Below are positions 1-64,000 of a DNA stretch of 64,000 bases, in pieces. A model generated the notes under the pieces. That model was not told where the DNA came from. It saw nothing but the letters and a program-made list of their open reading frames with translations, and did no database searches. Position 1 is the stretch's first letter; each line of letters starts with the position of its first letter. The DNA is taken from the NCBI RefSeq assembly GCF_030053135.1, contig NZ_CP125653.1, positions 186,001 to 250,000 on the forward strand, in the 5' to 3' direction. A program made the position numbers and the translations under genes. Source of the DNA: Rhizobium sp. BT04. Lineage in GTDB: Bacteria; Pseudomonadota; Alphaproteobacteria; Rhizobiales; Rhizobiaceae.

Positions 1-126
1 GCGCCTGTCTCAACCGGCATCAACGCCGCGGATTGCCACCTCTTCGACGAGGCAGGCATCGCCTTCGAGCGGCGCGTGGAGCTGACCGAAATCGATATGA
101 ACGTGATCAATCCGACGGCGGCCTGA
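1..126 (+). CDS. C-terminal end of a sugar-type ABC transporter ATP-binding protein (partial)
   Basis: Frame 1 is open from the first base and stops with TGA at 124-126, giving 41 codons. The peptide contains 'DCHLFDEAG' followed by a Leu/Ile-rich tail, which resembles the end of the TOBE domain of UgpC/MalK-type ATPases ('..HLFD..G..'). In that family the protein energises import of sugars or polyols at the inner membrane. Walker motifs lie outside the window, so the call rests on the tail alone. No other transporter gene follows, so this would be the last gene of its operon. Confidence 0.5.
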   Translation, partial: APVSTGINAADCHLFDEAGIAFERRVELTEIDMNVINPTAA

Positions 127-290
127 ACCGACTTGGCGTCGTGTGGGCGGTTTGTCCTGCGAGCGGTTCGGGTCCGGGGCGAAATGGCACCCCTGGCAAT
201 TATGGCTAGCGGGATTTGGCCGCCGCCTGGAAGCTGATCTTCCCCGACTAAGGGCGACGTGCTTGCGCTCTCTGACCACCTCTGCCGTGC

Positions 291-2513
291 CTAAGCCGAC
301 TTTTCTTTAGGTTCTGGAATAGTCAGTTTGGCGATTGCTGCATCCAAATCCGCAGTTCCAGTTTGCTGCAGGATTGATGCCTGGTACGCATCGGTGAGAC
401 GCGTTTTAATGCCCGCGTTTATGGCGTCACGAAGGTACGTAATACCATCACGACCTGCTTGCAGTTCTCCCTTGATAACGGCCTCAGCACTTCCAATTGC
501 GAGCTCGGCAAGTTTTTTCGCAGAAACCTCGGCGATGTTCGCGGCAATTGATGTGTAGAGAACGCTTCCCACGCCATGGAATTGTTCGATTTCCTTCACG
601 AGAACGGTGTTCGCATTCGGGGTTGCGGGCTGGACATAATTTCCCGTTCTACTACGGGTCTCACGTCGCCAAAGCATGTCCTTCGCCTCCGCCATTGTGA
701 CATGATCTTGCAGCACAAGGATCACGGCCTTGACGCGCTGTCCTTCCTCGACGGGAACGAGGGTCGGGCTGCCTTTACGGGAGTTGCTTGAACGCGCGAA
801 TTCGACCCGGAATGGTGTCAATATACCAGCCGACATTCGCCGAGCGATAACCTTTTCGAGTTCGGCACCTGGCTCGTTGATCAATGAGCCGTATGCGAGT
901 ACTCCAATGGAGCGCTTCGGTTCTATCTCGGGAAGCTGTTTTGCGATCGCATCGACCAAAGAGTAACCTTTCCGGGTGTTCATGGTCCGTAAGGTCAAGT
1001 CCTGAAGGTGCGAACGTGACTTGATCCCCAAACACTCGGCGGCAACATCCAACAGACCCTTGTTGTCGTAGAGGGCAACGATCTTTTCGTATTCGCCCTT
1101 TACGATGTGGGTCCGGAATTCGGACAGCAGGGAGCCATAAATCTGTGCAGGGTCGATCTGAGCGGTTGCGATTTGATATTCACTCGCAAGAGCCGCGCTA
1201 TCCTTCGACTTCAGTCCGATTCGCTTGAGAGCCTGATCGATTTTTCGTTTCGTCGCGGATAATGCGTACTTCTCAGCATCGCTTGTCGCGAGTTTGAAGA
1301 CCCTTTGCTTCAGATCATTCAGGCGTTTGCTAGATTCCGCTTTGTCGAAGTGGCAAAGCGCAGCAAGTTCCTCGAATGGCTCCGGCAGCAACAGCAGGTT
1401 TTCAACCTCTGCCACTGCGAGTGCGTGGACATTTTTGGCTTTGAGGTGTTCGATCAGCCGGTCTTCACGACCATCGGCGTCAATCAACCCTGCGCAACCT
1501 AGACGGTGAAATGTCTTTTGTTTTTCCATGCTGGCGACCGCATGGATCACGCTATCGCAGCTGCCAATCGGCATTACGGTAAAGTCCTTGTAGACTGAGC
1601 GATAGATGGCAACGTCCAGACTTCCTGCATCACCCTCGGTGAAGAGCACAGGAAGCCGACTCCCCACGATGCGCGTGACAACCTCATCAGGGATTCCCGT
1701 GTCTGCGGGTATTTCCTCCAATTCCCACTGTTCACCCTGATCTCCGCTCTCGTAAGAATTGATAGCAAATTTTCGGGCCGTGGTTCGCGTCGCTGCGAAC
1801 TCAACATCGTGCGTCAGGTAAGCAAAGACACAATCATGTCGTGCAGCCTCGATTGCATCCCACATCTTCGCTAAGATCGATCGATTGATATGGAGTTCAG
1901 GCTCATCGATGAGGACAAGTGTATTCGGCCGTGCAAGCAGAGCTTGGCCGAGCATGTAGAAGATCGCACGCTCTCCATCGCTTAGCTCAGCGGCGTCGTA
2001 ATCAGCGTTGGTCGAGCCATCACTCTTGATCTTGATGTTTCCTGCTTGGATTACCAATTCGCGGTGGGGAAGGAGATCGTCCCAGATCGATTTCAACCGA
2101 TCGAGTTTGGTGGCTGGAGGAAGTACGGTTGAGTCCATGAGGTGCGCACGTCGGTGCTGGACAGATACTTCATTTTCGTCCGCATAGAGCCCTGCCACTA
2201 CATGGTCGAAGTCAGAAAGCATCGCTATCGCCGGCTTCGAGTGCCAACGATAGCCAGCGCGATTTCCGCGCCCATCTTCGTGTCCCCATATCAGCCTGTT
2301 CAAGGCGGCTTCTAGGTTGGGGGGCTGAACCTTGGTGTTCATCGACAATGATCGGTGAGCCCCAATCCGATGAACCTCCAATCGTTTTGCTTCGATCATT
2401 ACGCCGAGCCGACTCTTTCCTGATCCATTAGGACCGAGGAACAACAGCGTCTCGCCTACCTTGGCGTCGATTTTGAACTCGCCGCTCGATGTCGGCACGG
2501 ATATGTTGAACAT
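291..2513 (-). CDS. Fused ABC/OLD-type ATPase, TOPRIM (DUF4435-like) and GGCT-like protein; PARIS-like defence candidate
   Basis: The protein has 740 residues. Residues about 1-240 form an ABC-class ATPase: Walker A GPNGSGKS (27-34), signature LSDGE (177-181), Walker B LVLIDEPE (199-206) and H-loop THD (234-236). Residues about 285-400 look like a TOPRIM/DUF4435 module, with VLFTEGD (Glu293) and DAD (345-347). The C-terminal 200 residues begin with AYGSLI (YGSL 541-544), the hallmark of the gamma-glutamylcyclotransferase fold, and carry a candidate catalytic Glu near 618 in 'LWRRET'. AAA plus DUF4435 is the PARIS (AriA-AriB) architecture, in which the ATPase senses phage proteins and the TOPRIM part is a toxic nuclease. 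The GGCT-like tail is not part of the PARIS I know. G+C is visibly lower than in the neighbours, suggesting transfer. A TTG at 2516 precedes the ATG used. Defence function is inference. Confidence 0.8.
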   Translation of the reverse strand: MFNISVPTSSGEFKIDAKVGETLLFLGPNGSGKSRLGVMIEAKRLEVHRIGAHRSLSMNTKVQPPNLEAALNRLIWGHEDGRGNRAGYRWHSKPAIAMLSDFDHVVAGLYADENEVSVQHRRAHLMDSTVLPPATKLDRLKSIWDDLLPHRELVIQAGNIKIKSDGSTNADYDAAELSDGERAIFYMLGQALLARPNTLVLIDEPELHINRSILAKMWDAIEAARHDCVFAYLTHDVEFAATRTTARKFAINSYESGDQGEQWELEEIPADTGIPDEVVTRIVGSRLPVLFTEGDAGSLDVAIYRSVYKDFTVMPIGSCDSVIHAVASMEKQKTFHRLGCAGLIDADGREDRLIEHLKAKNVHALAVAEVENLLLLPEPFEELAALCHFDKAESSKRLNDLKQRVFKLATSDAEKYALSATKRKIDQALKRIGLKSKDSAALASEYQIATAQIDPAQIYGSLLSEFRTHIVKGEYEKIVALYDNKGLLDVAAECLGIKSRSHLQDLTLRTMNTRKGYSLVDAIAKQLPEIEPKRSIGVLAYGSLINEPGAELEKVIARRMSAGILTPFRVEFARSSNSRKGSPTLVPVEEGQRVKAVILVLQDHVTMAEAKDMLWRRETRSRTGNYVQPATPNANTVLVKEIEQFHGVGSVLYTSIAANIAEVSAKKLAELAIGSAEAVIKGELQAGRDGITYLRDAINAGIKTRLTDAYQASILQQTGTADLDAAIAKLTIPEPKEKSA

Positions 2514-2776
2514 CAAGACCGTCGCTAAAACGCTTATAGTGAGGCGGCAATCTATAGAAGAGCGGGATTCTTGACTACAGGTTCTTGCTCCGATTCTGCA
2601 AATGCATGCTCAACGTGAACCGCTCGGAATGTCCGCGTCTGGTACAACGAAGTCATCCGCCGCGCGCAGGTCTTGCTATGCGACTGCATCCTTGCTGATG
2701 CGCGAGATCGCGAGCACTCCCCCAATAACCGCGGCCTTCGGCGATCAAGGCCATTTCACCCTCAACCGGAACCGCC

Positions 2777-3877
2777 CTACCAGACAAGCCCGCGAGCCGC
2801 GACCTCTTCGACGCGGGTCACCACGCCGCCCCCATGGAAGACCATCGTATCGAACAGGTTTGATACCACGCAGGTGTGGTTCGGGATGATGAAGAGCTTC
2901 TCGCCGATCTGCGGCCGGGGGCCGGTGCAATTTGCGAGATCGATGACGCCGTGTTCTTCCGAGAGGCTGGTGATCCGCGCTTGGGGATAACCGACGATCA
3001 GGCCGTAATCGCTAAAACCCTGAAGATCCGAGGTCAGCGCCTTCGAGCCGGCGTCGATGACGGCGCGGTCGGCGGTTGGCCGTGAGACGACGGTTGCCAG
3101 CACATGCATGGCGCAATCGTCCTCGGTGCAATGGCCCATGCGCAGCATCTGCCGGTCGTTGTAGATATAGGTGCCGGCGCGGTGTTCCGTGGCCGAGGTG
3201 ACGAGATGCGCCTCGAACAGGCTTGGCGTTCCGCCATTGCTGACGATCGGGCAGGTTATCCCCTCGGCTTTCAGTTGTGCCAGCGTTTCAGCGATGAAGG
3301 CTTCGACGGCGGCGGCCGATTGCGGCTTCGGATAGGTCACGATGCCGCCGAAGGTCAGGCCGTCGGCAGCGGCGATGCGCTTGGCGAGCGAGGCGGCATC
3401 GTCCGGTGTCTGCACGCCGCAGCGCCCGCCGCCGGTGTCGCATTCCACAAGCACGGTCAGCGGCTTGTGGCCGGAGAAATGCGCTGCCAGCCCATCGACC
3501 GTCACCTCGCTGTCGGCGACGACCTTGAGGGCCGGAATTTTCTCGTTCAGCCTGGCCAGGCGCTCGAGCTTCTGCTGTCCGAGGATGTTGAAGGTGATGA
3601 GGATGTCGCCGAAGCCGGCTGCGGCGAAGACCTCGGCTTCGGTGACCTTCTGGCAGTTGATGCCCTTGGCGCCGGCGGCAATCTGCGCGACGGCCAAGGC
3701 CGGGATCTTGTGCGTCTTGATATGCGGGCGGAAGTTCAGCCCATGCTGATCCATATAGGATTGAACACGGGCTATGTTTGCCGCCAGCCTGTCTTCGTCG
3801 ATGACAGGACGCGGCGTCGAGAGATCGGCGATCCTGTCGCCTGCCTTGGCGACGACGGCAAAGCTGGCATCATGCAT
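2777..3877 (-). CDS. D-threonine aldolase / D-serine dehydratase-like PLP enzyme (D-TA family)
   Basis: The 366-residue protein has the alanine-racemase N-terminal barrel with the PLP lysine in 'RPHIKTHK' (Lys54), and ends in a DSD1-like domain with 'PNHTC' (His334, Cys336), the HxC metal pair of D-serine dehydratase/D-threonine aldolase. The expected reaction is cleavage or dehydration of a D-3-hydroxy amino acid to an aldehyde plus glycine, or to a keto acid plus ammonia. The start codon follows directly on the stop of the upstream M81 peptidase gene (TAG-ATG), so the two are probably co-transcribed and translationally coupled. The exact substrate cannot be read from sequence. Confidence 0.85.
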   Translation of the reverse strand: MHDASFAVVAKAGDRIADLSTPRPVIDEDRLAANIARVQSYMDQHGLNFRPHIKTHKIPALAVAQIAAGAKGINCQKVTEAEVFAAAGFGDILITFNILGQQKLERLARLNEKIPALKVVADSEVTVDGLAAHFSGHKPLTVLVECDTGGGRCGVQTPDDAASLAKRIAAADGLTFGGIVTYPKPQSAAAVEAFIAETLAQLKAEGITCPIVSNGGTPSLFEAHLVTSATEHRAGTYIYNDRQMLRMGHCTEDDCAMHVLATVVSRPTADRAVIDAGSKALTSDLQGFSDYGLIVGYPQARITSLSEEHGVIDLANCTGPRPQIGEKLFIIPNHTCVVSNLFDTMVFHGGGVVTRVEEVAARGLVW

Positions 3878-5353
3878 CTAGGCGGCTCCGCGTTGTAGCC
3901 CGTGTGGATCGGCGACGATCGGCCATATAGTTTTCGGCGCCCGCCGATAGGGTGTCGTCGCCGGATTATTGGGATAGGGCGTTCCGGCGGAGCAGTAAAG
4001 AATCTCGGCGGCGATCTTCGAGAAGGAGGCGAAGAAGTGGTTGGTGGATTTGATCACCAGGATCTTCTGCCTGGCGGGATCGATGCCCATCACCGAAAAG
4101 AGGCTCGGATCGAAGCTTTGGGCGCGGGTCGAATTGAGGATGATGTCGATCCCGTCAAGCACGATATGGGCGGCATCGCCGAAAGGGGCGAGGCTCTCGC
4201 CGAACTGCATCTCGGCATTCTTCACCAGCTTGACGATCTTGACGGTGCCGTCGATGGGGTTGCCGGTGCCGGGCGCCGATTTGGCGCCGAAGCGCAGCGG
4301 AATCTCCGCCCCCTCGCCCGCCGCAAAACAGATCTGCACGGCGACGGGATCCCAGATGGTGCCGATCGCGGCACTGGTGACGCCGCGGGCCAGGAGTTCT
4401 GCGAGAATAACCGTCGCATCCCCGGCCGTGCCGCCGCCCGGATTGTCCCAGACATCGGCAACGACGACGGGCCATGCGGTGGCCGCCATCGCCCGTGCGA
4501 CGGCTTCCTTCTCGTCGATCTGCGGGACCATGAAAGTGCCGCGCTTGGAAAACAGTTCGAGGCCGAGTTCGCGCGCCAGAGCCGCGCCTTTTTCCGGCTT
4601 GTCGTCGGTCACGACAAGCAGTTTCGTTCCCATTTCGGGAACGTCGCCGACCATGAAGCCGTGGATCACCGAAATCGACAGAATGTCAGGATCGTCCTTC
4701 TCGATCTTCATGATCTTGTCGACGAAGGAGCGCATCGGCTCGCGCGATGTCGGGAAGACGTCGATCATCCGGCAGTCGAACACCGATACAGCAGGCTTGA
4801 CCCGGCCTTCCAGCGTATCGACGGCGATGCGCCAGAGGTCCTCGGCGCGATCGACGAAATCCGTATGCGGAAATTCCTTGAAATAGACGGCGAAATCGAG
4901 GGCTGCGACGCGTTTTGCGGTGAGATGGCTGTGCGGATCGAGCTCGGCGCAGATGAGCACGTCAGGCCCGACGATCGCGCGCATACGCTGGAGAAGATCG
5001 CCTTCCGTATCCTCGTATCCGGCCGCCACCATAGCGCCGTGCAGGCCCATGACGACGGCGTCGACCGGCATTGCGGCGCTGAGCTGGCCGAGGATTTCGT
5101 CACGCAGTTCCTCGTAGGTGGCCCGGTTGACCAGGCCGGCGGGGTCGGCCCAGGTGGCGGTTCCCTCGATCAGCTCCCAGCCTTTTTCCCGGGCGACGCG
5201 CCTGCCGACGGTGATCGGCGCGGTGCAGAGCGTCGGCGTTTCCGGATGCTGGCCGGGCGGGGCATAAAGCGAGGCTTCGAATGCGCGGCGATCCACGCAG
5301 ATCGGGGAAAAGGTGTTGGTTTCGGTCGCCAGTGCTGCGGTGAAAATGCGCAA
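3878..5353 (-). CDS. M81 family metallopeptidase (MlrC / microcystinase C-like)
   Basis: The 491-residue protein begins with the family motif 'ETNTFSP', then 'LHGAM', 'ELDPHSHL' and 'DNPGGGTAGDAT', all typical of the MlrC N-terminal zinc-binding domain and its C-terminal partner. MlrC hydrolyses linearised microcystin peptides in sphingomonads; in rhizobia the natural substrate is unknown, though co-occurrence with a D-amino-acid enzyme suggests peptides or amides containing D-residues. The start is a TTG with GAAGG about 9 bases upstream; no in-frame ATG preserves the conserved N-terminus. It abuts the D-TA gene downstream. Confidence 0.85.
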   Translation of the reverse strand: MRIFTAALATETNTFSPICVDRRAFEASLYAPPGQHPETPTLCTAPITVGRRVAREKGWELIEGTATWADPAGLVNRATYEELRDEILGQLSAAMPVDAVVMGLHGAMVAAGYEDTEGDLLQRMRAIVGPDVLICAELDPHSHLTAKRVAALDFAVYFKEFPHTDFVDRAEDLWRIAVDTLEGRVKPAVSVFDCRMIDVFPTSREPMRSFVDKIMKIEKDDPDILSISVIHGFMVGDVPEMGTKLLVVTDDKPEKGAALARELGLELFSKRGTFMVPQIDEKEAVARAMAATAWPVVVADVWDNPGGGTAGDATVILAELLARGVTSAAIGTIWDPVAVQICFAAGEGAEIPLRFGAKSAPGTGNPIDGTVKIVKLVKNAEMQFGESLAPFGDAAHIVLDGIDIILNSTRAQSFDPSLFSVMGIDPARQKILVIKSTNHFFASFSKIAAEILYCSAGTPYPNNPATTPYRRAPKTIWPIVADPHGLQRGAA

Positions 5354-5383
5354 GAAAGTGGCCTTCGTGTTGTCGGCCCCGCC

Positions 5384-5866
5384 TCAACCCATCGGGTTCG
5401 GCAGGTAGCCGGTGAAACCTGAGATTTTCCAGCGTCCTTGGTGAAGCCTGCAATAATAGAGCGTCTGCCATTGCAGGATGTCGCGGGTGCCGTCGGACTT
5501 GGTAATGCCGCCGTCGAATTTCTTGCGGACGAGCGCCGTCTCGCCTTCGATCTCGATATCCTCGAGCGTCGTCGTGGTGAAGATCGCCGTGCGCGCATCT
5601 TCCGCGAAACTCTGCTGGGCGAAATCCTCGGCCTGCCTCAGCCATTCCTGGCGATAGGCCGACAGCGTCGGAAATGCGAGGCGCCACTTGTCGGGGCTGA
5701 CGGCCTTCTGAGCGTCGATGCCGATGAAGCCTTCTTCGACGAAATCATGCTCGACCATCGACCAGTCGGCGGCCAGAAAGGCATCGATATCGCGCGGAAC
5801 GAGCATCTCCCAGATCGCAGATCGGGCGCTGTCGGTGGGAAAAGGATTGAGGAAAGGATCGCGCAT
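5384..5866 (-). CDS. NTF2/SnoaL-like hypothetical protein
   Basis: The 160-residue protein has no signal peptide. It has the pattern of the cystatin-like alpha+beta NTF2 fold: an N-terminal helix ('FLAADWSMVEHDF'), a central helix and C-terminal strands with 'LYYCRLHQGRWKISGF'. Such proteins bind or isomerise small molecules, but no catalytic set is clear. It is the first gene of the leftward D-TA/MlrC operon, 30 bases upstream of mlrC, and diverges from ridA; this context suggests a role in the same unknown catabolic route. Confidence 0.65.
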   Translation of the reverse strand: MRDPFLNPFPTDSARSAIWEMLVPRDIDAFLAADWSMVEHDFVEEGFIGIDAQKAVSPDKWRLAFPTLSAYRQEWLRQAEDFAQQSFAEDARTAIFTTTTLEDIEIEGETALVRKKFDGGITKSDGTRDILQWQTLYYCRLHQGRWKISGFTGYLPNPMG

Positions 5867-5879
5867 GTCTGCCCCGGAT

Positions 5880-5893
5880 TGAAATTCTTTTCA
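5880..5893. promoter_or_regulatory. Candidate RpiR-type operator (TGAAA-N4-TTTCA)
   Basis: A perfect 5+4+5 inverted repeat, TGAAA TTCT TTTCA, lies in the 111-base gap between the divergent NTF2-like and ridA genes. MurR/RpiR regulators commonly bind short A/T-rich palindromes with GAAA/TTTC arms, and an rpiR gene lies in the rightward operon. The pairing of regulator and site is inference. Confidence 0.4.
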
Positions 5894-5977
5894 TAAATGG
5901 CGTTTTTCACTGGTCAAATTCTGCTTTCTATGGTCACTTGTCAACTTATCAAGAAAATAATTTGCAAGGACTTCAGC

Positions 5978-6367
5978 ATGCCCATCAAGCGCTATGGCAC
6001 TGTTCAAACCGGCGCCGGCGGCAAGGCGCTGCCTTTCGCGCGTGCGGTCGAAGCCGACGGATGGCTCTATGTTTCCGGCCAGGTTGCGATGGAAGATGGC
6101 GAAATCATCGACGGCAACATCATCGCCCAGACCCACAAGACGATCGCCAACGTTCTGGCGATCCTCGATGAGGCCGGATACGGCGTCGAGGACGTCGTGC
6201 GCGTCGGCGTCTGGCTCGACGATCCGCGCGACTTCTGGACCTTCAACAAGATCTATCAGGAATATTTCGGCGAGCATCCGCCGGCACGCGCCTGTGTGCA
6301 ATCGTCGATGATGGTCGATTGCAAGGTTGAGATCGACTGCGTGGCCTATAAGAAGAAGGATGCATAG
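5978..6367 (+). CDS. RidA/YjgF family deaminase
   Basis: The 129-residue protein starts MPIKRYGT after an AAGGA ribosome site about 8 bases upstream; an upstream ATG in the same frame would add an unrelated hydrophobic stretch. It contains 'YVSGQVAMEDG' and the C-terminal 'PPARACVQSSMMVDCKVEID', with the conserved substrate-binding Arg of the RidA family. RidA proteins hydrolyse reactive 2-aminoacrylate and other enamines/imines produced by PLP enzymes, which fits the PLP-dependent D-TA enzyme in the divergent operon. It is followed 21 bases later by the rpiR gene. Confidence 0.9.
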   Translation: MPIKRYGTVQTGAGGKALPFARAVEADGWLYVSGQVAMEDGEIIDGNIIAQTHKTIANVLAILDEAGYGVEDVVRVGVWLDDPRDFWTFNKIYQEYFGEHPPARACVQSSMMVDCKVEIDCVAYKKKDA

Positions 6368-6388
6368 AGAATAAGGGCGGGAGCGGAT

Positions 6389-7252
6389 TTGGATATCTTT
6401 TCGACATTGCAGGAAGACAAGAGCCGGCTCTCTCCCTCCGAGAGCCGCATCGCGGAGATCATCGTCAACGATTTCGAATTTGCGGTGAATGCCTCGATCA
6501 TCGAGCTTGCCGAACGGGCCAAGGTATCGCCGCCGACCGTCACCCGTTTTTGCCGCCGGCTGGGCTGCGAGAGCTTTTCCGATTTCAAGGTGCAGCTTGC
6601 CCGGACCGCCCATATCGGCGTGCGCTATCTGAAACCGGAATCGAAAAGCACCGATCCGGCCGACGTCGCCCAGGATATCATCACCAAGGCCCAGAACGCG
6701 CTCTTTCTGCTGCACCGGTCGCTCGATCTTGCCGCGATCGAAGCCGCCGTCGCGCTGATCGCCAAGGCCGATATGATCTATGCCTTCGGCTCGGGCGGCA
6801 ATTCGTCGATGATTGCCGACGAGCTGCAGAACCGGCTGTTCCGTCTCGGGCTTCGCATCACCGCCAGTTCCGATCACAGCATGCAGCTGATGATGGCCGC
6901 CGCGGCGCGGCCGGGCGACGTGCTGATCGGCTCGTCCTTCTCCGGCCGCAATATGGAGCTGGTGCGGGCCTTCGAGCTTGCCCGTGAGACCAAGGTGAAG
7001 ACGATCGCTCTCACCCAGACGGACAGCCCGGTTGGCAAGGCGGCCGAAATCGTCGTGCCGATCGACCTTCCCGAAGGCAATAACATCTATCGCCCGACCT
7101 CGACGCGCATCGCCTACATCGCCACCGTCGATATTCTGTCGAGCCTCATCGCCTACGCCGTTCAGCCGAAGGCGACGACCACGCTTCGGCGCATCAAGCA
7201 GCAGCTGGTCATTCACCGCGACGGCGATGACCGGCAATTGCTTGGGGATTGA
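6389..7252 (+). CDS. MurR/RpiR family transcriptional regulator
   Basis: The 287-residue protein has an N-terminal RpiR helix-turn-helix (residues about 1-75, including 'AKVSPPTVTRFCRRLG') and a C-terminal SIS domain (about 110-240, including 'IYAFGSGGNSSMIADE' and 'GSSFSGRN'), which usually binds a phosphosugar. The start is TTG with GGGAG just upstream. It lies between ridA and an SDR gene and probably controls this operon and the divergent NTF2-like/mlrC/D-TA operon. Confidence 0.88.
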   Translation: MDIFSTLQEDKSRLSPSESRIAEIIVNDFEFAVNASIIELAERAKVSPPTVTRFCRRLGCESFSDFKVQLARTAHIGVRYLKPESKSTDPADVAQDIITKAQNALFLLHRSLDLAAIEAAVALIAKADMIYAFGSGGNSSMIADELQNRLFRLGLRITASSDHSMQLMMAAAARPGDVLIGSSFSGRNMELVRAFELARETKVKTIALTQTDSPVGKAAEIVVPIDLPEGNNIYRPTSTRIAYIATVDILSSLIAYAVQPKATTTLRRIKQQLVIHRDGDDRQLLGD

Positions 7253-7291
7253 AGCCAACGAGATTGAAATAATGAGCGGGAGCGCGGGAAA

Positions 7292-8068
7292 ATGACCCAA
7301 TCGGCAGCCATCGTCACGGGTGCGGCGGGCGATATCGGCGCGGCGATCGCCGCACGGCTTGCCGATGAGCACGATGTCGTGTTTCTGGCCGACATCGATG
7401 CGGAGGCTGCTGCGGCGGTGGCTTCGAAGCTCGGGCCTGGCAATCGCTTCGTCGCCGTCGGATGTGATGTGACCAGCGAGGCGAGCATTGCGGAATTGGT
7501 CAGACGCGCTGGGGATGTCGGCGTGGTTCGAACGCTGGTCAACAATGCCGGTGCGGCCCGCGCCACCAGCCTGCACGAGACAACGCCTGACATTTGGCGG
7601 GCGGACGTTGCGCTCAATCTCGAAGCGGCGTTCCTATGTTTCCGCGCCTTCGAGCCGATGCTGAAGGCCTCGAAGGGCTCCGTCGTCAACATCGCCTCGG
7701 TCAACGGCATCGATGTCTTCGGACACCCGGCCTATAGCGCCGCCAAGGCCGGCCTGCTGCATTTCACCCGGTTGGTCGCCGTGGAATACGGCAAGTTCGG
7801 TATCCGCTCCAATGCCGTCGCACCCGGCACGGTGAAGACGCAGGCCTGGGAGGCCCGCGCGAGCGCCAATCCGAATGTTTTCGAGGAAGCGCGCCGCTGG
7901 TATCCGCTGCAGCGTGTCGTCGATCCGAAAGATGTCGCCAATGCCGTCGCCTTCCTGGCCGGTCCGCTGGCGGCAGCGATCACCGGCGTCTGCCTGCCTG
8001 TCGACTGCGGCCTGACGGCCGGCCAGGCGGAACTGGCACGAACCTTCTCCCAATCGGAGCATTATTAA
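7292..8068 (+). CDS. SDR family oxidoreductase
   Basis: The 258-residue classical short-chain dehydrogenase has the cofactor motif 'GAAGDIGAA' near the N-terminus, 'NNAGAAR' in the middle, and the catalytic Tyr-x3-Lys in 'YSAAKAG' preceded by the Ser of 'NIASVNG'. It should reduce or oxidise an alcohol/ketone with NAD(P). It is 39 bases downstream of rpiR and apparently in the same operon. The substrate is unknown; by context it belongs to the RidA/D-TA/MlrC pathway. Confidence 0.85.
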   Translation: MTQSAAIVTGAAGDIGAAIAARLADEHDVVFLADIDAEAAAAVASKLGPGNRFVAVGCDVTSEASIAELVRRAGDVGVVRTLVNNAGAARATSLHETTPDIWRADVALNLEAAFLCFRAFEPMLKASKGSVVNIASVNGIDVFGHPAYSAAKAGLLHFTRLVAVEYGKFGIRSNAVAPGTVKTQAWEARASANPNVFEEARRWYPLQRVVDPKDVANAVAFLAGPLAAAITGVCLPVDCGLTAGQAELARTFSQSEHY

Positions 8069-8170
8069 ATTTGGGCCTCCGATCTCCGAGCCGAAACGAT
8101 AGCATGATATGACCTTCAGGTAGGCCCGCCGAGGCCGCGCCTGCCGATCTCCCTGACGATTGATGATCCC

Positions 8171-9394
8171 ATGAGCCGCCTCTTCCCCGCCGTCTTCCGC
8201 AATCCGGCGATCCGCGCCAGCATGATCGCCATTTTCACCTTCGGCATGGCCGGGGCGATGACCGCACCCTACCGCTCGATCATCGGCATCCGTGAGCTGG
8301 GGTTGAGCGATGGTCTCTATTCCTGTCTGGCCTTCGCCTCGGCGGCGGTGAACGTGGTCATCAGCATCCTGCTCGGCAATCTCGCCGATCGGCTGGGCGA
8401 ATACCGTTCGGCGATGATCGGCGCCTGCCTCTTCGGCATCGTCGGCTACGGCATGGTCTACGCCTTTCCCACAGCGGCGATCTTCATCATCAGCGGCTTG
8501 CTGCCGCTGCCGATCTTCGGGGCGCTGAACTCGCTGCTGTTTGCCAATGCACGCGCGGCGATGCACGGCATGAACCGCAGCGACATGGTGACGGCCAACT
8601 CCGGCGTGCGCGCCATGATCTCGCTCTCCTGGGTGCTGATCCCTGGCATAACCGGCCTGCTGCTATCAGGCGCATCGAGCATGCTGCCGGCCTATCTCTT
8701 TGCCGCCATCGCATGCCTCTTATGCCAGGGCATCATCCTCTTCGCCCTGCCGAAGCGGGTGGCAACGGAGATAACAGCGGTTCAGCATCTCACCTATTTC
8801 GGCGCGCTGCGGCAGGTTATTTCGCCACGGATTTCGGCGCATGTCGCCGGCGTGGCGCTGATTACCAGCACGCTGCATCTAAACGACGCGCTTCTGCCGT
8901 TGATCGCCACCGGCGCCGCCCATGGGGCGCTCAGCGACGTCGGCATTCTTGTCGGCATCGTCGCATTGCTGGAGATCGTCTTCATCATCGTCTGGTCGCG
9001 GATCGCGCGGGAGGCCGGCCAGATGACGGCGCTTGCCGCCGGCACCATCATCTATGCGGTGTTCCTCAGCCTTCTCGGCTTTGCCTCGCAGCCGTGGCAC
9101 CTCTATGCGCTCACCCTGCTCGCCGGCATCGGCGCGGCGGCGATCATCAGCATTCCGATCACCTATCTGCAGGATCTCATTGCCGATCGGCCGGGGCTCG
9201 GCAGCGCCCTGATCTCCGTCAATATCTTTGCCAGCGCCGGGATCGGCGCGCTGGTCTTTGCCGCCGGCACTTATGTGACAGGCTATTCCGGGACCGCCAT
9301 CATGAGCGCCGTCACCGGCCTGTCGGGGATTGCGATCCTCGGCCTGCTGCAGAGACGAAATGCCGTTGCGCCTGTTGACGCCGGGGTTCAATAA
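8171..9394 (+). CDS. MFS transporter, SetA-like sugar efflux type
   Basis: The 407-residue membrane protein has about 12 hydrophobic segments and the MFS loop motif 'GNLADRLGEYRS' between helices 2 and 3. Size and layout resemble the SET family of sugar exporters, here next to a ROK regulator that would respond to sugar. Its start at 8171 follows a 100-base gap after the SDR gene, so it could be in the same or a separate transcript. Substrate assignment is weak. Confidence 0.75.
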   Translation: MSRLFPAVFRNPAIRASMIAIFTFGMAGAMTAPYRSIIGIRELGLSDGLYSCLAFASAAVNVVISILLGNLADRLGEYRSAMIGACLFGIVGYGMVYAFPTAAIFIISGLLPLPIFGALNSLLFANARAAMHGMNRSDMVTANSGVRAMISLSWVLIPGITGLLLSGASSMLPAYLFAAIACLLCQGIILFALPKRVATEITAVQHLTYFGALRQVISPRISAHVAGVALITSTLHLNDALLPLIATGAAHGALSDVGILVGIVALLEIVFIIVWSRIAREAGQMTALAAGTIIYAVFLSLLGFASQPWHLYALTLLAGIGAAAIISIPITYLQDLIADRPGLGSALISVNIFASAGIGALVFAAGTYVTGYSGTAIMSAVTGLSGIAILGLLQRRNAVAPVDAGVQ

Positions 9395-9470
9395 AAGCCG
9401 GCGAAGAATGTGGCTTTCATCGTTATCCGTCTTGTGACAAGGGTGAGGCACCATTTCCTTTGAAGGCGAC

Positions 9471-10673
9471 ATGAAGGCGATCTCCGGCACGAATCTCGAG
9501 CAGGCCAAGTCTCACAACCGGCGCGTGGTGATCGAGGCCGTGCGGACGAACGGTCCGTTGTCGCGCGCGGCGATCGCCCGGATGACGGCGCTAACCGCCC
9601 AGACCGTGTCTAACATCGTCGAGGAACTGGAGAGGTCGCATCTTCTGGTGCCGGCCGAGGCGCAGAAGCTGGCCCGCGGCCAGCCGATCATCCCCTATTC
9701 GATCAATCCCGCCGGCGCCTATTCGATCGGGCTCGAACTTGGCCGCCAGCGCGCCAGCGGGGTTCTGACGGATCTCTCCGGCGCCGTCTGCGCGCGCATC
9801 GAGCGCCATGTCGAGCATCCCGATCCGCAAAGAGCGATGCCGGCGCTCCAGGCAATCGTCGAAGATCTTCAGCAGGCCTTCGCCTTCGACCGAAACCGGC
9901 TGCTCGGCGTCGGCATGGCCCTGCCCGGCCGCTATGCCGATGGCGGCATCACCTCGCTCAGCCCGCAGAACCTGCCCGGCTGGCAGGATTTTCCCGTCGG
10001 TCATGAGCTGGAACAGCGGGTCAAGGTGCCGGTGCTGGTCGAAAACGATGCGACGGCAGCCGCGATCGGCGAGCGCCTTCATGGCGTCGCCCGCGGCCTG
10101 GGCAGCTTCGTCTATCTCTTCCTGGCCGGCGGCGGCGGCATCGGCGCCGGAATGTTCCTCGACGGCCACCTCTACAAGGGCAGCCGCAACAATGCCGGCG
10201 AAATCGGCCATATCATCGTCGAGCCGCACGGCAAGCTCTGCAGCTGCGGCAAGCGCGGCTGCCTGGACCGCTATGTCTCGCCTGCTGTCGCCTATGAATT
10301 CATGGGCATTGCCAATGCCGAGGAGCTGTCATCAGACGATCTCGGCGCGCTGATCGCCAAGGGCGGCGAAGGCCTGGACGCCTGGCTCGACCAGGCCGTC
10401 CAGCCGCTGCGGCAGACCCTCGATTTCCTCGAACTGGCCTTCGATCCACAGACCATCGTGCTTGGCGGCAGCATATCGACATCGCTGATGCGCCGGCTCG
10501 CCGAACGGCTGGAGCCGCTGCACGTCCCGATCGATCCCAACCGGAAGCGCAGCGTGCCCCGCGTCATGATCGGCATGACCGGCAAGGATACGGCGATCCT
10601 CGGCGCTGCCGCCCTGCCGATCTTTTCCGAAACCAATCCGCGCTTCGACGTCCTGCAAAAGCCGCTCGGCTAA
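9471..10673 (+). CDS. ROK family transcriptional regulator
   Basis: The 400-residue protein has an N-terminal winged helix-turn-helix (about 10-65, with 'LSRAAIARMTALTAQTVSNI') and a ROK sugar-kinase-like domain with 'VENDATAAAIGE', 'GGGGIGAG' and the zinc motif 'GKLCSCGKRGCLDRY'. This is the NagC/XylR-type repressor layout, in which a free sugar releases the regulator from DNA. It lies 76 bases after the SetA-like exporter, the likeliest target. Confidence 0.88.
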   Translation: MKAISGTNLEQAKSHNRRVVIEAVRTNGPLSRAAIARMTALTAQTVSNIVEELERSHLLVPAEAQKLARGQPIIPYSINPAGAYSIGLELGRQRASGVLTDLSGAVCARIERHVEHPDPQRAMPALQAIVEDLQQAFAFDRNRLLGVGMALPGRYADGGITSLSPQNLPGWQDFPVGHELEQRVKVPVLVENDATAAAIGERLHGVARGLGSFVYLFLAGGGGIGAGMFLDGHLYKGSRNNAGEIGHIIVEPHGKLCSCGKRGCLDRYVSPAVAYEFMGIANAEELSSDDLGALIAKGGEGLDAWLDQAVQPLRQTLDFLELAFDPQTIVLGGSISTSLMRRLAERLEPLHVPIDPNRKRSVPRVMIGMTGKDTAILGAAALPIFSETNPRFDVLQKPLG

Positions 10674-10700
10674 ACCGAGGGCTCGTTGGCCCTTCAGACC

Positions 10701-11702
10701 TCACTTCATCGCGATGACGACCTTGCCCTTGACGCGGCCGGTTTCCACGTACTCCAGCGCCTCGTTGGTCTTCTCGAACGGGAAGGCCCGGTCGATGACG
10801 GGGCGGATGGCGCCCGCCTCGATCAGCGAGGTGATCTTGCCGAGTTGCGCGCCGTTTGCCGTCATGAAGAGGAAGGAATAACCGATCCCCCGGCGTTTCG
10901 CTTTCCGCCTGATGCCGAAGCTCAAGAAGCGTGTGACCTGCCGCAGCAGCCAGCCGAAGCCGTTTTCCCTGGCGAAATCGGGATCGGGCGGACCTGATAT
11001 CGAGATCAGCTTGCCGCCCGGCTTCAGGACGGCGAGCGATTTCTCCAGCGTATCCTTGCCGAGGCTGTTCAGCACGACGTCATAGCCCTTCAGCACTTTT
11101 TCGAAGTCGTCCTTCTTGTAATCGACCACCACGTCGGCGCCGAGGCTTTTCACCAGATCGATATTTGCCGTGCTCACGGTCGTCGCCACATGGGCGCCGA
11201 GATGTTTGGCAAGCTGGATCGCGACGGTGCCGACGCCGCCGGAGCCCGCATGGATCAACACCCTCTGCCCCTTCTGCAGCTTGGCGCGCTCGACCAGCGC
11301 CTGCCATGCGGTCAGCGCCACAAGCGGAATGGATGCGGCCTCTTCCATGCTGAGATTGGCGGGTTTCAACGCGATATCGGCAGCGTCGATAGCGATATAC
11401 TCGGCGAAGGTGCCGATCCGATCCTGGCCGGGACGCGCATAGACCGCGTCGCCGGGTTTGAATTGCCGGACATTGGCGCCCACCCGGACCACGACACCAG
11501 CGACATCATTGCCGAGCACCAAGGGGAGCCGGTAAGGCAGGATCAGCTTGAACTCTCCGTCCCGGATCTTGGCATCCAGCCGATTCACGCTGGCAGCATG
11601 GATCTCGACCATGACGTCATGCTCGCGCAGCTGCGGTTCAGGGCTCTGGCCGAGCCTGAGGGCGCCGCCTTTCTTGTAGCGATCGATCAGGAATGCTCTC
11701 AT
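10701..11702 (-). CDS. Zinc-independent MDR/quinone oxidoreductase-like NAD(P)H dehydrogenase
   Basis: The 333-residue protein has a GroES-like N-terminus with 'ASVNRLDAKIRDGE' and 'GNDVAGVV', the nucleotide motif 'AGSGGVGTVAIQLAK', and no zinc-ligand cysteines, as in the quinone oxidoreductase/reticulon-4-interacting branch of the MDR family. It probably reduces quinones or activated alkenes with NADPH. ATG at 11702 is used because the family N-terminus (MRAFLIDRY) starts there. Together with the upstream SDR it may be regulated by the HxlR protein. Confidence 0.82.
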   Translation of the reverse strand: MRAFLIDRYKKGGALRLGQSPEPQLREHDVMVEIHAASVNRLDAKIRDGEFKLILPYRLPLVLGNDVAGVVVRVGANVRQFKPGDAVYARPGQDRIGTFAEYIAIDAADIALKPANLSMEEAASIPLVALTAWQALVERAKLQKGQRVLIHAGSGGVGTVAIQLAKHLGAHVATTVSTANIDLVKSLGADVVVDYKKDDFEKVLKGYDVVLNSLGKDTLEKSLAVLKPGGKLISISGPPDPDFARENGFGWLLRQVTRFLSFGIRRKAKRRGIGYSFLFMTANGAQLGKITSLIEAGAIRPVIDRAFPFEKTNEALEYVETGRVKGKVVIAMK

Positions 11703-11751
11703 GAGGGCGAACTTTCGTTTTGTGATGAGCCGACCATGCGGCAAGCCCGGC

Positions 11752-12567
11752 TCAACCGGGAAGCTTGTTGAATTTCCGCAGGCTCTTGTCGACGAAGGAC
11801 TCGGGCAGGAAGCGGCGGATGAAACGCACCTGGCCTGCCGCCTTCCCGGCCGTGTAGCGTCTCTTGGGCGATGGCGCATTGGCGGCCTTGACGACGGTTG
11901 CGGCGACCACTTCGGGCGCATCGCCTTTGGAGACGATCTCGCGCATCAGCTTCTCCGCGTCGGCGCGCACTGCATCATAGACGGCAAGCGGCTTGTCCGG
12001 CCGTGTGATGTTTTCCTCGAAGGAGGTGCGGGTGACGCCCGGTTCGACGAGCACGACGCGGATGCCCTGTGTGCGCACTTCATGATCGAGGGATTCCGAA
12101 TAACCTTCGATCGCGTGTTTGGTCGCTGCGTAGAGCGCGTTGAAGGGCGCCGGGATCAGCCCGAGGATCGAGCTCAGGTTGATGATCCGGCCGCTGCGCT
12201 GCCGCCGCATCACCGGCAGCACTGCATTGGTCATGCGCATCGTGCCGAAGACGTTGACGTCGAACACGGCTTTGGCCTGCGCCGTCGTCGATTCCTCGGC
12301 ACCGCCGAGCAGGCCGATGCCGGCATTGTTGACGAGAAGATCGATCCGTCCCGTACGTTTCAGAACCTCGTCGACGACGCCTTGCACGGATTGATCGTCA
12401 ATGACGTCGCAGACCAGCATGGTGATGCCGTCGGCGGTGTCGGCCATCGGCTTTCGGCTGGTGCCGAAAACCCGGTAACCGTCGCGCCGCAGCGCCTTCG
12501 CCGTCACCAGCCCGATGCCGGAGGAAGCCCCGGTGACCAGGGCAATGCCGCGTTCTCTCTTGCTCAT
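11752..12567 (-). CDS. SDR family oxidoreductase (oxidoreductase with KR-like signature)
   Basis: The 271-residue classical SDR has 'GASSGIGLVT', 'NNAGIGLLGG' and the catalytic 'YAATKHA', with Ser in 'NLSSILG'. ATG at 12567 (MSKRERG) is used because the cofactor motif starts about ten residues in; longer readings add unrelated sequence and run into the promoter region. It is divergent from the HxlR regulator and 49 bases upstream of the MDR gene, so the two reductases probably form an operon answering an electrophile or quinone. Confidence 0.85.
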   Translation of the reverse strand: MSKRERGIALVTGASSGIGLVTAKALRRDGYRVFGTSRKPMADTADGITMLVCDVIDDQSVQGVVDEVLKRTGRIDLLVNNAGIGLLGGAEESTTAQAKAVFDVNVFGTMRMTNAVLPVMRRQRSGRIINLSSILGLIPAPFNALYAATKHAIEGYSESLDHEVRTQGIRVVLVEPGVTRTSFEENITRPDKPLAVYDAVRADAEKLMREIVSKGDAPEVVAATVVKAANAPSPKRRYTAGKAAGQVRFIRRFLPESFVDKSLRKFNKLPG

Positions 12568-12616
12568 TGACGTCTGCCTTCGTTTTTGTCGTGGAACATC
12601 GATGCGCATTCTGTTA

Positions 12617-12631
12617 CTATCAAATCGATAG
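12617..12631. promoter_or_regulatory. Candidate HxlR operator (CTATC-N5-GATAG)
   Basis: The 90-base gap between the divergent SDR and hxlR-type genes contains the perfect inverted repeat CTATC AAATC GATAG. HxlR regulators bind palindromes in such divergent gaps and usually control the neighbouring reductase plus themselves. No footprint data are visible. Confidence 0.45.
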
Positions 12632-12657
12632 CAAGTCACTACTAAAAAGATATCGAC

Positions 12658-13116
12658 ATGAAGAATCTTTCGGAACAGCCCTGCCTGATCGCCCGCAGCC
12701 TGGCGCTCGTCGGCGATGCGTGGAGCATGCTGATCATGCGCGACGCCCATTCGGGGCTGACCCGCTTCGATGAGTTTCGCAAGAGCCTGGGCATCGTCCC
12801 GACAATGCTGACGGGGCGGCTGTCATCGCTGACCGAGGAAGGATTGCTGGAAAAGCGTCGCTATTCCGAGCGTCCGCCGCGCGACGAATATGTGCTGACG
12901 GAAGCCGGCCGCGACTTTCTGCCGGTGCTGTTTGCAATCGGCGCCTGGGGCCGCAAGCACCGCAGCGGCGGTGCAGTCACCCGCTTCTTCGACGCGGAGA
13001 CCGGAACGGAGATCGACCCCGTCACCATCGACCGCGCGACCGGCGCGGAGATTGGAACGCGCCCCATTCGCATCGCCGCACCCGGATGCGCCCCGCCACA
13101 GGATCAGCAGGACTGA
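12658..13116 (+). CDS. HxlR family (MarR-like) transcriptional regulator
   Basis: The 152-residue winged-helix protein has 'CLIARSLALVGDAWSMLIMRDA' at the N-terminus, followed by 'GIVPTMLTGRLSSLTEEGLLEKR' and 'YVLTEAGRDF', the standard HxlR pattern. Cys9 is in the place of the redox- or electrophile-sensing cysteine of HypR/YodB. It diverges from an SDR-MDR reductase pair, the arrangement of quinone/aldehyde-responsive HxlR systems. Confidence 0.88.
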   Translation: MKNLSEQPCLIARSLALVGDAWSMLIMRDAHSGLTRFDEFRKSLGIVPTMLTGRLSSLTEEGLLEKRRYSERPPRDEYVLTEAGRDFLPVLFAIGAWGRKHRSGGAVTRFFDAETGTEIDPVTIDRATGAEIGTRPIRIAAPGCAPPQDQQD

Positions 13117-13135
13117 CACCGGTTGCAGGCCCGGC

Positions 13136-13166
13136 ATGGCTCTCAAGCTCTCGGATTGAGAGCCAT
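13136..13166. terminator. Inverted repeat downstream of the hxlR gene
   Basis: Eleven-base perfect arms ATGGCTCTCAA / TTGAGAGCCAT enclose a nine-base loop, 20 bases after the hxlR stop and about 65 bases before the end of the convergent GH20 gene. There is no T-run on either strand, so it may act as a rho-assisted 3' end or only as an RNA-stabilising hairpin. Confidence 0.4.
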
Positions 13167-13230
13167 CCGAGGTCTCCATGACAATCGCCGCCTCCGGCGA
13201 TGGCAAATAGTCCTCAATCAAACCAAAACC

Positions 13231-15252
13231 TTACGACTGCTGCAGCCCGTAAAGTAGCGGCATCAGCCCTGCGAGCGCTTTGAAGCGCTCCCAGGACTTC
13301 GACGACGGCTTCGTCCAGCCGGTTTCGGCAAGTCCGGAAATGCGGGGGAAAACGAGACGGTCGAAAACGGCGCGATCCGTCATCGGTTCTGACCAGATGC
13401 AGGCCTGGATACCGAGGAGTTTCTGTTTCTGCGCCGCTGTCCAGCCGCCGACCGGATCGAAATTATAGAGCTTTTCCGCGTCGGAGGTTCCCGCCCAGCT
13501 GGCGCCGGGCTCGTCCCAATCGGGCCTGAGCGCCATGTCGAGATAATAGACCTGTCCGGGGCAGACGACCATGTCGTAACCGCGTTCGGCAAGTTCGGCC
13601 GAGACCTCGACATTGCGCCAGCTGCAGAGATAGCTCTTCGCCTTGTCGATGACATCGCCATGGGCCGCCTCTTCCCAGCCGCCGGTGATGCAGCCCTTGC
13701 TCGCCAGGAAGCGCTGGACGCGGCTCAGGAACTCCGCCTGCAGGATGGCGGCACCCGAACCGTGGATATCGTCGGCGCCATGCGTATTGGTGACGACGTT
13801 CAGCCGCTTGGCATGCGCGTCGGCAACCGCGCCGCCGGCGACCGTGCGCAAGCGGTCGAGCGCTGCCGGCGAGCCGGACCACGCCCCGAGCGGCACCTCG
13901 TCGGCCCCGAGATGGATGATCTTGAACGGGAAGAGTTCGATGAGTTCCAAAAGGATCGTCTCGACGATCTCGTAGGTCTTCTCAAGGGCGGGATTGATGC
14001 AATTGTCGGGAAAACCCTGAACCGAATAATAGCTGCCGACCTCGGCCGGATCGCGCAGCTCCGGTATGGCCTGCTGCATGGCATAGCAATGGCCGGGCAT
14101 ATCGATCTCCGGCACGATTTCGACGCCGAAGCTCCTGGCCTCGGCGACGATCTCGCGGATGACGGCCTTGGTGTAATAACCGCCGGTGCGGGCCGGGCTT
14201 GACCCCAGCAGCGGCGGAACGGCAAGACCGTGGCCGCGCCAGGCGCCGATTTCGGTCAGGGCGGGATAGGCGTCGATCTCGACGCGCCAGGCCTCGTCGT
14301 CGGAAAGGTGCCAGTGGAAGCGGTTGAGCTTGTTCCAGGCCAGCACTGCGATCAGCTTTTTGACCTCGGCCGCGCCGTAGAACTGGCGGGCGACATCGAG
14401 ATGCAGGCCGCGCCAGCCCATCGCCGGCTCGTCGACGATCTCGCCGGATGCCGGAAATTGGAAGACTCCGGGATGCAGCCTTGCGCCGCGCCAGATCTGG
14501 CCGAGTGTGACGAGGCCATAGAGAAAGCCGGTCCGGCTGCTTGCCTCGACCGTCAGCGTCTCCTCGTCAAAGCTCAGCCGATAGGCTTCGGGGCCGAAGC
14601 CGGCGACATCCTTCAGGGCGACGGCTACTGCGCCTTCCGCTTCCGTGCGCACAATGCCTTCGACGGCAAAGAGATGATTCACCAGCGCCGCGAAGCTTTG
14701 CGCAGCCGCTTCCCCTTCGGCACTCTGCGCCCGCGGCGCAAAACCGGCCGGCAATGGGCGGCGGGAAGTGACCGCGACATGGTTCGGCCAGGGAATGATC
14801 GACACCTGAACGGGCGCATTGACGGGAACCGGATAGATTTCGGCGCCACGCTTCAGCGGCGCATTGCTGACCGAAGACCGCGTCGGTTCGATGCTGAGCA
14901 CGATGGTGCTGCCGTCGGAAAGCGCGAGATAGGCGCTCGTCGCTCCGTCCGTCCAGTGGCGGAACTGCCAGCTCAGCGCATAGACCGAGATCGTCCAGGT
15001 CTCGCCGGCGCCGAGAACGAAATCGGCCGGCGGCTGGAATTCGGTGAAATTCGAGAGCCGCTGCGAGACCGTCGCACCTTCGACGCGCCCGGCCGGATCG
15101 ACGCGGCCCGGGCCGCTGACGCAGAGGGAGAAATTCGAAAGTGGCGCGGTGCCGAGGTTCTTGAGGCGCAGGACATAGGAGAACTCCTTGCCGTCGGCTG
15201 GCGGATTCCAAAGGGTTTCAAGCCGCAGGGCTTTCGGTCGCGGTGTGGACAT
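13231..15252 (-). CDS. Beta-N-acetylhexosaminidase (GH20)
   Basis: The 673-residue protein has an N-terminal beta-sandwich, a GH20b-type domain (about 165-275) and the GH20 barrel, with 'GWRGLHLDVARQFY', 'NRFHWHLSDDEAWRVEI', 'PEIDMPGHCYA' and the catalytic Asp-Glu pair in 'HLGADEVP'. There is no obvious signal peptide, so it would cleave terminal GlcNAc from oligosaccharides after uptake. ATG at 15252 follows AAGGA. It is last in an operon with a peptide-type ABC importer, which supports a chito-oligosaccharide route. Confidence 0.92.
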   Translation of the reverse strand: MSTPRPKALRLETLWNPPADGKEFSYVLRLKNLGTAPLSNFSLCVSGPGRVDPAGRVEGATVSQRLSNFTEFQPPADFVLGAGETWTISVYALSWQFRHWTDGATSAYLALSDGSTIVLSIEPTRSSVSNAPLKRGAEIYPVPVNAPVQVSIIPWPNHVAVTSRRPLPAGFAPRAQSAEGEAAAQSFAALVNHLFAVEGIVRTEAEGAVAVALKDVAGFGPEAYRLSFDEETLTVEASSRTGFLYGLVTLGQIWRGARLHPGVFQFPASGEIVDEPAMGWRGLHLDVARQFYGAAEVKKLIAVLAWNKLNRFHWHLSDDEAWRVEIDAYPALTEIGAWRGHGLAVPPLLGSSPARTGGYYTKAVIREIVAEARSFGVEIVPEIDMPGHCYAMQQAIPELRDPAEVGSYYSVQGFPDNCINPALEKTYEIVETILLELIELFPFKIIHLGADEVPLGAWSGSPAALDRLRTVAGGAVADAHAKRLNVVTNTHGADDIHGSGAAILQAEFLSRVQRFLASKGCITGGWEEAAHGDVIDKAKSYLCSWRNVEVSAELAERGYDMVVCPGQVYYLDMALRPDWDEPGASWAGTSDAEKLYNFDPVGGWTAAQKQKLLGIQACIWSEPMTDRAVFDRLVFPRISGLAETGWTKPSSKSWERFKALAGLMPLLYGLQQS

Positions 15253-15304
15253 GGTCACTGTTTCCTTTTGAGAATTGGCCTCTTGAGAATCGGGCTTTTG
15301 AAAA

Positions 15305-16249
15305 TCAGCTCTTGAGCATTCCGGCATTGGAAACGCCGAGCGCGCGTATGAAGTGGTTGGGGCCGACCTGCTCGATGACAGTCGATTCAGGACGGCTGAG
15401 CGAGCGTACCTTTTCCGCCTGTTCGAGGAAACGCGCGCTTCCGCCCGTCACGAACGGCCGGCTGCCATCCGGAACGGCTGACAGCAGCAATCTTGTATAG
15501 GGATGGCGCGGATCGGACAGAACCGTATCGGTGTCGCCCCATTCGACCATCTGGCCGGCGAACATGACGACGATCTCCTCGGCCACATGTGCGGCCGTTG
15601 CGATGTCGTGGGTGATATAGAGCATGGCCAGGTCATTTCCCCGTTTCACTGTCGCGAGCAGATCGAGAATGTCCTTGCGGATAGAGACATCGAGCATCGA
15701 GGTCGGTTCGTCGGCGACCAGCACGCTGGGTGCAACGGCTAGGGCGCGCGCGATGTTGACGCGCTGCCGCTGGCCGCCGGAGAGCTCATGCGGAAATTTC
15801 TGCCTGGTCGAATCGGGTTCCAGCCCGACGCTTGCCAGCAGCCGGGCAATCTCTTCGGCAAGATCTGTCCTCGCGCCGCTCTGCCGATGCAATTGCAGCG
15901 GCCGCGCAAGATGATGGCTGACGGTGAAGGCCGGGTTGAGCGAGGAGAATGGATCCTGGAAGACCATCTGCACCTCCCTGCGGTAGCGATGCTCATCCCC
16001 GGCCCCGCCGCGGGCGGTCAGTTCCTGCCCGCGGAAAAACAGCCTGCCGCCCGTCGGCCTGTCCAGGCGGGCGATGATGCGGGCACAGGTCGTCTTACCG
16101 CAGCCGGATTCGCCGACGAGCGCCAATGCCCTGCCGGGAAAGAGCGAGAAGGACACGCCTTTCAGCGCGCGGACCGGACCGAAATCGCGTTGGATGTCCT
16201 CGAGCCGGATCACGGCGTCAGCGATAATAGGATTTGCCTCCGCTTTCAT
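15305..16249 (-). CDS. Oligopeptide/chito-oligosaccharide-type ABC transporter ATP-binding protein (DppF-like)
   Basis: The 314-residue protein has Walker A GESGCGKT, Q-loop 'QMVFQDPFSSLNP', signature LSGGQRQR, Walker B 'VLVADEPTSMLDVS' and the oligo_HPY-type C-terminal extension ('DPRHPYTRLLLSAVP'). Its start overlaps the end of the other ATPase gene by four bases, indicating translational coupling. It would pair with that ATPase to power the permeases encoded upstream. Confidence 0.9.
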   Translation of the reverse strand: MKAEANPIIADAVIRLEDIQRDFGPVRALKGVSFSLFPGRALALVGESGCGKTTCARIIARLDRPTGGRLFFRGQELTARGGAGDEHRYRREVQMVFQDPFSSLNPAFTVSHHLARPLQLHRQSGARTDLAEEIARLLASVGLEPDSTRQKFPHELSGGQRQRVNIARALAVAPSVLVADEPTSMLDVSIRKDILDLLATVKRGNDLAMLYITHDIATAAHVAEEIVVMFAGQMVEWGDTDTVLSDPRHPYTRLLLSAVPDGSRPFVTGGSARFLEQAEKVRSLSRPESTVIEQVGPNHFIRALGVSNAGMLKS

Positions 16250-17061
16250 GCCACGACTCCCGATAGATGCGAATGATTGGGAAGCTGTGGAATCGCATTC
16301 CAGAGCTTCCGCGTATATTCGTGGCGCGGCGCATGGGCGACCTGGCTGATATCGCCCACTTCGACGAGCTCGCCCTTCAGCATGACGCCGATGCGCCGGC
16401 AGAGCTGCGCCATCAGATGCAGATCATGGGTGATGAAGAGCACCGAGAAGCCGTAGCTCCGCTGCAGGTCGACGACCTGCTCGAGGATTTCCCGCTGCAC
16501 GACGACGTCGAGCGCCGTCGTCGGCTCGTCCATGATAATGAGCTCGGGTCTGAGCGCCAGGCAGATCGCGATGACGATGCGCTGACGCATGCCGCCGGAG
16601 AACTGGTGCGGGTAATCGCCGATGCGATGGGTGGGAATGCCGACGAGGCGGAACATCTCCTCGGCCCGAGCCCTTGATTCCTCCCGCGAGCAACGGGTGT
16701 GCCGGTAGAGAACGTCATGGAACTGCGCCTCGACCCGCATCAGCGGATTGAGCGAATTCATCGCACTCTGGAAGACCATGCCGATGCGCTTCCAGCGGAT
16801 CCTCTGCAACTCGCGTTCCGGCAGCCTCAGAAGATCCTGTCCATCGAGCCTTATGCTGCCGCCGCTGATCCAGGCAGGCGCCTTGGAAAGACGGGTGATG
16901 GCATAAGCGATCGTGCTCTTGCCGCAACCGGATTCACCGGCGAGCCCGAAGATCTCGCCGCGGCCGATATTGAAGGAGACCTCCTTCACGGCGCGGAATT
17001 CTCCCTTGTCGACGAGATAGTCGACATTGAGCTTTTCGATTTCCAGAAGATTGTCGCTCAT
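16246..17061 (-). CDS. Oligopeptide/chito-oligosaccharide-type ABC transporter ATP-binding protein (DppD-like)
   Basis: The 271-residue protein has Walker A GESGCGKS, 'MVFQSAMNSLNPLMRV', signature FSGGMRQR and Walker B 'LIIMDEPTTALDV'. ATG at 17061 (MSDNLLEIEKL) is the proper start, since the longer open frame upstream is an out-of-frame reading of the permease gene. It overlaps the permease end and the next ATPase start by four bases each. Confidence 0.9.
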   Translation of the reverse strand: MSDNLLEIEKLNVDYLVDKGEFRAVKEVSFNIGRGEIFGLAGESGCGKSTIAYAITRLSKAPAWISGGSIRLDGQDLLRLPERELQRIRWKRIGMVFQSAMNSLNPLMRVEAQFHDVLYRHTRCSREESRARAEEMFRLVGIPTHRIGDYPHQFSGGMRQRIVIAICLALRPELIIMDEPTTALDVVVQREILEQVVDLQRSYGFSVLFITHDLHLMAQLCRRIGVMLKGELVEVGDISQVAHAPRHEYTRKLWNAIPQLPNHSHLSGVVA

Positions 17062-17960
17062 CGGCCAAGCTCCAGTTCCCTGTTGCGGGCGCGGTTGAGG
17101 CGGAACCAGCGCGTCAGCGCCGGGCCGGAGCGCAGCTGCGGATTGGCGATCTCGTCGAAGGTGAAATTCAAAAGAGCAAGGCCTAGCCCGGTCAGCGCGA
17201 TGCCGACTGCCGGCATCCCGATGTCCCACCATGCGCCGACCATGATTGCCGAGGAATTCTGGGCATTGTAGAGCATCGTGCCCCAGGAGACCTTCAGCGG
17301 ATCGCCGAAGCCGAGATATTCGAGCGTCGTCTGGGCAACGATGGCGTAGATGATGCTGCCGACCAGGTTGATGCCGATCAGCGTCGTCAGGTTCGGCAGG
17401 ATTTCGACGAAGATGATGCGCCAGGCCGGCTCGCCGATCATCTTCGACGCCGTGATGAAATCCCGATTGCGAAGCGCCATCGTCTGCGAGCGTGTCATCC
17501 GGGCGCCCCACGGCCAGGAGGTCAGCGCGATGATCGTCATGATCGTCATCGGTCCCACCGTGCCGGCGAAGGAAGCGAGCAGGATTAAGAGCGGCATGTT
17601 CGGGATGACGAGCACGGCATTGGTCGCAAGGTCGAGCAATGCATCCGTCCTGCCACCGGCATAACCGGCGACGAGCCCGATCGCCGTGCCGAGAACGGTA
17701 ATGGCAATCCCCGTGGCAAAACCGACGGAAAGAGAGCTGCGGGCGCCCCAGACGAACTGGCGATAGACATCCCGCCCCATCTTCGTCGTGCCCATGACAT
17801 GTTCGATCGACGGCGGCTGATGCGAGCGTCCGACCCGCGCTCCGGGCTCACCGGGCGCGACGATCGGCGCAAACAGCGCCATCAGCCACAGGACGGCGAT
17901 GATGATGAGGCCGGCCAACGCTTTCTTCTGCTTGAGGATGGGCCATAGCGTAAAGCTCAT
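17058..17960 (-). CDS. ABC transporter permease (DppC-like)
   Basis: The 300-residue inner-membrane protein has an N-terminal transmembrane helix ('LAGLIIIAVLWLMALFAPIV'), the OppC-type motif 'VMGTTKMGRDVYRQFVWGARSSLSVG', and an EAA-like cytoplasmic loop ('ASKMIGEPAWRIIFVEILPN'). ATG at 17960 is preceded in frame by a GTG at 17963; either fits. It is tightly coupled to the DppB-like gene upstream. Confidence 0.9.
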   Translation of the reverse strand: MSFTLWPILKQKKALAGLIIIAVLWLMALFAPIVAPGEPGARVGRSHQPPSIEHVMGTTKMGRDVYRQFVWGARSSLSVGFATGIAITVLGTAIGLVAGYAGGRTDALLDLATNAVLVIPNMPLLILLASFAGTVGPMTIMTIIALTSWPWGARMTRSQTMALRNRDFITASKMIGEPAWRIIFVEILPNLTTLIGINLVGSIIYAIVAQTTLEYLGFGDPLKVSWGTMLYNAQNSSAIMVGAWWDIGMPAVGIALTGLGLALLNFTFDEIANPQLRSGPALTRWFRLNRARNRELELGR

Positions 17961-18940
17961 CACGCAGCCTCCCGCAATCTCGGATCGACAAAGCCGTAGA
18001 TGATGTCGACGAGGAAGTTGGCGCCCAGCGTCGCGAGCGTCATCAGCAGCAGCTGACCCTGGATGACCGGGTAATCGCGGGCGATGCTCGCGGTATAGAG
18101 CGTCAATCCCAAGCCGGGATAGTTGAAGACGATCTCGGTGACGATCGAGCCGCCGAAGACGGCGCCGAGCATCAGCGCCAGGTTGGTCAGCACCGGAAGC
18201 ATGGCATTGCGTGCGCCGTAGCCGAACATCACGGTGCGGTGGCTCAGCCCCTTGGCGCGGCCCATGGTGACATAATCCTCGCCGAGCACCGAGATCATAG
18301 ACGAGCGCATCGTCGTCTGGAATTCGCCGATCAGGAACGGCGAGAGCGTCAGCACCGGCAGGATCGCATGGGCGAAGACGCTGCCTGCGAAGGTGAAGTT
18401 GAAAGCGGGATCGAGGTTCGGATCATAGGCATATCCCACCGGAAACCAGCGCAGCGAAACCGCGAAGACGAAAAGCGTCGTCAGCGCCACGATGACCGGC
18501 GGCACCGAAATCATGATCACCGACAGCGGCGAAACGATCGTGTCGAAACGTCCGCCGCGGCGCCAGGCCGAGACCGCACCGAGCACGACACCGACGCAGA
18601 GTGAAAAGATAATCGCCGTCGTCACCAGGAAGACGGTCCAGAGCGTCGACCGTCCAAGCACCTGGACGACGGTCTGGGGGTAATATTTGACCGAGACGCC
18701 GAGATCGAGGGTGACAAGCCCCTTGAGGTAATCGGCGAATTGCCAGAGCATCGGCTGGTCGACCGCGCCGAAGCGCGCCTTGATCGCCTCGACGGCCGCG
18801 GGCGTCGCCCGCGGGCCGAGCTGCGCGACCATGGCGTCGACCGGGCTCCCCGGCATCAGCCGGGGAAGAATGAAATTCACGACGATGGCGAACGCCAGGG
18901 CGACCGCATAGACGCCGAGACGCCGGCTCGAAATGCGCAT
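17960..18940 (-). CDS. ABC transporter permease (DppB-like)
   Basis: The 326-residue permease has an N-terminal helix followed by 'VNFILPRLMPGSPVDAMVAQLG', the family's N-terminal motif, five further hydrophobic segments and the loop 'EDYVTMGRAKGLSHRTVMFGYGARNAMLPVLTN'. It starts 19 bases after the binding-protein stop and shares one base with the next permease gene, so the whole importer is one operon. Confidence 0.9.
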   Translation of the reverse strand: MRISSRRLGVYAVALAFAIVVNFILPRLMPGSPVDAMVAQLGPRATPAAVEAIKARFGAVDQPMLWQFADYLKGLVTLDLGVSVKYYPQTVVQVLGRSTLWTVFLVTTAIIFSLCVGVVLGAVSAWRRGGRFDTIVSPLSVIMISVPPVIVALTTLFVFAVSLRWFPVGYAYDPNLDPAFNFTFAGSVFAHAILPVLTLSPFLIGEFQTTMRSSMISVLGEDYVTMGRAKGLSHRTVMFGYGARNAMLPVLTNLALMLGAVFGGSIVTEIVFNYPGLGLTLYTASIARDYPVIQGQLLLMTLATLGANFLVDIIYGFVDPRLREAA

Positions 18941-18959
18941 GTCCGCTCCCTTGCGAGGC

Positions 18960-20651
18960 TTAACTGACCGGCTTCAGACGCAGCAGATGCATCAGGCGCA
19001 TGCGGTTGTTGTCATGATCCTCCGGGTTCATGATCGGGTCCTTGTCGGTGACCCAGCCGGTGAAACGCTTGCTGGAGAACTGGTACCAGGTCGGTCCGTT
19101 GAAAACGGGCACGACGGGGAAATCGTCGGCGATCAGCAGCTGGATGTCGTTGAAGATCTTCTTGTGCTCGTCCTCCGACGTCGCCTTCAGATATTGATCG
19201 AAAAGGGCGTCCAGCTTCGGGTTCGAATAACGCGAGGGCGCGCCGGTGATCCGCCCGCCATAGACGGTCGACAGGCTCTGGTAATAACCGCGGAACGGCG
19301 TTGCGCCGTCGGCGCGGGAGTTCATGACGACCTCGAAGCTGCCGTCGATGATCTGCTTGCGCCACTGTTCATATTCCGGGGTGGCGACCGACGCGTTGAT
19401 GCCGGCGGCGCGCAATCCTTCGACGGCGATCTGCACCGCATCGATCCAGTCCGTCCAGCCGTTCGGAACGATGATCGGGAAGGCAATCGGCTTGCCGCTC
19501 GGCGTGGTGCGGAAGCCGTCTGCACCCTTCTTGTAGCCGGCATCGTCGAGGATCTTGTTAGCCTTGTCGGTATCGAAGCCCATGAAGGCGTCCTTGTCGC
19601 CTTCCGCCGCCTTGTTGCGCCAGGTCTCGAAGCGAGGCGGCAGGCCGGTAGCATGTTCGTTGACGACGGGATAGCCGAAGCCGGCGATATCGACCATCGA
19701 CGCGCGGTCCATGGCGAGGCTGAAGGCGTGGCGGAAGTTCAAGTCCTTATAGGCCTCGAGGTTGCCGTCATTGCCGCTCTTGAAATTCATCTGGAAGGCG
19801 ACGGTTTCGGCCGGCGGCTGCCAATAGCCGTTGTGGCCGGCATCGAGCGCGACGAAGGTCTTGTCGATCTGGGGAATGAAGGAGCCGATCCAGTCCATAT
19901 TGCCTTCCGGCAGAATGGCGAGCATCTGGTCGTTGCCCGAAATCTGCGGCAGCCTCAGGCAATCGATATGCAGCGAGGCGGCATCCCAGTAGTTCGGATT
20001 GCGGCACTGCTCGTAAACCTGCGGCGTGAAGCGGCGCAGCTCCGTCATCGGGCCGGACCCCACAGGCTTCTCGTTCTTGAAGGCCACAGGATCGGAAACG
20101 TCCTTCCAGATATGCTCGGGAACCACGGCGAGATCGGCAAGCGTTTCCGGGAAATCGGAGTTGACGGCCTTGAGATCGATTTTCACTTGGGTTGCCGACG
20201 GCGTCTCGACGGAGGCAACGGTCTCGCCGACGCCGACCGTGTCGAGGGCGGCATTCTTCAGCATGAGATCGATCGTGTATTTCACGTCGGCCGAGGTCAG
20301 CGGTTGTCCGTCCGACCACTTCACGCCGGATCGCAGCGTATAGGTGACCGATTTCATATCCTCGGAGAATTTATAGTCGGTCGCCAGGCGGAACACCGGC
20401 TTGCCGCCATCCTCGGCATTGAAGATGACCAGCGGCTCGTAGATGAAATCCATCGTGCTCTGCCGGCGTCCGGCAAGATCGAACGGATTGAAGTTCTGCA
20501 CCCAGCTGGTCTGCTCTTCGATATGCATCGTCAGCACCGATTCAGCGGCGGCACTGCCCGTCCCGAACGCGACGAGCGCCGTCAGGGCGGTCGCCGTTGC
20601 CCAGCCGGCACGCACGGAAATATTGCGGAATAGGCTTTTGCTCAATCTCAT
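18960..20651 (-). CDS. Periplasmic substrate-binding protein, SBP_bac_5 family (likely chito-oligosaccharide)
   Basis: The 563-residue protein begins with a Sec signal peptide (basic start, hydrophobic core, cleavage near GSAAA-ES) and lacks a lipobox. It has the SBP_bac_5 fold seen in DppA/OppA, with 'YTLRSGVKWSDGQPLTSADVKYTIDLM'. Some members, such as the Vibrio chitin oligosaccharide-binding protein, bind sugars; linkage to a GH20 gene favours that here. ATG at 20651 follows GAGGGGAG. It is the first gene of the six-gene operon. Confidence 0.85.
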   Translation of the reverse strand: MRLSKSLFRNISVRAGWATATALTALVAFGTGSAAAESVLTMHIEEQTSWVQNFNPFDLAGRRQSTMDFIYEPLVIFNAEDGGKPVFRLATDYKFSEDMKSVTYTLRSGVKWSDGQPLTSADVKYTIDLMLKNAALDTVGVGETVASVETPSATQVKIDLKAVNSDFPETLADLAVVPEHIWKDVSDPVAFKNEKPVGSGPMTELRRFTPQVYEQCRNPNYWDAASLHIDCLRLPQISGNDQMLAILPEGNMDWIGSFIPQIDKTFVALDAGHNGYWQPPAETVAFQMNFKSGNDGNLEAYKDLNFRHAFSLAMDRASMVDIAGFGYPVVNEHATGLPPRFETWRNKAAEGDKDAFMGFDTDKANKILDDAGYKKGADGFRTTPSGKPIAFPIIVPNGWTDWIDAVQIAVEGLRAAGINASVATPEYEQWRKQIIDGSFEVVMNSRADGATPFRGYYQSLSTVYGGRITGAPSRYSNPKLDALFDQYLKATSEDEHKKIFNDIQLLIADDFPVVPVFNGPTWYQFSSKRFTGWVTDKDPIMNPEDHDNNRMRLMHLLRLKPVS

Positions 20652-20685
20652 TCCAACGCTCCCCTCATTATGTATTTTTGGAGTC

Positions 20686-20698
20686 AATCAAATTGATT
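20686..20698. promoter_or_regulatory. Candidate operator upstream of the chito-oligosaccharide operon
   Basis: A perfect palindrome AATCAA-A-TTGATT sits 35 bases before the binding-protein start, in a run of A/T-rich sequence suitable for a promoter. It could bind a repressor, for example a ROK or LacI protein encoded elsewhere. Confidence 0.4.
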
Positions 20699-20699
20699 T

Positions 20700-21283
20700 A
20701 ATATTGATAGTCAGTTTCCCGCTGGTGCGTCAATTGCCGATTTCAAATTTCTGTGGGCGACTTTCGGGTGACATCTTCGCCCGACATCGACGCACGACCT
20801 TCGCTCATGGGATGGCCGGTAGAGCCGGGCCGCCGAGGCTTCACATGCCTTTCCGAGAAGAAATATCGGCCATGCGCGTCGCGTTCGCCATTAAGGTACT
20901 TTTAAGTACGACAATTAATCCAACGATGACGGATTGATCGGAGGTTGATAAGCATGAGGCTGCAATCGTCCTGGCCGCAAAGGGAGCCGCGCATCTAATG
21001 GAAGCGCAGAACCGCTCTATCCTTTTGTTTTTACGCAATTCCCGGCCACAGCGCGTCGCAAACACCGAGCCTGGCCTTCCGGTCAGGCTCGGTTGCGTTG
21101 GTGACGTATTTGTGTTGCAAGGCCCTATCGCTTCCGTCCTCATCCGAACTATGGTGTCGGCATCGGCGGAATCGCGCTCCACGTCTTTGCTTGAGGCATG
21201 CGATCGACCGTCTCGATCGTAGACGGGGTCGGCCCTGACCTTCGCACCCGGGGCAGAAAACGTAGCGCTTGCGGGATCATCGC
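20700..21283. other. 584-base intergenic region without a supportable gene
   Basis: I see no credible coding sequence here. Two structures stand out: a 14-base palindrome GTACTT-TT-AAGTAC at 20896-20909, and a hairpin with ten-base arms ACCGAGCCTG/CAGGCTCGGT at 21064-21093 with a ten-base loop. The region separates the leftward importer operon from the rightward DHA2 exporter, so it should hold promoters for both. Confidence 0.5.
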
Positions 21284-22822
21284 ATGGAACGAGTTGAGCC
21301 TGCCCATCCCGACGTAACGCCCGCCATCGTCTGGCTCGGCTTCATCGCCATGTGCATCGGCATGTTCATGGCGATCCTCGACGTTCAGGTGGTGGCGACA
21401 TCGCTGCCGACCATCCAGTCGGCGCTTGATATCGATCCCGATCAGATGAGCTGGATACAGACCGCCTATCTCATCGCCGAAGTGGTGGCGATCCCGCTCA
21501 CCGGCTTCCTGACGCGGCTCTTGACGATGCGATGGCTGTTCGTTGCCGCCATCGGCCTGTTCGTCGCCGCCTCCGCCGGCTGCGCGGCCAGCGGCAGCTT
21601 CGGTGAGCTGGTCGCCTGGCGGGTGCTTCAGGGCTTTTCCGGCGGAACCCTGATCCCCTCGGTGTTTTCGGCCGTGTTCATCCTTTTCCCCAATGAGCGG
21701 CAGGCGCTGGCGACGACCATCGCCGGCGTGCTGGCCGTGCTGGCGCCGACCGTTGGTCCGATCGTCGGCGGATGGCTGACCGAGACCTATTCCTGGCACT
21801 GGCTGTTCCTGATCAACATCCTTCCGGGGATCGCCTCGGCAATCCTGGCGGCGCGCTTCCTGCCGCGCCAGGCCGTCGATCCCTCCGAACTCAGGCATCT
21901 CGACGGTCTGTCGCTTGTGCTGATGGCCGCTGCGCTGACGACGCTGGAACTCAGCCTGAAAGAGGCGCCGACCAGCGGTTGGGCTTCGGCCTATGTCCTC
22001 AGCCTGCTGGCGGTCTGCCTGACGTCGGGCGGCGCGTTCATCTGGCGATCGCTGCGCCGGCGCCGGCCGGTCGTCGATCTCGGCAATTTCGGCGATCGGA
22101 ACTTTCTCGTCGGCTCGGTTTTGAGCTTCGTGCTCGGCATCGGCCTTTTCGGCTCGGTCTATCTGATGCCGGTGTTTCTCGCTTTCATCCGAGGCCACGA
22201 TGCGCTCGAAATCGGCATGACGATGCTGGTCACCGGCGTCGCCCAGCTGATCACCGCGCCGGTCGCGGTGGCGCTGGAGAAGCGCATGGATGCACGGCTG
22301 CTGTCGGCCGCCGGTTTCGCCCTGTTTGCGATCGGCGTCGCAATGAGCGCCTTCCAGGATCCCCGCTCCGATTATGACGCGATGTTCTGGCCGCAGATCG
22401 TGCGCGGCGTCGCCATCATGTTCTGCCTGCTGCCGCCGACGCGGCTGGCCCTCGGCACGCTTCCGCCCGATCGCATTCCCGACGCGAGCGGACTTTTCAA
22501 TCTGATGCGCAATCTCGGCGGGGCCATCGGAATCGCGTTGATCGACACCATCATCTACACCCGCTCGGAGCCGCTGGGACAAAGCCTCTGGGCGCGTCTT
22601 CAGGCCGGCGACATCGACACGGCGACATTTGTCGGCGCGCCTCTTCAGGCCATATCGGGCCATAGCGGCAGCTTCGATGCGGATACCACGGCGCTGCTCG
22701 ATCCGCTGGTCCAGACCGCGGCCAGCGTTCAGGCGATCAACGAAGCCTGGATGGTTGTCGCTGTCCTCACCGGCTGCGCCCTGCTCTCCGTGCCCTTCGC
22801 CAGGCGGCCGGGGCCTGCATGA
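21284..22822 (+). CDS. DHA2 family MFS multidrug exporter (EmrB-like)
   Basis: The 512-residue protein has about 14 hydrophobic segments. It has the family's helix-1 motif 'MAILDVQVVATSLPTIQSAL', then 'WIQTAYLIAEVVAIPLTGFL' and the motif-C-like 'GPIVGGWLTETYSWHWLFLIN'. EmrB proteins pump hydrophobic drugs using the proton gradient, usually with an HlyD/EmrA partner, which is absent here. ATG at 21284 is chosen over an upstream TTG because the family N-terminus fits. Confidence 0.85.
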   Translation: MERVEPAHPDVTPAIVWLGFIAMCIGMFMAILDVQVVATSLPTIQSALDIDPDQMSWIQTAYLIAEVVAIPLTGFLTRLLTMRWLFVAAIGLFVAASAGCAASGSFGELVAWRVLQGFSGGTLIPSVFSAVFILFPNERQALATTIAGVLAVLAPTVGPIVGGWLTETYSWHWLFLINILPGIASAILAARFLPRQAVDPSELRHLDGLSLVLMAAALTTLELSLKEAPTSGWASAYVLSLLAVCLTSGGAFIWRSLRRRRPVVDLGNFGDRNFLVGSVLSFVLGIGLFGSVYLMPVFLAFIRGHDALEIGMTMLVTGVAQLITAPVAVALEKRMDARLLSAAGFALFAIGVAMSAFQDPRSDYDAMFWPQIVRGVAIMFCLLPPTRLALGTLPPDRIPDASGLFNLMRNLGGAIGIALIDTIIYTRSEPLGQSLWARLQAGDIDTATFVGAPLQAISGHSGSFDADTTALLDPLVQTAASVQAINEAWMVVAVLTGCALLSVPFARRPGPA

Positions 22823-23083
22823 GACCCGTCACGTGACGAGTCCGGCTTAAGCAGACTCACCTAACCTATTGATTTCATGAACGCTGTCTCATGAATTGGT
22901 GACTACACATTAAACCGTCCAAAAGTGGCCCGTCAGTTTGGACAAACCTTTCTACCTCGATCGACGCAGGCGATCAGGTCAAATAGGATTCAATATCAGA
23001 TCATCAAACGCAGACCGAACCCGCCATAGTGCCGCCACAGATTTCCGCCCAATCATGCTCATATAACAAGAGGATGGCATAGA

Positions 23084-23695
23084 ATGCGATTGCTGGTTCT
23101 CCTTGCTGCGGCCCTCTTTCTGATAGCGGTGCATGCCCAAGCCCAAGTTTACGCGCCGTATGATGGATATGATGAATACGACGGCTATGGCTATGATGAC
23201 CCTTACACTCCCTATCCACCTCCTCCCGACTACGAGCCGGAACCTGGCTATCGGGAACCTTTGCAAGAACGTCGGGAACCGTCGACACGAAGCGCGAGAG
23301 GAACCATCACCATCGCTACGCGCGAACATACGCTTATCTACACGACGACGTGGGGGGAGCAGTTCGCTTACCCCATTGCCGTCGGCCGGGAAGGCAAACA
23401 ATGGTACGGCACAACGCGGGTGGTGTCGAAGCGCGAGCATCCCGAGTGGCGGCCGACAGCAAGCATGCGCCAGAAGAACCCAAGGCTTCCGGCGGTCGTG
23501 GAACCCGGCCCCGCCAATCCGCTTGGGACCCGCGCGATCTACCTTGCCGACGGGCTGCTCCGCATTCACGGCACCAACGACCCCACCTCCATCGGCACCA
23601 ACGCATCGAGCGGATGTTTCCGGATGTACCGCGAGGACGTCGAGGAGCTTTACGATATGGTTCAGCCAGGGACCCGGGTGATCGTTCAGCGGTGA
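23084..23695 (+). CDS. L,D-transpeptidase (YkuD domain), secreted
   Basis: The 203-residue protein has a signal peptide (about 1-20), a Tyr/Pro/Asp-rich linker (about 21-65) and a YkuD catalytic domain with 'HGTNDP' (His162) and 'SSGCFRM' (Cys178), the HxxN...SxGC(F)R signature. It would make 3-3 cross-links or attach proteins to peptidoglycan in the periplasm. AAGAGG precedes the start. Neighbours give no further information. Confidence 0.9.
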   Translation: MRLLVLLAAALFLIAVHAQAQVYAPYDGYDEYDGYGYDDPYTPYPPPPDYEPEPGYREPLQERREPSTRSARGTITIATREHTLIYTTTWGEQFAYPIAVGREGKQWYGTTRVVSKREHPEWRPTASMRQKNPRLPAVVEPGPANPLGTRAIYLADGLLRIHGTNDPTSIGTNASSGCFRMYREDVEELYDMVQPGTRVIVQR

Positions 23696-23730
23696 TCGGA
23701 TCCGGTGCGGTCGCGGCCCTACGGGAAATA

Positions 23731-24141
23731 TCAATCAGATACAGAAACGTCGACCCATCGACCTGTTCCTTGGTCACCGTAGATATCAACGTCAATCCAT
23801 ACATTGCCACGTAGGATCATATTGGCGGCCTCTCGCGTCATCGTTCCGTTCCGAAGCATTTGCTCCAGAGCTTGCCGATTTGCCGGATCGGCAAAGAATG
23901 AGTCTGATTGATCGTCAGAATCGCGCACATGGTACTGATGGAAATTCGCCCTGTCTTGCCGGATGATCTGCCACGGCTGGGTAAGTCTGGCCCCATTTGA
24001 ATTGTAAAGATCAGCCTCGCCGATATACGCGCGATAGCTCTCGATCAAGCGGTTGCTGTGGGTGGCCTGGACTCTCGCTTGAGCGTGCGCTGTTCCCGCC
24101 AAAATAACTGAGCTGAATAGAATCGATAATAATTTTCGCAT
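23731..24141 (-). CDS. Small secreted hypothetical protein
   Basis: The 136-residue protein starts MRKLLSILFSS with a clear Sec signal peptide (cleavage near AHA-QA) after a GAGAGGG ribosome site. The mature part is polar and aromatic-containing ('YRAYIGEADLYNSNG', 'GRWVDVSVSD') and I recognise no domain. It converges with the L,D-transpeptidase gene 35 bases away. Confidence 0.6.
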   Translation of the reverse strand: MRKLLSILFSSVILAGTAHAQARVQATHSNRLIESYRAYIGEADLYNSNGARLTQPWQIIRQDRANFHQYHVRDSDDQSDSFFADPANRQALEQMLRNGTMTREAANMILRGNVWIDVDIYGDQGTGRWVDVSVSD

Positions 24142-24440
24142 GTTGCCCTCTCTCAATGAGGGGGTCTTACCGAGAGTTACGCCAATTCGCCAAGCAAAAA
24201 GCGTCTTGTTGGAAACGCCCACGGATGCGGCTTGTATTGCACCGTTCGAAGGGATGTGCGGCTGCAGTCGATCTTCGCCAACACGAGCCGGACTGGTACG
24301 CGATAGGCCAGTGTTTGTTGCGCTCTAATGTGCGTTCGTCACGTCACGACACTTGCCGATCTTCCCGCTGCCGGTAAGATTTCTCTCAATCTTTTTGCGT
24401 CATCCTCCGATTCCCCTTGAAGCCAATCGACGAGATCTCA

Positions 24441-27400
24441 ATGGCCCCGGACCTCACCCGTAGTTTTCAAATGCCCCGACGCGAAGATCTCGGCCTCCTT
24501 ACGATCAGCAACGCTTCCGGCCTGTCGATATCGGCGCTGCCGAACGGCACGCTGTTTGCCATCGAATATGCCGACGACAAGGGATCGGTGCAGATCAACC
24601 AGATCCAGGGCTCGCCGCTCACCGGTGGCATCGGCCGGCTCTATCTGCGCGCCGGGGGTGCTGCACCCGAGGTCGTCGAGATTGTCGGGCCTTACGCCGA
24701 TGGCAGCTTCGGGCATGATGCGACGAGCTTCTCCTGGAGCGGCAAGACGGACGATATCGGCTACACCGTTCGCCTGGAGCTGCATCCCTCCGAAACGGCG
24801 TGGTTCTGGCGGGTATCGCTGCGTCATCTGAAGAAGGGAACGCTGCCGGCGGACCTGGTGCTGATCCAGGATGTCGGTCTCGGCGACCGCGGCTTCCTGA
24901 TGAACAGCGAGGCCTATGCCTCACAATATGTCGATCACCATATCGCCGACCACGAGACATCAGGCCCTGTGGTGATGAACCGGCAAAATCTCAAACAGTC
25001 GGGCGCCCGCAATCCCTGGCTGGTCCAGGGCTGCCTCGAAGGGGCGGCTGCCTATGCCACGGATGCGATCCAGCTGGTGCAGGCGAGTGATCGTCTCGAC
25101 GACTTGCTGGTCGGCCCCTTCGGCACCAGCCTGCCGAGCAAGCGGCGCCAGCAGGAGACGGCCTGTCCCGCCATCCAGTCGAAATCGCTCTCGGTTCCGG
25201 CAAGTGGCGCGACCACGACCTTCTTTGCCGTCTTCGCCGCCGATCATCCCGAGGCGTCCGGCGATGCCGACCTTGCGCGGCTCGATGGGCTTGTGGCCCC
25301 GGAAAGTGCCGCCGCCGATCTCGCAGAGGTGACGCCGGTCCGCAGCCTGCTGCAGGACGCTACGCTGTTGAAGGCCGAGGCGCTGGATAAAAGGGCGATT
25401 GGCCAGCTTTATCCCCAACGGAGCCTGGAAGAGCGGGTCGACGGCAAGCTGCTGTCGTTTTTCGTCTCCGACGGCGTTTTGAACCGCCATGTCGTGCTGC
25501 GCGACAAGGAGCCGCGGGTGGCGCGCCGTCACGGCGCCATCGTCCGCAGCGGCCAGAATATGCTGCTCGACGATGCGACGCTTGCTGCGACCTGTTGGAT
25601 GCAGGGCATTTTTGCCGCCCAGCTGACGATCGGCAATACCTCCTTTCACAAACTCTTTTCCGTGTCGCGCGACCCCTACAATCTGACCCGCGCCAGCGGC
25701 CTGCGCATCATGGCGGATGTCGGCGCCGGCTGGCAGCTGCTGGCGGTGCCGTCGGCTTTCGAAATGGGGCTCAGCGATTGCCGCTGGATCTATCGCCTCC
25801 CCGAAAGGACGATCATCGTATCGGCGGTCGCCTCCGGCGAGGATGCGGCGATGCAGTGGACCGTTTCCGTCGAGGGCAAGCCGTGCCGCTTCCTGGTGTT
25901 CGGCCATGTCGTGCTCGGCGAGCGCGAATATGATGCGGGTGGGCAGATCGAATTCGATACCGCGCGCAAACGTATTTCTTTCCGGCCGGATCCGGCCTGG
26001 CTGTGGGGCGAGCGTTATCCCGATGCCGGCTATTGGCTGGTGAGTTCGACACCCGATGCCATCGATGCGATCGGCGGCGACGAACTGCTTTATGGCGATG
26101 GTGTAACGCGCAATGGCGCCTTCGTCGCGCTGCGCTCCCGGCCGACGCAAGCGCTCTCCTTTGCCGTCGTCGGCTCGATGGCCGATGCTGCTGAAGCCGA
26201 GCGCCTGGCGCAGCGTTATGAGGCCGGCGTCACCGATGAAGCCATGCTGGCGCCGGCATCGAAATTCTGGCGCAACGCCATACGCGGTATGACGATCGAC
26301 AACCCTTCGCCCGACCTTGCCGCGCAGACAACCCTGCTGCCCTGGCTCGCGCATGATGCCATCGTGCATCTGAGCGTGCCGCACGGCCTCGAGCAATATA
26401 CCGGCGCGGCCTGGGGTACACGCGACGCCTGCCAGGGGCCGATCGAATTCCTGCTCGCTTACGAGCATGATCATGAAGCCAAAGAGGTGCTGAAAACGGT
26501 CTTCAGCGAGCAGTACCTGGCCAAGGGCGACTGGCCGCAATGGTTCATGCTGGAGCCCTATGCCAATATCCGGGCGGGCGACAGCCATGGCGACATCATC
26601 GTCTGGCCGCTGAAGGCGCTCTGCGACTATATCGAAGCGACCGGCGATCTCGCCATCCTCGACGAGAAAGTCTCCTGGCGCGATGAAAAGACCATGCAGA
26701 GGGCGCCGGAGCCCGACACCATCGCGATCCATGTCGAGAAGCTGCTTGATACCGTCCGCGAAGCGTTCATCCCGGGTACGCATCTGATCCGCTACGGCGA
26801 GGGAGATTGGAACGACTCGCTGCAGCCGGCCGATCCGCATCTGCGCGACTGGATGGTCAGCAGCTGGACCGTCGCCCTGCTCTATGAGCAGATCGTTCGT
26901 TATTCCGCGATCCTGCGCCGCCTCGGCCATGGCAACAAAGCCAAGGGCTTGAGAAAGATCGCCACGGCGATGCGCCGGGATTTCAACCGCCATCTCGTGC
27001 GTGACGGCATGGTTGCCGGCTACGGCATCTTCGATCCCGCCCATGACGGCGTCGAATTGCTGCTGCACCCGAGCGACCGGCGCACCGGCCTCTCTTTCTC
27101 GCTGATCTCGATGACGCAGGCAATGCTCGGCGGCCTGTTCACGCCGGAGCAAAGGCGCGATCATATGAAGCTGATTGAAGAGCATCTGCTCTTCCCCGAC
27201 GGCGTGCGGCTGATGGAGAAGCCCGCGACCTATGCCGGCGGGCCCGAGACGCTGTTTCGCCGCGCCGAATCCTCCTCCTTCTTCGGCCGCGAGATCGGCT
27301 TGATGTATGTGCATGCGCATCTGCGCTACTGCGAAACGCTGGCGCTCGATGCCGAGGCGGAAGAACTCTGGAAGGCGATATCAGTCGTCAATCCGATTTC

Positions 27401-27728
27401 GGTCACAGTAGCGCTGCCGCATGCGTCGCCGCGCCAGCGCAATACCTATTTCAGCAGCAGCGATGCCGCTTTCCATGACCGCTATCAGGCGGCGGCCGAA
27501 TGGGAGCGCGTCAAGGCGGGAGAGATCGCCGTCGACGGCGGATGGCGCATCTATTCGAGCGGCCCCGGGCTCTACACCAGGAGTTTCGTCGAAAATATCC
27601 TGGGCTTCAAACGGCGCTTCGGCCGGCGCAGACGCAAACCGCTTCTGCCGGAAGTTCACGCTTCCGTCGATCTGCAGACGGATCACGCCGCCTGGCGGCG
27701 GCTGATGACGCCGAAAGCCGACGCGTAA
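24441..27728 (+). CDS. GH94-type glycoside phosphorylase, possibly 1,2-beta-oligoglucan phosphorylase
   Basis: The 1095-residue protein has an N-terminal beta-rich region and an (alpha/alpha)6 catalytic domain with the GH94 acid motif 'EGDWNDS' (Asp789/Asp792). The length matches 1,2-beta-oligoglucan phosphorylases (about 1100) better than cellobiose phosphorylase (about 810). In rhizobia a natural substrate would be beta-1,2-glucan from cyclic glucan turnover. ATG at 24441 is preferred to a TTG at 24417, which has no ribosome site. The 3' end nearly meets the convergent FadR-type gene. Confidence 0.75.
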   Translation: MAPDLTRSFQMPRREDLGLLTISNASGLSISALPNGTLFAIEYADDKGSVQINQIQGSPLTGGIGRLYLRAGGAAPEVVEIVGPYADGSFGHDATSFSWSGKTDDIGYTVRLELHPSETAWFWRVSLRHLKKGTLPADLVLIQDVGLGDRGFLMNSEAYASQYVDHHIADHETSGPVVMNRQNLKQSGARNPWLVQGCLEGAAAYATDAIQLVQASDRLDDLLVGPFGTSLPSKRRQQETACPAIQSKSLSVPASGATTTFFAVFAADHPEASGDADLARLDGLVAPESAAADLAEVTPVRSLLQDATLLKAEALDKRAIGQLYPQRSLEERVDGKLLSFFVSDGVLNRHVVLRDKEPRVARRHGAIVRSGQNMLLDDATLAATCWMQGIFAAQLTIGNTSFHKLFSVSRDPYNLTRASGLRIMADVGAGWQLLAVPSAFEMGLSDCRWIYRLPERTIIVSAVASGEDAAMQWTVSVEGKPCRFLVFGHVVLGEREYDAGGQIEFDTARKRISFRPDPAWLWGERYPDAGYWLVSSTPDAIDAIGGDELLYGDGVTRNGAFVALRSRPTQALSFAVVGSMADAAEAERLAQRYEAGVTDEAMLAPASKFWRNAIRGMTIDNPSPDLAAQTTLLPWLAHDAIVHLSVPHGLEQYTGAAWGTRDACQGPIEFLLAYEHDHEAKEVLKTVFSEQYLAKGDWPQWFMLEPYANIRAGDSHGDIIVWPLKALCDYIEATGDLAILDEKVSWRDEKTMQRAPEPDTIAIHVEKLLDTVREAFIPGTHLIRYGEGDWNDSLQPADPHLRDWMVSSWTVALLYEQIVRYSAILRRLGHGNKAKGLRKIATAMRRDFNRHLVRDGMVAGYGIFDPAHDGVELLLHPSDRRTGLSFSLISMTQAMLGGLFTPEQRRDHMKLIEEHLLFPDGVRLMEKPATYAGGPETLFRRAESSSFFGREIGLMYVHAHLRYCETLALDAEAEELWKAISVVNPISVTVALPHASPRQRNTYFSSSDAAFHDRYQAAAEWERVKAGEIAVDGGWRIYSSGPGLYTRSFVENILGFKRRFGRRRRKPLLPEVHASVDLQTDHAAWRRLMTPKADA

Positions 27729-27732
27729 CAGT

Positions 27733-28479
27733 TCACGACGCGCTATTGGCGTCGCGCAGTTCCTCGAAGCGGGCGGCACTCTTCGACAGGTGGGTTCGGA
27801 TGGCGCGGCGGGCGGCGGCTTCTTCGCCGTCGCGGATCGCCGTGAATATGGCATGGTGCTCGCGGCGCATGCGCGCTGCATGCCGCTTGCGCTCGGTCGC
27901 CGTCATCTTGTCCAGCCGTGCCCATTGCCGCGGCACCATGATGTCGCCGAACGTATCGAAAAGGCGACCGTAATAGGAATTCTGCGTCGCGACCAGAATG
28001 GACCTGTGGAAGGCGTAATCCTCCTGCGCCCCGTACCCGCCCTCTTCCAGCGCCTTGTCGAGGGCATCGAGGCGATCCTGCATGCGGGCGATGTCCTCCG
28101 GCGTGCGCCGCAGCGCGGCAAGGCCGGCGGCTTCATATTCGACCCCCATGCGCAGCTCCAGCACGCGCAGCACCTCGTCGATCGACTGCAGATCGTTGGG
28201 AATGATCGAGAAGGATCGCGGGTTGGGATCGTTCGAGACGAAAGCCCCGAGGCCCTGGCGGGTGGTGATCAGCCCCTTGGCGCGCAGCGTGGCAAGCGCC
28301 TCGCGCACGATTGTCCGGCTGACGCCGGTCGCCCTCATGATCGTCTGTTCGGTCGGCAGGCGCTGGCCGGGCTTCAGGTCGCCGGATTCGATCCGCGCCA
28401 TCAACGTATCGGCGAGGCCGCTGCGCAGGTTCGGCGGCTGCCGAACGGTGTTGAAGACCGCGTTGTCCCTATCCGTCAT
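27733..28479 (-). CDS. FadR-type GntR family transcriptional regulator
   Basis: The 248-residue protein has an N-terminal GntR winged helix (about 15-85, with 'RLPTEQTIMRATGVSRTIVREALATLRAKGLI') and an FCD domain (about 100-230) with Asp/His ligands as in 'QEDYAFHRSI'. FadR/UxuR relatives commonly repress uronate catabolic genes, and it lies 183 bases downstream of kduD on the same strand. A TTGT-N3-ACAA site upstream of kduI is a plausible target. Confidence 0.87.
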   Translation of the reverse strand: MTDRDNAVFNTVRQPPNLRSGLADTLMARIESGDLKPGQRLPTEQTIMRATGVSRTIVREALATLRAKGLITTRQGLGAFVSNDPNPRSFSIIPNDLQSIDEVLRVLELRMGVEYEAAGLAALRRTPEDIARMQDRLDALDKALEEGGYGAQEDYAFHRSILVATQNSYYGRLFDTFGDIMVPRQWARLDKMTATERKRHAARMRREHHAIFTAIRDGEEAAARRAIRTHLSKSAARFEELRDANSAS

Positions 28480-28662
28480 CCCTATCGAATCCTGCCTGTC
28501 GATGCGGCTGCGCCGGCCTCATGTCCTTTTGCTAACGTATGCCGGCAGGAAAGGCAAAACCGACGTCGGTCACGGCAGCTCTATGCCTGCAAGGCGGCGC
28601 GCCTTTTCAGACGCGCGGCGCTGCCGCAATTTGAATGATGCAGTCGTCGTTCAGTGGACGGA

Positions 28663-29427
28663 TCACCGCGCCAGCCAACCGCCGTCGACCGGCAGCACCG
28701 TTCCGTGCACGTAGTCGGATGCCGACGATGCCAGGAATACGGCAGCGCCGCCGAGTTCGGCTGGTGTTCCCCAGCGCGCGGCCGGAATGCGGGCAAGGAT
28801 GGCGGCGTTGCGGTCGGCATCCTCGCGCAGCGCCGTGGTATTGTTGGTCACGAAGTAGCCCGGCGCGATGGCGTTGACGTTGACGCCCTTGCCGGCCCAT
28901 TCGCAGGCCAGCAGCTTGGTCAGTCCGGCAAGGCCGCTTTTCGAGGCGGTGTAGGACGGGATGCGGATGCCGCCCTGGAAGGAGAGCAGCGAGGCGATGT
29001 TGATGATCTTGCCCCTGCCCTTTTCGACCATATGGCGTCCGGCCGCCTGCGACAGGAAAAAGGCGGTCTTCAGATTGACGTCGATCACCGCGTCCCAGTC
29101 TTCCTCGGTGAAGTCGAGCGCATCGGCGCGGCGTATGATGCCGGCATTGTTGACGAGGATGTCGAGGCCGCCGAAAGTCTCTATGGTCTCGGTGACGATC
29201 CCTTTGACCGGTTCGATGGTGGAAAGATCAGCCTTGACGACATGGAAGCGGCTGCCCGCTTCCTTCACCAGCGCCTCGGTTTCGTCCATCGAGGAGCGCC
29301 CGACGGCGACGATCGACGCACCAGCCTCAGCCAGGGCTGCCGCGATGGCTTGGCCGATACCGGTATTGGCGCCGGTGACGACGGCAACCCGGCCCGAAAC
29401 GTCGAAGGGATTGGCCACGGTGCTCAC
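28663..29427 (-). CDS. kduD: 2-dehydro-3-deoxy-D-gluconate 5-dehydrogenase
   Basis: The 254-residue SDR has 'GANTGIGQAIA', 'NNAGIIRRADALDF', and 'YTASKSGLAGLTK', ending 'LPVDGGWLAR', which matches KduD closely. It reduces 2,5-diketo-3-deoxygluconate to 2-keto-3-deoxygluconate, the last step of unsaturated galacturonate/uronate breakdown from pectin. A GTG start overlaps the kduI stop by four bases. Confidence 0.9.
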   Translation of the reverse strand: MSTVANPFDVSGRVAVVTGANTGIGQAIAAALAEAGASIVAVGRSSMDETEALVKEAGSRFHVVKADLSTIEPVKGIVTETIETFGGLDILVNNAGIIRRADALDFTEEDWDAVIDVNLKTAFFLSQAAGRHMVEKGRGKIINIASLLSFQGGIRIPSYTASKSGLAGLTKLLACEWAGKGVNVNAIAPGYFVTNNTTALREDADRNAAILARIPAARWGTPAELGGAAVFLASSASDYVHGTVLPVDGGWLAR

Positions 29428-30260
29428 CTCAGATCCGCAATGGCGATATGATCCATGTCGGTGAAGCTCTTGTTGTCGCCCGCCATCGCCCAGATGAAGC
29501 TGTAGTTCTTGGTGCCGGCGCCGGAATGGATCGACCAGGGCGGCGAAATGACCGCCTGCTCGTTGGCGACAAGCATATGCCGGGTCTGCTGCGGCTCGCC
29601 CATGAAGTGGAAGACGCGTTGCTCGGCTTCGAGATCGAAATAGAGATAGGCTTCCATGCGGCGGTCATGCGTATGGGCCGGCATGGTGTTCCAGACGCTG
29701 CCCGCCTCGATCATGGTGAAGCCGAGCGTGAGCTGGCAGGACTGGCAGACATCAGGATGGATGAACTGGTAGATCGACCGCTTGTTGGCCGTCGCGGCTT
29801 CGCCCGGCGTCAGGTGGCGGGCCTTTTCGCGGGTCAGCAGCACAGTCGGGTGCGTCTGATGCGCCGGCGTCGAGACCAGATAGAACTTTGCCGGATTGGC
29901 GGCATCCGCGCTCTCGAACCGGATGTCCTTGGCGCCCTTGCCGGCATAGAGGCAATCATATTTGGCAAGATCGTAATTCGTGCCGTCGACGATGATGCGG
30001 CCGGCGCCGCCGATGTTCAGCGCGCCGAGTTCACGCTCGGCAAGAAAGGTTTCCTGTCCGATCGCCGTCGGCGCCGTCAGCGTCAGCCCGGAGCTCAGCG
30101 GTGTGGCGCCGCCGATGACCATGCGGTCGTAGTGGGAATAGGTGAGGCGGATCTCGCCGCTCTCGAAGATGGTATCGACCAGAAAGTGACGCCGCAGCGT
30201 TTCGGTGTCGAAATTGCGCACAGCCTCGGGATGGGAGGCATGTCTCACGTCGATCTGCAT
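29424..30260 (-). CDS. kduI: 5-dehydro-4-deoxy-D-glucuronate isomerase
   Basis: The 278-residue cupin-type isomerase has the metal site 'PAHTHDRRMEAYLYFD' and the later His of 'SIHSGAGTKNYSFIW', as in KduI. It converts 5-keto-4-deoxyuronate to 2,5-diketo-3-deoxygluconate for KduD. It is the first gene of the kduI-kduD operon; its upstream region holds a candidate GntR site and a RIME-like repeat. Confidence 0.93.
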   Translation of the reverse strand: MQIDVRHASHPEAVRNFDTETLRRHFLVDTIFESGEIRLTYSHYDRMVIGGATPLSSGLTLTAPTAIGQETFLAERELGALNIGGAGRIIVDGTNYDLAKYDCLYAGKGAKDIRFESADAANPAKFYLVSTPAHQTHPTVLLTREKARHLTPGEAATANKRSIYQFIHPDVCQSCQLTLGFTMIEAGSVWNTMPAHTHDRRMEAYLYFDLEAEQRVFHFMGEPQQTRHMLVANEQAVISPPWSIHSGAGTKNYSFIWAMAGDNKSFTDMDHIAIADLR

Positions 30261-30365
30261 GTCGAATTTCCTCAGTTTTCGTTGTCGTCAAGCGTTGCTG
30301 CTGTCGCGAAACAGGCTCGGCTCGACCGTCCGCTCCGCTCGGCAATGAACCATACGGTTACATAG

Positions 30366-30376
30366 TTGTACGACAA
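30366..30376. promoter_or_regulatory. Candidate GntR/FadR operator upstream of kduI
   Basis: TTGT ACG ACAA is an inverted repeat 106 bases before the kduI start. FadR-subfamily regulators recognise short palindromes of this type (TNGTNNNACNA). The nearby GntR gene makes autoregulation of the uronate genes likely, but binding is not shown. Confidence 0.5.
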
Positions 30377-30520
30377 GTTCGAAGTCAATATGTTTCTGCC
30401 GGCACGCTTGCGGCAGGAAGCGACCCCCGAAAATCGGGAGCAAAATCAAAGATAAGCGGGAAAACCCTCATCTCCAAGCGATGGATCGCAGGCGGTCATT
30501 CTCAGCCTGATAGAAATTTC

Positions 30521-30629
30521 TAGAGCATGTCGCGCAAAAGTATGCAGTGGTTTTGCGCTGAAGACATGCGGCAAACCAAAGACTTAAAGCGTGGCAAGCG
30601 AATCTGAAAGATCGCGACACGCTTTAGTA
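30521..30629. repeat. RIME1-like rhizobial intergenic mosaic element
   Basis: About 108 bases containing two imperfect palindromes: the first pairs GCATGTC/GACATGC and GCGCAAAA/TTTTGCGC, the second pairs AAAGCGTG with CACGCTTT around 'GAATCTGAAAGATCGCGA'. The size, two-palindrome layout and wording match the RIME1 element described from Rhizobium. It sits between the kdu promoter and the small RNA terminator. Confidence 0.65.
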
Positions 30630-30960
30630 CCCAAAACGAAAAAGCCTGCCGCGGGAGGAGGTGCGGCAGGCTTTCGAAAAAAACCGAACGACAGCTGGGA
30701 GGAGGAGTGCTGCCGTTCCACAGGCGACCCTGGGAGGAGGATGGGGCGCCTGTATATCGAAGGGATGCGGGAGGAGGTGCATCGCTTCAATGGAAATAAT
30801 CATACTTATTTCCTGCTCAGTTAGTAGGCATTTCTTTGCAGGGCAGCTATGCGTTATGCGAAAAGCGGGCGGCTCGTCGTCCGGCCGGAAAGCACAAAAA
30901 GCAAAGCGCCCGCTCGGGAGGAAGCAGGCGCTGGGCAAGTCTCGAAAAATGTGGTCTGCG
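30630..30960 (-). ncRNA. CcsR/cuckoo-type small RNA array with CCUCCUCCC loops
   Basis: Read on the minus strand, this stretch forms five hairpins. Four have an identical CCUCCUCCC loop (plus-strand positions 30653-30661, 30697-30705, 30732-30740, 30769-30777) and one at 30905-30932 has CCUCCC in its loop. Stems are 10-12 base pairs. The second hairpin and the one at 30905-30932 pair fully only on the minus strand, through G-U wobbles. The array directly follows a DUF1127 gene, the arrangement of the Rhodobacter CcaF1-CcsR1-4 locus, where processed RNAs act in stress responses. The CCUCCUCCC loops can pair with GGAGG sites. Exact ends are estimated. Confidence 0.8.
30633..30674 (-). terminator. 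Intrinsic terminator formed by the last CCUCCUCCC hairpin
   Basis: Twelve-base perfect arms (30641-30652 with 30663-30674) enclose the CCUCCUCCC loop and on the minus strand run straight into TTTTTCGTTTT. The last small-RNA hairpin therefore doubles as a rho-independent terminator. Confidence 0.85.
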
Positions 30961-30965
30961 GTCCG

Positions 30966-31112
30966 TTAGCGGCCGATGGCTGCGCGCGCAACGTTGCGGA
31001 TGTCGCCGCGGCCGATGCCGAGGTCGTCCAGTTCGCGTGCGGACATACGGCCCAGTTCAGCGACCGTCTGACGGTACTTGCGCCAATTGTTGAAAGAGCG
31101 TGCGACGTTCAT
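30966..31112 (-). CDS. DUF1127 small protein (CcaF1-like)
   Basis: This 48-codon gene starts MNVARSFNNWRKYRQTVAEL and continues 'MSARELDDLGIGRGDI' to a TAA at 30966-30968. It has the YjiS/DUF1127 pattern: a basic, aromatic N-terminus and the 'L.DIG..R.DI' core. AAGGGGA precedes the ATG. In Rhodobacter the DUF1127 protein CcaF1 binds RNA and affects processing of the CcsR RNAs that follow it; a similar role is inferred here because the hairpin array begins 34 bases downstream. Confidence 0.88.
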   Translation of the reverse strand: MNVARSFNNWRKYRQTVAELGRMSARELDDLGIGRGDIRNVARAAIGR

Positions 31113-31184
31113 GATGATCCCCTTTCCGTGGGCTTTCGAAGCCTAGCTGCCAGTCCTTGGCGCTTCGTTCGCTTCGATGCGCTG

Positions 31185-31193
31185 TATATAATA
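31185..31193 (-). promoter_or_regulatory. Candidate -10 region for the DUF1127/small RNA transcript
   Basis: On the minus strand TATTATATA lies 73 bases before the DUF1127 start, with TTGGCG and TGCAAC further upstream as possible -35 elements. In Rhodobacter this locus uses RpoH-type sigma factors; I cannot assign the sigma factor from this sequence. Confidence 0.35.
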
Positions 31194-31278
31194 CGGGACT
31201 CTTTGGAGTTGCAGCGCCAATGCATCACTGCACCTATGCGGCGCTTGCATGGGTCGTTGTCTCCGAACCGCTTCGCGG

Positions 31279-32259
31279 TCAGAGCTTGAAGCGATCGAAG
31301 GCCGTCAGCCGCACCGTCGGCGGATCCGCTTCTCTCCATCTGTAGATTTCAGCGCGCAGATAGGAAAGCTCGTCGCCGAGCTCGTCTTCGCCGACTTCGA
31401 TCCACCAGGACTTCAACCGGCCGTCGCTTCCATCCGACCAGCGATAGCCCCTCGCCTTCAGATGGTCTTTCATTTCGAACGGGCTGTGTTCGGCAAAGAT
31501 GCGGATGCGCGAGCGCTGGCTGGCGCGGTAGAGCTCGGCAAACGGACTTTCCCCCTCGCTCTGCGCCCGATCGAGGATTTCCAGCAGCGCGTGGCAGTCG
31601 TCCACCGCACGATGGCCGTCATGGAAATACCCGGCCTGGCCGACGAGATAACCGAGCTTGGTGCCCTCGAAGCCGCGGGCGCTCCAGTCGATCTCCGAAA
31701 CCGAACATGCCCAGGCCTTGCCGGCGAAAATCGTCGAGAAGGCCTCGCAGAACGGCCGGTCGAAACCGGCATTGTGGGCGATGATCAGATCCGCCGGCTC
31801 GATCAGAGACCGCAGCGCCGGGATATCGATGACCTGTCCTTCGACCATCGCATCGGTAATCCCCGTCAGTCGGGTGATCTCCGGCGGGATCGGCCGGGAC
31901 GGCTGTTGCAGGCCGCCATAAATGCCAACGATATCGCCGATCGCGCCGTCATCATTGAAGGTGAAGGCGACGGCGCCGATTTCGATGATCTCGTCGCTGC
32001 GATGGTTGAGACCTGTCGTCTCGGTGTCGAGAATGATACCGAGCCGCGAAAACTCCGGCCGTCTGACCGAGGCAATCGGCCGGGCGATCAATTTTCTGAG
32101 GATGCGATAATTGCCGCTCTCTTCGAGCGTCCGCGCCATGTCTTCATCGGAATGGACGACCGGCTGCGGCAGCGGCCGGCGCGATGGACCGCGCGCCTTG
32201 GCGATCGCCGGCGATGCCTTGGCAAACATGTCGAGTTGCGAATCTCTGTGCACGCTCAT
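31279..32259 (-). CDS. DEDDh 3'-5' exonuclease (DnaQ-like)
   Basis: The 326-residue protein has an exonuclease domain (about 70-240) with Exo I 'ILDTETTGLNHRSDEIIEIGAV', Exo II 'LIIAHNAGFDRPF' and Exo III 'HRAVDDCHALLEIL'. The C-terminal third includes 'FEMKDHLKARGYRWSDGSDGRLKSWW', which resembles a small substrate-binding extension found in rhizobial homologues. It is too long for a bare DNA polymerase III epsilon subunit and probably acts in DNA repair or RNA trimming. Confidence 0.87.
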   Translation of the reverse strand: MSVHRDSQLDMFAKASPAIAKARGPSRRPLPQPVVHSDEDMARTLEESGNYRILRKLIARPIASVRRPEFSRLGIILDTETTGLNHRSDEIIEIGAVAFTFNDDGAIGDIVGIYGGLQQPSRPIPPEITRLTGITDAMVEGQVIDIPALRSLIEPADLIIAHNAGFDRPFCEAFSTIFAGKAWACSVSEIDWSARGFEGTKLGYLVGQAGYFHDGHRAVDDCHALLEILDRAQSEGESPFAELYRASQRSRIRIFAEHSPFEMKDHLKARGYRWSDGSDGRLKSWWIEVGEDELGDELSYLRAEIYRWREADPPTVRLTAFDRFKL

Positions 32260-32372
32260 CGGACCTGTATGTCACGGAGAGGCGGTTTAATCCATCGCAG
32301 GCGGGGTGCTATCCCCTTGCGTTTCGTGGACATGGAAGCTTAGCTGAGGGGTGAGCGATCGAAGGAGGCTGC

Positions 32373-33638
32373 ATGCCTGGTGACAATGGCAAGGGTGCCG
32401 AGGAGGATGTCGTCATTATCGGCGCCGGCGCCGCCGGCATTGCCGCCGCCCGTCGCCTGCAAGCAACCCGCCCGGATCTTTCCATCCTGCTGCTGGAGGC
32501 CGGCGATCGTCTCGGCGGCCGTGCCTGGACGGTCGGGCTGCCCGCATCCGACATCGGGCTCGATCTCGGCTGCGGCTGGCTGCATGGGGCGCGGACCAAT
32601 GCCTGGACCGCGATTGCCGGCGAGGTCGGGCTGACGGTCGATCGCACCCCTGCGCCCTGGAACGGCGGGCGCCAGCTTCAGCGGGATGGCGTCGACCGCC
32701 ATGCCGCGCAAGAGGCGATCGGCACCTATTTCGAACGCCTCGAGAGCCATCAAGGCAACGACACCGATCTGGCGGCGATGCTCGAACCCGGCAATCCCTG
32801 GAATGGCCAGATCCGGGCGATCGGCACCTATATCACCGGCGCCGAACTGGAACGCTCGTCGGTCATCGATTACAACAGATACGATCCCGGCCCCGGTCCC
32901 GACTGGCGGGTGCGCGAGGGCTATGGGAGGCTGGTCTCGCTTTACGGCAAGCCGGTTCCGGCAAAGCTCGGCACCGAGGTCACGCGCATCGACCATCGTC
33001 ATGCCGGCCGGATCGGCATCGAGACCAACCAGGGTGGGCTCAGCGCCCGCGCGGTGCTGCTGACCGTTTCGACGAATGTGCTCGCCGCCGGCAAGATCGC
33101 CTTCGATCCGCCATTGCCTGACAAGATCGAGGCGGCAACCCGCTTGCCCCTAGGGCTCGCCAATAAGCTTTTCCTGAGGCTTGCAAATCAGGAGGCGCTG
33201 CCGGCCGATACCCATATGCTCGGCTCCCTCAGCCGCGGCGCGACCGGCACCTATCAACTCCGGCCGTTCGGCGCTCCCGTCGTCGAGGCTTATTTTGCCG
33301 GCGACCTCGCGCATGATCTGGAGCGGCAAGGCAGGGAGGCTGCCTTTTCCTTCGCCGCTGATGAGCTGGCGGCACAATTCGGCGCTGACATTCGCAGGGA
33401 ATTGTCGGTGGCTCATATGTCGGCCTGGGCTGCCGCGCCCCATATCGGCGGCTCCTATTCCTATGCCGAGCCCGGCGCTTCTGATCTGCGCGGCCTTCTC
33501 GCCGCGCCGCATGACGAACGGATTTTCTTTGCCGGCGAAGCCTGTTCGCGTTCGCGTTATTCGACGGCGCACGGCGCCTATGAGACCGGCGTTGCCGCCG
33601 CCGATCTGATCGCCGGCTCGTTGCCGCAAAATCCATAA
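32373..33638 (+). CDS. Flavin monoamine oxidase family FAD-dependent oxidoreductase
   Basis: The 421-residue protein has the FAD motif 'IIGAGAAGIAAARRL' with the following 'LEAGDRLGGRAWT', and the C-terminal FAD motif 'RIFFAGEACSRSRYSTAHGAYETGVAAADLI'. This is the amine oxidase fold; substrates of the family include mono- and polyamines and amino acids. AAGGAGG precedes the ATG. It lies alone between the divergent exonuclease gene and an aldo/keto reductase gene. Confidence 0.87.
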   Translation: MPGDNGKGAEEDVVIIGAGAAGIAAARRLQATRPDLSILLLEAGDRLGGRAWTVGLPASDIGLDLGCGWLHGARTNAWTAIAGEVGLTVDRTPAPWNGGRQLQRDGVDRHAAQEAIGTYFERLESHQGNDTDLAAMLEPGNPWNGQIRAIGTYITGAELERSSVIDYNRYDPGPGPDWRVREGYGRLVSLYGKPVPAKLGTEVTRIDHRHAGRIGIETNQGGLSARAVLLTVSTNVLAAGKIAFDPPLPDKIEAATRLPLGLANKLFLRLANQEALPADTHMLGSLSRGATGTYQLRPFGAPVVEAYFAGDLAHDLERQGREAAFSFAADELAAQFGADIRRELSVAHMSAWAAAPHIGGSYSYAEPGASDLRGLLAAPHDERIFFAGEACSRSRYSTAHGAYETGVAAADLIAGSLPQNP

Positions 33639-33659
33639 CGTCGCCGGCGGCGACGGCGG

Positions 33660-33679
33660 GTGGGAATATTTTTTCCCAC
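33660..33679. promoter_or_regulatory. Inverted repeat GTGGGAA-N6-TTCCCAC
   Basis: Seven-base perfect arms enclose TATTTT, 22 bases after the amine oxidase stop. It may terminate that gene or be an operator for the aldo/keto reductase gene 180 bases downstream. The T-run lies within the loop, not after the stem, which weakens the terminator reading. Confidence 0.35.
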
Positions 33680-33860
33680 TTGTGGCACGGGCGGGATTGG
33701 TTATGCTGCCCTCGCCCCTGCGCAGAGAGCCAGGGCGCCATACGTCATCCCGGCGGCAAGCGGCCGCCTCAAGCTCGATATTGTCATTGATTGCAGGAGC
33801 CCCGGCTTCTACCCCGACCGTTTGCGTGTCGGCTGCGGGTATCCGCATGAGGAGGAAGAA

Positions 33861-34892
33861 ATGGACTATCGCAAGCTCGGTCCCAGCGGGACCGTCGTCA
33901 CCGCCTATTGCCTGGGCACCATGACTTTCGGCGCGGAGGCTGACGAGGCCGCCTCGCACAAACTGCTCGACGATTACTTCGCCTGGGGCGGCAATTTCAT
34001 CGATACCGCCGATGTCTACAGCGCCGGCAAATCGGAAGAGATCATCGGACGCTGGCTGAAGGCGCGCCCGACCGAGGCCCGCCAGGCGATCGTCGCCACC
34101 AAGGGGCGGTTTCCGATGGGCAACGGACCCAACGATATCGGCCTGTCGCGCCGGCATCTCGGCCAGGCGCTCGACGATTCGCTCCGCCGCCTCGGCCTCG
34201 AGCAGATCGACCTCTACCAGATGCATGCCTGGGACGCGCTGACGCCGATCGAGGAAACGCTGCGCTTTCTCGACGATGCGGTTTCGTCAGGCAAGATCGG
34301 CTATTACGGCTTCTCCAACTATGTCGGCTGGCACATCGCCAAGGCCTCGGAGATCGCCAAGGCGCGGGGTTATACACGTCCGGTGACATTGCAGCCGCAA
34401 TATAACCTGCTGATGCGTGACATCGAACTCGAAATCGTTGCGGCCTGCCAGGATGCCGGCATGGGCCTGCTGCCGTGGTCGCCGCTCGGCGGCGGCTGGC
34501 TGACCGGCAAATACAAGCGCGATGAGATGCCGACCGGCGCCACCCGCCTCGGCGAGAACCCCAATCGCGGCGGCGAATCCTACGCGCCGCGCAATGCGCA
34601 GGAGCGAACCTGGGCGATCATCGGCACTGTCGAGGAAATCGCCAGGGCGCATGGCGTCAGCATGGCGCAGGTGGCGCTCGCCTGGACGGCGGCCCGGCCG
34701 GCGATCACCTCGGTCATCCTCGGCGCCCGCACGCCCGAACAGCTCGCCGACAATCTCGGCGCCATGAAGGTCGAGCTCTCCGAGGAGGACATGGCGAGGC
34801 TCAACGAGGTGAGCGCTCCCCAGCCTTTGGACTATCCCTATGGCAAGGGCGGCATCAACCAGCGCCACCGCAAGATCGAAGGCGGCCGCTGA
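33861..34892 (+). CDS. Aldo/keto reductase
   Basis: The 343-residue TIM-barrel reductase has the catalytic tetrad context 'FIDTADVYSAGKSEEIIG' (Asp and Tyr), 'VATKGRF' (Lys) and 'DLYQMHAWD' (His), and the NADPH-binding 'SVILGARTPEQLADNL'. ATG at 33861 follows GAGGAGGAAG; the longer open frame upstream has no homology. Substrate is unknown. It ends at a strong bidirectional terminator. Confidence 0.9.
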   Translation: MDYRKLGPSGTVVTAYCLGTMTFGAEADEAASHKLLDDYFAWGGNFIDTADVYSAGKSEEIIGRWLKARPTEARQAIVATKGRFPMGNGPNDIGLSRRHLGQALDDSLRRLGLEQIDLYQMHAWDALTPIEETLRFLDDAVSSGKIGYYGFSNYVGWHIAKASEIAKARGYTRPVTLQPQYNLLMRDIELEIVAACQDAGMGLLPWSPLGGGWLTGKYKRDEMPTGATRLGENPNRGGESYAPRNAQERTWAIIGTVEEIARAHGVSMAQVALAWTAARPAITSVILGARTPEQLADNLGAMKVELSEEDMARLNEVSAPQPLDYPYGKGGINQRHRKIEGGR

Positions 34893-34944
34893 GCTTCCGT
34901 CTATAACCGGATGAGACATCTCGCCCGGTCTGCAACCACCAATG

Positions 34945-34975
34945 AAAAAGCCGCCATGTTTCCATGGCGGCTTTT
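34945..34975. terminator. Bidirectional intrinsic terminator
   Basis: AAAAAGCCGCCATG-TTTC-CATGGCGGCTTTT forms a GC-rich stem flanked by A and T runs on both sides, between the convergent aldo/keto reductase and APC permease genes. It should work for both strands. Confidence 0.9.
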
Positions 34976-35000
34976 CGGCCTTTCTGCTTGGGAGGCGATC

Positions 35001-36785
35001 TTAGGCCGGAAGCTGGAAGATGACGTTGGCGATCAGGACGATCGCCAGGCCGCCGGCGAGCGCGAGATAAGGCAGCATGCCGGCTTTCTTGACGCCGAGA
35101 TCCTGGCCGACGAGACCGAGATCCTCCATCGCGCCGGCCGGGAATTTGCCGCCGTCTCTGATATAGTGGCGATAGGCGAAGACCGGCAGGATCAGGGCGG
35201 CGAAGATGAAGCCGACCCAGAGCGCATTGGAATAACCCCAGACCTTGGCGCCGGCACCGAGGAACAGCGCGTTGACGAAGGCCAGCACGGTGTTGAGGCC
35301 GATCAGCCAGGTCGGCGCCTTCCAGGGACGTTCGATATGGCCGGAATCCATCCGGTGGATCCAGCCGGAATTGAGGTTCAGGAAGTTGAAGATGATATAG
35401 CCGACATTCGAGACGGCGAGCACGAAGAAATAGCCGCCGACATCCGAGGCGATCGCCAGCAGGAAGAGATTGAAGGCGAAATCGGTCCACATCGCCCGCG
35501 TCGGCGCACCGTGCTCGTTGACGTGGTCGAGGTATTTCGGCAGCCAGCCGTCCTTCGAGCCCTGGTAGAGCGTGCGCGACGAGCCTGCCATTGCCGTCAT
35601 GATGGCGAGGAAGAGCGCCATGATCATCAACACGACGAGCAGCTGGGTGACGACGCGGCCGGCGCCGATCAGGCCGCCGAGCGCTTCGGCAACGCCGGTG
35701 CCGTCGACGATGCCGGGGGCCAGCATGCCGGCATGGCCGAGAACACCCTGGAAGGCGAAGGGCACGAGGAAGAAGAACAGGCAGCAGGCAAGGCCGGAAT
35801 AGAAGATCGCCTTGAAGGTGTCGGTCTTCGGGTTCTTCAGTTCGCGGGTGTAGCAGACCGCCGTCTCGAAGCCGTAGGTCGACCAGGCGGCGATATAGAG
35901 GCCGCCGAGAAACAGCGTCCAGCCGCCGTTGCTCCAGGTGCCGTCGGCAGCGGCATAGGCAGCCGTCGGCGGCACGAGGCCGGTGACGTTGGTGGCAAGG
36001 ATCTGGCCGCTGACGATCGGATAGAGGCCGATGATGAGCAGCGGCACCAGCACGATGATTGCCAGCCACTTCTGCACGCTTGCCGTTTCCGAGATGCCGC
36101 GATGCTGGATCGCGAAGATGATCAGCATCAGGATGCCGCCGATGAAGAAGGTGGCGTTGATATTGGCGGTGGCAAGGAAGGGAATGCTGAAGCTTGCGAG
36201 CGACCAGCTGCGAATCGCCGGCGTGAGCGCCGCGACGCCGTCGGTGCTGAGCAACGCCTTGACGGCGTCCTCAGGCGTGGTGCCGGCATGGGCTGCGATA
36301 TATTCGGCGACGCGGGGGCTGTCGGCCGTGATGGAAGCGGCATGCGCTGAGATCCAGTCGAGGACCATCTGCGAATCCGCCGCGGGAATCGGGTAGAAAG
36401 CGTTTAGGATGTAACCGGCGGCGATGGCGCAGCCGAGCGACAGCACCGGCGACCAGGCAAACCAGTTGCACCAGACGGACAGCGGCGCGATGAATTTCGA
36501 ATAACGCAGCCAGGCGGTGGCGCCATAGACCGAGGCGCCGCCGGATTTGTTGGCGAACATGCCGGCGATCTCGGCATAGGTGAAGGATTGCAGGAAACCC
36601 ATCACCATCGAAATGATCCAGACGACGAAGGCGAGCTTGCCCGTCGTGCCGGCAATGCCGCCGATGGAGAAAAGAACGAGCGGCGGTACGCCCGCCGCCA
36701 CCCAGAATGCGCCCTTCCAGTCGAGCGCGCGTACTAGTTTACCTTCGGTGCCGGAGGAAATTCCGGCCTCCACAACATCTGTCAT
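35001..36785 (-). CDS. APC family permease (amino acid/amine transporter)
   Basis: The 594-residue inner-membrane protein has about 12 hydrophobic segments, starting 'FWVAAGVPPLVLFSIGGIAGTTGKLAFVVW', with the APC motif 'SFTYAEIAGMFANKSGGASVYGATAW'. A long soluble loop (about 140-200) separates early helices. It is divergent from tdm with a shared 250-base gap, so it is a good candidate for uptake of TMAO, choline-like amines or amino acids. No TmoXWV-type ABC importer is in the window. The substrate is inference from position. Confidence 0.82.
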   Translation of the reverse strand: MTDVVEAGISSGTEGKLVRALDWKGAFWVAAGVPPLVLFSIGGIAGTTGKLAFVVWIISMVMGFLQSFTYAEIAGMFANKSGGASVYGATAWLRYSKFIAPLSVWCNWFAWSPVLSLGCAIAAGYILNAFYPIPAADSQMVLDWISAHAASITADSPRVAEYIAAHAGTTPEDAVKALLSTDGVAALTPAIRSWSLASFSIPFLATANINATFFIGGILMLIIFAIQHRGISETASVQKWLAIIVLVPLLIIGLYPIVSGQILATNVTGLVPPTAAYAAADGTWSNGGWTLFLGGLYIAAWSTYGFETAVCYTRELKNPKTDTFKAIFYSGLACCLFFFLVPFAFQGVLGHAGMLAPGIVDGTGVAEALGGLIGAGRVVTQLLVVLMIMALFLAIMTAMAGSSRTLYQGSKDGWLPKYLDHVNEHGAPTRAMWTDFAFNLFLLAIASDVGGYFFVLAVSNVGYIIFNFLNLNSGWIHRMDSGHIERPWKAPTWLIGLNTVLAFVNALFLGAGAKVWGYSNALWVGFIFAALILPVFAYRHYIRDGGKFPAGAMEDLGLVGQDLGVKKAGMLPYLALAGGLAIVLIANVIFQLPA

Positions 36786-37036
36786 CGGTGAAATTCCCCA
36801 TATCTATCTGTTCCGGACGTATCTCTGTACGTCTCCCCGAACGTGTCTCCCTGACAGTCTTAAGTCCGCCCGGATGATTTTGGCGATCCGCGCTCCCAAC
36901 GGATTCCCCGAGTCTGAACTCTTTATGCATAGTGAAGATATTTTCTTTTTAGTCAACTCGACTTTACTTTCCCAGGGCATTTTGTAACCTGCATGGATGG
37001 GTGTCCGAGGACGCCCGATCCTCCCATGAGGGCAGC

Positions 37037-39403
37037 ATGCGAGAACTTCATCCTGCTACGGGCCTGCGGCCGGCCACTGCGAGCCTCGTGCATTATCCCG
37101 GCATTCCCACCCTGCCGGAGGGAACCGAGCGCTACCGGGCAAAGGGCGGCGGATCGGTCGTCGTCCGCGTTGCGGCGGGCGACCGCGTGAGCGTCGTCGA
37201 CAGCGAGGGCGGGCAGGTCTGCGAGATCTCTTTCCTCGATGAGAAGGGCCGTTTCCTGGCGGCCGGTCTTGGAGCGGCGTTCAGCAAATCTGCCGAGGGT
37301 TTAAAGGCCGTTCTTCAGACGGAAGATGAGAGTGCCGGGCGCACGCGCGCAGCCCTTCAACGGCGCGGCGCCGACCTTGCGGCAGCCGGAGCGCTGCGTC
37401 TCTTCGGGACCGGATCGACCCCGGGCACCCAGGCGGATTTCACCATTTCCATGAAAGGTCTGCTGATCGTCGCGGCACCCGCCGCCGCCATGTCGCCGGA
37501 GGCACAGGATACGGCGACGCCGATCGAGATCAGGATCAAGCGCAGCCTGCTGATCCGCGATTATGCCTCCGCCCTGCCGGAGCCGGCCGCCGATCCGGTC
37601 GAGGATATCCGCATCCGGGCGGCGACCGCCGCAGCCTATTTCGTGCGTGCCGGCGAATTCATCCAGATCATCGACGTTTATGGACGCCAGTGCACCGATT
37701 TCCAGGCCTTTGCCGCCCGCAAGGTCGACAAGGGCCTCGATCTTGCGCTTGATTCCACCGTCACCCGCACGCTGCTCGGCCGCAGCTATCCGATGCCGGG
37801 CCTGCCCTCCAAGGCCTTCGACCGGGATTTCGAGCCGCTGGTCGAGGTCGTCCAGGATACGGTCGGGCGCCACGACGCTTTTGCGACCGCCTGCAATGCG
37901 CGCTATTACGACGACATGGGTTATCCCGGCCATATCAACTGCACGGACAATTTCAACGCGGCGCTGGCGCCTTACGGCATTGCCGGCCGCAAGGGCTGGG
38001 AAGCGCTGAACTATTTCTACAACACCAGTATCGACCACAACAACCAGCTCTATCTCGACGAGCCCTGGTCGCGTCCCGGCGATTATGTGCTGATGCGGGC
38101 GCTGACCGATCTCGTCTGCGTCTCCTCGTCCTGCCCCGACGATATCGACGCGGCGAACGGCTGGGATCCGACGGATATCCACGTCCGCACCTTTTCCGGA
38201 AAAGAGAAATTCTCACGAGCGGTAGCCTATCGCATGACCCCAGATGCCGACGCTGAACTGACGCGCGAAACCGCCTTTCATCCCCGCCTCTCCGCGCTGA
38301 CGCGGGATTACGCCGAATATCGCGGCTACTGGCTGCCGAACCGTTTTTCCAGCGAAGGACCGGTCGAGGAATATTGGGCCTGCCGCGAGCGCGCCGCCGT
38401 TATCGATCTCTCGCCCTTGCGCAAGTTCGAGGTGACGGGGCCGGATGCCGAGGAACTCTTGCAATATTGCCTGACCCGCGACGTGCGCAAACTCTCGACC
38501 GGCCAGGTCGTCTATTCCGCCATGTGCTACGAAAACGGCGGCATGATCGATGACGGCACGCTGTTCCGGCTCGGCGACACGAACTTCCGCTGGATCGGCG
38601 GCGATGATTTCAGCGGCATATGGCTGCGTCAGCAGGCCGAGAAAAAGGGCTTCAAGGCCTGGGTGCGCTCCTCGACCGATCAGCTGCACAATATCGCCCT
38701 GCAGGGCCCGAAGAGCCGCGATATCCTGAAGGAGATCATCTGGACGGCGCCCCGCCAGCCTGCGATCGGCGAACTCGAATGGTTCCGCTTCACCGTCGGC
38801 CGCATCGGCGGCTTCGAGGGCGCCCCGGTCGTTGTCTCGCGCACCGGTTACACCGGCGAGCTCGGCTACGAGATCTTCTGTCACCCGAAGGATGCGCTGA
38901 CGGTATTCGATGCCGTCTGGGAGGCAGGGCAGCCGCACGGGTTGACGCCGATGGGGCTGGAGGCGCTCGATATGGTCCGCATCGAGGCCGGGCTGATCTT
39001 TGCCCATCACGAATTCACCGACCAGACCGACCCGTTCGAAGCCGGCATCGGCTTCACCGTGCCGCTGAAATCCAAGCAGGACGATTTCATCGGCCGCGAA
39101 GCGCTGCTCCGGCGCAAGGAGCATCCGCGTCATCTGCTCGTCGGGCTCGACCTCAAGGCCAATGAGGCCGTCGGCCATGGTGATTGCGTCCATATTGGCC
39201 GAGCCCAGGTCGGCGTCGTCACCAGCGCCACGCGTTCACCGATCCTCGGCAAGACGATCGCGCTCGCCCGCATCGACGTCACGCATGCAAGCCCCGGCAC
39301 CGAGGTCGAGATCGGCAAGCTCGATGGCCACCAGAAGCGACTGCCGGCGACGATCGTGCCGCTTTCCCATTACGACCCGCAGAAGACGCGGCCGCGCTCA
39401 TAA
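37037..39403 (+). CDS. tdm: Trimethylamine N-oxide demethylase (DUF1989 + GcvT)
   Basis: The 788-residue protein has an N-terminal DUF1989 region (about 1-400) with 'NCTDN' (Cys302) and 'LVCVSSSCPDDIDAANGW' (Cys361, Cys366), the likely zinc ligands, and a C-terminal aminomethyltransferase domain (about 415-785) with 'SRTGYTGELGYEIF', which binds tetrahydrofolate. This two-domain layout is that of Tdm, which splits TMAO into dimethylamine and formaldehyde, the latter captured on THF. ATG at 37037 has GAGGG just upstream; a GTG at 37001 is an alternative. The tmm-dmm genes that complete the route lie 4 kb away on the other strand. Confidence 0.85.
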   Translation: MRELHPATGLRPATASLVHYPGIPTLPEGTERYRAKGGGSVVVRVAAGDRVSVVDSEGGQVCEISFLDEKGRFLAAGLGAAFSKSAEGLKAVLQTEDESAGRTRAALQRRGADLAAAGALRLFGTGSTPGTQADFTISMKGLLIVAAPAAAMSPEAQDTATPIEIRIKRSLLIRDYASALPEPAADPVEDIRIRAATAAAYFVRAGEFIQIIDVYGRQCTDFQAFAARKVDKGLDLALDSTVTRTLLGRSYPMPGLPSKAFDRDFEPLVEVVQDTVGRHDAFATACNARYYDDMGYPGHINCTDNFNAALAPYGIAGRKGWEALNYFYNTSIDHNNQLYLDEPWSRPGDYVLMRALTDLVCVSSSCPDDIDAANGWDPTDIHVRTFSGKEKFSRAVAYRMTPDADAELTRETAFHPRLSALTRDYAEYRGYWLPNRFSSEGPVEEYWACRERAAVIDLSPLRKFEVTGPDAEELLQYCLTRDVRKLSTGQVVYSAMCYENGGMIDDGTLFRLGDTNFRWIGGDDFSGIWLRQQAEKKGFKAWVRSSTDQLHNIALQGPKSRDILKEIIWTAPRQPAIGELEWFRFTVGRIGGFEGAPVVVSRTGYTGELGYEIFCHPKDALTVFDAVWEAGQPHGLTPMGLEALDMVRIEAGLIFAHHEFTDQTDPFEAGIGFTVPLKSKQDDFIGREALLRRKEHPRHLLVGLDLKANEAVGHGDCVHIGRAQVGVVTSATRSPILGKTIALARIDVTHASPGTEVEIGKLDGHQKRLPATIVPLSHYDPQKTRPRS

Positions 39404-39492
39404 TGCCTCCTTTGCCGGCAATTGGCTTCTCGGCATGCAAAGCGGTCGGTATGCAACCTGATGGTGATCTCGCACTCCTGAAAAACTAAAAG

Positions 39493-39521
39493 TTGACAAA
39501 TTCGACGTGGATGACTATATC
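39493..39521 (+). promoter_or_regulatory. Sigma-70 promoter for the cold-shock gene
   Basis: TTGACA (39493-39498) and TATATC (39516-39521) are separated by 17 bases. Transcription from about 39528 gives a leader of roughly 135 bases before the csp ATG, the long 5' UTR typical of cold-shock genes whose folding responds to temperature. Confidence 0.75.
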
Positions 39522-39663
39522 CCGGTTGTCGATATTGCTTGTTTGACTTTTGTTATCGCACGCTGGCAACGTGCCCTGGACGAACTTCCCTCTTCAAAAT
39601 CGAGATCATCATCCGCCGTGCTTGCGCACGTGCGGTCTGTCAATTGCTATGAAAGGGTTTGTT

Positions 39664-39873
39664 ATGACCACTGGCACAGTTAAATGGTTCAATTCCACCA
39701 AGGGCTTCGGCTTCATTCAGCCTGATGACGGCGGCGCTGACGCCTTCGTCCACATCTCTGCCGTCGAACGCGCTGGAATGCGTGAAATCGTCGAAGGCCA
39801 GAAGATCGGCTACGAGCTTGAGCGCGATAACAAGTCGGGCAAGATGTCCGCTTGCAATCTCCAGGCTGCCTGA
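39664..39873 (+). CDS. Cold-shock protein (CspA family)
   Basis: The 69-residue OB-fold protein has both RNA-binding motifs, RNP1 'KGFGFI' and RNP2 'DAFVHIS', after 'GTVKWFNSTKG'. It binds single-stranded nucleic acid and melts RNA structure. ATG at 39664 is preceded by AAAGGG; an in-frame ATG five codons upstream lacks a site. A T-tailed hairpin follows the gene. Confidence 0.95.
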   Translation: MTTGTVKWFNSTKGFGFIQPDDGGADAFVHISAVERAGMREIVEGQKIGYELERDNKSGKMSACNLQAA

Positions 39874-39936
39874 ACTGAAATCTGCTTTCCTTTGACCGCG
39901 GATGTACCGGCACTGCCGAAAGCATGATACTATCAA

Positions 39937-39962
39937 GGTCAGGCAATTTGCCTGGCCTTTTT
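39937..39962 (+). terminator. Intrinsic terminator of the csp gene
   Basis: GGTCAGGC-AATTT-GCCTGGCC (one U-G pair) is followed by TTTTT. It lies 64 bases after the csp stop and before the next small gene. Confidence 0.8.
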
Positions 39963-40001
39963 GCTGCGTTCGCTGAGCGACGTATGAACTCCAGGACGAA
40001 T

Positions 40002-40226
40002 ATGACAGAGTCACATAGCAAATCACGCAAGCAGGCGGAGATTGCGTTTGGAAATGCGCAATCGCAGTTCCTTGCGCGAAGCCGGACGGTCGAAGAAATC
40101 GATCCGACGGTGCGGGCCCGCGAGGAAAAGACCTTGCGGTTACGCGAAGCCCGTGAGGCCAAGGAATTGCAGGATCGCTTGACAGCGGCTACTGCTCTTG
40201 CCGCGAAGCGAAAAAACAAAATCTGA
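40002..40226 (+). CDS. Small charged hypothetical protein
   Basis: The 74-residue protein starts MTESHSKSRKQAEIAFGNAQ after AGGA. It is highly charged and helical, with 'RAREEKTLRLREAREAKELQDRL' as a likely coiled-coil helix, and ends AAKRKNKI. I recognise no domain. It is 32 bases upstream of the DUF6481 gene, and both may depend on the same promoter. Confidence 0.65.
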   Translation: MTESHSKSRKQAEIAFGNAQSQFLARSRTVEEIDPTVRAREEKTLRLREAREAKELQDRLTAATALAAKRKNKI

Positions 40227-40258
40227 CCTTCGGGTCGTCAAACAGTCAGGAAACAGAT

Positions 40259-40639
40259 TTGAAACACGCCAGAAACAACGAGCTTTCCGATCGTCGCAGC
40301 GCCGCTGCCGAAGCCAAGGCCGCTCTCCTCAATGCGTATCGTACCGCCAAGGATACGGCCGAACCCACCCGGCTCGCAAAGCAGGCGGAGCGCCAGGCCA
40401 TTGCCGCGGCCAGGGAAGAACGGCGTGCCGCGCGGGAACAGGCAAAGCTTGAGGAACTGGAGCGGGCTCGATCCGCGGAAGCGGAACGTCAGGCTGCCGC
40501 CGAGGTCGCGGAACGGGCCGAGATCGAGGCCCGCGAAGCGGCCGACAAAGACCGGATCGCGCGCGTGATCGCCGATGAAGCCGCCCGAAAGGCCGCACGC
40601 GATCTGCGTTACGCCAATCGAAAAGCCAGAAAGTCGTGA
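40259..40639 (+). CDS. DUF6481 family protein
   Basis: The 126-residue protein starts 'KHARNNELSDRRSAAAEAKAAL', the conserved opening of DUF6481, followed by a long Ala/Glu/Arg-rich helix of coiled-coil character. The start is TTG with AGGA eight bases upstream. The function is unknown. It terminates at a perfect hairpin shared with the convergent min operon. Confidence 0.75.
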   Translation: MKHARNNELSDRRSAAAEAKAALLNAYRTAKDTAEPTRLAKQAERQAIAAAREERRAAREQAKLEELERARSAEAERQAAAEVAERAEIEAREAADKDRIARVIADEAARKAARDLRYANRKARKS

Positions 40640-40645
40640 TACCAA

Positions 40646-40671
40646 GCGCTGCCTGTCACGACAGGCAGCGC
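40646..40671. terminator. Bidirectional hairpin between DUF6481 and minE
   Basis: A twelve-base perfect inverted repeat GCGCTGCCTGTC/GACAGGCAGCGC with a two-base centre lies in the 38-base gap between two convergent genes. Short T-rich tracts follow on the plus strand (GTCTTTC). It likely ends both transcripts. Confidence 0.7.
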
Positions 40672-40677
40672 CGTCTT

Positions 40678-40938
40678 TCAAGCAGCCTGTACGGCTGCAT
40701 TCAGCGGAATTTCGACATCGATCTCCAGGGTCGAGACAAATTCGTTGCGGTCGATCGTTACCTGCACCTTGTCGTGGTCGAGTTCGACATGCTTTGCGAT
40801 GACTGCAAGGATTTCCTCGCGCAGCAGCGAGACCAGGTCAGACCCCGCCGAGGAGCGCTCGTGAGCAAGCAGCACCTGCAGGCGCTCGCGGGCCGCCGGT
40901 GCGGTTCTCTGCTTGTTGAACAGACGCAATATATTCAT
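40678..40938 (-). CDS. minE: Cell division topological specificity factor MinE
   Basis: The 86-residue protein has an N-terminal MinD-binding segment ('[14 protein letters not shown]') followed by the topological domain ('[26 protein letters not shown]'). MinE stimulates MinD ATPase activity and drives the oscillation that restricts division to mid-cell. Its ATG overlaps the minD stop by four bases. Confidence 0.95.
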
Positions 40939-41750
40939 GCTGCCCTCCGTCCGAAGATCTTGCCGAAAATGTTCCGCTTTTCCTCTGGGATCGCGATCGG
41001 CAGAACCTCGCCGGCGAGCCGGCGGGCGGCATCGAAATAGGCCATCGCGGCCGGGCTTTTGCTTTCCGCCAGCGTGACCGGCGCACCGATATTGGAGGCG
41101 CGCAGGACATCCATGCTCTCAGGCACGATGCCCAGCAGCGGGATGGACAAGATCTCCAGGACGTCGTCGACCTTCAGCATGTCGCCGCGTTCGGCGCGGT
41201 TGGCGTCGTAGCGGGTGAGCAGCAGATGCTTTTCCATCCGCTCGCCGCGTTCGGCTTTGGCGGTCTTGGCATCCAGCAGGCCGATGATGCGGTCGGAATC
41301 GCGCACCGACGAGACTTCCGGGTTGGTGACGACAACGGCAACGTCGGCATGGCGCATGGCGAGCGTCGCGCCGCGTTCGATCCCGGCGGGGCTGTCGCAG
41401 ATGATCCAGTCGAAATAACGCTTCAGGTCGTTGATGACGCGCTCGACGCCTTCGGCGGTCAGATTGTCCTTGTCGCGTGTCTGCGAAGCCGGCAGCAGGA
41501 ACAGGGTTTCCAGCCGCTTGTCGCGGATCAGCGCCTGGGGAAGCTTGGCGTCGCCCTGGATGACATTGATCAGGTCGTAGACGACCCGGCGCTCGGCGCC
41601 CATGACGAGGTCGAGATTGCGCAGGCCGACGTCGAAATCGACGACGACGACTTTTTCATTGCGTTGCGCCAGTGCCGCTCCCAATGCGGCGGTCGAGGTC
41701 GTCTTTCCGACCCCGCCCTTGCCTGACGTGACGACGATCACTTTCCCCAT
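40935..41750 (-). CDS. minD: Septum site-determining ATPase MinD
   Basis: The 271-residue ParA-type ATPase has the deviant Walker A 'GKGGVGKTT', '[14 protein letters not shown]' and switch motif '[11 protein letters not shown]'. It ends in an amphipathic membrane helix region ('[12 protein letters not shown]'). MinD-ATP binds the membrane and recruits MinC. ATG at 41750 follows GGAGAG; the longer reading adds ten unrelated residues. Confidence 0.96.
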
Positions 41751-41774
41751 GTTTCTCTCCTTTGCCGTGGCCCT

Positions 41775-41818
41775 CTGCATAATTCCTTAAATCGGCATCG
41801 ATTTAAGGAATTATGCAG
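41775..41818. repeat. Perfect 20-base palindrome between minC and minD
   Basis: Twenty-base perfect arms (41775-41794 and 41799-41818) enclose GCAT. The AT-rich arms read CTGCATAATTCCTTAAATCG. I believe the same sequence recurs in other rhizobial intergenic regions, so it may be a mobile palindromic element or a processing hairpin in the minCDE transcript. It lies in the 125-base minC-minD gap. Confidence 0.75.
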
Positions 41819-41875
41819 TAATTCAAAGTGTTGCAGCATCCCCCGCGCATCTCGAAGAGACGCGCGGCGCTGTCG

Positions 41876-42595
41876 TCAGATCAGTTTTTCCGCCATGATC
41901 GCGTCGTCTTCGAGCCAGAGCTGAACAGCCTGTCCGCGAAGATTGGGGGCCATGTCTTCCGCCATTTTGTAGATGCCGTCGATGGCCACCAGCTCGGCCT
42001 CGAGCTTGCGGCAAAAGATCTGCGCCGATGCGTTGCCGATGGAGCCCGCCATGGCTCGGCCGCGCAGCGCGCCGTAAATATGGACCGATCCCCCCGCGAT
42101 CACCTCGGCGCCGGAGGCGACCGATCCGATGATGGTGACGTCACCTTCCGGAAAGATCACCGATTGTCCCGAACGCACAGGTTCCCGGATGACGATCGAT
42201 TGCATTGCCGGACGGGTCTCGGTGACTGCCGGTTTGCCGGGCGGATCGACAGGCTCCTTTGCCTGAACCTCGATATCGGAAACCGATCGGCCGCCTTTGA
42301 GTGCCGGCGGCATGCCCGAACCGAGGATCGACGGCCGCGCGCCTTCGATGCCCATGATGCTGACATTGCGCTTGGCAAGTTCGGCAATCAGCTCCTTCAG
42401 CTGCGGCTTGTCGATCTGCAGATCCGTCAGGTCGAGCACGACAGGCCGGCCGAGGAAAAAGCCGGCCGAACGTGCGGCCAGATCGTCCAGCCTGATCAAC
42501 CAATCATCGATCGGAAGATCCGGGGACAGCATGACCGCGAGGAAAGAGCGGCCCTTGATGCGGATAGAGCGAGCGTCTGTTAGCACTTTGGTCAT
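41876..42595 (-). CDS. minC: Septum site-determining protein MinC
   Basis: The 239-residue protein has an N-terminal FtsZ-inhibiting domain, a Pro-rich linker (about 110-135) and the C-terminal beta-helix with 'VRSGQSVIFPEGDVTIIGSVASGAEVIAGGSVHIYGALRGRAMAG', the MinC signature. It blocks FtsZ polymerisation away from mid-cell. It is the first gene of minC-D-E. Confidence 0.95.
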   Translation of the reverse strand: MTKVLTDARSIRIKGRSFLAVMLSPDLPIDDWLIRLDDLAARSAGFFLGRPVVLDLTDLQIDKPQLKELIAELAKRNVSIMGIEGARPSILGSGMPPALKGGRSVSDIEVQAKEPVDPPGKPAVTETRPAMQSIVIREPVRSGQSVIFPEGDVTIIGSVASGAEVIAGGSVHIYGALRGRAMAGSIGNASAQIFCRKLEAELVAIDGIYKMAEDMAPNLRGQAVQLWLEDDAIMAEKLI

Positions 42596-42804
42596 CTATG
42601 TGAAGAAATCGTTGACCATGTGTAGCGCTGCTATGGTTAACAAAAAGTTAACGCGGCCTTAATATTACCCGTAACGACATGAGATTCTGCAAGTTCAGGA
42701 TTGTCGCAACTTATTGGAAAGGCTTGATATTCCCCAGCGCACCACGCGGTTAATAATACGGCTTTCCGCTTGGGCCGCAAATCCGCCTCTGCGCTGGTTA
42801 ACGC

Positions 42805-43407
42805 TCAGCCTTCCGCCTTGCGTTGTGCGTTGGAAATAGCGCGTGCGGCCTCTTCCGAGGAGTTGGCGAGCGTGCGCATCTCGGCGGCCAGCACGGCAAA
42901 ACCTGATCCGGCCGTACCGGCGCGGGCGGCTTCGATGCCGGCATTGACGGCGAGCAGCTTGAGGTAGCGCAGGGATTGCAGGATCTCGCTGGTCTTTGAG
43001 GCGGTGACGCGCATGTCGGCGGTCTGCTCGTCGATTCGCTGGTAGAGTGATTCGATGTTGATGATGCTGCCTTCGAGATAGAGAAGTTCACCCTTGTCGT
43101 CCCAGATGCCGCCGCCGGTCTCGGTCACCCAGATCAGATGCCCCATGGCATGGCGGATGCGGTATTCCATCGTCCAGTCCGTGCGCTTTTCCAGCGCCCG
43201 TCCGACGATCTCGTCCATCAGAGGCACGTCTTCCTCGTACATGATCGCGGTGAAGGTGCGGGTGCGGTTGCCGATGATCTCGTCGGCGGGATAACCGAAG
43301 ATGCGCTCGACGCCGTCGGTCATCTCAAGCATGGTGTAGTTTTCGTCGGCGCGGCAGCGGTAGAGAAAACCGTTCATGCGCCCGAGAATGCTCGTTTGAA
43401 AATCCAT
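42805..43407 (-). CDS. PAS domain protein with a truncated methyl-accepting chemotaxis tip
   Basis: The 200-residue soluble protein has a PAS/PAC sensor (about 10-125, with '[13 protein letters not shown]' and '[14 protein letters not shown]') followed directly by the conserved hairpin tip of an MCP signalling domain ('[31 protein letters not shown]'), ending about 20 residues after it. There are no membrane segments and almost no coiled-coil stem, so an ordinary receptor bundle cannot form. A GTG at 43416 is an alternative start. Confidence 0.82.
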
Positions 43408-43546
43408 GAAGGCCACATCCGAAGAGAAGAGTTGCAGATGGATTTATGCCGTCTCGCTATAGGTCTTTATGCCGACGCGTGTCGTCGTCGCGATATGCCG
43501 GAAGAGCGTGCACGAACACCCTCCTCCGGCAATGCAGGCCCCCTCG

Positions 43547-44884
43547 TCAGTTGCGCAGATATTCCTCCATGGAATCGTCGAGCGCCTCGACCCAGGGCGT
43601 GTGGTGCGTCGGCGACATGTTGCCGGTCATCAGCGACCGATAGGCATGGTCGCGGAAGCCCATGATGTTATGGGCCTTGTGATGTTCCCACTCCATGAAG
43701 GTCCGGTTGGTGCCCTCGATGTCGAAGGAGGGATAATCGGTTTCGGCAAGCAGTTCCTTCACATAGTCGCCCTGATACCAGATCATCTGCTCGGCATCCT
43801 CGAGCGTCTCCTCGCGGGCGCGCCACATGTCGAAATTGGCCTTCAGCTCCTCTTCCGGCGGCAGGGTGATGCGGCCCATCATCACGTCGCGCGCCCACCA
43901 GGCCTGCACGTCGAACATGTTGAAGGTGTAGAACTGGTCCTGCATGCCGATGTAGAAAAGCTGCGGGTTCTTGTCGAAGATCACCCCCTTGTAGAGGCTG
44001 TCAGCCCAGAGGCGGTTGGCGGTCTTCAGCCGGAGATCGTCGGGCAGGAAGGGGAAGTGGTGCTGGTAGCCGGTGCAGAGGATCACGGCGTCGACCTCCT
44101 TGGTCGAGCCGTCGAGGAAATGCGCCGTGCGGTTTTCGAGCTTGGTCAGCAGCGGCCGCTCCTCGAAATTCTCCGGCCATTTGAAGCCCATCGGCTTCGA
44201 GCGGTAGCTCGTCGTGACCGATTTTGCGCCGTATTTCCAGCATTGCGAGCCGATGTCTTCGGCCGAATAGCTGCGGCCGACGATGAGGATATCCTTGCCC
44301 TTGAACTCCAGCGCGTCGCGGAAATCATGGGCATGCAGCACCCGGCCGTTGAAGGTCTTGACGCCCTCGAAATAGGGCACGTTCGGCGTCGAGAAATGAC
44401 CGGATGCCACGACGACATAGTCGAATTCCTCGTCATACATCCGGTCCTCGATGCGGTTATGCGCCGTCACCGTGAACTTCTTCGTCTGATCGTCGAAGCG
44501 GACCATGCGCACCGGCGTGCTGAAACGCACCCAGTGGCGGACATTGGCCTTCTCGACGCGGCCCTTGATATAGTCCCAGAGCACGGCGCGCGGCGGGTAG
44601 GAGGCGATCGGCTTGCCGAAATGCTCCTCGAAGGAGTAATCGGCAAATTCGAGGCATTCCTTCGGGCCGTTCGACCAGAGATAACGATACATGCTGCCGT
44701 GCACCGGTTCGCCATATTCGTCGAGGCCGGTGCGCCAGGTATAGTTCCAGAGTCCGCCCCAGTCCGACTGCTTTTCGAAGCAGACGATCTCCGGGATTTC
44801 GGCGCCCTTCTGGGCGGCCGATTGAAAGGCGCGCAGCTGCGCCAGCCCGGAAGGACCGGCACCGATGACGGCAACTCTTGTCAT
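43547..44884 (-). CDS. tmm: Trimethylamine monooxygenase (flavin-containing)
   Basis: The 445-residue FMO has the FAD motif GAGPSG (8-13), the FMO signature '[11 protein letters not shown]', the NADPH motif '[10 protein letters not shown]' and '[13 protein letters not shown]'. '[31 protein letters not shown]' and '[18 protein letters not shown]' match bacterial Tmm rather than generic FMOs. It oxidises trimethylamine to TMAO with NADPH and oxygen. ATG at 44884 follows AGAGGGGA. It is the last gene after dmmC, separated by 83 bases. Confidence 0.9.
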
Positions 44885-44967
44885 GAAGCATTCCCCTCTT
44901 GATGATATCGCATTGCCTGGATTGCGCGTCTGCAAAGACGCGCGGCTCTGGTGCGCATCGCTGCGCG

Positions 44968-46008
44968 TCAGTCGGGATAGATGCCGGGGCTGGTTGGAGC
45001 CCCGTCGTCATATTTGGAAAGCCAGTCGATTGTCGTCTCGCGGAAGCGGGTGAGCCCCTTGTAGTCGATCAGCTCCGGCGGCAGCGTCTTCAGCACGCGC
45101 GGGAAGCGCCGCGCCCATTTCGGCACGGTGACGAGCTCTTCCATGTTCATCAGGTAGCAGCGGATGACGAAGAGGATGGCGTTCGAGCGCGGCAGGCGCC
45201 AGAGGCTCTGCAGCTCGACGCGCAGATGCACCTTCTCGCCGACATTGTCAGGCGTCACCGTGGTGCGGTCAGGACCCCACTTGTGATAATTCTCCGGGCT
45301 GGTGTCGAGGCGCGGATTGATCGTCATCGTCCAGTTGAAGCGCCGTGTCGGCTTGCCCTGCTGCAGGTTCAGCAGGAATTTCAAGGCCCGGTCGAAGACG
45401 CCGATTTGATGGGCGAGCGGCACCGGCCCGTGCCATTCCATGAAGTTCATGCCGATGTCGAAATCGAGCGACCAATCGGCCTGCGTCGTCACCATGCCGG
45501 CATCCATCCAGAGATTGCCGTCGCGCTGGTCGACGATGCAGAAATCGCCCTGGGCCTGGCGGGTAATATATTCGAAGGGCTCACAGGGCAGCGTCGAGGC
45601 ATCGCCGAAGGTGAAGCTGTCGTCGATGCCGAGCGGTCGATTGATCCAGCGCCATTGGTCGCCGTCGCGGATCAGCGTGAAATGGTCGGGGTAGCCCGCC
45701 GCCTGCTGTTCCATCAAAAGTTCGAGCGTATCCCACTGCGCGCCCATCATGTGCGGCAGCGCCTGGTAGCGCAGCGGATCCTCCTTCAAGACCTGCGCCC
45801 GGTCCTGCATCTCGGCGACATAATGTTCGTCGACGTCGATCAGGCTTTCATAGACGGTCCCCGGCCGGCCGTGCACATGCGGCTCCATATTGACCGAATA
45901 CATGTATTCGTCGCGATCGAAGGGAAACGGGAAGCGGCGGATGTTACCGGGGCTGTTGCGGTAGCTGAAATCGTCCCGGAATGTTTCCTGCTTGAAGGCG
46001 ATTGCCAT
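44968..46008 (-). CDS. dmmC: Dimethylamine monooxygenase heme subunit (DUF3445, heme-dependent oxidative N-demethylase)
   Basis: The 346-residue protein is of the DUF3445 / heme-dependent oxidative N-demethylase family, with '[28 protein letters not shown]' and the C-terminal '[25 protein letters not shown]'. In this family a PAS-like fold holds heme and oxidises a secondary amine, here dimethylamine to methylamine plus formaldehyde. Electrons come from DmmB and DmmA, encoded just upstream. AAGGAGA precedes the ATG. Confidence 0.88.
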
Positions 46009-46042
46009 GTCCGGTCTCCTTGTTCCGCCGTGTCAGATGCCG

Positions 46043-47008
46043 CTAGAGATCAAGATGCAGCGTGTTTCCCTCGAAGCGGGAAACACAGATCATCACCTTG
46101 CGCCCGGATGCTTTTTCTTCGCTCGTCAGATAGACGTCATGGTGCAGCAGCTTGCCGTCGCAGGTGACGACTGCGGTTTCGCATTGACCGCAGGCGCCGC
46201 CGCGACAGAGGAAGGGCGCGTCGACGCCCGCCGCCTCGATCGCTTCCAGCATGCTTTCGTGATGGCCGACCTTCACGGTCTTGCCGGATCGCAGGAGTTC
46301 GATCGCGAAGGGTTTGCCGGGCAGCGACGACAGGAACCGTTCCGAATGCAGGTTCTGCTCCGGCCAGCCGGCGTTGAGACCGCTTTTCAGCACGCCGTCG
46401 ATCATGCCGGAGGGGCCGCAGACATAGAGATGCGTGCCGAGCGGCTGGCTATCGAGCAGGCGCGTCAGCGGGATGGCGCCGCCTTCGGCATCGCAATGGA
46501 TCTTAATCCGATGCGGACCATAGCGCTCCTGGAGTTCCCGCCAATAGGCGCCGCGGTCGCGCGTGCGGATGGCATAATGCAGTTCGAAATTGGCGCCCTC
46601 GCGGGAAAACTGCTCCATCATCGCAATGAAGGGAGTGATGCCGATGCCGCCGGCGATCAGAAGATGCTTGCGCCCGCGCCAGTCCGGCTGGAAGAGGTTG
46701 ACGGGATAGCTGACCTTCAGCTCGTCGCCTTCCCGCACCTTCTCATGCATGAAGGTGGAGCCGCCGCGTGAATCCTCGACATGCAGCACGCTGATCTCAT
46801 AGGCCGCGCAATCATGCGGCGGCGACATCAGCGAATAGGCGTTGCGGCGCATGTGGCCGCCATCGTTCATCGAAACGATGACATGCGCGCCGCCGGAGAA
46901 ATATGGCATCGGCTTGCCGTCGAGGCGCTCGAAGCGAAAGCGCTTGATGCGTTCGGCGATCGGCGTGATGCGCGCCACGCGGACGGGAATTTCAGTGCCA
47001 CCGCTCAA
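46043..47008 (-). CDS. dmmB: Dimethylamine monooxygenase reductase subunit (PDR/VanB type)
   Basis: The 321-residue protein has an FAD/FMN domain ('RRNAYSLMSPP'), an NAD domain ('IAGGIGITPFIAMM', 'YVCGPSGMIDGV') and a C-terminal plant-type [2Fe-2S] ferredoxin ('CRGGACGQCETAVV' with a later Cys). It passes electrons from NADPH to the heme subunit. The start is a TTG overlapping the dmmA stop (TTGA) with GGAG upstream; the long open frame beyond it is a reading of dmmA in another frame. Confidence 0.88.
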   Translation of the reverse strand: MSGGTEIPVRVARITPIAERIKRFRFERLDGKPMPYFSGGAHVIVSMNDGGHMRRNAYSLMSPPHDCAAYEISVLHVEDSRGGSTFMHEKVREGDELKVSYPVNLFQPDWRGRKHLLIAGGIGITPFIAMMEQFSREGANFELHYAIRTRDRGAYWRELQERYGPHRIKIHCDAEGGAIPLTRLLDSQPLGTHLYVCGPSGMIDGVLKSGLNAGWPEQNLHSERFLSSLPGKPFAIELLRSGKTVKVGHHESMLEAIEAAGVDAPFLCRGGACGQCETAVVTCDGKLLHHDVYLTSEEKASGRKVMICVSRFEGNTLHLDL

Positions 47009-47610
47009 AGGAACAACTCCTCCGGCTCGGGTGCACTGCCGGGCTCTTCCGCATCGATATTGACGCCCTGGAAGGCGGCGAGCCGGCGCGAATAATGATC
47101 GCGCACCAGAAGCGAGAGCCCGCAATGGCTGCAGGCGAAGGGGCTGGTGGTGACGTCGTCGGTGATGCCTTTGCAATGGACGCATTGCACGCGCCTGGCC
47201 AGCGAGCCGCGGTGCTCGGTGATAGCAGAGGCATGGTCCATGCCGTAATCGAGCGCGACGAGCATCGCCTGGCCGATGAAACCTTCGGTGCCCGAGATAT
47301 AAAGCCGCGTGCCCATATGGGCGGTGGCAAGCGAGCCTTTCAATCGGAAGAGCAGCGTTGCGATCGTCGGGGCGGTGAAGAACATGTCGGCGCCGAGGTG
47401 GCGAAGCGCCTCGTCCAGGCCGGTGCCTTGCGAGCCGCGGGCGACATAGAGAATCTCGCTGCGGGAAAGCGCCGCTTCGTCAAGCGCCGGCTGCTGGTCG
47501 AGCAGAGCCTTGGCGCCCTCCCCTTCGAGTGCGAAAATGTGCCGCCGGGCATTGGGCTGGATGGTCAGGCCCGTGTAAACTGGTCGGCTCTTGATGCCTG
47601 CAACGAGCAT
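47005..47610 (-). CDS. dmmA: Dimethylamine monooxygenase subunit DmmA
   Basis: The 201-residue protein has a C-terminal rubredoxin-like metal site 'CVHCKG...CSHCGL' (two CxxC pairs) followed by 'LLVRDHYSRRLAAFQGV', the conserved end of the DmmA family. The N-terminal part ('YVARGSQGTGLDEALRHLGADMFFTAP') resembles a ferredoxin-reductase-like fold. It is a required electron-transfer or assembly subunit. AAGGAG precedes the start, and its stop overlaps the dmmB start. Confidence 0.88.
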   Translation of the reverse strand: MLVAGIKSRPVYTGLTIQPNARRHIFALEGEGAKALLDQQPALDEAALSRSEILYVARGSQGTGLDEALRHLGADMFFTAPTIATLLFRLKGSLATAHMGTRLYISGTEGFIGQAMLVALDYGMDHASAITEHRGSLARRVQCVHCKGITDDVTTSPFACSHCGLSLLVRDHYSRRLAAFQGVNIDAEEPGSAPEPEELFL

Positions 47611-47621
47611 TGGCGTGCTCC

Positions 47622-48755
47622 TTAACCCAGGACAGTCCTCTTCTTCTTCTCCGGATCGTCGAAGGGAAGCGTGTGGGCGGTGGCGCCTGCCTTGACGGTC
47701 TTGCCGCGGACGTCGAGTTTCGTCCCATGCACTGCCTTGTCAACATCGAGACGGGCGATCGCCATGGATTTCTTCGTCAGCGATGAATAGCTCGGGCAGG
47801 TGATGACGCCGACTTTCTTGCCGTCGGCAAAGACCTCGTCGCCGAGATCGGCCGGCCCGTCGGCATCGATCAGCATGCCGAAGATCTTGAAGCGCTCCTT
47901 GCCCTTGAGGCGGGCATGTTCCTCGGCGCCACGGAAACCCGTCTTGCCGGGGCTGACGGTGAAGTCGAGGCCGAGTTCCCAGAGACTGTCGCCGGGCGGC
48001 TGGTCGGCGAACGGATACATCTGCGAATTGTCGTAGGGGTAGAACAGCAGGTAGCTTTCGACGCGCAGCATGTCGAGAACCGAGAAGCAGCAGGGGATGA
48101 TGCCCATCTCCTTGCCCTCCTCGACGATCCGGTCCCAGACCATGACGGCGTCCTGGCCGCGCACGAAGATCTCGTAGCCGCGTTCGCCGGTATAGCCGGT
48201 GCGCGAGATCATCACCGGCGCGCCGAACAGCGTCGTCTGCATGTGATGGAAATATTTGAGATCGCGGATGCCGGGCACATATTTGGCGAGATAGTCGACC
48301 GCGAGCGGGCCCTGCAGCGATAGGTCGTGCAGGTCGTCGTCGAAGAGCACGGCGCAATTGCGGCCGGCGGCCTGCCTGACGACCTCCTCGTGGCCGGAGC
48401 CCGAGCCATGCACCAGCATCCAGGAATTCGGGCCGGTGCGATAGACGATGCAGTCGTCGGTGAAATGGCCGCGCTCGTTCAGCATGGTCGCATAGACCGA
48501 GCGGCCGGGATAGATCTTCGTCAGGTCGCGGGTGGTGATGTAATCGAGCACGGCGATGGCGTGCGGGCCGACCAGGTGCACCTTCTTCAGGCCGGAGACG
48601 TCCATGATGCCGGCCTTGGTGCGGACGGCGACATGCTCTTCCGACATGTCCTTGTCATAGGTCCAGGCGGTCCCCATGCCGCTCCAGTCCTCGAGCTTCG
48701 AGCCAAGAGCGCGGTGCCGATCCGCTAAGGTGGAGAAACGCCATGATAGAGCCAT
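47622..48755 (-). CDS. dmmD: GcvT-like tetrahydrofolate aminomethyltransferase (DmmD)
   Basis: The 377-residue protein has the GcvT/DmdA fold with 'VSGLKKVHLVGPHAIAVLDYITTRDL', 'SRTGYTGERGYEIF' and a C-terminal GcvT barrel. In the dmmDABC operon it is thought to bind THF and trap the formaldehyde released from dimethylamine as methylene-THF. Order (D-A-B-C) and 11-base spacing to dmmA match that operon. ATG at 48755 follows GAGGGAA. Letter assignment rests on gene order. Confidence 0.82.
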   Translation of the reverse strand: MALSWRFSTLADRHRALGSKLEDWSGMGTAWTYDKDMSEEHVAVRTKAGIMDVSGLKKVHLVGPHAIAVLDYITTRDLTKIYPGRSVYATMLNERGHFTDDCIVYRTGPNSWMLVHGSGSGHEEVVRQAAGRNCAVLFDDDLHDLSLQGPLAVDYLAKYVPGIRDLKYFHHMQTTLFGAPVMISRTGYTGERGYEIFVRGQDAVMVWDRIVEEGKEMGIIPCCFSVLDMLRVESYLLFYPYDNSQMYPFADQPPGDSLWELGLDFTVSPGKTGFRGAEEHARLKGKERFKIFGMLIDADGPADLGDEVFADGKKVGVITCPSYSSLTKKSMAIARLDVDKAVHGTKLDVRGKTVKAGATAHTLPFDDPEKKKRTVLG

Positions 48756-48797
48756 TTTCGTTCCCTCTTGTTTCCTGTACGGAATATTTATTTCTTG

Positions 48798-48825
48798 ACT
48801 ATATAAGTCTTTCGCGTCGTGGCAA
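48798..48825 (-). promoter_or_regulatory. Candidate promoter of dmmDABC-tmm
   Basis: On the minus strand TTGCCA (48820-48825) and TATAGT (48798-48803) are 16 bases apart, about 45 bases before the dmmD ATG. This suggests dmmDABC-tmm has its own promoter within the 132-base gap after purU. Confidence 0.5.
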
Positions 48826-48887
48826 GCCCATCCGGCATGCATTTCCCCAAAACTTCTGTAGCATCTGGCCTGCCGCCGACGACCCTC

Positions 48888-49772
48888 TTACCCCATGCGT
48901 TCGGAGGCGTAGCTGCCAGGGCTGGCCGGGAAGACGACGGTGCGGTTGCCGTTGATGAAGGTGCGGTGATGGATATGGGCGTGGATGGCCCGCGCCAGCA
49001 CCTGGCTTTCGACATCGCGGCCGATCGAGACATAGTCGTCGGGCGACTGCGCATGGGTGATGCGCGCCGTGTCCTGCTCGATGATCGGGCCCTCGTCGAG
49101 ATCGGCGGTGACGTAATGCGCGGTTGCCCCGATCAGCTTGACGCCGCGGCCATAGGCCTGCTTGTAGGGATTGGCGCCCTTGAAGCTCGGCAGGAAGGAG
49201 TGGTGGATGTTGATGATCTTGCCCGACATCTTGCTGCACATCTCGTCCGACAGGATCTGCATGTAGCGGGCGAGCACGATTAGCTCGGTGCCGGTCTGCT
49301 CGGCCACTTCCATGATCCGGGCCTCGGCCTGCACCTTGTTGGCCTTGGTGACCGGAATATGGTGGAAGGGGATGTCGTGATTGACGACGACCTTCTGGTA
49401 GTCGAAATGGTTGGATACGACGCCGACGATGTCGATCGGCAGGGCGCCGATCTTCCAGCGGTAGAGCAGGTCGTTGAGACAATGGCCGAAGCGCGACACC
49501 ATCAGCAGCACCTTCATGCGCTTCTCGCTGTCGTGGAATTCGTATTCCATTTCGAAGGGCGCGGCGACGGCGGCAAAATCGGCGCCGATCTCGGTGCCGG
49601 AAAGTCCCTCTTCGGAAATGAAGCTGACGCGCATGAAGAACTTGCCGGTATCGAGATCGTCGAACTGGCTGGAATCGATGATGTTGCAGCCCTTCTCGGC
49701 CAGATAGCTCGAAATCGCCGCCACGATGCCGCGCGTCGATGTGCAGGATACGGTGAGTACGACGTTCTTCAT
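48888..49772 (-). CDS. purU: Formyltetrahydrofolate deformylase
   Basis: The 294-residue protein has an N-terminal ACT domain (about 1-80) and a formyltransferase-like domain with 'NIHHSFLPSFKGANPYKQAYGRGVKLIGATAHYVT' and the catalytic Asn/His/Asp set. It hydrolyses 10-formyl-THF to formate and THF. Next to methylamine genes it would recycle THF that has been charged with one-carbon units, sending carbon to formate and then CO2. Confidence 0.93.
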   Translation of the reverse strand: MKNVVLTVSCTSTRGIVAAISSYLAEKGCNIIDSSQFDDLDTGKFFMRVSFISEEGLSGTEIGADFAAVAAPFEMEYEFHDSEKRMKVLLMVSRFGHCLNDLLYRWKIGALPIDIVGVVSNHFDYQKVVVNHDIPFHHIPVTKANKVQAEARIMEVAEQTGTELIVLARYMQILSDEMCSKMSGKIINIHHSFLPSFKGANPYKQAYGRGVKLIGATAHYVTADLDEGPIIEQDTARITHAQSPDDYVSIGRDVESQVLARAIHAHIHHRTFINGNRTVVFPASPGSYASERMG

Positions 49773-49867
49773 GCTGTCTCTTCCTTCGCCGTTTCAAGCG
49801 CAGAGGGCCTGGTCACGCCGGAACTGTCGGCGTGACCAGCATGTCACTGCAGATGTCTGCCCGCTTC

Positions 49868-51175
49868 TCAGATGTCGAGCGTGCTGTCGCGTTCCCACTG
49901 GGTGAAATGCGAGCAGTATGCATTCCATTCCCGATGCTTGAGCTTGAGATAGGCGGCCGAAAACTCGGCCCCGATCGCCGCCTTCAGGCCCTCGTCGGCA
50001 TCATAGGCGCGCAGCGCATCGAGCAGGTTGAGCGGCAGGCGCGGCGCATCCTTCACCAGATGCCCCTCGGCATACATGTCGATATCGTAGTGCGGGCCGG
50101 GGTCTGCATGGCTGCGGATACCGTCGAGGCCGGCGGCGATAATGATCGCCTGTAAGAGGTACGGGTTGACCGCCCCGTCCGGCAGGCGCAGCTCGAAACG
50201 TCCCGGCCCCGGCACGCGCACCATGTGGGTGCGGTTGTTGCCCGTCCAGGTGACGGTGTTCGGCGACCAGGTGGCGCCCGATGTCGTGCGCGGCGCGTTG
50301 ATGCGCTTGTAGGAATTGACCGTCGGATTGGTGATCGCGGCCAATGCGGAGGCATGTTTCATGATGCCGCCGAGGAAGGTTTTACCCTGGGCGGAGAGCC
50401 CGAAGGCCATTTCCTTGTCGGCAAAGGCGTTGACCTTGCCGTCGACGTCCCAGACCGAGATGTGGGCATGGCAGCCGTTCCCGGTCAGGCCCTTGAACGG
50501 CTTCGGCATGAAGGTGGCGCGAAGGCCGTGCTTTTCGGCGACCGACTTGACCATGAACTTGAAGAAGGAGTGCTTGTCCGCCGTTTGGAGCGCGTCGTCA
50601 TATTCCCAGTTCATCTCGAACTGGCCGTTCGCGTCCTCGTGGTCGTTCTGATAGGGCTTCCAGCCGAGCTCGAGCATGTAATCGCAAATCTCGGCGATGA
50701 CATCGTAGCGGCGCATCACCGCCTGCTGATCGTAGCAAGGCTTCTCGGCGGTATCGAACTGGTCTGAAATCACCGAGCCGTCGGAAGAGATGAGAAAGAA
50801 CTCGGGCTCGACGCCGGTTTTTACCCGGAGCCCTTCTTTCGCAGCTTCGGCGACCAGTCTTTTCAGCAGCACACGCGGTGCCTGTTCGACAGGCTGATCG
50901 TCCATGACGCAGTCGGCGGCAACCCAGGCGACGTCCTTCTTCCATGGGAGCTGGATGACGGAGGAAGCATCGGGAACCGCAAACAGGTCGGGATGGGCCG
51001 GCGTCAGATCGAGCCAGGTCGCGAAACCCGCGAAACCGGCGCCATCCTTCTGCATGTCGGCAATGGCTTCAGCCGGGACCAGTTTGGCGCGTTGACCGCC
51101 GAACAGGTCGGTGTAGCTGATCATGAAATATTTGATGCCTTTGTCTCTGGCAAAAGCAGCAAGGTCCAGTGTCAT
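49868..51175 (-). CDS. gmaS: Gamma-glutamylmethylamide synthetase (type III glutamine synthetase-like)
   Basis: The 435-residue protein has the glutamine synthetase fold with 'GVEPEFFL', 'GNGCHAHISVW', 'NNRTHMVRVP' and 'RFELRLPDGAVNPYL'. It belongs to the GlnT/GmaS branch and not to GlnA. GmaS ligates methylamine to glutamate with ATP, giving gamma-glutamylmethylamide. Placement between purU and mgsCBA supports gmaS over a plain glutamine synthetase. It is 81 bases after mgsC. Confidence 0.88.
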   Translation of the reverse strand: MTLDLAAFARDKGIKYFMISYTDLFGGQRAKLVPAEAIADMQKDGAGFAGFATWLDLTPAHPDLFAVPDASSVIQLPWKKDVAWVAADCVMDDQPVEQAPRVLLKRLVAEAAKEGLRVKTGVEPEFFLISSDGSVISDQFDTAEKPCYDQQAVMRRYDVIAEICDYMLELGWKPYQNDHEDANGQFEMNWEYDDALQTADKHSFFKFMVKSVAEKHGLRATFMPKPFKGLTGNGCHAHISVWDVDGKVNAFADKEMAFGLSAQGKTFLGGIMKHASALAAITNPTVNSYKRINAPRTTSGATWSPNTVTWTGNNRTHMVRVPGPGRFELRLPDGAVNPYLLQAIIIAAGLDGIRSHADPGPHYDIDMYAEGHLVKDAPRLPLNLLDALRAYDADEGLKAAIGAEFSAAYLKLKHREWNAYCSHFTQWERDSTLDI

Positions 51176-51256
51176 TTCTCGTTCCCCTTTGGATTTCTTG
51201 GAGACACTTAGGTTATGGATATGAGACGGCCGGGACTCTTGCCCGGCCGGTAGAAA

Positions 51257-52585
51257 TCAGAAGCCTCCCTTGCCGGGAATCCAATTGGTGCCGGCGAGCG
51301 GCACCTGCGCCATGGCCGATGCCTCGATCGTCAGTGCGACCAGGTCTTCCGGCTCGAGATTGTGCAGATGGTTCTTGCCACAGGCACGCGCGATCGTCTG
51401 CGCCTCGAGCGTCATGACCTTGAGGTAGTTGGCGAGGCGGCGGCCGGCCGCAACCGGGTCGAGGCGTTTTGCGAGCTCCGGATCCTGGGTGGTGATGCCG
51501 GCCGGATCCTTGCCTTCATGCCAATCGTCATAGGCGCCGGCCGTGGTGCCGAGCTTCTGATATTCCTCTTCCCAATGCGGGTCGTTGTCGCCGATGGCGA
51601 CGAGCGCCGCCGTGCCGATCGCCACCGCATCGGCGCCGAGCGCCAGCGCCTTGGCGACGTCGGCGCCCGAGCGGATGCCGCCGGAAACGATCAGTTGCAC
51701 CTTGCGGTGCATGCCGAGATCCTGCAGCGCCTGGACGGCCGGACGAATGCAGGCAAGTGTCGGCATGCCGACATTCTCGATGAAGACATCCTGCGTCGCC
51801 GCGGTGCCGCCCTGCATGCCGTCGAGCACGACGACGTCGGCGCCTGCCTTCACGGCAAGGGCAGTGTCGTAGTACGGACGCGCGCCACCGACCTTGACGT
51901 AGATCGGCTTTTCCCAATCGGTGATCTCGCGCAGCTCCATGATCTTGATTTCCAGATCGTCGGGGCCGGTCCAGTCCGGATGGCGGCAGGCCGAGCGCTG
52001 GTCGATGCCCTTCGGCAGATTGCGCATATTGGCGACGCGGTCGGAGATCTTCTGGCCGAGCAGCATGCCGCCGCCGCCGGGCTTGGCGCCTTGGCCGACC
52101 ACGACTTCGATCGCATCGGCGCGGCGCAGATCCCTAGGGTTCATGCCGTAGCGCGACGGCAGGTATTGGTAGACCAGCGTTTGTGAATGGCCGCGTTCCT
52201 CATCCGTCATGCCGCCGTCGCCTGTCGTGGTCGACGTGCCGGCGATTGTTGCGCCGCGACCGAGCGCTTCCTTGGCATTGCCGGACAGCGCGCCGAAACT
52301 CATGCCGGCAATGGTGATCGGCGTCTTCAGCGTGATCGGTTTCTTGGCGAAACGGGAGCCGAGCACCACTGTCGTGTCGCATTTCTCGCGGTAGCCTTCG
52401 AGCGGATAGCGCGAGATTGAGGCGCCGAGAAACAGCAGGTCGTCGAAATGCGGAACCTTGCGCTTGGTGCCGGCGCCGCGGATATCATAGATACCGGTCG
52501 CGGCGGCGCGGCGGATTTCGGCGAGCGTATAATCATCGAACGTCGCGGATTTGCGCGGCGGGGTGTAGGGGTTGTGGTAGCTCAT
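51257..52585 (-). CDS. mgsC: N-methylglutamate synthase subunit C (FMN-binding glutamate synthase-like)
   Basis: The 442-residue protein has the FMN-binding glutamate synthase barrel with 'ITIAGMSFGALSGNAKEALGRGA', 'GQGAKPGGGGMLLGQKIS', 'IYVKVGGARPYYDTALAVKAGADVVVLDGMQGGTAAT' and 'VSGGIRSGADVAKALALGADAV'. With MgsA and MgsB it moves the methylamine group from gamma-glutamylmethylamide to 2-oxoglutarate, forming N-methylglutamate. ATG at 52585 follows GAGGGAC. Confidence 0.92.
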   Translation of the reverse strand: MSYHNPYTPPRKSATFDDYTLAEIRRAAATGIYDIRGAGTKRKVPHFDDLLFLGASISRYPLEGYREKCDTTVVLGSRFAKKPITLKTPITIAGMSFGALSGNAKEALGRGATIAGTSTTTGDGGMTDEERGHSQTLVYQYLPSRYGMNPRDLRRADAIEVVVGQGAKPGGGGMLLGQKISDRVANMRNLPKGIDQRSACRHPDWTGPDDLEIKIMELREITDWEKPIYVKVGGARPYYDTALAVKAGADVVVLDGMQGGTAATQDVFIENVGMPTLACIRPAVQALQDLGMHRKVQLIVSGGIRSGADVAKALALGADAVAIGTAALVAIGDNDPHWEEEYQKLGTTAGAYDDWHEGKDPAGITTQDPELAKRLDPVAAGRRLANYLKVMTLEAQTIARACGKNHLHNLEPEDLVALTIEASAMAQVPLAGTNWIPGKGGF

Positions 52586-52599
52586 GGATGTCCCTCGCC

Positions 52600-53286
52600 T
52601 CAATACGCGTCGGCGTTGTCGATGTTGAAATTGTAGAGCTTGCGGGCCGAGCCGTAGCGTTTGAACTCTTCGGGCCGGACGCCCGTGACCCCGGCGCGCT
52701 CGAGCAGTTCGGCAAGCTTGTCCAGATGTTCCGGCCGCATCTCTTTCTCGATGCAGTCGGAGCCGAGGCTCTTGACCTCGCCGCGGACGAATAGCTTGGC
52801 TTCGTAGAGCGAATCCCCCAGCGCATCGCCGGCGTCGCCGAGCACGACGAGATGGCCGGACTGGCCCATGAAGGCCGACATGTGGCCGATGCTGCCATGA
52901 ACGACGATGTCGATGCCCTTCATCGAAATGCCGCAACGCGACGCCGCATTGCCCTTGATGACCAGCAGGCCGCCTCGGCCGGTGGCGCCGGCATACTGGC
53001 TGGCGTCGCCCTCGATGACGACGGTGCCGGACATCATGTTTTCGGCAACGCCCGGACCGGCCGAGCCGTGAACCGTCACCCTGCCGCCGTCATTCATGCC
53101 GGCGCAGTAATAACCGACCGATCCCCTGACAGCGACCGTGACGGGGCTGTCGATGCCAACGGCAACGGCATGGCTGCCGCGCGGATTGACGACTTCGAAT
53201 TCCGTGTCGTTGGCCCCTTGAGAAAGGGCGTGCAGCGCGCTGTTCAGTTCGCGAAGAGGGGTGTTGGAAAGATCGAATATGGGCAT
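52600..53286 (-). CDS. mgsB: N-methylglutamate synthase subunit B (GXGXG domain)
   Basis: The 228-residue protein is a right-handed beta-helix of the glutamate synthase alpha-subunit C-terminal type, with repeated Gly turns ('VAVRGSVGYYCAGMNDGGRVTVHGSAGPGVAENMMSG', 'GNAASRCGISMKGIDIVVHG'). It forms the structural core of the split synthase. It is 14 bases upstream of mgsC. Confidence 0.92.
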   Translation of the reverse strand: MPIFDLSNTPLRELNSALHALSQGANDTEFEVVNPRGSHAVAVGIDSPVTVAVRGSVGYYCAGMNDGGRVTVHGSAGPGVAENMMSGTVVIEGDASQYAGATGRGGLLVIKGNAASRCGISMKGIDIVVHGSIGHMSAFMGQSGHLVVLGDAGDALGDSLYEAKLFVRGEVKSLGSDCIEKEMRPEHLDKLAELLERAGVTGVRPEEFKRYGSARKLYNFNIDNADAY

Positions 53287-53354
53287 TTATTCCTCGTTGG
53301 GAATCCTTGTTGATCTGGGAGACGGTCCGCGCCGGCTCTCGGCTCTCGCGCCCC

Positions 53355-54260
53355 TCAGGCGGCCTTGTCGTGATCCCAGAAGTAAACGGTTGCCGGCTCC
53401 GGCTCCCAGACACGGGCATTCTCGATGCCGGGAAGGTTGACCAATGCGCGGTATTCCGAACCGAAGGCGACATATTGCTCCGTCTCGGCCATGACGGCAG
53501 GCTTGCAGGCGATCGGGTCGCGCACCACCCCGAAGCCGGACTTGGTGCCGACGACGAAGGTGAAGAAGCCGTCGAGATCGTCGAGCGCGCCGGTCAGCGC
53601 CTGGCCGAGATCCTTGCCCTTGGCCATTTCGGCCGTCAGATAGGCGGCGGCGACTTCGGAATCGTTCTGCGTCTCGAAGGTCATGCCTTCGCGCACCAGT
53701 TCGCGGCGCAGGTTGTTGTGGTTGGACAGCGAGCCGTTGTGCACGAGGCACTGGTCGGCGCCGGTCGAGAACGGATGGGCGCCAAGCGTGGTAACGGCCG
53801 ATTCAGTCGCCATGCGAGTATGGCCGATGCCGTGGGTTCCGCTCATCGAGCGGACGCCGAAGCGCGCCACGACCTCTTTCGGAAGGCCGATTTCCTTGTA
53901 GATCTCGACGCTTTCGCCCGATCCCATCAGGCGGACTGCCGGGCGGATCTCTTCGAGCGCCTTGCGCACCGCTCCAAGCTTGGACGCGTCCAGCTCGATG
54001 ACCGCATGGGTGCTCTTGACCGATACGTCGGCTTTGATGCCGGCCTTTTCGAGGTCGCCGGCCAGGCCGTCGAAGTCCACGCCCGGATTGGCGGACTGGA
54101 TGGTGATTTTTGCCCTGCCCTCGGCCGTGCCGCCATAGATTGCGATACCGGCTGAATCCGGTCCGCGATCCGTCATGGTGATCAGCATATCCGAGAGCAG
54201 ACTTCCCAGCTGAGGTTCAAGGCTCTTGTCCTTGAGGAACAGTCCTACAATGCCGCACAT
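53355..54260 (-). CDS. mgsA: N-methylglutamate synthase subunit A (class II glutamine amidotransferase)
   Basis: The 301-residue protein starts MCGIVGLF with Cys2 as the N-terminal nucleophile, followed by 'TDRGPDSAGIA', 'GHTRMATES' and 'LVHNGSLSNH', all class II amidotransferase motifs. In this split synthase it hydrolyses gamma-glutamylmethylamide, releasing methylamine into a tunnel toward MgsC. It is the first gene of the leftward mgsA-B-C-gmaS-purU series. Confidence 0.92.
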   Translation of the reverse strand: MCGIVGLFLKDKSLEPQLGSLLSDMLITMTDRGPDSAGIAIYGGTAEGRAKITIQSANPGVDFDGLAGDLEKAGIKADVSVKSTHAVIELDASKLGAVRKALEEIRPAVRLMGSGESVEIYKEIGLPKEVVARFGVRSMSGTHGIGHTRMATESAVTTLGAHPFSTGADQCLVHNGSLSNHNNLRRELVREGMTFETQNDSEVAAAYLTAEMAKGKDLGQALTGALDDLDGFFTFVVGTKSGFGVVRDPIACKPAVMAETEQYVAFGSEYRALVNLPGIENARVWEPEPATVYFWDHDKAA

Positions 54261-54349
54261 AGCGCGTGCCTCCGTTCATGTTGAGAAAGGACTAGCAGGT
54301 CTGTATCAGGATATCAACTGGGAAGAATAAAATTTTCCTCTAAAGCAAA

Positions 54350-55084
54350 TCAGCCCCCGGAACTCTGCTGGGGATAACTGATGATCGAGAGGTACTTGCT
54401 CGGCAGTTTCACCAGCTGTTCCGGCCCATGCGGCGCATCCGCGTCGAAGAACAGGCTGTCGCCCGGCTGCATCTGGAAAAGTTGGTCGCCGTGGCGGTAA
54501 ACCACTTCGCCTTCGAGCATGTAAAGAAACTCCATGCCCTCGTGCTGGAAGGTCGGGAAGATGTCGGAATCAGCCGTCAGCGTGATCAGATAGGGCTCGA
54601 CGATGACGCCGCTGGTATTGTTGTCGATATGGCCGAGCAGATTATATTGGTGGCCGGCGCGGGTGCCGCGCCGTTCGAGCTCGATGCCCTGCCCCGCCTT
54701 GACGAAGACGGCATTGCGCGGTTCCTCGAAGCGGCGGAAAAAGGCGGTCAGCGGTACGCCGAGCGCCCGCGACAGCGATTGCAGCGTCGTCAGCGACGGC
54801 GAGATATTGCCGTTTTCGATCTTCGACAGCATGCCGAGTGAAATGCCGGTCGCGGCCGCCAGATCGGTGACCGTGATGCCGAGTTTCTTGCGGTAGGCGC
54901 GCACCTCGTGGCCGATCGCCATTTCGAGGTTGTTTTCCTTCGGTTCCCGAACGGCGTGCGGGTCCTGGGAAAAAGGCGCGCGTCCGCCATGCGCCTGTTC
55001 CGGTTGCTCTGCCGCTTCACCTTTGGCTTTCATCGGATTTCCACTGCCGCCTTCTCTTTTGTCAGAGGGCAACCCTATCGTCAT
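54350..55084 (-). CDS. XRE family regulator with a cupin sensor domain
   Basis: The 244-residue protein has a helix-turn-helix (about 58-112, with 'GITVTDLAAATGISLGMLSKIENGNISPSL') and a C-terminal cupin (about 165-240, with 'EGMEFLYMLEGEVVYRHGDQLFQMQPGDSLFFDADAPH'). Such regulators bind a small metabolite in the cupin. It lies just upstream of mgsA on the same strand and is a good candidate to sense methylamine or a glutamyl intermediate. An in-frame ATG at 55033 is an alternative start. Confidence 0.88.
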   Translation of the reverse strand: MTIGLPSDKREGGSGNPMKAKGEAAEQPEQAHGGRAPFSQDPHAVREPKENNLEMAIGHEVRAYRKKLGITVTDLAAATGISLGMLSKIENGNISPSLTTLQSLSRALGVPLTAFFRRFEEPRNAVFVKAGQGIELERRGTRAGHQYNLLGHIDNNTSGVIVEPYLITLTADSDIFPTFQHEGMEFLYMLEGEVVYRHGDQLFQMQPGDSLFFDADAPHGPEQLVKLPSKYLSIISYPQQSSGG

Positions 55085-55112
55085 AGTGAAAATTTCTCAA
55101 CCGTGAAGAAAA

Positions 55113-56072
55113 CTATTCCCGCCGCGCCGCGCACGGAGCGATGCCGTAGACGGCGCGGAACATGCGGGAAAAGTGGCTCAGACTGGAAAATCCGGTGGCC
55201 ACCGCGATCTCCGAGACGGAAAGCGGGCTCTGCTTCAGCAGGCGATGGGCATGCTGCAGCCTGATCCTGCGGTACTGATCGAGGAAGGTGGTGCCGAGAT
55301 GGGCGGCAAAGAGCCGGTCGAGATGACGGGCGGTGACGCCGGCGATGCGCGCCATGGCGGCACGCTCGAGTGGCATCTCGATCGTCTCCTCCATCCGTTC
55401 GAGCACGCTGAGCAGGCCGGGATGGTGGACGCCGTAACGTTCGGCCAACGAAGCACGCTGGGGGGCAGCCGGCTCGTTGACCTCCGTATGAAGATACCAG
55501 TCGCTGACCCGGCGGGCGAAATCCGGCCCCATGCGCTCGGCGATCAGCACATGCATCATGTCGAGCGGCGCGATGCCACCGCCGCAGGTGATCCGGTTGC
55601 CGTCGATCATGAAGCGCGCCTGACGCGGCGTGAGCTCGGGGAAGGCTTCGAGAAGGGCGGCCGCATGCTCCCAGTGAATGGTGAAGTCGCGGCCGCTGAG
55701 CAGCCCCGCGGCGGCCATCAGATAGGGGCCGCCCGAAATGCCGCCGATCCGCACACCTTCGCGCGACAGCTGTCGCAAGCAGGCGAGCACGCCGGGATAT
55801 CGCCAGTCGCGCGGCAACCCGCCGGCACAGACGAAAGCCGTTCCAAGTCCGGAGCCCCTGACGGGCAGAGGTTCGGCGGGGACGCCGACACCAGAGGAGG
55901 AAAGCGCCGGCGCGCCATCCGGCGAGAAGATCCGCAGCCGATAGATCTCGCGGCCGGCCAGAAGGTTTGCCGCCCTGAGCGGCTCCGTCGCCGAGGCATA
56001 GGACATCAGCGCAAATCCCGGGATAAGGATGAAGCCGATCGTCTGGACATTTCTACTATCAACAGAGGACAT
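55113..56072 (-). CDS. GlxA-type AraC family regulator (DJ-1/PfpI plus AraC HTH)
   Basis: The 319-residue protein has an N-terminal DJ-1/PfpI-like sensor (about 10-190, with 'GGISGGPYLMAAAGLLSG' where the nucleophile Cys is replaced) and a C-terminal double AraC helix-turn-helix ('ARHLDRLFAAHLGTTFLDQYRRIRLQHAHRLL'). GbdR and SouR, which sense glycine betaine/dimethylglycine and sarcosine, share this layout. It is divergent from the soxBDAG-type operon with an 86-base gap and is its probable activator. Confidence 0.88.
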   Translation of the reverse strand: MSSVDSRNVQTIGFILIPGFALMSYASATEPLRAANLLAGREIYRLRIFSPDGAPALSSSGVGVPAEPLPVRGSGLGTAFVCAGGLPRDWRYPGVLACLRQLSREGVRIGGISGGPYLMAAAGLLSGRDFTIHWEHAAALLEAFPELTPRQARFMIDGNRITCGGGIAPLDMMHVLIAERMGPDFARRVSDWYLHTEVNEPAAPQRASLAERYGVHHPGLLSVLERMEETIEMPLERAAMARIAGVTARHLDRLFAAHLGTTFLDQYRRIRLQHAHRLLKQSPLSVSEIAVATGFSSLSHFSRMFRAVYGIAPCAARRE

Positions 56073-56158
56073 GTCTCTTTCTTAGCGATTCATGTCCTTA
56101 CTGTGCAAGTTCGTCCGCTTCTTTCTGGCATCATGCCCCTGTTCTTTCCGGGTGACTC

Positions 56159-57409
56159 ATGCGCTATTCCGCTCTTTCGATTTTCCTGAACGGCCTTCGC
56201 GGCAACAAAGGCTGGGCGCCTGCCTGGCGCGATCCGGCGCCGAAGCCGCATTACGACGTCGTCATCGTCGGCGGCGGCGGTCATGGTCTTGCCACCGCCT
56301 ATTATCTCGCCAAGGAGTTCGGCGTCACCAATGTCGCCGTCCTCGAAAAGGCCTATCTCGGCTCCGGCAATATCGGCAGGAACACGACGATCATCCGCTC
56401 GAACTATCTGCTGCCTGGCAATAATCCGTTCTACGAGCTGTCGATGAAGCTCTGGGAGGGATTGGAACAGGACTTCAACTTCAACGCCATGGTCTCGCAG
56501 CGCGGCGTGCTCAACCTCTTCCATTCCGATGCCCAGCGTGACGCCTATACGCGTCGCGGCAACGCCATGCGGCTGCACGGCGTCGATGCCGAGCTGCTCG
56601 ACCGGCAGGCGGTGCGCCGGAAATTGCCCTTCCTCGATTTCGACAATGCCCGTTTCCCCATTATGGGCGGCTTGTTCCACCCGCGTGGCGGCACGGTGCG
56701 CCACGATGCGGTCGCCTGGGGTTATGCCCGCGGCGCAGACAGCCGCGGTGTCGACATCATCACCCAATGCGAGGTGACCGGCATCCGCCGCGAAAACGGC
56801 CAGGTGACCGGCGTCGAGACCAGCAAGGGCTTCATCGGCTGCGGCAAGCTGGCGCTTGCGGCGGCCGGCAACTCCACCGTCGTCGCCGATATGGCCGGCC
56901 TGCGGCTGCCGATCGAAAGCCATGTGCTGCAGGCCTTCGTCTCCGAAGGGCTGAAACCCTTCATCGACAATGTCGTCACCTTCGGTGCCGGGCATTTCTA
57001 CGTCTCCCAGTCCGATAAGGGCGGCCTCGTCTTCGGCGGCGATATCGACGGCTATAATTCCTATGCCCAGCGCGGCAATCTCGCTTCGGTCGAGCATGTG
57101 GCCGAGGCGGGGCTCGCGATGATCCCTTCCCTGTCGCGCGTGCGCTATCTGCGCTCATGGGGCGGCGTCATGGATATGAGCATGGACGGCTCGCCGATCA
57201 TCGACCGCACCCATATCGACAATCTCTACCTTAACGCCGGCTGGTGTTACGGCGGCTTCAAGGCCACCCCCGCCTCCGGCTTTTGCTACGCCCATTTGAT
57301 CGCCCGCAACACGCCGCATCAGACCGCCCGCGCCTTCCGGCTCGACCGCTTCGCGCGCGGCTATCCGATCGACGAAAAGGGCGTCGGCGCCCAGCCCAAT
57401 CTGCACTGA
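56159..57409 (+). CDS. soxB (mgdA): N-methylglutamate dehydrogenase / sarcosine oxidase beta-type subunit
   Basis: The 416-residue FAD protein has 'VVIVGGGGHGLATAYYLAKEFG' and the SoxB pattern 'GSGNIGRNTTIIRSNYL', ending 'DGSPIIDRTHIDNLYLNAGWCYGGFKATPASG'. It is the amine-oxidising subunit of a four-subunit enzyme that demethylates N-methylglutamate (MgdABCD) or sarcosine (SoxBDAG), with formaldehyde bound to THF. Position beside mgsABC favours N-methylglutamate; the GlxA regulator keeps sarcosine possible. Confidence 0.88.
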   Translation: MRYSALSIFLNGLRGNKGWAPAWRDPAPKPHYDVVIVGGGGHGLATAYYLAKEFGVTNVAVLEKAYLGSGNIGRNTTIIRSNYLLPGNNPFYELSMKLWEGLEQDFNFNAMVSQRGVLNLFHSDAQRDAYTRRGNAMRLHGVDAELLDRQAVRRKLPFLDFDNARFPIMGGLFHPRGGTVRHDAVAWGYARGADSRGVDIITQCEVTGIRRENGQVTGVETSKGFIGCGKLALAAAGNSTVVADMAGLRLPIESHVLQAFVSEGLKPFIDNVVTFGAGHFYVSQSDKGGLVFGGDIDGYNSYAQRGNLASVEHVAEAGLAMIPSLSRVRYLRSWGGVMDMSMDGSPIIDRTHIDNLYLNAGWCYGGFKATPASGFCYAHLIARNTPHQTARAFRLDRFARGYPIDEKGVGAQPNLH

Positions 57410-57421
57410 GGATATTCGACC

Positions 57422-57703
57422 ATGGCGAGCCTGATTTCCTGTCCCCATTGCGGCGTCCGACCCAAGGAGGAATTCTCGATCCGCGGCGATGCGAACCTTG
57501 TTCGGCCGGCGCCGGATGCCGGCGCGGATGTCTGGTTCGACTATGTCTATCTGCGCGACAATCCGCGCGGCCGGCACAGCGAATACTGGCACCACGCCTC
57601 CGGATGCCGCCGCTGGCTGATCGTCGAGCGCGATACCGTCACCCATGCCGTCCACGGCGTCAGGGATGCCGCCCTTGCGAAGCTCGGCGGAGAATCGGCA
57701 TGA
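57422..57703 (+). CDS. soxD (mgdB): N-methylglutamate dehydrogenase / sarcosine oxidase delta-type subunit
   Basis: The 93-residue protein has the SoxD zinc site: 'ISCPHCGVRPKEEF' near the N-terminus and 'HASGCRRWLIVERDTVTH' further on. It is a small structural subunit of the tetramer. It starts 12 bases after the beta subunit and its stop overlaps the alpha-subunit start (ATGA). Confidence 0.92.
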   Translation: MASLISCPHCGVRPKEEFSIRGDANLVRPAPDAGADVWFDYVYLRDNPRGRHSEYWHHASGCRRWLIVERDTVTHAVHGVRDAALAKLGGESA

Positions 57704-60657
57704 CGAGCTTCCGTCTTTCCTCCGGCGGCCGCATCGACCGCGCCACTTCGCTCGGCTTCACCTTCGACGGCAGGCCCCTCGAAGGCCATCCGGGCGATAC
57801 GCTTGCCTCGGCGCTGCTTGCCAACGGTATCAAGCTCGTCGGCCGCAGCTTCAAATATCACCGCCCGCGCGGCATCCTGACGGCGGGCGCTGCCGAACCG
57901 AACGCACTGGTGACGACAGGCAGTGGCGGGCGCACCGAACCGAACACACGCGCCACGATGATCGAGCTTTATCAGGGGCTGACGGCAAAGAGCCAGAACC
58001 GCTGGCCGTCGCTCGGCTTCGATGTCGGCGCGGTCAACGGGCTGCTCTCGCCCTTCCTCAGCGCCGGTTTTTACTACAAGACCTTCATGTGGCCGGCAGC
58101 CCTCTGGGAAAAACTCTACGAGCCGGTGATCCGCAAGGCGGCCGGCCTCGGCAGAGCCTCTTACGAAGCCGATCCCGATTCCTACGAGAAATGCTGGGCG
58201 CATTGCGATCTGCTGGTGATCGGCGCCGGCCCTGCCGGCCTTGCCGCAGCGCTGACTGCCGGCCGCGCCGGCGCGCGCGTCATCCTCGCCGACGAGGGCC
58301 CCGAACTCGGCGGCAGCCTGCTTTCCGACAACGTTTCTGGCGACGGCAAGCCGGCGGGCGCTCTTCTCCAAGAACTGCTTACCGAACTGGAGGGCCTGGA
58401 GAACGTGCGCCGCCTGCCGCGCATGACGGTGTTCGGCTGGTACGACGACAATGTCTTCGGCGCCGTCGAACGGGTGCAGAAACATGTGGCGATGCCCGAT
58501 CCGGATCGTCCGGTCGAACGCTTGTGGCGCATCGTCGCCCGCCAGGCGATCCTGGCGACCGGCGCCGAAGAACGGCCGCTCGTCTTCGGCGGTAACGATA
58601 TTCCCGGTGTGATGATGGCAGGCGCCATGCGCAGCTATCTCAACCGGCAGGCGGTGGCGCCCGGCCAAAACACGGTGATCTTCACCACCAACGATACTGC
58701 ATATGACACCGCCGCCGACCTTGAAGCCGCCGGCCTCGCCGTCGCGGCGATCGTCGACAGCCGCGCCGATGGCGGCAAGGGCTGGCAGGGCCGCGCTGAA
58801 GTGCTGAAGGGCGCCCGGATCATCGATGCGTTCGGCGGCAAGCGCCTGCGCGGCGTCAGCGTCGAAACCAAAGACGGCCTTCGCCGGATCGAAGCGGATG
58901 CGCTTGCCATGTCGGGCGGCTGGAGCCCGATCATCCACCTTGCCTGCCATCGCGGGGCGAAGCCGCAATGGTCGGACGAGGCCTCGGCGTTTCTGGCGCC
59001 TGTCCAGCAGGAGGGCCTTGCCGTTGCCGGCGCGGCAGCCGGCATGGGGCAAACCACGGCCTGCCTCGGTGATGGCGCCGCAAAGGCGGCGGCGGCGTTG
59101 AAGGCGATTGGCTTTGCAGCGGCGGAGCCGGCCTTTGCTGCTGCTTCCGAGGCGGATGCACAGGCAAAGCCGCTCTGGTCGGTCAAGGGCTCGAAGGGCA
59201 AGGCTTTCGTCGATTACCAGAACGACGTGCATCTCAAGGATTTGGGTCTCGCCGTCCGCGAAGGCTACGGCCACGTCGAACTCGCCAAGCGCTACACCAC
59301 ATCAGGCATGGCGACAGACCAGGGCAAGCTTTCCAACATCAACGCCATCGGCATCCTCGCCGAGGCGCGTGGCGTGTCGCCCGCCGAGGTGGGAACGACG
59401 ACCTTTCGGCCCTTCTATACGCCGGTTTCCTTCGGCGCTTTGACCGGGGCATCGCGCGGCAAGGATTTCCAGCCGGCGCGGAAATCACCGCTGCACGGCT
59501 GGGCTGAAAAGAACGGCGCGGTCTTCGTCGAAACCGGCCTCTGGTATCGTTCTTCCTGGTTTCCGCGCGTCGGCGAAACGACGTGGCGCGAAAGCGTCGA
59601 CCGCGAAGTGTTGAACATCCGCAAAAATGCCGGCCTCTGCGACGTCTCGACCCTCGGCAAGATCGAAATCTTCGGTAAGGATGCGGCTGCTTTCCTCGAT
59701 CGTATCTATTGCAACGGCTTCGCCAAGCTTGCTGTCGGCAAGGCGCGTTACGGCATCATGCTGCGCGAGGATGGCTTCATCTATGACGACGGCACCACCA
59801 GCCGCTTCAGCGACGATCACTTCTTCATGACGACGACGACCGCACTTGCTGCCGGCGTTCTGACCCATCTCGAATTCTGCGCCCAGACCCTCTGGCCGGA
59901 GCTCGACGTCTGCTTCGCCTCCTCGACCGATCAATGGGCGCAGATGGCCGTTGCCGGACCGAAGTCGCGCGCCATCCTCTCCGAGATCGTCGACGAGGAT
60001 CTGTCGGATGCAGCCTTCCCCTTCATGAGCGCCCGCAAGGTTTCACTGTTTGGCGGCCGCATCGAAGGCCGGCTTTTCCGCATCTCCTTCTCCGGCGAAC
60101 TCGCCTACGAGCTGGCGGTGCCGGCCGGCTATGGCGAGAGCGTTGCCGACGCGATCATGGCATCAGGTGAGAAACACGGCATCTGCGCTTATGGCGCCGA
60201 AGCGCTCGGCGTTCTCCGCATCGAGAAAGGCCATGTCACTCACGCGGAGATCAACGGCACGGTCACGCCAGGCGATCTCGGTTTCGGCCGCATGGTTTCA
60301 TCAACCAAGCCGGATTTCATCGGCAAGGCAATGCTCGCCCGCGACGGCCTGCAGGATCCCGAGCGCCCGCGCCTTGTCGGCGTCAAGCCGCTCAATCCGG
60401 CAAGCGGCTTCCGCACCGGTTCGCATATCCTTGCCGAGGGCGCTGCGGCGACGCTCGAAAACGATCAGGGCTACGTCACATCGAGCGCTTTCTCGCCGAC
60501 GCTCGGCCATACGATCGGCCTGGCGCTCGTCCGGCGCGGGCCGGAGCGCATCGGTGAAAAGGTGACGGTCTGGAACGGCCTGCGCAACGAATTCACCGAT
60601 GCGGTGCTCTGCCATCCCGTCTTCATCGATCCCGAAAACGAGAAGCTCCATGCCTGA
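57700..60657 (+). CDS. soxA (mgdC): N-methylglutamate dehydrogenase / sarcosine oxidase alpha-type subunit
   Basis: The 985-residue protein has an N-terminal ferredoxin-like domain ('FTFDGRPLEGHPGDTLASALLANG'), a dinucleotide-binding domain ('LLVIGAGPAGLAAALTAGRAGARV' and 'ILATGAEERPLVFGGNDIPGVMMAGAMRSYL') and a C-terminal GcvT-like THF domain (about 600-985, with 'LCDVSTLGKIEIFGKDAAAFLDRIYCNGF'). It takes the methylene group onto THF and carries electrons to NAD. ATG at 57700 overlaps the delta-subunit stop; the longer open frame upstream is an out-of-frame reading of soxB. Confidence 0.93.
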   Translation: MTSFRLSSGGRIDRATSLGFTFDGRPLEGHPGDTLASALLANGIKLVGRSFKYHRPRGILTAGAAEPNALVTTGSGGRTEPNTRATMIELYQGLTAKSQNRWPSLGFDVGAVNGLLSPFLSAGFYYKTFMWPAALWEKLYEPVIRKAAGLGRASYEADPDSYEKCWAHCDLLVIGAGPAGLAAALTAGRAGARVILADEGPELGGSLLSDNVSGDGKPAGALLQELLTELEGLENVRRLPRMTVFGWYDDNVFGAVERVQKHVAMPDPDRPVERLWRIVARQAILATGAEERPLVFGGNDIPGVMMAGAMRSYLNRQAVAPGQNTVIFTTNDTAYDTAADLEAAGLAVAAIVDSRADGGKGWQGRAEVLKGARIIDAFGGKRLRGVSVETKDGLRRIEADALAMSGGWSPIIHLACHRGAKPQWSDEASAFLAPVQQEGLAVAGAAAGMGQTTACLGDGAAKAAAALKAIGFAAAEPAFAAASEADAQAKPLWSVKGSKGKAFVDYQNDVHLKDLGLAVREGYGHVELAKRYTTSGMATDQGKLSNINAIGILAEARGVSPAEVGTTTFRPFYTPVSFGALTGASRGKDFQPARKSPLHGWAEKNGAVFVETGLWYRSSWFPRVGETTWRESVDREVLNIRKNAGLCDVSTLGKIEIFGKDAAAFLDRIYCNGFAKLAVGKARYGIMLREDGFIYDDGTTSRFSDDHFFMTTTTALAAGVLTHLEFCAQTLWPELDVCFASSTDQWAQMAVAGPKSRAILSEIVDEDLSDAAFPFMSARKVSLFGGRIEGRLFRISFSGELAYELAVPAGYGESVADAIMASGEKHGICAYGAEALGVLRIEKGHVTHAEINGTVTPGDLGFGRMVSSTKPDFIGKAMLARDGLQDPERPRLVGVKPLNPASGFRTGSHILAEGAAATLENDQGYVTSSAFSPTLGHTIGLALVRRGPERIGEKVTVWNGLRNEFTDAVLCHPVFIDPENEKLHA

Positions 60658-61207
60658 TCTTCCGCAACACAAACCGGTTCTGGCCGGGACTAGATATACC
60701 GGCATCTCAGGGGCGGGCATCCGGCTGGAAGCCTTGCCGGAGGGCCATCTCCTGCATGTGCTCGGCGCAATCGAGCCCACCGCGCTCGCCGCGGAATTGG
60801 CTAAGGCAGGCTTTGCGAAAAGTTCGATCCGCAAGGCGGGCTTCCGCCAATGGTTCATCGCCGGCGACGAGCCGCTTAGCCCCGCCGGCCTCGATGCTCT
60901 CGCAGTCGCACTTGCGGGAAAGGCCTACGTCATGGACCAGAGCCACGGGCGTGTGCGCATCGGCGTCTCCGGCCGCTCTTCGCGGCTGCTTCTGTCGAAA
61001 GGCACCGCCGTCGATCTGGATCCTTCCATCTTCCCGGAGGGCCATTCTGTTATGACGATGATCGGTCATCTCTCCGTACAGATCGTCCGCACCGGCGACG
61101 ACAGCTTCGAACTCACCGTTCTGCGCAGTTTTGCTGAAAGCCTTTGGGACGAACTCGGGCATATGGCGGCGAGCGCCGACAAGGACGGCGCATGGGGGCA
61201 GCCCTGA
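60650..61207 (+). CDS. soxG (mgdD): N-methylglutamate dehydrogenase / sarcosine oxidase gamma-type subunit
   Basis: The 185-residue protein has the SoxG pattern ('GISGAGIRLEALPEGHLLHVLG', 'VMDQSHGRVRIGVSGRSSRLLLSKG', 'VQIVRTGDDSFELTVLRSFAESLWDEL'). It is the fourth subunit, a GcvT-like small domain. Its ATG lies within the last codons of soxA (8-base overlap). It is the last gene of the rightward operon. Confidence 0.9.
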   Translation: MPDLPQHKPVLAGTRYTGISGAGIRLEALPEGHLLHVLGAIEPTALAAELAKAGFAKSSIRKAGFRQWFIAGDEPLSPAGLDALAVALAGKAYVMDQSHGRVRIGVSGRSSRLLLSKGTAVDLDPSIFPEGHSVMTMIGHLSVQIVRTGDDSFELTVLRSFAESLWDELGHMAASADKDGAWGQP

Positions 61208-61565
61208 CCGAAGCGTCCGCAATTCTGGCGGCTCCGGCGTTTTGACAAAGATAGCAGCTTCAGAGGCTTGCACGTCCCGAAGTCGAGATCAATGGTTAGC
61301 GCACAAAGCTTTGACACTGCCTCGGGATTGGGGAAAACTGCAGGTGAAAGGCTGAGCACCGGTTGAACCACAGCGTATCGACCTTCGTTCGGATCATCGT
61401 AATATGCCCGCCGCTGGAGACGTAGTTGGATGCACATCGAGATCGATCAAATGCGGCCCCTCCTTCAAAGCCAATAGGATAATCTTGCAAATTGCGACTT
61501 AGACAGCTCGAGTTCTATCGCTGACACCGCGCTAAATGAGGAATCGAGGAGCGCCATAATTCACC
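61208..61565. other. Intergenic boundary without a supportable gene
   Basis: This 358-base gap lies between the end of soxG and the convergent MOSC gene. I find no credible coding sequence or strong terminator. Base composition drops here toward the lower G+C of the right-hand genes, so it may mark the edge of an inserted segment. Confidence 0.5.
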
Positions 61566-62177
61566 TTACCGTCCTCGTTCTGGCGTCCAGATCCATTGCT
61601 TGGGCACCAAAACTTCGAGCCGATCTCCTTCAACGACGTTGCCGCCGAGTTCGATGGTGCAGAGTAGACCTCGAAGGGTGGCCGCCGCCGCAACGAACTC
61701 AAGTTCTAAGTTGCTACGGTGAGGATAGAACTCTTTCACCGCCGCGCCGGAGCCCCGACACGGGTATGTCCTGTCTTCGACAAGAATACATCCGCCGTTG
61801 GGCAGACGCATTCTTGTTCCGCGTGGAAGAGACGAAAAGTCTTCTAATCCACTGATCAAAAAATTGGCATTTAGCCATTCCGGGTCAATTTTCGATATTC
61901 CCAATGACACTGCTAGGGCGTCGAGATCTTCGACGGAGAGCATACTGATTTGTCTCTGATTCCTGATTTCGGTGTCTATAGGAAGCCAAGGTACTCGTCG
62001 GTCGGATGTTCGGGTGAAACCTCGATATTTCGAGTTTCTTGTGGACTCATGAACTATCCCCTGAAGGTCCAACGTAAGTTCGCCGACTCTTGATGTGTAC
62101 GAACTCCCTTCAGCGCGGACATAGAGGCCTGTGACAAAGCACTCAGTCTTAAATTTCTCTGTGCTGTTACTGATCAT
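61566..62177 (-). CDS. MOSC domain-containing protein
   Basis: The 203-residue protein fits the MOSC fold, with 'RQISMLSVEDLDALAVSLG', 'DPEWLNANFLISGLEDFSSLPRGTRMRLPNG' and the conserved Cys in 'RTYPCRGSG'. MOSC proteins bind molybdenum-sulfur cofactor species and reduce N-hydroxylated compounds or carry sulfur. GGGAAA precedes the ATG. It follows the P450 gene by 51 bases on the same strand, so they may act together. Confidence 0.8.
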   Translation of the reverse strand: MISNSTEKFKTECFVTGLYVRAEGSSYTSRVGELTLDLQGIVHESTRNSKYRGFTRTSDRRVPWLPIDTEIRNQRQISMLSVEDLDALAVSLGISKIDPEWLNANFLISGLEDFSSLPRGTRMRLPNGGCILVEDRTYPCRGSGAAVKEFYPHRSNLELEFVAAAATLRGLLCTIELGGNVVEGDRLEVLVPKQWIWTPERGR

Positions 62178-62228
62178 TTTCCCGCGAGTTGAACCTGATA
62201 TCTGATAGTGTTGGTGACTAGCGGGCCT

Positions 62229-63260
62229 CTATCGCCAGCGTGGTTGGGCTAACGAAGGCGCTGTGCTCAATTCCCTCTGTCTCTTACGTGCGTTAAAGTC
62301 ACGCACCGTGGAAACAGGGCCCGTCAGGTCGATTGCTCCCTCTACTTCGAAAACGCGCTCAAATTTAGAGGAACGCGCTTCAACCAGCAGATCGTCCAGG
62401 AAGTCGATTGCAGGCGCGAACCCTAAACACATGTGACGGCCACTGCCGAACGTAACCCCAAGGGCTTCGCGCTTATTGTTCTTTTCTAAGAGCGCACCGT
62501 TACACCGTAGCACGTCGATACCCACCCACCTGGGTTGTTCCTGTTCATCAGGATATAGTCTGTTGATGAAGCGGAAAGGCGGCATCTTCCCAAGGGCATC
62601 GAGGAGAAACCTCTCGCGTTCGGGACGAGACAGATCCCTGCCCGCTTCCAGTTCAGCGGCTCGATATAGTACGCTGGTCGCTGCGGCGATCATCGGCGTG
62701 TAGGAATCGATCAGTAGGTTCATGATCGCTCCTACGTCATTTCCTCGACGTATTAGAGCGCCTACCAATCCATCCGAAGCAAAACGTTCGGACCCAAAGA
62801 AATTATCGATGTAGGACAACGCTTTCGCTGCTTCATCGACCTTAGTGTAATCATGGAATATTACCAGTTCGATCAGCGGATCGGACATTTGCATCAATTC
62901 CAGATCCGCCTCTAGGCTGACGCCGAAATACATCGAGTGCCAGCGTAAGACTGCCATCATCAGATCGTCAGCGGTTATGCGATCTCTCCTAAAGAGTTCA
63001 GCTAGACTCGCGCGAACCATGTCACGCTGCTTGTATTCGTAGCTGCTGATACTTTCCAACAGCCTCTTCCTGACAGCCAAGTGCCTCTCGCCGTCGTTGT
63101 ACATGGGCCATTGCTGAAAAAAGCGCTCGACCTGGGCCGCAACCAATGGGTCTATGCGTGCAATCTTGTCGTAATCTTCTCGTTTCCTGTTCGCTATCGC
63201 ATGGGGGCAACCCAAAATTCTGGTAGCCTCATCAAACGTACTGACGATCCTTTTTTCCAC
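62229..63260 (-). CDS. Short divergent cytochrome P450
   Basis: The 343-residue protein has the heme-thiolate loop 'FGSGRHMCLG' (Cys278) and an N-terminal P450-like region ('FFQQWPMYNDGERHLAVRKRLLESIS'). It is about 50 residues shorter than usual bacterial P450s. Where the K-helix ExxR should precede the PP motif the sequence reads 'DALGKMPP' (221-228), so the otherwise near-universal Glu and Arg are replaced. A GTG start follows GAGGGGAG. It is 12 bases after an MFS gene. The substrate is unknown. Confidence 0.8.
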   Translation of the reverse strand: MEKRIVSTFDEATRILGCPHAIANRKREDYDKIARIDPLVAAQVERFFQQWPMYNDGERHLAVRKRLLESISSYEYKQRDMVRASLAELFRRDRITADDLMMAVLRWHSMYFGVSLEADLELMQMSDPLIELVIFHDYTKVDEAAKALSYIDNFFGSERFASDGLVGALIRRGNDVGAIMNLLIDSYTPMIAAATSVLYRAAELEAGRDLSRPERERFLLDALGKMPPFRFINRLYPDEQEQPRWVGIDVLRCNGALLEKNNKREALGVTFGSGRHMCLGFAPAIDFLDDLLVEARSSKFERVFEVEGAIDLTGPVSTVRDFNARKRQRELSTAPSLAQPRWR

Positions 63261-63272
63261 AATGCTCCCCTC

Positions 63273-64000
63273 TTAACTGCGTTGGCTTCTAAGGCGCGAG
63301 TTGCGTGCATATTCGGTGGACATCGCGGCTACCCCAATCACGACGACGAGAGCCGCGAAGGCGAAGACCGAACGGTAGTTGAAGCTCGCCGCGTACCCGA
63401 ACAGAACAGCGCTTGCGGCGGTGGCAGTGACTGAGACGACGTCGATCAGCGAAGTGGAAAGGCCGAGGCGTCCCGGTATCACTTCCTGCAAATACCCTAT
63501 CGAGACGGAAATGAGGCAGGCAGCCGCTACGCCGTTCAAGATCTGTAGGCCAAGCAATTGAATGGGCGTGGCAACTACCGAGACGAGGAGGAGGTAGATG
63601 GCAAACAAGAGCGCTGAAAACGCAATTACCGCTACTTTGCCGTAACGACCTGCCAAAGTCCCCCAGAAAATGATTAGGGGCACCTCAACCAGCGCCGGAA
63701 TAGAGACCGCGTAGCCGACGTCGCTTGCGGTCCCTTTTAGGTCGTTCAAGACAAACAACGGGATCGCCATACCGGAAAGCGTCAGCCCTACCCGGATACA
63801 AATCATTCCCAACACGCCAAGCCAGACGTCACGCACTGTTTCCCAATTGATGGGCTGCGGAGGCGTCGGCTTCGTTTGCGTATCCCTTAGATCGTTGGCT
63901 CGATTCGAAAACCAGATGCATCCGAAAATCGCCGCCACGAGTGTGTATAATGCCGGAACCAGCAGCAGAATAGAGTAAGCGGAGTACTTTGCGATAACGA
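63273..64000 (-). CDS. MFS transporter, SET-like (partial, 5' end outside the window)
   Basis: The reading frame is open from the stop at 63273 through the window edge. It encodes at least seven hydrophobic segments, with 'NDLKGTASDVGYAVSIPALVEVPLIIFWGTLAGRYGK' corresponding to the central MFS loop of the second half. It resembles SetA-type sugar efflux pumps. It is the upstream partner of the P450 and may export the product or import its substrate. Confidence 0.78.
   Translation of the reverse strand, partial: VIAKYSAYSILLLVPALYTLVAAIFGCIWFSNRANDLRDTQTKPTPPQPINWETVRDVWLGVLGMICIRVGLTLSGMAIPLFVLNDLKGTASDVGYAVSIPALVEVPLIIFWGTLAGRYGKVAVIAFSALLFAIYLLLVSVVATPIQLLGLQILNGVAAACLISVSIGYLQEVIPGRLGLSTSLIDVVSVTATAASAVLFGYAASFNYRSVFAFAALVVVIGVAAMSTEYARNSRLRSQRS

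Follow-up and report, generated by a model that had tools for sequence, protein, structure and literature searches.

What could be the role of the ~200 residues that a Rhizobium protein bears at the C-terminal end of its PARIS anti-phage core? The question is raised by an open reading frame lying at positions 291–2513 on the minus strand of the window, i.e., the 64,000-nucleotide stretch of Rhizobium sp. BT04 DNA analyzed here; it encodes 740 amino acids followed by a stop codon and begins with the ATG at 2513, a TTG one codon upstream being an alternative start.

The PARIS core

According to the available portions of the published work (PMC9122126, PMC12409363), in PARIS AriA holds AriB until a trigger such as Ocr releases it, whereupon the freed AriB cuts tRNA and growth stops; the same portions indicate that single-gene PARIS fusions are already known. 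The single-chain PARIS-like core that a first-pass annotation had attributed to the gene is borne out by the PADLOC AriAB profile PDLC02982, which matches residues 4–531 with an E value of 2.1e-117 over profile positions 29–568 of 570. Pfam DUF4435 is recognized at residues 288–485 (E 3e-8, passing the cut-off) and AAA_21 is also matched; a sequence search of the solved structures with the whole protein returned ABC transporter-like ATPases only. The gene and the parts of its core are:

291–2513, minus strand: whole gene, single-chain PARIS (AriA-AriB) with a C-terminal GGCT/ChaC-like domain, 740 aa
1704–2513, minus strand: ABC/OLD-type ATPase part, AriA-like, about residues 1–270
2412–2435, minus strand: Walker A, residues 27–34 (motif and alignment)
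1902–1907, minus strand: Walker B Asp203-Glu204 (motif and alignment)
924–1652, minus strand: DUF4435/TOPRIM part, AriB-like, residues 288–530 (Pfam, PADLOC)
1635–1637, minus strand: TOPRIM Glu293 (motif and alignment)
1473–1481, minus strand: TOPRIM D345-A-D347 (motif and alignment)

The Walker A, signature, Walker B Glu and H-loop of an ABC/OLD-type ATPase are all present in the tailed protein, as are the Glu and the DxD of DUF4435/TOPRIM; the core motifs are GPNGSGK at 27, LSDGE at 177, DEPELH at 203, THD at 234, EGD at 293 and DAD at 345, the last two falling exactly where the first-pass annotation had placed Glu293 and DAD 345–347. K33, S178, G180, D203, E204, H235, E293, D300, D345 and D347 are invariant in all 16 rows of the alignment in which they were compared. 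An ABC/OLD-type ATPase and a DUF4435/TOPRIM part on one chain are what the protein has in common with the single-gene AriAB fusion of Rousset et al. 2022 (PMC9122126), as described in the available part of that paper, whereas the ~200 C-terminal residues with a GGCT/ChaC fold are an addition of the Rhizobium protein.

The C-terminal domain

The features of the tail are:

318–917, minus strand: GGCT/ChaC-like domain, residues 533–732 (predicted structure, profile alignment, conservation)
882–893, minus strand: YGSL loop, residues 541–544 (motif, profile alignment, conservation)
660–662, minus strand: Glu618, candidate catalytic residue, in 138 of 138 sampled relatives (motif, profile alignment, conservation)
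447–449, minus strand: Asp689 of the DGI-YL motif, in 138 of 138 sampled relatives (conservation)

The predicted structure, which had been set beforehand as the test able to refute the GGCT-like tail originally proposed, displays a GGCT/ChaC fold, the ChaC branch giving the best match, and the structural alignment yields ~17% identity with ChaC-type enzymes such as human ChaC2 and the yeast enzyme 5hwk. The YGSL and the candidate Glu near 618 of the first-pass annotation could likewise be located, the former in an LAYGSL loop at 541–544 and the latter, Glu618, within WRRE; a further YGSL at 459 belongs to the PARIS part and is unrelated to the tail. With hhalign, the YGSL and the Glu of the tail align to the two ChaC proteins of the same genome (E 8.7e-6, probability 83%). 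ChaC-type enzymes split glutathione into 5-oxoproline and Cys-Gly, and the Glu to which Glu618 aligns is catalytic in ChaC. RRE and Asp689 are present in all 138 sampled domains, although both these counts and the tree of the domain were built from best hits (the best 120 of 1903) and therefore favor close relatives.

On the other hand, the profile search of the C-terminal part against GGCT/AIG2/ChaC families, which the first-pass annotation had proposed as a check, gave nothing: with residues 531–740 or 518–740 no Pfam family, ChaC/GGCT included, was matched up to E 10, so that the tail is to be considered ChaC-like and not filed as PF04752. A sequence search of the solved structures with tail alignments found no GGCT chain. 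The tail thus differs from the ChaC enzymes (human ChaC2, yeast 5hwk) in having no Pfam match and conserved motifs of its own (VEFARSS, RRE and DGI-YL); furthermore, unlike these glutathione-specific gamma-glutamylcyclotransferases, it is fused to an immune ATPase-nuclease.

Tailed and tailless PARIS

The domain is carried by 11 of the 120 closest PARIS proteins, one of the 11 being truncated; the set comprises the protein of the window itself plus 119 of the 120 best hits listed for it, an identical copy having been excluded. The 109 tailless proteins have a median length of 540 aa, 98 of them falling within 520–560, and the tail starts at the point where this short form ends. All 10 full-length tailed proteins, 53–81% identical to that of the window, keep both YGSL and E618. 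On the AriAB tree the tailed proteins require three changes, at least two of which are forced by well-supported branches, implying gain and loss or repeated gain.

A standalone GGCT gene beside tailless PARIS was considered and rejected: in a scan of 80 genome loci with the GGCT profile (six frames, ORFs of at least 40 aa, many of the loci having short flanks) none was detected at E ≤ 10 save the two loci of the own genome. No GGCT domain was found at E ≤ 1e-3 in 15 viral PARIS loci, 128 loci with many short flanks having been scanned in all. The lack of the tail in 109 of the 120 closest relatives, together with the lack of the domain in the flanks of 80 short-form loci, indicates that PARIS does not need it.

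The tail family outside PARIS

The tail profile retrieves 1903 proteins at E ≤ 0.001, in a search covering proteins of 0.55–1.75 times the query length, and reveals that the domain exists also as a standalone family of ~200 aa. Among the best 120 of these 1903 relatives none has a Pfam domain and a few are named “cation transport regulator ChaC” by their source; relatives are also found in a record labeled as archaeal (P0159), which may count against chemistry of the glutathione type. The domain is rare, being matched in 3 of 247 family genomes (one of the three matches being a fragment) and in 2 of 146 genomes of Mesorhizobium, the genus of G073; two further samples (n = 247 and, own genome apart, n = 398) yielded nothing, and these low counts are lower bounds, several genome samples having been scored for few first-look candidates per genome. 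An 82-aa open frame (L085; G086:C76:31071–31232) contains the first part of the GGCT domain only and is probably a remnant.

The same domain is found on a second immune-type protein. In G1430 it occupies the C-terminus of a protein that measures 768 aa when read from the start adopted here and 854 aa in its database entry; the fused protein cluster, P0242, is labeled Mesorhizobium sp. M0563. All 106 other relatives found for the second-fusion protein are without the domain; they stop near residue 637 of P0242 (median over 105 alignments, with a median of 6 residues remaining), and the domain, which starts at 653, is appended to the natural end of a family of ~640 aa from another predicted system. 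Pfam Permuted_GreAB-C is matched above its cut-off by some of these relatives, P0242 itself matching nothing. In the midpoint-rooted tree of the domain the P0242 tail is nested inside the PARIS-tail clade, with an SH-aLRT of 97 for a nine-row set outside which the PARIS tails P0009 and P0008 branch at 91 and 94, a position implying that the tail moved between immune proteins. In Mesorhizobium (L112:9937–17668) the Permuted-GreAB-C-type protein with the GGCT tail forms, with two other genes, a predicted immune operon; one neighbor is PIN-TPR-GreABC-like (27.1 bits, just below the cut-off of 27.8) and the other is an alpha/beta-hydrolase protein with HTH_upst_double_PIN. Of the three operon products, PADLOC recognized only the third, as DUF626_VIII (E 4e-27).

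Apart from the window, six independent loci are flanked by enough sequence for their context to be judged; three are defense-like, the second fusion (L112) being one of them, one is mobile-element-like and two are neither. In two loci (L095, on a Mesorhizobium plasmid, and L113, in G1473), which represent a single lineage since they are 98–99% identical across three genes, the GGCT gene is directly upstream of a HamA-like gene followed by a HamB-like gene, with spacings of −4 to +6 bp and with RES-Xre, HipA and a restriction endonuclease annotated nearby. The HamB-like helicase is recognized by PADLOC (E 6e-46) and matches a solved HamB over its full length (E 3e-17), shorter matches to Ski2-type helicases scoring higher. 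This arrangement recalls Hachiman HamAB, as presented in the available part of PMC12278908, although HamA is recognized only weakly (PADLOC E 0.008 and no PDB match, with a GEAK motif resembling the D-E(X)K of HamA) and two Mesorhizobium HamAB relatives, 49–55% identical, are without the GGCT gene, which counts against an immune role of the latter. On a viral contig (L094) the GGCT gene precedes that of an MkoA-like helicase, followed by McrB-like and McrC-like genes, these last two identified by eye. Two standalone loci (L109 and L096) show no defense genes within the flanks seen, and this too counts against such a role. A lone, reversed GGCT gene is found in the order of G982 at L108:9638–10243 and L111:645–1250, at the same place among conjugation-like genes (by eye).

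That GGCT might be a phage gene was likewise rejected: apart from one IMG/VR locus, neither the phage collection nor two further scans yielded the domain. A viral fold library gave nothing for the tail at E ≤ 0.001; its two top-scoring rows bear GGCT-like names and come from large eukaryotic viruses.

Possible functions of the tail

If PARIS can do without the tail, what might the tail contribute? The first-pass annotation had proposed that it could act on a signal, as a second toxin or as a brake. The explanation that we favor, with a confidence somewhat short of even, is that the gene encodes a horizontally acquired, single-chain PARIS abortive-infection protein with a modular GGCT/ChaC-like tail at the natural C-terminus of AriAB, this tail being a second chemistry that would release 5-oxoproline from a gamma-glutamyl compound, with glutathione as the most likely substrate. 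The tail is thus best read as an auxiliary enzymatic arm of defense: the ABC ATPase would sense the phage trigger, the TOPRIM domain would cut RNA (in the PARIS of E. coli, tRNA) and a further reaction would be added by the tail on the same chain, so that infected cells would in addition be deprived of redox buffering or of a protective conjugate, the loss of glutathione adding to growth arrest. Directly observed are the architecture and the folds, the conservation of the putative active sites, the hotspot insertion and the recurrence of the tail with other immune genes, whereas enzymatic activity of the tail on such a substrate, its link to activation and any phage phenotype are what we infer. 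The genome encodes two ordinary ChaC proteins, which counts against the auxiliary arm and at the same time argues against a housekeeping need for the tail. A good case, to be put cautiously, can also be made for a wider immune module: the ChaC-like GGCT domains of the tail family, present on PARIS, on a Permuted-GreAB-C-type protein and in an operon with Hachiman-like genes, may constitute a transferable unit adding gamma-glutamyl (glutathione) chemistry as a second effector or as a gate.

The tail could instead be a regulator that keeps the PARIS core silent, or else primes it, by binding or turning over a small gamma-glutamyl metabolite (glutathione, for instance), the system thereby reading the redox state of the cell or a change that the phage causes in this state. 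Its fusion in cis at the chain end would suit this function, as would its joining cores with nuclease parts of their own (TOPRIM; PIN-like and HamA-like neighbors), for which a brake would be of more use than a further effector; yet 109 of the 120 closest PARIS proteins function, or in any case survive, as tailless forms, the likely active-site residues found in 138 of 138 sampled rows exceed the needs of a pure binding role and, by eye, standalone copies lie on conjugative-element-like DNA with no adjoining nuclease core. Regulation appears unlikely. Unlikely, too, is a tail that counters a phage counter-measure or detoxifies, the partner system being enabled to act, or the cell to survive, once DNA, RNA, protein or a metabolite has been stripped of a modification or conjugate of the gamma-glutamyl type. 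Indeed, its recurrence beside systems of differing mechanism and as a lone gene in mobile DNA is what a helper untied to one core would show, but the phage collection is without the domain, the viral fold library is without a match at E ≤ 0.001, and in the available portions of the published PARIS work (PMC9122126, PMC12409363) no such modification is tied to PARIS.

Finally, the tail might be a hitch-hiker devoid of any immune role, acquired when a metabolic ChaC-like gene happened to become fused at the C-terminal end. Its rarity (3 of 247 family genomes, one with a fragment) and the two standalone loci with no defense genes in view are compatible with such an accident, which is nevertheless quite improbable given that ten diverged full-length tailed PARIS proteins (53–81% identical) retain the domain and its key residues, that the same domain clade was independently appended to another immune-type protein and that three of the six other independent contexts are defense-like.

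We know of no other immune system in which a core that cuts RNA is combined with chemistry on glutathione or gamma-glutamyl compounds, and the literature searched yielded no counter-example; should the tail prove active, PARIS would be the first known to pair the two. The recurrence of the tail with unrelated immune genes enables a direct test, offering one domain, one candidate catalytic Glu, natural tailed/tailless pairs and a standalone form next to Hachiman-like genes. The first-pass annotation knew of no described PARIS with a GGCT tail, and in the literature searched (without the main 2024 PARIS structure papers and most subscription papers) none was found tying GGCT or ChaC to PARIS or to any other defense system, “cyclotransferase” and “GGCT” occurring 0 times in PMC12839542, PMC7159879, PMC8195603, PMC12799240 and PMC12278908; in view of this incomplete coverage, the novelty of GGCT-tailed PARIS is likely, not proven. 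New here are the gene as a hotspot insertion and the tail as a module on PARIS, on a Permuted-GreAB-C-type protein and, standalone, before Hachiman-like genes. A parallel exists with the recurrent nuclease-protease accessory gene pairs, which, in the available part of PMC12799240, are likewise one module taken up by several unrelated immune systems; their chemistry differs from that of the tail, and “cyclotransferase”, “GGCT” and “glutamyl” occur 0 times in the main text.

The insertion site

The gene occupies ~2.4 kb of inserted DNA at a hotspot of ~0.5-Mb Rhizobium plasmids:

203–2628, no strand: approximate insertion in the Rhizobium hotspot, the edges being the last and first positions still matching congeners (local alignments)
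1–126, plus strand: left flank, end of a sugar ABC transporter ATP-binding gene (L002:13927–15126)
2777–3877, minus strand: right flank, Ala_racemase_N / D-ser_dehydrat protein, a D-TA family PLP-dependent enzyme in named plasmids

The flanking DNA matches 221 plasmid records, 129 of them from Rhizobium and 112 with coverage of 80% or more. When a 4,951-base query across the gene was compared with 60 genus genomes (own included), both flanks were found in relatives and, among the matches listed, no row of another genome spans the stretch between them; the flank pieces are 9 to 47 bp apart in G1594, G1575, G1563 and G1556 and 12.9 kb apart in G1586. These near-empty sites, together with the base composition (GC 0.531 and GC3 0.576 for the gene, as opposed to a GC3 of 0.70–0.82 for nine neighboring genes), agree with the lower G+C and the transfer that had been suggested at the outset. 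An attachment site was sought and rejected: there is no tRNA in the window or in a 19-kb flank, and the only longer direct repeat (32 nt, 75%) falls within the terminal parts of the flanking genes and is probably due to chance.

The other condition named as refuting by the first-pass annotation, a purely housekeeping context, describes the immediate neighbors, which are metabolic (the operon of a sugar ABC transporter and a D-TA/M81/RpiR/SDR/MFS group), but not the site, where congeners carry known defense systems. Clear PADLOC defense hits occur in 9 of 19 congener regions, these having been chosen for sequence between the flanks or for a near-empty site and scanned through 28 of their 73 ORFs, chosen by eye. 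The hits comprise a PNP-nSTAND protein, DarT-DarG, PD-Lambda-4 with DUF2971, a dCTPase-type defense protein with a kinase, NsnA, NsnA-NsnB, Avs3 (E 1e-214), a DrmD-like helicase with AbiU/AIPR and type III R-M, and Cap4-HamA with HamB; in terms of named systems they include DarTG and Hachiman. A tenth region (L150) gave only a weak LmuA match (E 2e-8 over about 58 residues). In named records, R. leguminosarum pRLG202 has the PADLOC candidate PDC-M54AB at the same site, three others having small, metabolic or unnamed genes only. The window insertion and loci L141–L159 thus delineate a genus-wide hotspot, from the sugar ABC transporter gene to the D-TA family gene, occupied by many different defense systems and representing a place to seek further defense genes in Rhizobium plasmids. 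At L154:1871–5661 of this hotspot a Cap4 nuclease is fused to HamA and adjoins HamB, an arrangement resembling AbpAB as given in the available part of PMC12278908.

A second stretch of low G+C (0.52–0.55 per kb) lies at 61566–63938 of the window, where a 343-aa ORF containing FGSGRHMCLG is found beside an MFS-like ORF. We take this motif to be a P450-like heme motif.
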